Assembly (NCBI GenBank): GCA_013821585.1
Contig: JACDGO010000037.1
Span: 1 to 11,076 of the forward strand
DNA: 11,076 nucleotides
Source of the DNA: Sphingomonadaceae bacterium
GTDB taxonomy: Bacteria > Pseudomonadota > Alphaproteobacteria > Sphingomonadales > Sphingomonadaceae
Direction of reading: 5' to 3'
Shown piece by piece: positions 1 through 11,076 of this stretch (positions within the stretch are counted from its first letter, which is position 1; every line of letters begins with the position of its first letter). The notes beneath the pieces are model-generated. The model worked only from the letters and a program-made list of their open reading frames with translations, did no database searches and was not told the origin of the DNA. A program made the position numbers and the translations under genes.

Positions 1-292
1 GCGCGCCTGCTGGCGACGCTTCGCGTGGTCGCTGAATCACGCGCTTACCCGAGCCATCGGGCTCAGTGTCGGCGATCGCGGCATGGAAGATGGAGCCATC
101 CCGTGTCTTGCGATGAAATTGCGGTCCGGTAACGAGGGGAAGTCCCGGTTCGATTGCGAACCGCTCAGCGTCGCCCAACCAGCCGGGCGCATACTCGAAT
201 GCGGCACTCTCGCGGGCACCCTGCTGGTCATAGCGCAGCGTGCCGAGCGATGTTTTCCCCTTGCCGAGGTGAACATCGATCGTTCGCCTCAT
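1..292 (-). pseudogene. hipA: HipA-family toxin kinase, N-terminal part, frameshifted and cut by the window edge
   Basis: HipA-family proteins are serine/threonine kinases that act as the toxin of type II toxin-antitoxin pairs; E. coli HipA phosphorylates GltX. The frame begins MRRTIDVHLGKGKTSLGTL and continues through QFHRKTRDGSIFHAAIADTE, which I recognise as the N-terminal subdomain of HipA. The start ATG (292-290) overlaps the stop of the upstream HTH gene as ATGA, the usual HipBA coupling. No Shine-Dalgarno is visible, as expected for coupled translation. After the codons for GKRVIQ (about residue 86) the frame changes to PREASPAGA. The expected family sequence RDHAKRRQQAR continues in another frame from position 30 leftward. 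Only one base (position 31) lies between CAG and GAC where a codon is expected, so two bases, probably one CG dinucleotide, are missing. The kinase core lies off the left edge and cannot be checked. Family call is good; inactivation is inferred. Confidence 0.72.
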
Positions 293-621
293 AGCGCGCG
301 CAACGTTCGCCGGGCGCGAACACGCTGGGGCAGCCGCTCCGCGTCCAAGAGCAAGCCCTGATCGTCACGTTTTGGGTCGACGATCTCGCCGAGCGCCTGA
401 TCAAAGCCGAGAACGAAGAAGGTCATGGCATAGGTGCCCATGCCGACGCTCGGATCACCCTTCTCCACCTTGAGGTAGGTGCTTTTCGCGACGCCGAGCC
501 GTTCAGCCATCATGACGGTGGTCAGACTGCGCTTCCTGCGGGCGAGCGCGATGTCCGCGCCCAGCTTGGCTAGCGTGCGCTTCACTTTGGCAGGCAGGAG
601 GTCAGGAACAGCGGTTCGCAT
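289..621 (-). CDS. hipB: XRE-family HTH antitoxin of a HipBA-type pair
   Basis: A 110-residue DNA-binding protein, the likely antitoxin and autorepressor of the HipA-like toxin encoded immediately downstream. A helix-turn-helix of the XRE/Cro type spans roughly residues 20-75: GADIALARRKRSLTT, then MMAERLGVAKSTYLKVEKGD (helices 2 and 3), then a third region ending FFVLGF. The tail after about residue 80 is charged and arginine-rich (ERLPQRVRARRTLRAL), as often seen in antitoxin C-termini, and may contact HipA. The start at 621 gives the full HTH; a weak GAG sits about 7 bases upstream. The stop overlaps the hipA ATG by four bases. A large imperfect inverted repeat lies just upstream and is a good candidate autoregulatory operator. 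No damage is seen in this gene, in contrast to its toxin partner. Family is confident; the antitoxin role comes from context. Confidence 0.85.
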   Translation of the reverse strand: MRTAVPDLLPAKVKRTLAKLGADIALARRKRSLTTVMMAERLGVAKSTYLKVEKGDPSVGMGTYAMTFFVLGFDQALGEIVDPKRDDQGLLLDAERLPQRVRARRTLRAL

Positions 622-623
622 AA

Positions 624-672
624 GGTCTCATATAATGCACCATAACGGCGATACGGGCGCATATATAAGACC
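624..672 (-). promoter_or_regulatory. Inverted-repeat operator/promoter candidate upstream of hipB
   Basis: Two AT-rich arms face each other 2 bases upstream of the hipB start: GGTCTCATATAATGCAC at 624-640 and, on the opposite strand, GGTCTTATATATGCGC at 672-657. They agree at 14 of 16 aligned positions with one gap, separated by 16 bases, so their centres are about three helical turns apart. This is the most AT-rich patch in the left part of the window and contains several possible -10 hexamers (for example TTATAT) in the hipB direction. Paired operators bound by the antitoxin are known for HipBA loci. The role here is inferred from position and symmetry only. Confidence 0.5.
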
Positions 673-694
673 GAGGGCGAGATCGTGTCAAAGG

Positions 695-802
695 CTACCT
701 GACTTTCGGCTTCGCCTTTCCAAACGGCTTCATGAACGTTTCCCGGATCGCCGTCGGACGCCGGTTGGCCTCTTCGACGAGCTCGGTTACGCGCCCACCC
801 GC
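695..802 (-). pseudogene. Possible C-terminal remnant of an unknown gene
   Basis: After an in-frame TGA at 805-803, the minus strand reads 35 codons to a TAG at 697-695. The translation has a protein-like character: an amphipathic stretch VTELVEEANRRP followed by ETFMKPFGKAKPKVR, a lysine-rich, proline-containing ending of the kind seen at natural C-termini. There is no plausible upstream start codon or Shine-Dalgarno; the only ATG is inside, 12 residues from the end. I do not recognise the family. It could be the leftover tail of a deleted gene or chance coding resemblance. Confidence 0.25.
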
Positions 803-811
803 TCAGGGGGA

Positions 812-850
812 GTTTCAGCAGATTCTCGGTTTCAACGAATTGCTGAAACC
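812..850. repeat. Overlapping inverted repeats able to form alternative hairpins
   Basis: GTTTCAGCA at 812-820 is perfectly complementary in reverse to TGCTGAAAC at 841-849. The stem extends through ATTC (822-825) and GAAT (837-840) with one bulged G. A second pairing, GGTTTCA at 828-834 with TGAAACC at 844-850, uses the same right arm, so the two hairpins exclude each other. The element begins 40 bases downstream of the winged-helix gene's stop on the minus strand. It has no U-run, so it does not look like a standard intrinsic terminator. Confidence 0.45.
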
Positions 851-889
851 TCGAATGGAGTGAAAGCTGCCGCGTTCGGCTCGGCGTTT

Positions 890-1446
890 CTAGCCTCTCG
901 AGGAGCCCAGCGCCCCGGCCGCTGCCTCTGTGATAGTATAGACCGCTTCGCGCTGCGCCCCGCGATTATGATGATCGACCCGGAACCCCTGATAGTGCCG
1001 TCGCACAAGTCCGGCACGCACAAGATCGGAGACCGCCCGACTGACGTTGCAGCGGCCGGAGTGCCGCACGCGCGTCCGCACTTCAGTGTCGATAACGCGT
1101 GCCGCTTCGTCAGGATCGTCCGGCAAGGCGTTTTGCTCCGCGAGCGCCGCCCTGACTTCCTCGACGATGATCAGCCGACGCGCATCGCGCTTCGCGATTG
1201 GGACGAGGGAGTCGCAGAGCCAATCACGCAGTGGAATCCTGCCATCATCGTCATCGGTGACATAGGGGCCGGCGAACCGCTGTTACTGCCGGCTGCTTTA
1301 GCAATCAAATTGAGGACCATGAAGGTGTACCGCGGCCGCGGCGAGAAGTCCGCGATCCGTTCGATCAGCGCGGGCAAGTTCAGGCTTTTAGCGGGGACAT
1401 CCTGCTCCGCGTCAGCTGCGTCGAAAAGGTCGGCCCGGTAGAACAT
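890..1446 (-). pseudogene. Winged-helix-like protein of unknown function, broken by a one-base frameshift
   Basis: Two minus-strand frames join into one coherent protein of about 185 residues if one base is added near 1265-1268. The N-terminal frame starts at 1446 (MFYRADLFDAADAEQDVPAK) and reads well to about residue 60 (LIERIADFSPRPRYTFMVLN then LIAKAAGSNSG). The sense then continues in the next frame with YVTDDDDGRIPLRDWLCDSL, RRLIIVEEVRAALAEQ and a C-terminal block CNVSRAVSDLVRAGLVRR, HYQGFRVDHHNRGAQ, REAVYTIT. The last block has the helix, recognition helix and beta-hairpin wing pattern of a winged helix. Continuation of the first frame turns into low-complexity Ser/Met sequence and stops. 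The likely lesion is loss of one C from a C-run (GGGG on the plus strand, 1265-1268). I do not know the function; DNA binding, possibly at the inverted repeat 71 bases upstream, is a guess. Confidence 0.6.
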
Positions 1447-1589
1447 AATGGGAATCTTAGCACGCGCGCGCGCGATGTGAATCCCGGTCGTGACGAGGCC
1501 TGCAGTTTTTTCACCCGTGACACTTTACCAAAGCTCGCTGGGTAAAGTGTCACTGATGGATCTCAACAGGTTCGGGCCCACCGGAGGCG
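1447..1589. other. Intergenic region upstream of the winged-helix gene
   Basis: It contains a (CG)6 alternating tract at 1463-1474, a T6 run at 1506-1511 next to CACCC, and the perfect inverted repeat at 1517-1553. It separates the end of the YhaN-like gene (stop 1592-1590) from the start of the winged-helix gene at 1446. A promoter for the latter should lie here, but no clear -35/-10 pair can be named. Confidence 0.5.
1517..1553. repeat. Perfect 13-bp inverted repeat with 11-base spacer
   Basis: GTGACACTTTACC (1517-1529) and GGTAAAGTGTCAC (1541-1553) are exact reverse complements. The spacer reads AAAGCTCGCTG. The repeat lies 36 bases beyond the YhaN-like stop codon and 71 bases upstream of the winged-helix gene start. 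Neither strand has a U-run directly after the stem (the T6 precedes it on the plus strand), so it is a poor fit to an intrinsic terminator. A protein-binding site (operator or recombination site) is more likely. The function is unknown. Confidence 0.7.
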
Positions 1590-4500
1590 TCAAGCGGCGA
1601 TCGCGGGAGCGGGCTCAATCCTGTGAAGCTTGAACCCGTCCGTGCCGATTGCTCGGTTCGCGACTTCGATCAGGTGGGCGTGGTGGCTAAACACAATCAC
1701 CTGGCTGTGCTCGGCTGCCGCCGCGAGCACCTTAAGGAGCGCTGCCGATCGCGCGTCATCGGCAGTGATGAGCAGGTCATCGCAAACTATCGGCAATGCC
1801 CCGGCCCCGGCTCGCCCTTCGATGGAGCCGAGGCGAAGCGCTAGATAGAGTTGGTCGCGAGTGCCTTCACTGAGTGCTTCCACGCCGACTTCGCTGCCGT
1901 TGGCGCGGCTCGCCAGAATCACCGGCCGATCGTCATTCGCGTAGCCGATCGTGAGCCCGGTGAAGGCACCACCTGTCACCTGTTTGAACAATGCACCCGC
2001 GCGCGCGATCAGCGGCGCCTGGTTGGTGGCGCGGTGACGATCGAGCATCCAGCGCAGCAACGCCGCCGCGGTCACCGCCTGGATGTGATCTTCCGCTGCC
2101 TGCGCCAATGCGGCGGTGGTGTCGGTCGCGGTCTGCTGTGCGTCGGCAGCGGCGCTCTCGCTGGCGGCGCGACCCGCTTCGTCATCCGCCGCGTTCAATG
2201 TTCGGCCCACGACCTCGCGCTCCGCGGCGACCTCACGCCGGCGATCCTCAATGCGGGCGCGATCAGCCACTTCCTCTTCGATCGACAGGGAAGCGATTTC
2301 GAGAGCGAGAGCGTCAAGCCCTGCTCCGTTGTCGGTGCCGGCAAGCTCCCCGAGTGCGTCTCGTTCGACGGTACGAGCAGCATCACGCCGGCCGATGCCG
2401 ATGATCATCTGATCCAACTCGGTCTCAAACGCTACGCCCGCCAGTTGCATCATCTCTTCAATTGAAGCTCCGACGTTTTTGAGCCGGCGTTGAATGCGTT
2501 CCAACTCGCCAATGAGGCGGGTGCGCTCAATGGTGTGCGTCTTGAGTGCCTCTTCGCTGCGAACAGCAGTGCGAAGCGAGACTGCAAGCTGGCGTGCCTG
2601 GTCGACGGGCTCTCCCTCGCGCGCGATTCCGACGACGGCGAGCACCTCAGCGAGCTCGACTTCGAAAGCGGTACGGTCCTGTTCAATACCGGTCACTTGA
2701 CGCTGGAGGCTGTCGCGCGAGCCGGTATCCTCATTGACCTGTCCCAACGTCTCCAGTGCATCGGCCACGGCGGTTTCGTCGGCATCACCGGGCAGCCCGG
2801 CTTCACGAACGAGCCGCTTCAACTCCTCCTCAAGGTCGGCGCGCCCCTTCGCAAGCTCCGCGTCTTCCTCGCCAAGTTCGGCAAGCGCCTGCTCGACCGA
2901 AGCTGCCTCGGCCGCAAGGCGAATACGAGTAGCGGCGATCCCGCTCAGTTCAGCAACACGCTCGTTCGCGCGCAGCACGAGCGTCGGATCGTCGATCGTC
3001 GCTGCAGCGCCGCCGCAAGTGGAATAGGCTCTGGCGATCCCGGCGCGCGCCTCCCTGATCCGGGAGTTCAAAACCTTAAACGCCTGTTCCGCCGTTGTCC
3101 TTTCCTGCTCCGCCTCGAGCGCTGCTACCCGCTTCGTCAGCCATCCGGCGAGATCCGCAGGAAGAATCGACCGCTCGAAGCCCAGCGCGTGCATGCGGGA
3201 GTCCCAGCCCTCCTCGATCTGCTTGAGCTCCTCGCGATACTTCTCCTCCCGCTTGTTTGACGCAGCGAGCAGGGCCCTCGCCTCATCCGCCGCCACGATC
3301 ATCAGGGCATATTCGGCCACGCGTGCAGCTTCGGCGTCGCGCCGGTCGGCAAGCTGATCTGCCCACGCGACCGCTTCGGCAAGGGCTCGCCCGGCTTCTT
3401 CGTCATCTGCCGAACGAGGCGCCACAAATCGCTCGCGCACATGCCTAACGTGTCCATCCCGCAGGTCACGTGCGGCCGCCACGGCTTCTGGCGTCGGAAG
3501 CGTCCCGCCAGCGACCAGGCTCTTGAGTTTGGCTTCGGCCCGGATCGCGCTGGCCTCGGCCGCCTCCGCGTCCTTTCGCGCTGCTGTCACATCCACCAGC
3601 GCGGCTTCACCGGCGCGGCGTGCCTCCGCCGCCTCCGCCTCGGCCGGCGGAAGAAGCTCTTGCAGCGATGCAGCCGACCCTCGCCAAGGCGCCAGATCGG
3701 CCAGACGCTCGGCCGCTAGAGTGCGCTTACGATCCGCGCCCGTCCGCGCGTCCTCAAGCCACTGCTCGCTGTCAGCGGGGAGGAGAGCAAGCGCAGCGGT
3801 TAGCTCGGCCACCCCTGCGTCGTCTCCGATCACGGAACGGTCACACTCGATCCGCTCGCGATCGCGGACAAGCTTGGCGCTCTCTTTCAGGGTAACCGAT
3901 TCGCGCGATTTCGCCTGCCGTCTCGTCTCGAGATGCGCCGCGGCGCGCTTGCGCCAGCCTGCGGATGGAAGAGCCGCGTCCGGCGCAATCCGCGCTTCTG
4001 CGCGGGTAGCAGCGATGCGCGCGTCGATCCGCTCAAGCTCGAAACGCCGGCGCTCCAGGTCGACCGCCGCCTTCGCGATCACCGGGCGCCTCTCCTCCAG
4101 TGCCTCGATCCGTTCACGCTGAATAAGGATGCTCCCGGGCGCCTCCACGCCCGCGATCGCCGCGTCGACGCGCCCGAGGTCAGCATCCACCTGAACCTTG
4201 AGTTCGGTAGCGGTGAGGCGCTCGGCGCGATCCGTAGTCAAACGCGCAGCTGCGCCCAGCGGCAGCTCGGGCAGTGATTCGAGGTCGGCGAGTTCGCCGC
4301 GCGCGTTGGCGAGGCGCGCGGAAGGCGCGCGTGCGCGCCCCACCCTGTCGAGGCGCGCTTGCTCTCGGTCGAGTGCCTCAGCTTCGGCAATTAGGGCGGC
4401 GCGGCGTTCTTCGGCTTGGGTCCGGCGTTGCCGCGATTGCGTCCACTCAGCGTCGCTGATCGATGTTTGGCGCACCTGCGCGAGCGCTTCCGATCGCTCG

Positions 4501-5057
4501 CGCATCAGGCGGTTCACGGGCGGGTTCTGGCCGCCTGGCTTGAACAGCGCGCTGGCCGCCTCGGTCAGACGGGAAAGCTCGTCGCCGATATGAGACACGC
4601 CCGTTCCGGCCTCGAGCGTGATCCTGGCAGCATCGTCGCGGCCGCCGAGGATACTCTCGCCGCCCTGCCGCAGCTTGGCATGATCAAGCCCGAACATGCG
4701 CTCGAACCCCGCTCGGTCAATACCGCCCAGCAGTCGCACGAGTGGATCAGTCGCGAACGGCGCGCCGTCGGCGTTGAGCAACGTGTCTCGATTGCCCTTG
4801 CGCCGCGTTACATCCAGGAGTTCGCCGTCATGCTCGATCAAGGCGCGAAGGCGGAGCTGGGCGTAGTCGTAACGCCAGTTCTGGCTGCTCTGGCCGGGGA
4901 TGCCGAACAGAAAATCGCCGATCGCCTGGAGCGTCGTCGATTTGCCGGCTTCGTTAGGGCCGACGACAAGATGAAGATCGGGATGCCCCTCACCGAAATC
5001 GAACACGCGGTCAGCAAAGCCGCCGTAACGCACGAGTTCCAGCTGGCGAAACCGCAT
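1590..5057 (-). CDS. yhaN: YhaN-family Rad50/SMC-like AAA ATPase
   Basis: A 1155-residue ABC/SMC-type ATPase, expected to form a complex with the phosphoesterase encoded just upstream and to use ATP to clamp and present DNA ends, as SbcC or Rad50 does with SbcD or Mre11. The N-terminus MRFRQLELVRYGGFADRVFD leads into Walker A GPNEAGKST (residues 33-41) and the Q-loop region GQSSQNWRYDYAQLR typical of YhaN (AAA_27). Residues of roughly 180-1000 are Ala/Glu/Arg-rich coiled coil. The C-terminal ATPase half carries the ABC signature LSEGTRDQ (1062-1069), Walker B LPIVCDDLL (1088-1096) and the switch histidine in VIVFSHH (about 1125). No CxxC zinc hook is seen in the coiled coil, matching YhaN and unlike Rad50. 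The start is supported by GGGAAGGGGA just upstream and by the TGATG one-base overlap with the phosphoesterase gene. Somewhat longer than Bacillus YhaN. The frame is fully open and intact. Confidence 0.9.
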   Translation of the reverse strand: MRFRQLELVRYGGFADRVFDFGEGHPDLHLVVGPNEAGKSTTLQAIGDFLFGIPGQSSQNWRYDYAQLRLRALIEHDGELLDVTRRKGNRDTLLNADGAPFATDPLVRLLGGIDRAGFERMFGLDHAKLRQGGESILGGRDDAARITLEAGTGVSHIGDELSRLTEAASALFKPGGQNPPVNRLMRERSEALAQVRQTSISDAEWTQSRQRRTQAEERRAALIAEAEALDREQARLDRVGRARAPSARLANARGELADLESLPELPLGAAARLTTDRAERLTATELKVQVDADLGRVDAAIAGVEAPGSILIQRERIEALEERRPVIAKAAVDLERRRFELERIDARIAATRAEARIAPDAALPSAGWRKRAAAHLETRRQAKSRESVTLKESAKLVRDRERIECDRSVIGDDAGVAELTAALALLPADSEQWLEDARTGADRKRTLAAERLADLAPWRGSAASLQELLPPAEAEAAEARRAGEAALVDVTAARKDAEAAEASAIRAEAKLKSLVAGGTLPTPEAVAAARDLRDGHVRHVRERFVAPRSADDEEAGRALAEAVAWADQLADRRDAEAARVAEYALMIVAADEARALLAASNKREEKYREELKQIEEGWDSRMHALGFERSILPADLAGWLTKRVAALEAEQERTTAEQAFKVLNSRIREARAGIARAYSTCGGAAATIDDPTLVLRANERVAELSGIAATRIRLAAEAASVEQALAELGEEDAELAKGRADLEEELKRLVREAGLPGDADETAVADALETLGQVNEDTGSRDSLQRQVTGIEQDRTAFEVELAEVLAVVGIAREGEPVDQARQLAVSLRTAVRSEEALKTHTIERTRLIGELERIQRRLKNVGASIEEMMQLAGVAFETELDQMIIGIGRRDAARTVERDALGELAGTDNGAGLDALALEIASLSIEEEVADRARIEDRRREVAAEREVVGRTLNAADDEAGRAASESAAADAQQTATDTTAALAQAAEDHIQAVTAAALLRWMLDRHRATNQAPLIARAGALFKQVTGGAFTGLTIGYANDDRPVILASRANGSEVGVEALSEGTRDQLYLALRLGSIEGRAGAGALPIVCDDLLITADDARSAALLKVLAAAAEHSQVIVFSHHAHLIEVANRAIGTDGFKLHRIEPAPAIAA

Positions 5058-6307
5058 CAGTCCCCTTCCCCGAGCCGCGCTTCGACGAGCGCGCGGGCGG
5101 CACGGACCAGCGCCTCACCGTCCCGTGCCCGGGACGACGCGAGCAGTGGCGCGATGTCGGGATCGTCGATGTCGGCCGGCAGCTTGGCGGTCAGCGGCGC
5201 GACTGCACTCTCGACCGCACGGCGGCAGTCGGGATCGTCCAGGGCCTGCGCCAGAAGCTCCTGAAGCTCCAACGGGAGACCCATCGGTAGCGCCGTGTCT
5301 CCCGCCATGATCTTCACACGTTCAATCCAGAGCGCGTCCGAGACGCCGGCCGAGTGGCCGCGCACCTCCGCTTCGAACCAGGCCGGGTCAGCCTTCAGTC
5401 GCTGTGCTAGGGGCCCGTCGACCTCGATCGAGACCCGGGCGGCCATTGGGCGGCCGTTCGCCCCGAGCACGGCTGGACGGAGTTCGTCCTGTATCGCCGC
5501 GAGCGCCTCGATCGGATCGCGTGCGCTGCTCGCATCGACCCGGGCATGGGCCCAGCGCACCTCGTCGGTAGCGCGGTGCTCGACGTGCACGATGGCACCT
5601 TCCTCAACACGCACCAGGACGGCACCCTTTGGTCCGGTTTCGCGGATGTGCCGCCCCTGGGTGTTGCCGGCAAAGACAATATGCGGGTGGTCGGACCGGA
5701 TCGCATGGTCATGGACGTGGCCGAGAGCCCAATAGTCGTGCCCTGCCGCCTGCAACTCGCCCAGGCTGCAGGGCGCGTAATTGGCATGGCCCTCGTGGCC
5801 GTCGAGCGCGGTATGGAGCAGTGCGACGTTCAGCATGCCGGCAACCGGTGGACAATAGGTGGACGCGATGTTCTCGGTTGTCGCCGCTTCCTTGTAGCTG
5901 CGGCCATGGATGGCGACGCCGAGATCGTCAAAGCGCACCGTCTCACACTTCGCGCTCTTGAGCTTGTAGACGCCTTCAGGTGCTGTGAGGTGCCGCGTGA
6001 CGCGGCTGTCGGCATCGTGGTTGCCGAATACGATCACTGAACGGATGCCAGCCCGAGCAAGGCGAGCCAGCTGCGCGATGGCGAACTGGCCTGTTGACTG
6101 GTCCTTCCATGCGCCATCGTACAGGTCGCCAGCGATCACCACGAAGGCCGCGCCCTCCTCAATAGCGAGGTCGACAATATTCGAGAACGCCTTGCGCGTG
6201 GCGCCGCGTACCAGCTGTGAGAACGCCTCATCCTTCCGGGACAAGCCGTTGAGCGGGCTGTCGAGGTGGATGTCGGCTGCGTGGATGAAGGTGAGATTGC
6301 GGGGCAT
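5057..6307 (-). CDS. yhaO: YhaO-family Mre11/SbcD-like DNA exonuclease (calcineurin-like phosphoesterase)
   Basis: A 416-residue metallophosphoesterase, the nuclease partner of the SMC-like ATPase; cytoplasmic, processing DNA ends with a two-metal centre. All phosphoesterase motifs are present: IHAADIHLDSP with D12 and H14, AGDLYDG with D61, FGNHDAD with N96 and H97, ALLHTALDG with H165, and ALGHVHDH with H197 and H199. The segment FAGNTQGRHIRETGPKG (about 212-228) is the family's conserved loop after the last motif. The C-terminal third is helical and would dock on the ATPase. The frame stays open back to 6469, but the extra residues are unlike the family, and MPRNLTFIHAADIH matches the usual beginning, so 6307 is chosen although its Shine-Dalgarno is weak. 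Length fits the family (about 400). It overlaps the next gene by one base and is divergent from the DUF262 gene, sharing a 221-bp gap. Confidence 0.9.
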   Translation of the reverse strand: MPRNLTFIHAADIHLDSPLNGLSRKDEAFSQLVRGATRKAFSNIVDLAIEEGAAFVVIAGDLYDGAWKDQSTGQFAIAQLARLARAGIRSVIVFGNHDADSRVTRHLTAPEGVYKLKSAKCETVRFDDLGVAIHGRSYKEAATTENIASTYCPPVAGMLNVALLHTALDGHEGHANYAPCSLGELQAAGHDYWALGHVHDHAIRSDHPHIVFAGNTQGRHIRETGPKGAVLVRVEEGAIVHVEHRATDEVRWAHARVDASSARDPIEALAAIQDELRPAVLGANGRPMAARVSIEVDGPLAQRLKADPAWFEAEVRGHSAGVSDALWIERVKIMAGDTALPMGLPLELQELLAQALDDPDCRRAVESAVAPLTAKLPADIDDPDIAPLLASSRARDGEALVRAARALVEARLGEGD

Positions 6308-6528
6308 CGCGTACCATCTACCATCTCGTGCATCGCAACGAAAACTCCATCGTAAGGACGCAACGACAGCCTCTCGCTGTTGGCGTTTACGCATCAGAAT
6401 GCGAGCTCCGACCCATTTGCAGACATTCAGCGTAATCGAAGCGCCACCCAGCTTTGGACGTTCATTCATGCAGCTTGGCGGCTCGGCGCGCGGTAGACAG
6501 ACCGACTGATCGGGATCAGGAGATCCTC
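6308..6528. promoter_or_regulatory. Divergent intergenic region between the YhaO-like and DUF262 genes
   Basis: This 221-bp gap must hold promoters for the minus-strand YhaO/YhaN pair and the plus-strand DUF262 gene. I cannot name a convincing sigma-70 pair on either strand. The only clear signal is the Shine-Dalgarno AGGAG at 6518-6522, six bases before the DUF262 ATG. It is flanked by GGATC (6513-6517) and GATCC (6522-6526), which could form a small hairpin with the Shine-Dalgarno in its loop. Confidence 0.45.
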
Positions 6529-7469
6529 ATGCAGCTCAATCCGGTACATCTCACGATAAACAAGCTCCTTGAAGGGCGGCTATTCAAAATTCCAGGGTAC
6601 CAGCGCGCCTACTCCTGGGGGGGAATCAGCGGACCGATTTGTTCAGGGACATCGAGGAGGCGCATCGGTCGGGCCGCGATCACTTTTTGTCGACAGTCGT
6701 CGGTCTCTCGTGCGAGACGATCGCCATCGGTGCCGACGAGTTTCAGGTCGTCGAACTCGTGGACGGTCAGCAACGCGTCACTACGCTAGTGATCCTGTTG
6801 AAAGCCATCGAGAAGGCGTTGGATGCCGACGATGCAGTCGTCTCGAAGGCAAAGACTGGTCTCGCGGACCTTCTCGTGAAGGGCGACGAGCACAGTCTGG
6901 TGCTGCTGCAGACGAACCACGACAGCAGCCATGTCTTCACGGACTATATAAGAAAGGGTGTCGTGGACCAGAAGCTGGTCGTCACGGCGGCAGACCAGAA
7001 CGTCGTGGATGCAATCGATGATTGCGAGCGGTTGGTCGCGGGCTGGGCCGGTGAAGGGGCGCTGGTCGGCCTTCTTGGAACCATTCGGAACAGGATGTCG
7101 ATGATCCTCCACGAGGTCGCCGACGAGTCTGTGGTCTACCGGGTGTTCGAGGTGCTCAACAGTCGTGGTCTCGACGTAAAATGGGTAGACAAGCTCAAGA
7201 GCCAGTTGATGGCATCAATATACGAGCACGTCCCCGCCGGCACTCGGGAACGCGGCCTCGCGGACATGCACGTGATCTGGCAGGGCATCTACCGCACGAT
7301 CGGCCTCGATGCCGATAATGCCGACGATGCCAAAAGTTGCTTGTTCTATCGCTTCGTCGCTCATCGCGGCATAGACAGGAAGCTCCGCTACAAGGGCCAA
7401 ACGCACCGCAGCGATCTCCGGCAGCGCCAACGTCCGAACAACCGCTGCCGCAAGTTCGAAGGGTGCTAG
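6529..7469 (+). pseudogene. DUF262 (GmrSD-type restriction) protein, frameshifted and 3'-truncated
   Basis: DUF262 is the GmrS-like NTPase domain of GmrSD type IV modification-dependent restriction enzymes and some BREX-type proteins; it usually precedes a DUF1524 HNH nuclease domain. Start ATG 6529 has a good AGGAG six bases upstream. Residues 1-30 read MQLNPVHLTINKLLEGRLFK then IPGYQRAYSW, the family's first motif. At the G7 tract (6617-6623) the frame slips. Adding one G gives W-G-G-N-Q-R-T-D-L-F-R-D-I, matching the W-x-x-x-Q spacing, and the sense continues with FQVVELVDGQQRVTTLVILL (the DGQQR catalytic motif) and VYRVFEVLNSRGLDVKWVDK. After HVIWQGIYRTIGL (to about 7304) homology ends and the frame becomes the antisense of the helicase gene until a TAG at 7467. 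The nuclease half is absent. The product should be non-functional unless frameshifting restores the front half. Family certain, state inferred. Confidence 0.8.
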
Positions 7470-10400
7470 CCCGTGTGTAGGGTCGTCAGCAGCGACCAGA
7501 CCCAGGTCAGCGATCAACCCCGTGGCCCGCGCTTCAATCGCAGCCTGCTCCTCGATAAGCTCGCCCGAAATACACTCCTCGAGCAGTTTGTGGAGGATGA
7601 GTCCGCGCTCACGTCCGCCCTGTACGTTCGCGACGACGGCAGGGAGTTCGTCATCGCCTGCCGCGAGCACGAGCGGGGCTGGCTTGCTCGCCCCGGCATC
7701 AATCGCCTCGCTTCGGCTTGGTACGATCCACTCGAGCTTGCTCGTCGCCTCGTCAATCGCGACTGCTTCGCTTCTAAATATTTCCCGCGTCTGCTCATTC
7801 GCGGGCTCATCGGGTCGCGCGCCAATATCAGCAGGTAAGTGCGCCACGTCGATTGGCGGCAGATTGGCAAGATCGAGGTCGAGCAGCTGCGACCAGGTCC
7901 TTGTGCCTGGCGGCAGGCTTGGGCGCGGCAACACAAGTAGTTCCCGAGCGCGCGTTGCTGCCACATACCACAGACGGACGCGTTCGCGCTCGAGCTCATC
8001 CTGCTCTGCTTTGCGCACGACGTCATACCCGTCGGGCATCGCGCCAAAGACAGACATGTACAAGCGCCCTGTGTCGCGCTCGACGATCGGGTCTTTCCGG
8101 CTGATGATGCTCGTCATCATGTTGATCGGTATGACGATCGGCCATTCGAGCCCTTTGGCCGCGTGCACGGTGACGAGGGACACCGCGTCCTCCTGCGCGT
8201 CGGGACGCGCTTCCGCCGCGCGTGTCTCGTCCTCCCATGCGCCAGTCATGTCGTCGGCAAACGCGCGCAGTCCCCGGACGCCATAGGGACGCGCAAGGCT
8301 CAGGTAGAGATCGACATTAGCGAGAGGGCGCTCGGCTTGGCCTCCGTGCCGCGCCAGCACAAGCGGACGAACACGGATCATATCGATCGCCTCGCCGAGC
8401 AGCTGGTGCGGAGTCGTCCCGTTAATACGCTTGCGCAGCGCCTGCAGCTGCTCGAGCACAGCACGCGCAACGTCGTTCGTGATCACGCTCGTGTCGACGT
8501 TGACTGACAGCTGGGGCAGCCGCTCGAGAATTCCTTCCTTGCGCGGTTGCGCCCATGTGAGATCGAGCAGCTGCTCTTCGGTTAAGCCCACAAGCGGCCC
8601 GCGCAGCAGCGCGCAGAGTGCAAGCATATCGCGCCCGTCGGCAAGCACGCGGGTAAGCGCTATGAGATCCTGGATTTCCTGCCGACGGTAAAAGCCCTTG
8701 CCGGCCTGCGTCGCGACCGGAATGCCGCGCGCCTCAAGCGTCGCCTCGTAGCGCCAGAGGTCGGTGCTGGAGGGTGCAAGCAGCGCGATGTCGCCCGCGT
8801 TGCACAGGCGCTGGCTGCCACCCCGCCGGTCAATGATGGCCTGGCTGCCAATGATTCGCGCGCAAAGCTCGGCGACGGCGTCAGCCTCGCAGTCGCGCCT
8901 AACTTCCGAGCTCGCTGTGCCTCCGTCGCCGCCACAGTCGACGTCGAGCGCGGCGACGCACAGCGCTCCCTCGTCGTCGCCATGGAACGCGTCGAGAGGC
9001 GTGAAGCCCGGCTGCGAGCGCGCGGTCGAGAGCGGCTCGGAGAAGCGGTCGTTCACGTAGGTGAGGATCGACGTACACGAGCGGAAGTTTGTCGAGATTG
9101 AGAGGACGTCGTCGGGCGACCGCTCGCGGATCGCCTCGCGCGCCTGCAGATAGGCGACGACGTCGGCACCCCGAAACCGGTAAATCGCCTGCTTTGGATC
9201 GCCGACAAGGAACAGTGCCCCGGCCCGTAGCCGATAGGCTGGCCAGTCTTCTTGGTCGGCCCCAGGCTCCGCGTCCCCGCACAGCCGCCAGAATATCTCC
9301 GCCTGCAGTGGGTCAGTATCCTGAAATTCGTCGACGAGCAGGTGTGTATAGCGGGCGGCAAGCGCCTCACGGACCGACATGTGATCGCGGAGCAGCGCGC
9401 GCGCGGCGAAGATCAGATCGTCGAAGTCCAACGACGCAATCTCGCGCTTTCGCTGCGTGAACGCGTCGACGATTGGGTGCGCCGCTTGCAGCAGCCCTGC
9501 GATAACATGACCCGCGGCGGCTTGACGAAGAGCCGTCCACGCCGAGCAGCACGCCTCGCGAAGCGCCGAGGCCCGTTCGTCGAGCAGGTCCCCTTGCGCG
9601 TTCGGCAATCCGGCAAGCTTTGCGGCAGTCTTCCACTTGCCCTTCTTGCGGTAGCTGCCGAACTCGCCACTGGCCGTGAGCAACGCCTTGGCGGGCAGCA
9701 TCGTCAGCAGCGTGACGAGCGATGCATCGGTACCGACGTCGCCGAGCGCCTCGAGCGCACGCGCCATCGTCTCGAAATGCTCGGCCTCGTTGAGCGTCTC
9801 GACCTCGTGCGCTGATGCAGTCATCACAAAGGTCATGAAGCGACCACTGGCCTCGACAAAGCTTCGCGAGAAGTCGCCGAGCGCAGGTGTCGCAGGTGCG
9901 GTCAGCTTTCGAGCACTGCGCAGCTTTGCAGCCGTCGCGCGGAGCAGGCCGACCGCTTGACCCGGGTCGCGATAAACAAGTTCGGCGACAAGGCTCTGAG
10001 TACTGCGGTCGAGCTCGTCGCGCAGCCAGCCCTCGAGAATGTCATTGAAGAGCCGCTCGGCCACCGCCGGATCGATCAAGGTGGCGCCGGGGTCGATGTT
10101 CGCCTCGACCGGGTAGGGCTTGATCAGGCGCTGGCAGAAGCCGTGGATCGTCGAGCAGGTAATCTCGTCGATCTGCGCGCCCGCCTCCGCAAGCGCGACG
10201 GACTGCTCGGGCGACAGCCCGGCGGGCAGGGCGAGGTCGAGCTCGCGCGGAACCTCGCCTTCGAGCAAGGCGTCGACGAAGTCGCGGACGCGGCCGAGCA
10301 GCTCGCTGGCGGCAAGTTCGGTGAAGGTGACCGCCGCGATCGCGCGCGGGCGGACGCCGGCGGCCAGCAGCAGCGCGATGCGTCCGGCAAGGATCGCCGT

Positions 10401-10505
10401 CTTGCCCGAACCCGCCCCGGCCTCGACAAGCAGCGAGCGGTCGTGCGTGGTCATGGCGACAAGCCGTGCTGGGCTATCGGAGATCGTCAGGGTGACCGCG
10501 TTCAT
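7215..10505 (-). CDS. UvrD/AddA-like superfamily 1 helicase with a lost C-terminal nuclease core
   Basis: A 1096-residue ATP-dependent DNA translocase related to AddA/RecB, expected to unwind DNA from ends together with the nuclease encoded immediately upstream. SF1A motifs are all present: VEAGAGSGKT (28-36, Walker A), VTFTELAASEL (59-69, Ia), CSTIHGFC (117-124), LLVDEFQDTDPLQ (389-401, Walker B), LVGDPKQAIYRFRGAD (433-448), STNFRS (471-476), VTVHAAKGLEWPIV (778-791) and RLWYVAATRARELLVL (844-859). The C-terminal nuclease domain begins at RERGLILHKLLEE (965-977) and VAELPVYAA (1039-1047). The following GxxD...DxK catalytic segment is missing: from about residue 1050-1067 the sequence is antisense to the DUF262 gene and runs to a chance stop at 7215. 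The helicase should still fold; its own nuclease activity should be lost. The start overlaps the upstream stop as TGATG. The genuine gene portion ends near 7305-7358. Confidence 0.85.
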   Translation of the reverse strand: MNAVTLTISDSPARLVAMTTHDRSLLVEAGAGSGKTAILAGRIALLLAAGVRPRAIAAVTFTELAASELLGRVRDFVDALLEGEVPRELDLALPAGLSPEQSVALAEAGAQIDEITCSTIHGFCQRLIKPYPVEANIDPGATLIDPAVAERLFNDILEGWLRDELDRSTQSLVAELVYRDPGQAVGLLRATAAKLRSARKLTAPATPALGDFSRSFVEASGRFMTFVMTASAHEVETLNEAEHFETMARALEALGDVGTDASLVTLLTMLPAKALLTASGEFGSYRKKGKWKTAAKLAGLPNAQGDLLDERASALREACCSAWTALRQAAAGHVIAGLLQAAHPIVDAFTQRKREIASLDFDDLIFAARALLRDHMSVREALAARYTHLLVDEFQDTDPLQAEIFWRLCGDAEPGADQEDWPAYRLRAGALFLVGDPKQAIYRFRGADVVAYLQAREAIRERSPDDVLSISTNFRSCTSILTYVNDRFSEPLSTARSQPGFTPLDAFHGDDEGALCVAALDVDCGGDGGTASSEVRRDCEADAVAELCARIIGSQAIIDRRGGSQRLCNAGDIALLAPSSTDLWRYEATLEARGIPVATQAGKGFYRRQEIQDLIALTRVLADGRDMLALCALLRGPLVGLTEEQLLDLTWAQPRKEGILERLPQLSVNVDTSVITNDVARAVLEQLQALRKRINGTTPHQLLGEAIDMIRVRPLVLARHGGQAERPLANVDLYLSLARPYGVRGLRAFADDMTGAWEDETRAAEARPDAQEDAVSLVTVHAAKGLEWPIVIPINMMTSIISRKDPIVERDTGRLYMSVFGAMPDGYDVVRKAEQDELERERVRLWYVAATRARELLVLPRPSLPPGTRTWSQLLDLDLANLPPIDVAHLPADIGARPDEPANEQTREIFRSEAVAIDEATSKLEWIVPSRSEAIDAGASKPAPLVLAAGDDELPAVVANVQGGRERGLILHKLLEECISGELIEEQAAIEARATGLIADLGLVAADDPTHGLAPFELAAAVVRTLALPEIAAVRLALVAELPVYAAMSDEAIEQATFGIVGIIGIEADRAVDALPDHVHVREAAFPSAGGDVLVY
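7305..7331. repeat. Three tandem 9-base units at the DUF262/helicase junction
   Basis: CTCGATGCC, GATAATGCC and GACGATGCC follow one another without gaps; each ends in ATGCC. They sit at the point where the plus-strand DUF262 protein and the minus-strand helicase protein both stop resembling their families. They encode LDADNADDA on the plus strand and the GIVGIIGIEA-type sequence on the minus strand. The repeat may mark a recombination or slippage scar. Confidence 0.5.
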
Positions 10506-11076
10506 CAGGCCGCATCCCAGACCGTGGCCGCATCGCCCAGCGCTGCTGCCACGGCAGCAGATTTCCGGCGGACATAGCTGTTGGCGGCGTTGGCTGGCAG
10601 CGCAAAGGCAAAGTCGTCGTAGTCACCGCCGTTGTCCGGACCGATCAGGGCACGCCCGCCGCGCAGGTTGTCGCGCGCGGCAAGCAGATAAACGGTGAGA
10701 TCGCCCAGCACGGCTTGCGGGTCGTCGAGATGCCGCGACGTTTCGGCCTTGGGAAAGAGCAGCGCTGCGTCGATGGCGATGTCACGCCCGAGCAGCGCGC
10801 GCACGGCAAAGGCATAGAGGCAGCGCTGGAGCTCGCGGCCACCACGCAGCGCTCCGTCGTCGCTTGGCAACTTGCCGCTTTTGTAGTCGATGACGCGAGC
10901 CCGGTCGCGCGTTTCCGATAGATCGAGGCGGTCGATATATCCCGAGATCGCAAAGTCGACCTGGGGGACGACGACTTGCCTATCCGCATCCCATGGAAGT
11001 GCATCGGGCCCTTTGGGTGTCTGCCCCCCGAACGGAACCTCGGTATAGCTCACCTGTCCTGGCAGATGGGTCTCGT
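10505..11076 (-). CDS. PD-(D/E)XK nuclease, AddB-like, C-terminal part (5' end off the right edge)
   Basis: The frame is open through the right edge (ETHLPGQVSYTEVPFGG at the edge), so only the C-terminal 190 or so residues are visible. It is the RecB-type nuclease domain (PDDEXK_1) found at the end of AddB and related proteins. The catalytic elements are in order: Glu in YTEVPFGG (near 11041), Asp in ISGYIDRLDL (near 10933), Asp and Lys in VIDYKSGK (10897-10874), and the QxxxY-like ELQRCLYAF helix (near 10820). The first three are the metal-binding acid and DxK set. It ends in a TGATG overlap with the helicase gene, indicating translational coupling and a joint complex. It could belong to a full AddB (inactive-helicase plus nuclease) or to a stand-alone nuclease; the missing 5' part would decide. 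This nuclease site looks intact, unlike the helicase's. Confidence 0.82.
   Translation of the reverse strand, partial: ETHLPGQVSYTEVPFGGQTPKGPDALPWDADRQVVVPQVDFAISGYIDRLDLSETRDRARVIDYKSGKLPSDDGALRGGRELQRCLYAFAVRALLGRDIAIDAALLFPKAETSRHLDDPQAVLGDLTVYLLAARDNLRGGRALIGPDNGGDYDDFAFALPANAANSYVRRKSAAVAAALGDAATVWDAA

Follow-up and report, generated by a model that had tools for sequence, protein, structure and literature searches.

Single-chain Type IV restriction proteins of the GmrSD type combine a GmrS (DUF262, PF03235) with a GmrD (DUF1524, PF07510) domain. GmrD has an E/D-H-N-N motif. The available text of PMC4619093 assigns a DGQQR motif to GmrS and describes the DUF1524 part as a predicted HNH endonuclease. 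In AddAB, the 3'-ended strand is cut by the AddA nuclease and the 5'-ended strand by the AddB nuclease (PMC4824097, as far as its available text goes). The locus described here contains parts of genes that resemble both kinds. It shares with the GmrSD-type proteins the GmrS domain with its DGQQR motif, and the kept part matches proteins P0124-P0136 at 78-91%, a Sphingomonas gene at 83% and a Kozakia plasmid gene at 82%. Unlike these proteins, it is frameshifted and cut before the DUF1524/HNH half. As in AddA of AddAB-type helicase-nucleases, a UvrD-type motor is encoded beside an AddB-like PD-(D/E)XK gene; unlike AddA, the motor protein is devoid of the C-terminal DWK nuclease motif and falls far below the AddA equivalog cut-off. 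The locus is probably the product of one rearrangement, most likely a deletion, in which a GmrSD-type gene, broken in its middle, and a convergent AddA-like helicase gene, broken in its 3' part, became fused at no more than 6 bp of common sequence. Such an event would have removed the DUF1524 nuclease half, the PD-(D/E)XK nuclease tail of the helicase and whatever stood between them.

The window, i.e. the whole stretch of DNA that was analysed, is the entire contig C276 (11,076 bases), one of the 537 contigs of a 2.8-Mb draft genome that is 91% complete and 2.3% contaminated. From right to left, the minus strand encodes the end of an AddB-like protein, the AddA-like UvrD helicase, an SbcD-like phosphoesterase and an SbcC-like ATPase. 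The DUF262 gene is located on the plus strand between the helicase and sbcD and starts at 6529. The features are:

1590-5057, minus strand: SbcC-like AAA_27 ATPase (PF13514, E 1e-68)
5057-6307, minus strand: SbcD/Mre11-like phosphoesterase (PF00149), the divergent neighbour of the DUF262 gene
6529-6627, plus strand: first 33 DUF262/GmrS codons, read in the frame used upstream of the frameshift (82% identical to P0124 residues 1-33)
6617-6623, plus strand: seven consecutive G where the DUF262 frame shifts and the matches to P0124 change frame
6615-7327, plus strand: kept DUF262 (GmrS) half up to the junction, DUF1524 half missing (90% identity to P0124; PF03235 above cut-off)
7322-7327, unstranded: breakpoint interval CGACGA, at most 6 bp compatible with both parent genes, judged by the codons of relatives
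7328-7469, plus strand: continuation of the DUF262 frame into helicase antisense as far as a TAG stop, with no family similarity past NADDA
7215-7322, minus strand: 35 foreign codons and stop of the helicase frame, i.e. DUF262 antisense, in place of about 61 family residues
7323-10505, minus strand: residues 1-1061 of the AddA-like UvrD helicase, which retain the helicase motifs (15 relatives at 55-59% identity; PF00580, PF13361)
10505-11074, minus strand: AddB-like PD-(D/E)XK protein (PF12705), C-terminal 189 residues with a DYKSG motif; the contig end cuts the gene

The longest SbcD frame starts at 6469; similarity to the proteins of four loci starts only at residues 49-58, and 6307 is the likely start of sbcD. 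The SbcC-like gene is scarce in the family (6 of 149 genomes including the source genome, at E 1e-60), and the nearest SbcC/SbcD pair, in G341, is 44% and 64% identical at the amino acid level. At the left contig end (2-621), a HipA-like N-terminus (PF13657, slightly below cut-off) and a HipB/Y4mF-like HTH gene are found, and a stretch of DNA that is 69% identical to this region is located elsewhere in the source genome (G000:C357:6714-7388). For a minus-strand frame of 78 aa (890-1126), a 74.5% match over 51 aa was found in L032 (8256-8408); the intact Sphingomonas DUF262 gene lies about 1.6 kb downstream of this match. The DNA of 932-1060 has a 76% match in a congener, G376.

Up to the junction, the DUF262 remnant is closely related to intact genes. 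Residues 30-269 of P0124 (558 aa) are 90% identical to the translation of 6615-7334, and PF03235 is detected in the window at 62.4 bits (cut-off 33.2) with a DGQQR motif in the translation. The intact relatives P0124-P0136 are 553-567 aa long and extend beyond the junction; PF07510 is found at residues 427-544 of P0124 and is absent from the window frame. Both DNA alignments, to the Kozakia plasmid gene (L011) and to the Sphingomonas gene (L032, itself 77% identical to P0124 over residues 1-554), stop at 7330, in GCCGACGA-GC. In the other direction, DNA similarity starts at the DUF262 gene's own start codon, which lies behind a divergent spacer and is separated by 221 bp from the likely start of sbcD. 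From this start codon the DUF262 frame is not continuous and switches at 6617-6623. The frameshift in the G7 run, on which the earlier note is silent, could be a slippage mutation or a sequencing error; if real, it shows separate decay of the DUF262 gene. Truncation and, provided that the sequence is correct, the frameshift make the remnant a pseudogene. Matches of the DUF262 part in PADLOC (HEC-06, Orf5, SspE) were generic and were set aside.

The helicase is truncated at the same place from the other side. Its domains are well recognized (PF00580, 4.4e-52; PF13361, 3.2e-20), and its named relatives, among 120 listed, are mostly from sphingomonads and other alphaproteobacteria. Homology to the 15 aligned relatives extends as far as the V of ATFGIV-D, encoded by GTC (7323-7325); all of these relatives (1123-1160 aa) run on beyond this position. 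The lost segment of about 61 residues includes DGxPELVIDWKSDV. The motif DWKSD, absent from the window helicase, is retained in 21 of 22 relative genomes, the exception being G080; these are the matches besides the source genome in sets of 296, 397 and 385 genomes, with the internal fragment G837:C33 excluded and a second G665 copy (motif present) not counted separately. The lost tail is a predicted nuclease on the basis of this motif and of a marginal PF12705 match in the tail of intact P0004 (23.0 bits, cut-off 22). On the NCBIfam AddA equivalog TIGR02784 the window helicase reaches 266.3 bits (cut-off 860.75), a score that was obtained for this protein and not for its intact relatives. The best solved structure matching the family profile is AddA (3u44), over the motor part only (15-859), and an AddB-like gene adjoins the helicase in the same order in all seven loci examined. 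A truncated pair of this kind would keep only AddB-type activity by analogy with AddAB, and the window helicase, a motor without its own nuclease motif, may still be made. PADLOC matches for the helicase (RTasHel, GajB) were likewise generic and set aside.

The alignments show where the homology of each gene ends and which domains are lost, and they place both ends at the same few bases, in agreement with the common break that the earlier note had proposed from the letters alone. Both proteins have intact relatives that run on beyond the junction, and the overlap of 255 bp on opposite strands that had been reported there is present between the DUF262 frame (6639-7469, plus strand) and the helicase frame (7215-10505, minus strand). 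The interval given for the break, 7305-7358, contains the breakpoint; its end points, 7304 for DUF262 and 7358 for the helicase, were each placed slightly early. At the junction, the DUF262 relatives L011 and L032 read GCC GAC GA(A/G). On the other strand, the helicase relative L017 reads GTC GAT, and other relatives have GCC or GCT followed by GAT or GAC. The codon GTC is common only to L017 and G080 (GCC or GCT in the other four), and the following codon is GAT or GAC in all five readable relatives. The base before CGACGA matches the DUF262 relatives and not the helicase GAT/GAC codon; the base after it agrees with the helicase and differs from the GAA/GAG that the DUF262 relatives have there. 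The overlap of 6 bp is an inferred maximum, with relatives used as proxies for the lost parent sequences. When genes of relatives were joined at random (n=200,000), an overlap of at least 6 bp occurred with a frequency of 0.0024 and one of at least 4 bp with 0.022. A repeat search of 6250-7700 found no repeat at the junction; it returned two direct families, both weak, and a single inverted pair of 72% (7104-7128 and 7574-7598). Scans for promoter-like and terminator-like sequences gave chance level only.

The genomic neighborhood was compared with that of relatives. None of the 28 named DUF262 loci (flanks of up to 10 kb, shorter at contig ends) has a match to sbcC, sbcD or the AddB-like gene; one of them (L046) has the sole helicase match, a weak one (29%), and the small frames of the window (78-aa or HTH) have matches in L032 and L040. 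Neither DUF262 nor sbcCD was found in the seven helicase loci (15 kb each), and one of four sbcC loci (L030) has a weak helicase match. Across these 28, seven and four loci, there is no conserved DUF262-helicase or DUF262-sbcD neighborhood. Thus the undeleted arrangement that the earlier note had proposed to look for did not turn up: no relative locus examined pairs a DUF262 gene with an adjoining helicase gene, so the ancestral orientation and adjacency are only assumed. DUF262 relatives were found in one of 296 genomes of the order (E 1e-20) and one of 385 of the class (E 1e-80), in each case the source genome itself, which is too few to recover the parent arrangement from them. A DNA search of six congeners gave no match to the helicase, DUF262 or sbcCD genes; two of the six match only small pieces within 932-1558. 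In viral contigs, 19 stretches fit a pattern, none was confirmed, and no DUF262 relative was found.

An origin of the junction as an artefact, either as a chimeric molecule from whole-genome amplification or library preparation or as a misassembly, is unlikely but carries some weight. The source genome is a draft in 537 contigs, the junction was not found elsewhere (no exact match in viral contigs, and the tail only in its own cluster), and the join may have the inverted geometry that is typical of multiple displacement amplification. In the available text of PMC1855051, 85% of the chimeras from this procedure are inverted and 76.8% show complementarity of 2 bp or more, up to 21 bp; they join opposed segments at short homology, as the window junction may do, depending on the ancestral orientation; convergent genes meet there with an overlap of at most 6 bp. 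With most amplification chimeras being inverted and joined at short homologies, the geometry of the junction fails to discriminate. The window junction differs from such chimeras in being recorded on two contigs. An identical junction-spanning protein of 276 aa (P0123) was recorded from a contig of 1,804 bases and is encoded in the window; the helicase (P0001) is listed with a longest contig of 11,076 bases and P0123 with one of 1,804. The shorter record is taken as a second assembled contig of different size with the same junction, although possibly from the same sample. Assembler word lengths far exceed 6 bp, which speaks against misassembly at so short an overlap, and the severed halves were not found in the source genome.

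This last result also bears on the kind of rearrangement. The lost halves were not detected elsewhere in the source genome (G000, 91% complete), neither with full-length relatives as queries nor, at E ≤10 and without a positive control, with the missing parts alone; their absence from the genome is supported but not proved. A balanced inversion or translocation, which leaves the halves elsewhere, is therefore disfavoured within this completeness. Any real rearrangement other than a simple deletion, including capture of an sbcCD-DUF262 segment, appears rather improbable, even though neither sbcCD nor DUF262 was found close to the helicase in relatives and the parts look accessory in the genus (none of six congeners matched in the DNA search). 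Of the two routes that the earlier note had offered under a single event, deletion or insertion of a DUF262 fragment into the helicase end, the single event is kept and deletion fits better, since the DUF262 gene retains its beginning, with the divergent spacer ahead of its start codon; insertion of a random fragment is probably not what happened. The simplest interpretation is a deletion between convergent genes, and we infer that a single event, a deletion guided by short homology, was responsible.

One further question is whether the truncated proteins represent a conserved form. The earlier note had named close relatives with exactly these C-termini as the finding that would overturn its reading. 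Among 450 candidates, the chimeric helicase tail matches only the window's own cluster (P0001, three member sequences), and conserved C-termini are rejected on this ground. A different truncation is seen in the helicase of G080 (L012:6700-8100, on G080:C2), which stops after ATFGVV at the same codon as the window helicase. The bases after ATFGVV open an insertion sequence and provide the stop codon. This element, which we take to be IS3-type from its transposase, has the ends TGACCGGCCCCC and, inverted, TGATCTGCCCCC, and what is presumably a Tn3-like transposase frame lies beyond it. No separate tail match in G080 was found among the matches listed.

It is barely credible that the truncation is a retained, useful form in which a nuclease-less helicase cooperates with the AddB-like nuclease encoded next to it. 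In its favour, the helicase has an open frame and retains its motifs, the AddB-like neighbour has a DYKSG motif, and a different event has ended the helicase of G080 at this codon too; however, the chimeric tail occurs in no other protein cluster, and the G080 end is an insertion-sequence boundary next to transposon-like frames. There is only a slight chance that the C-terminal nuclease of the AddA-like family is dispensable and has been lost recurrently at one codon, by deletion in the window and by an insertion sequence in G080, leaving a working helicase with a single AddB-like nuclease. That two independent losses fall on one codon could be a coincidence.

The junction, at which a phage-defence-type gene and a DNA-repair-type helicase gene meet with their broken ends, is thus most probably an unremarkable scar left by a single deletion, and as such it looks like a one-off gene loss and not like a new system. 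Junctions at short homology that truncate genes are already known. The locus shows, within a few bases, how a single event can strip the nuclease halves from two neighbouring accessory DNA-processing genes, and it is a warning that the proteins of 276 aa and 1096 aa recorded from it are truncated chimeras. Otherwise, it represents ordinary gene decay in an accessory region.
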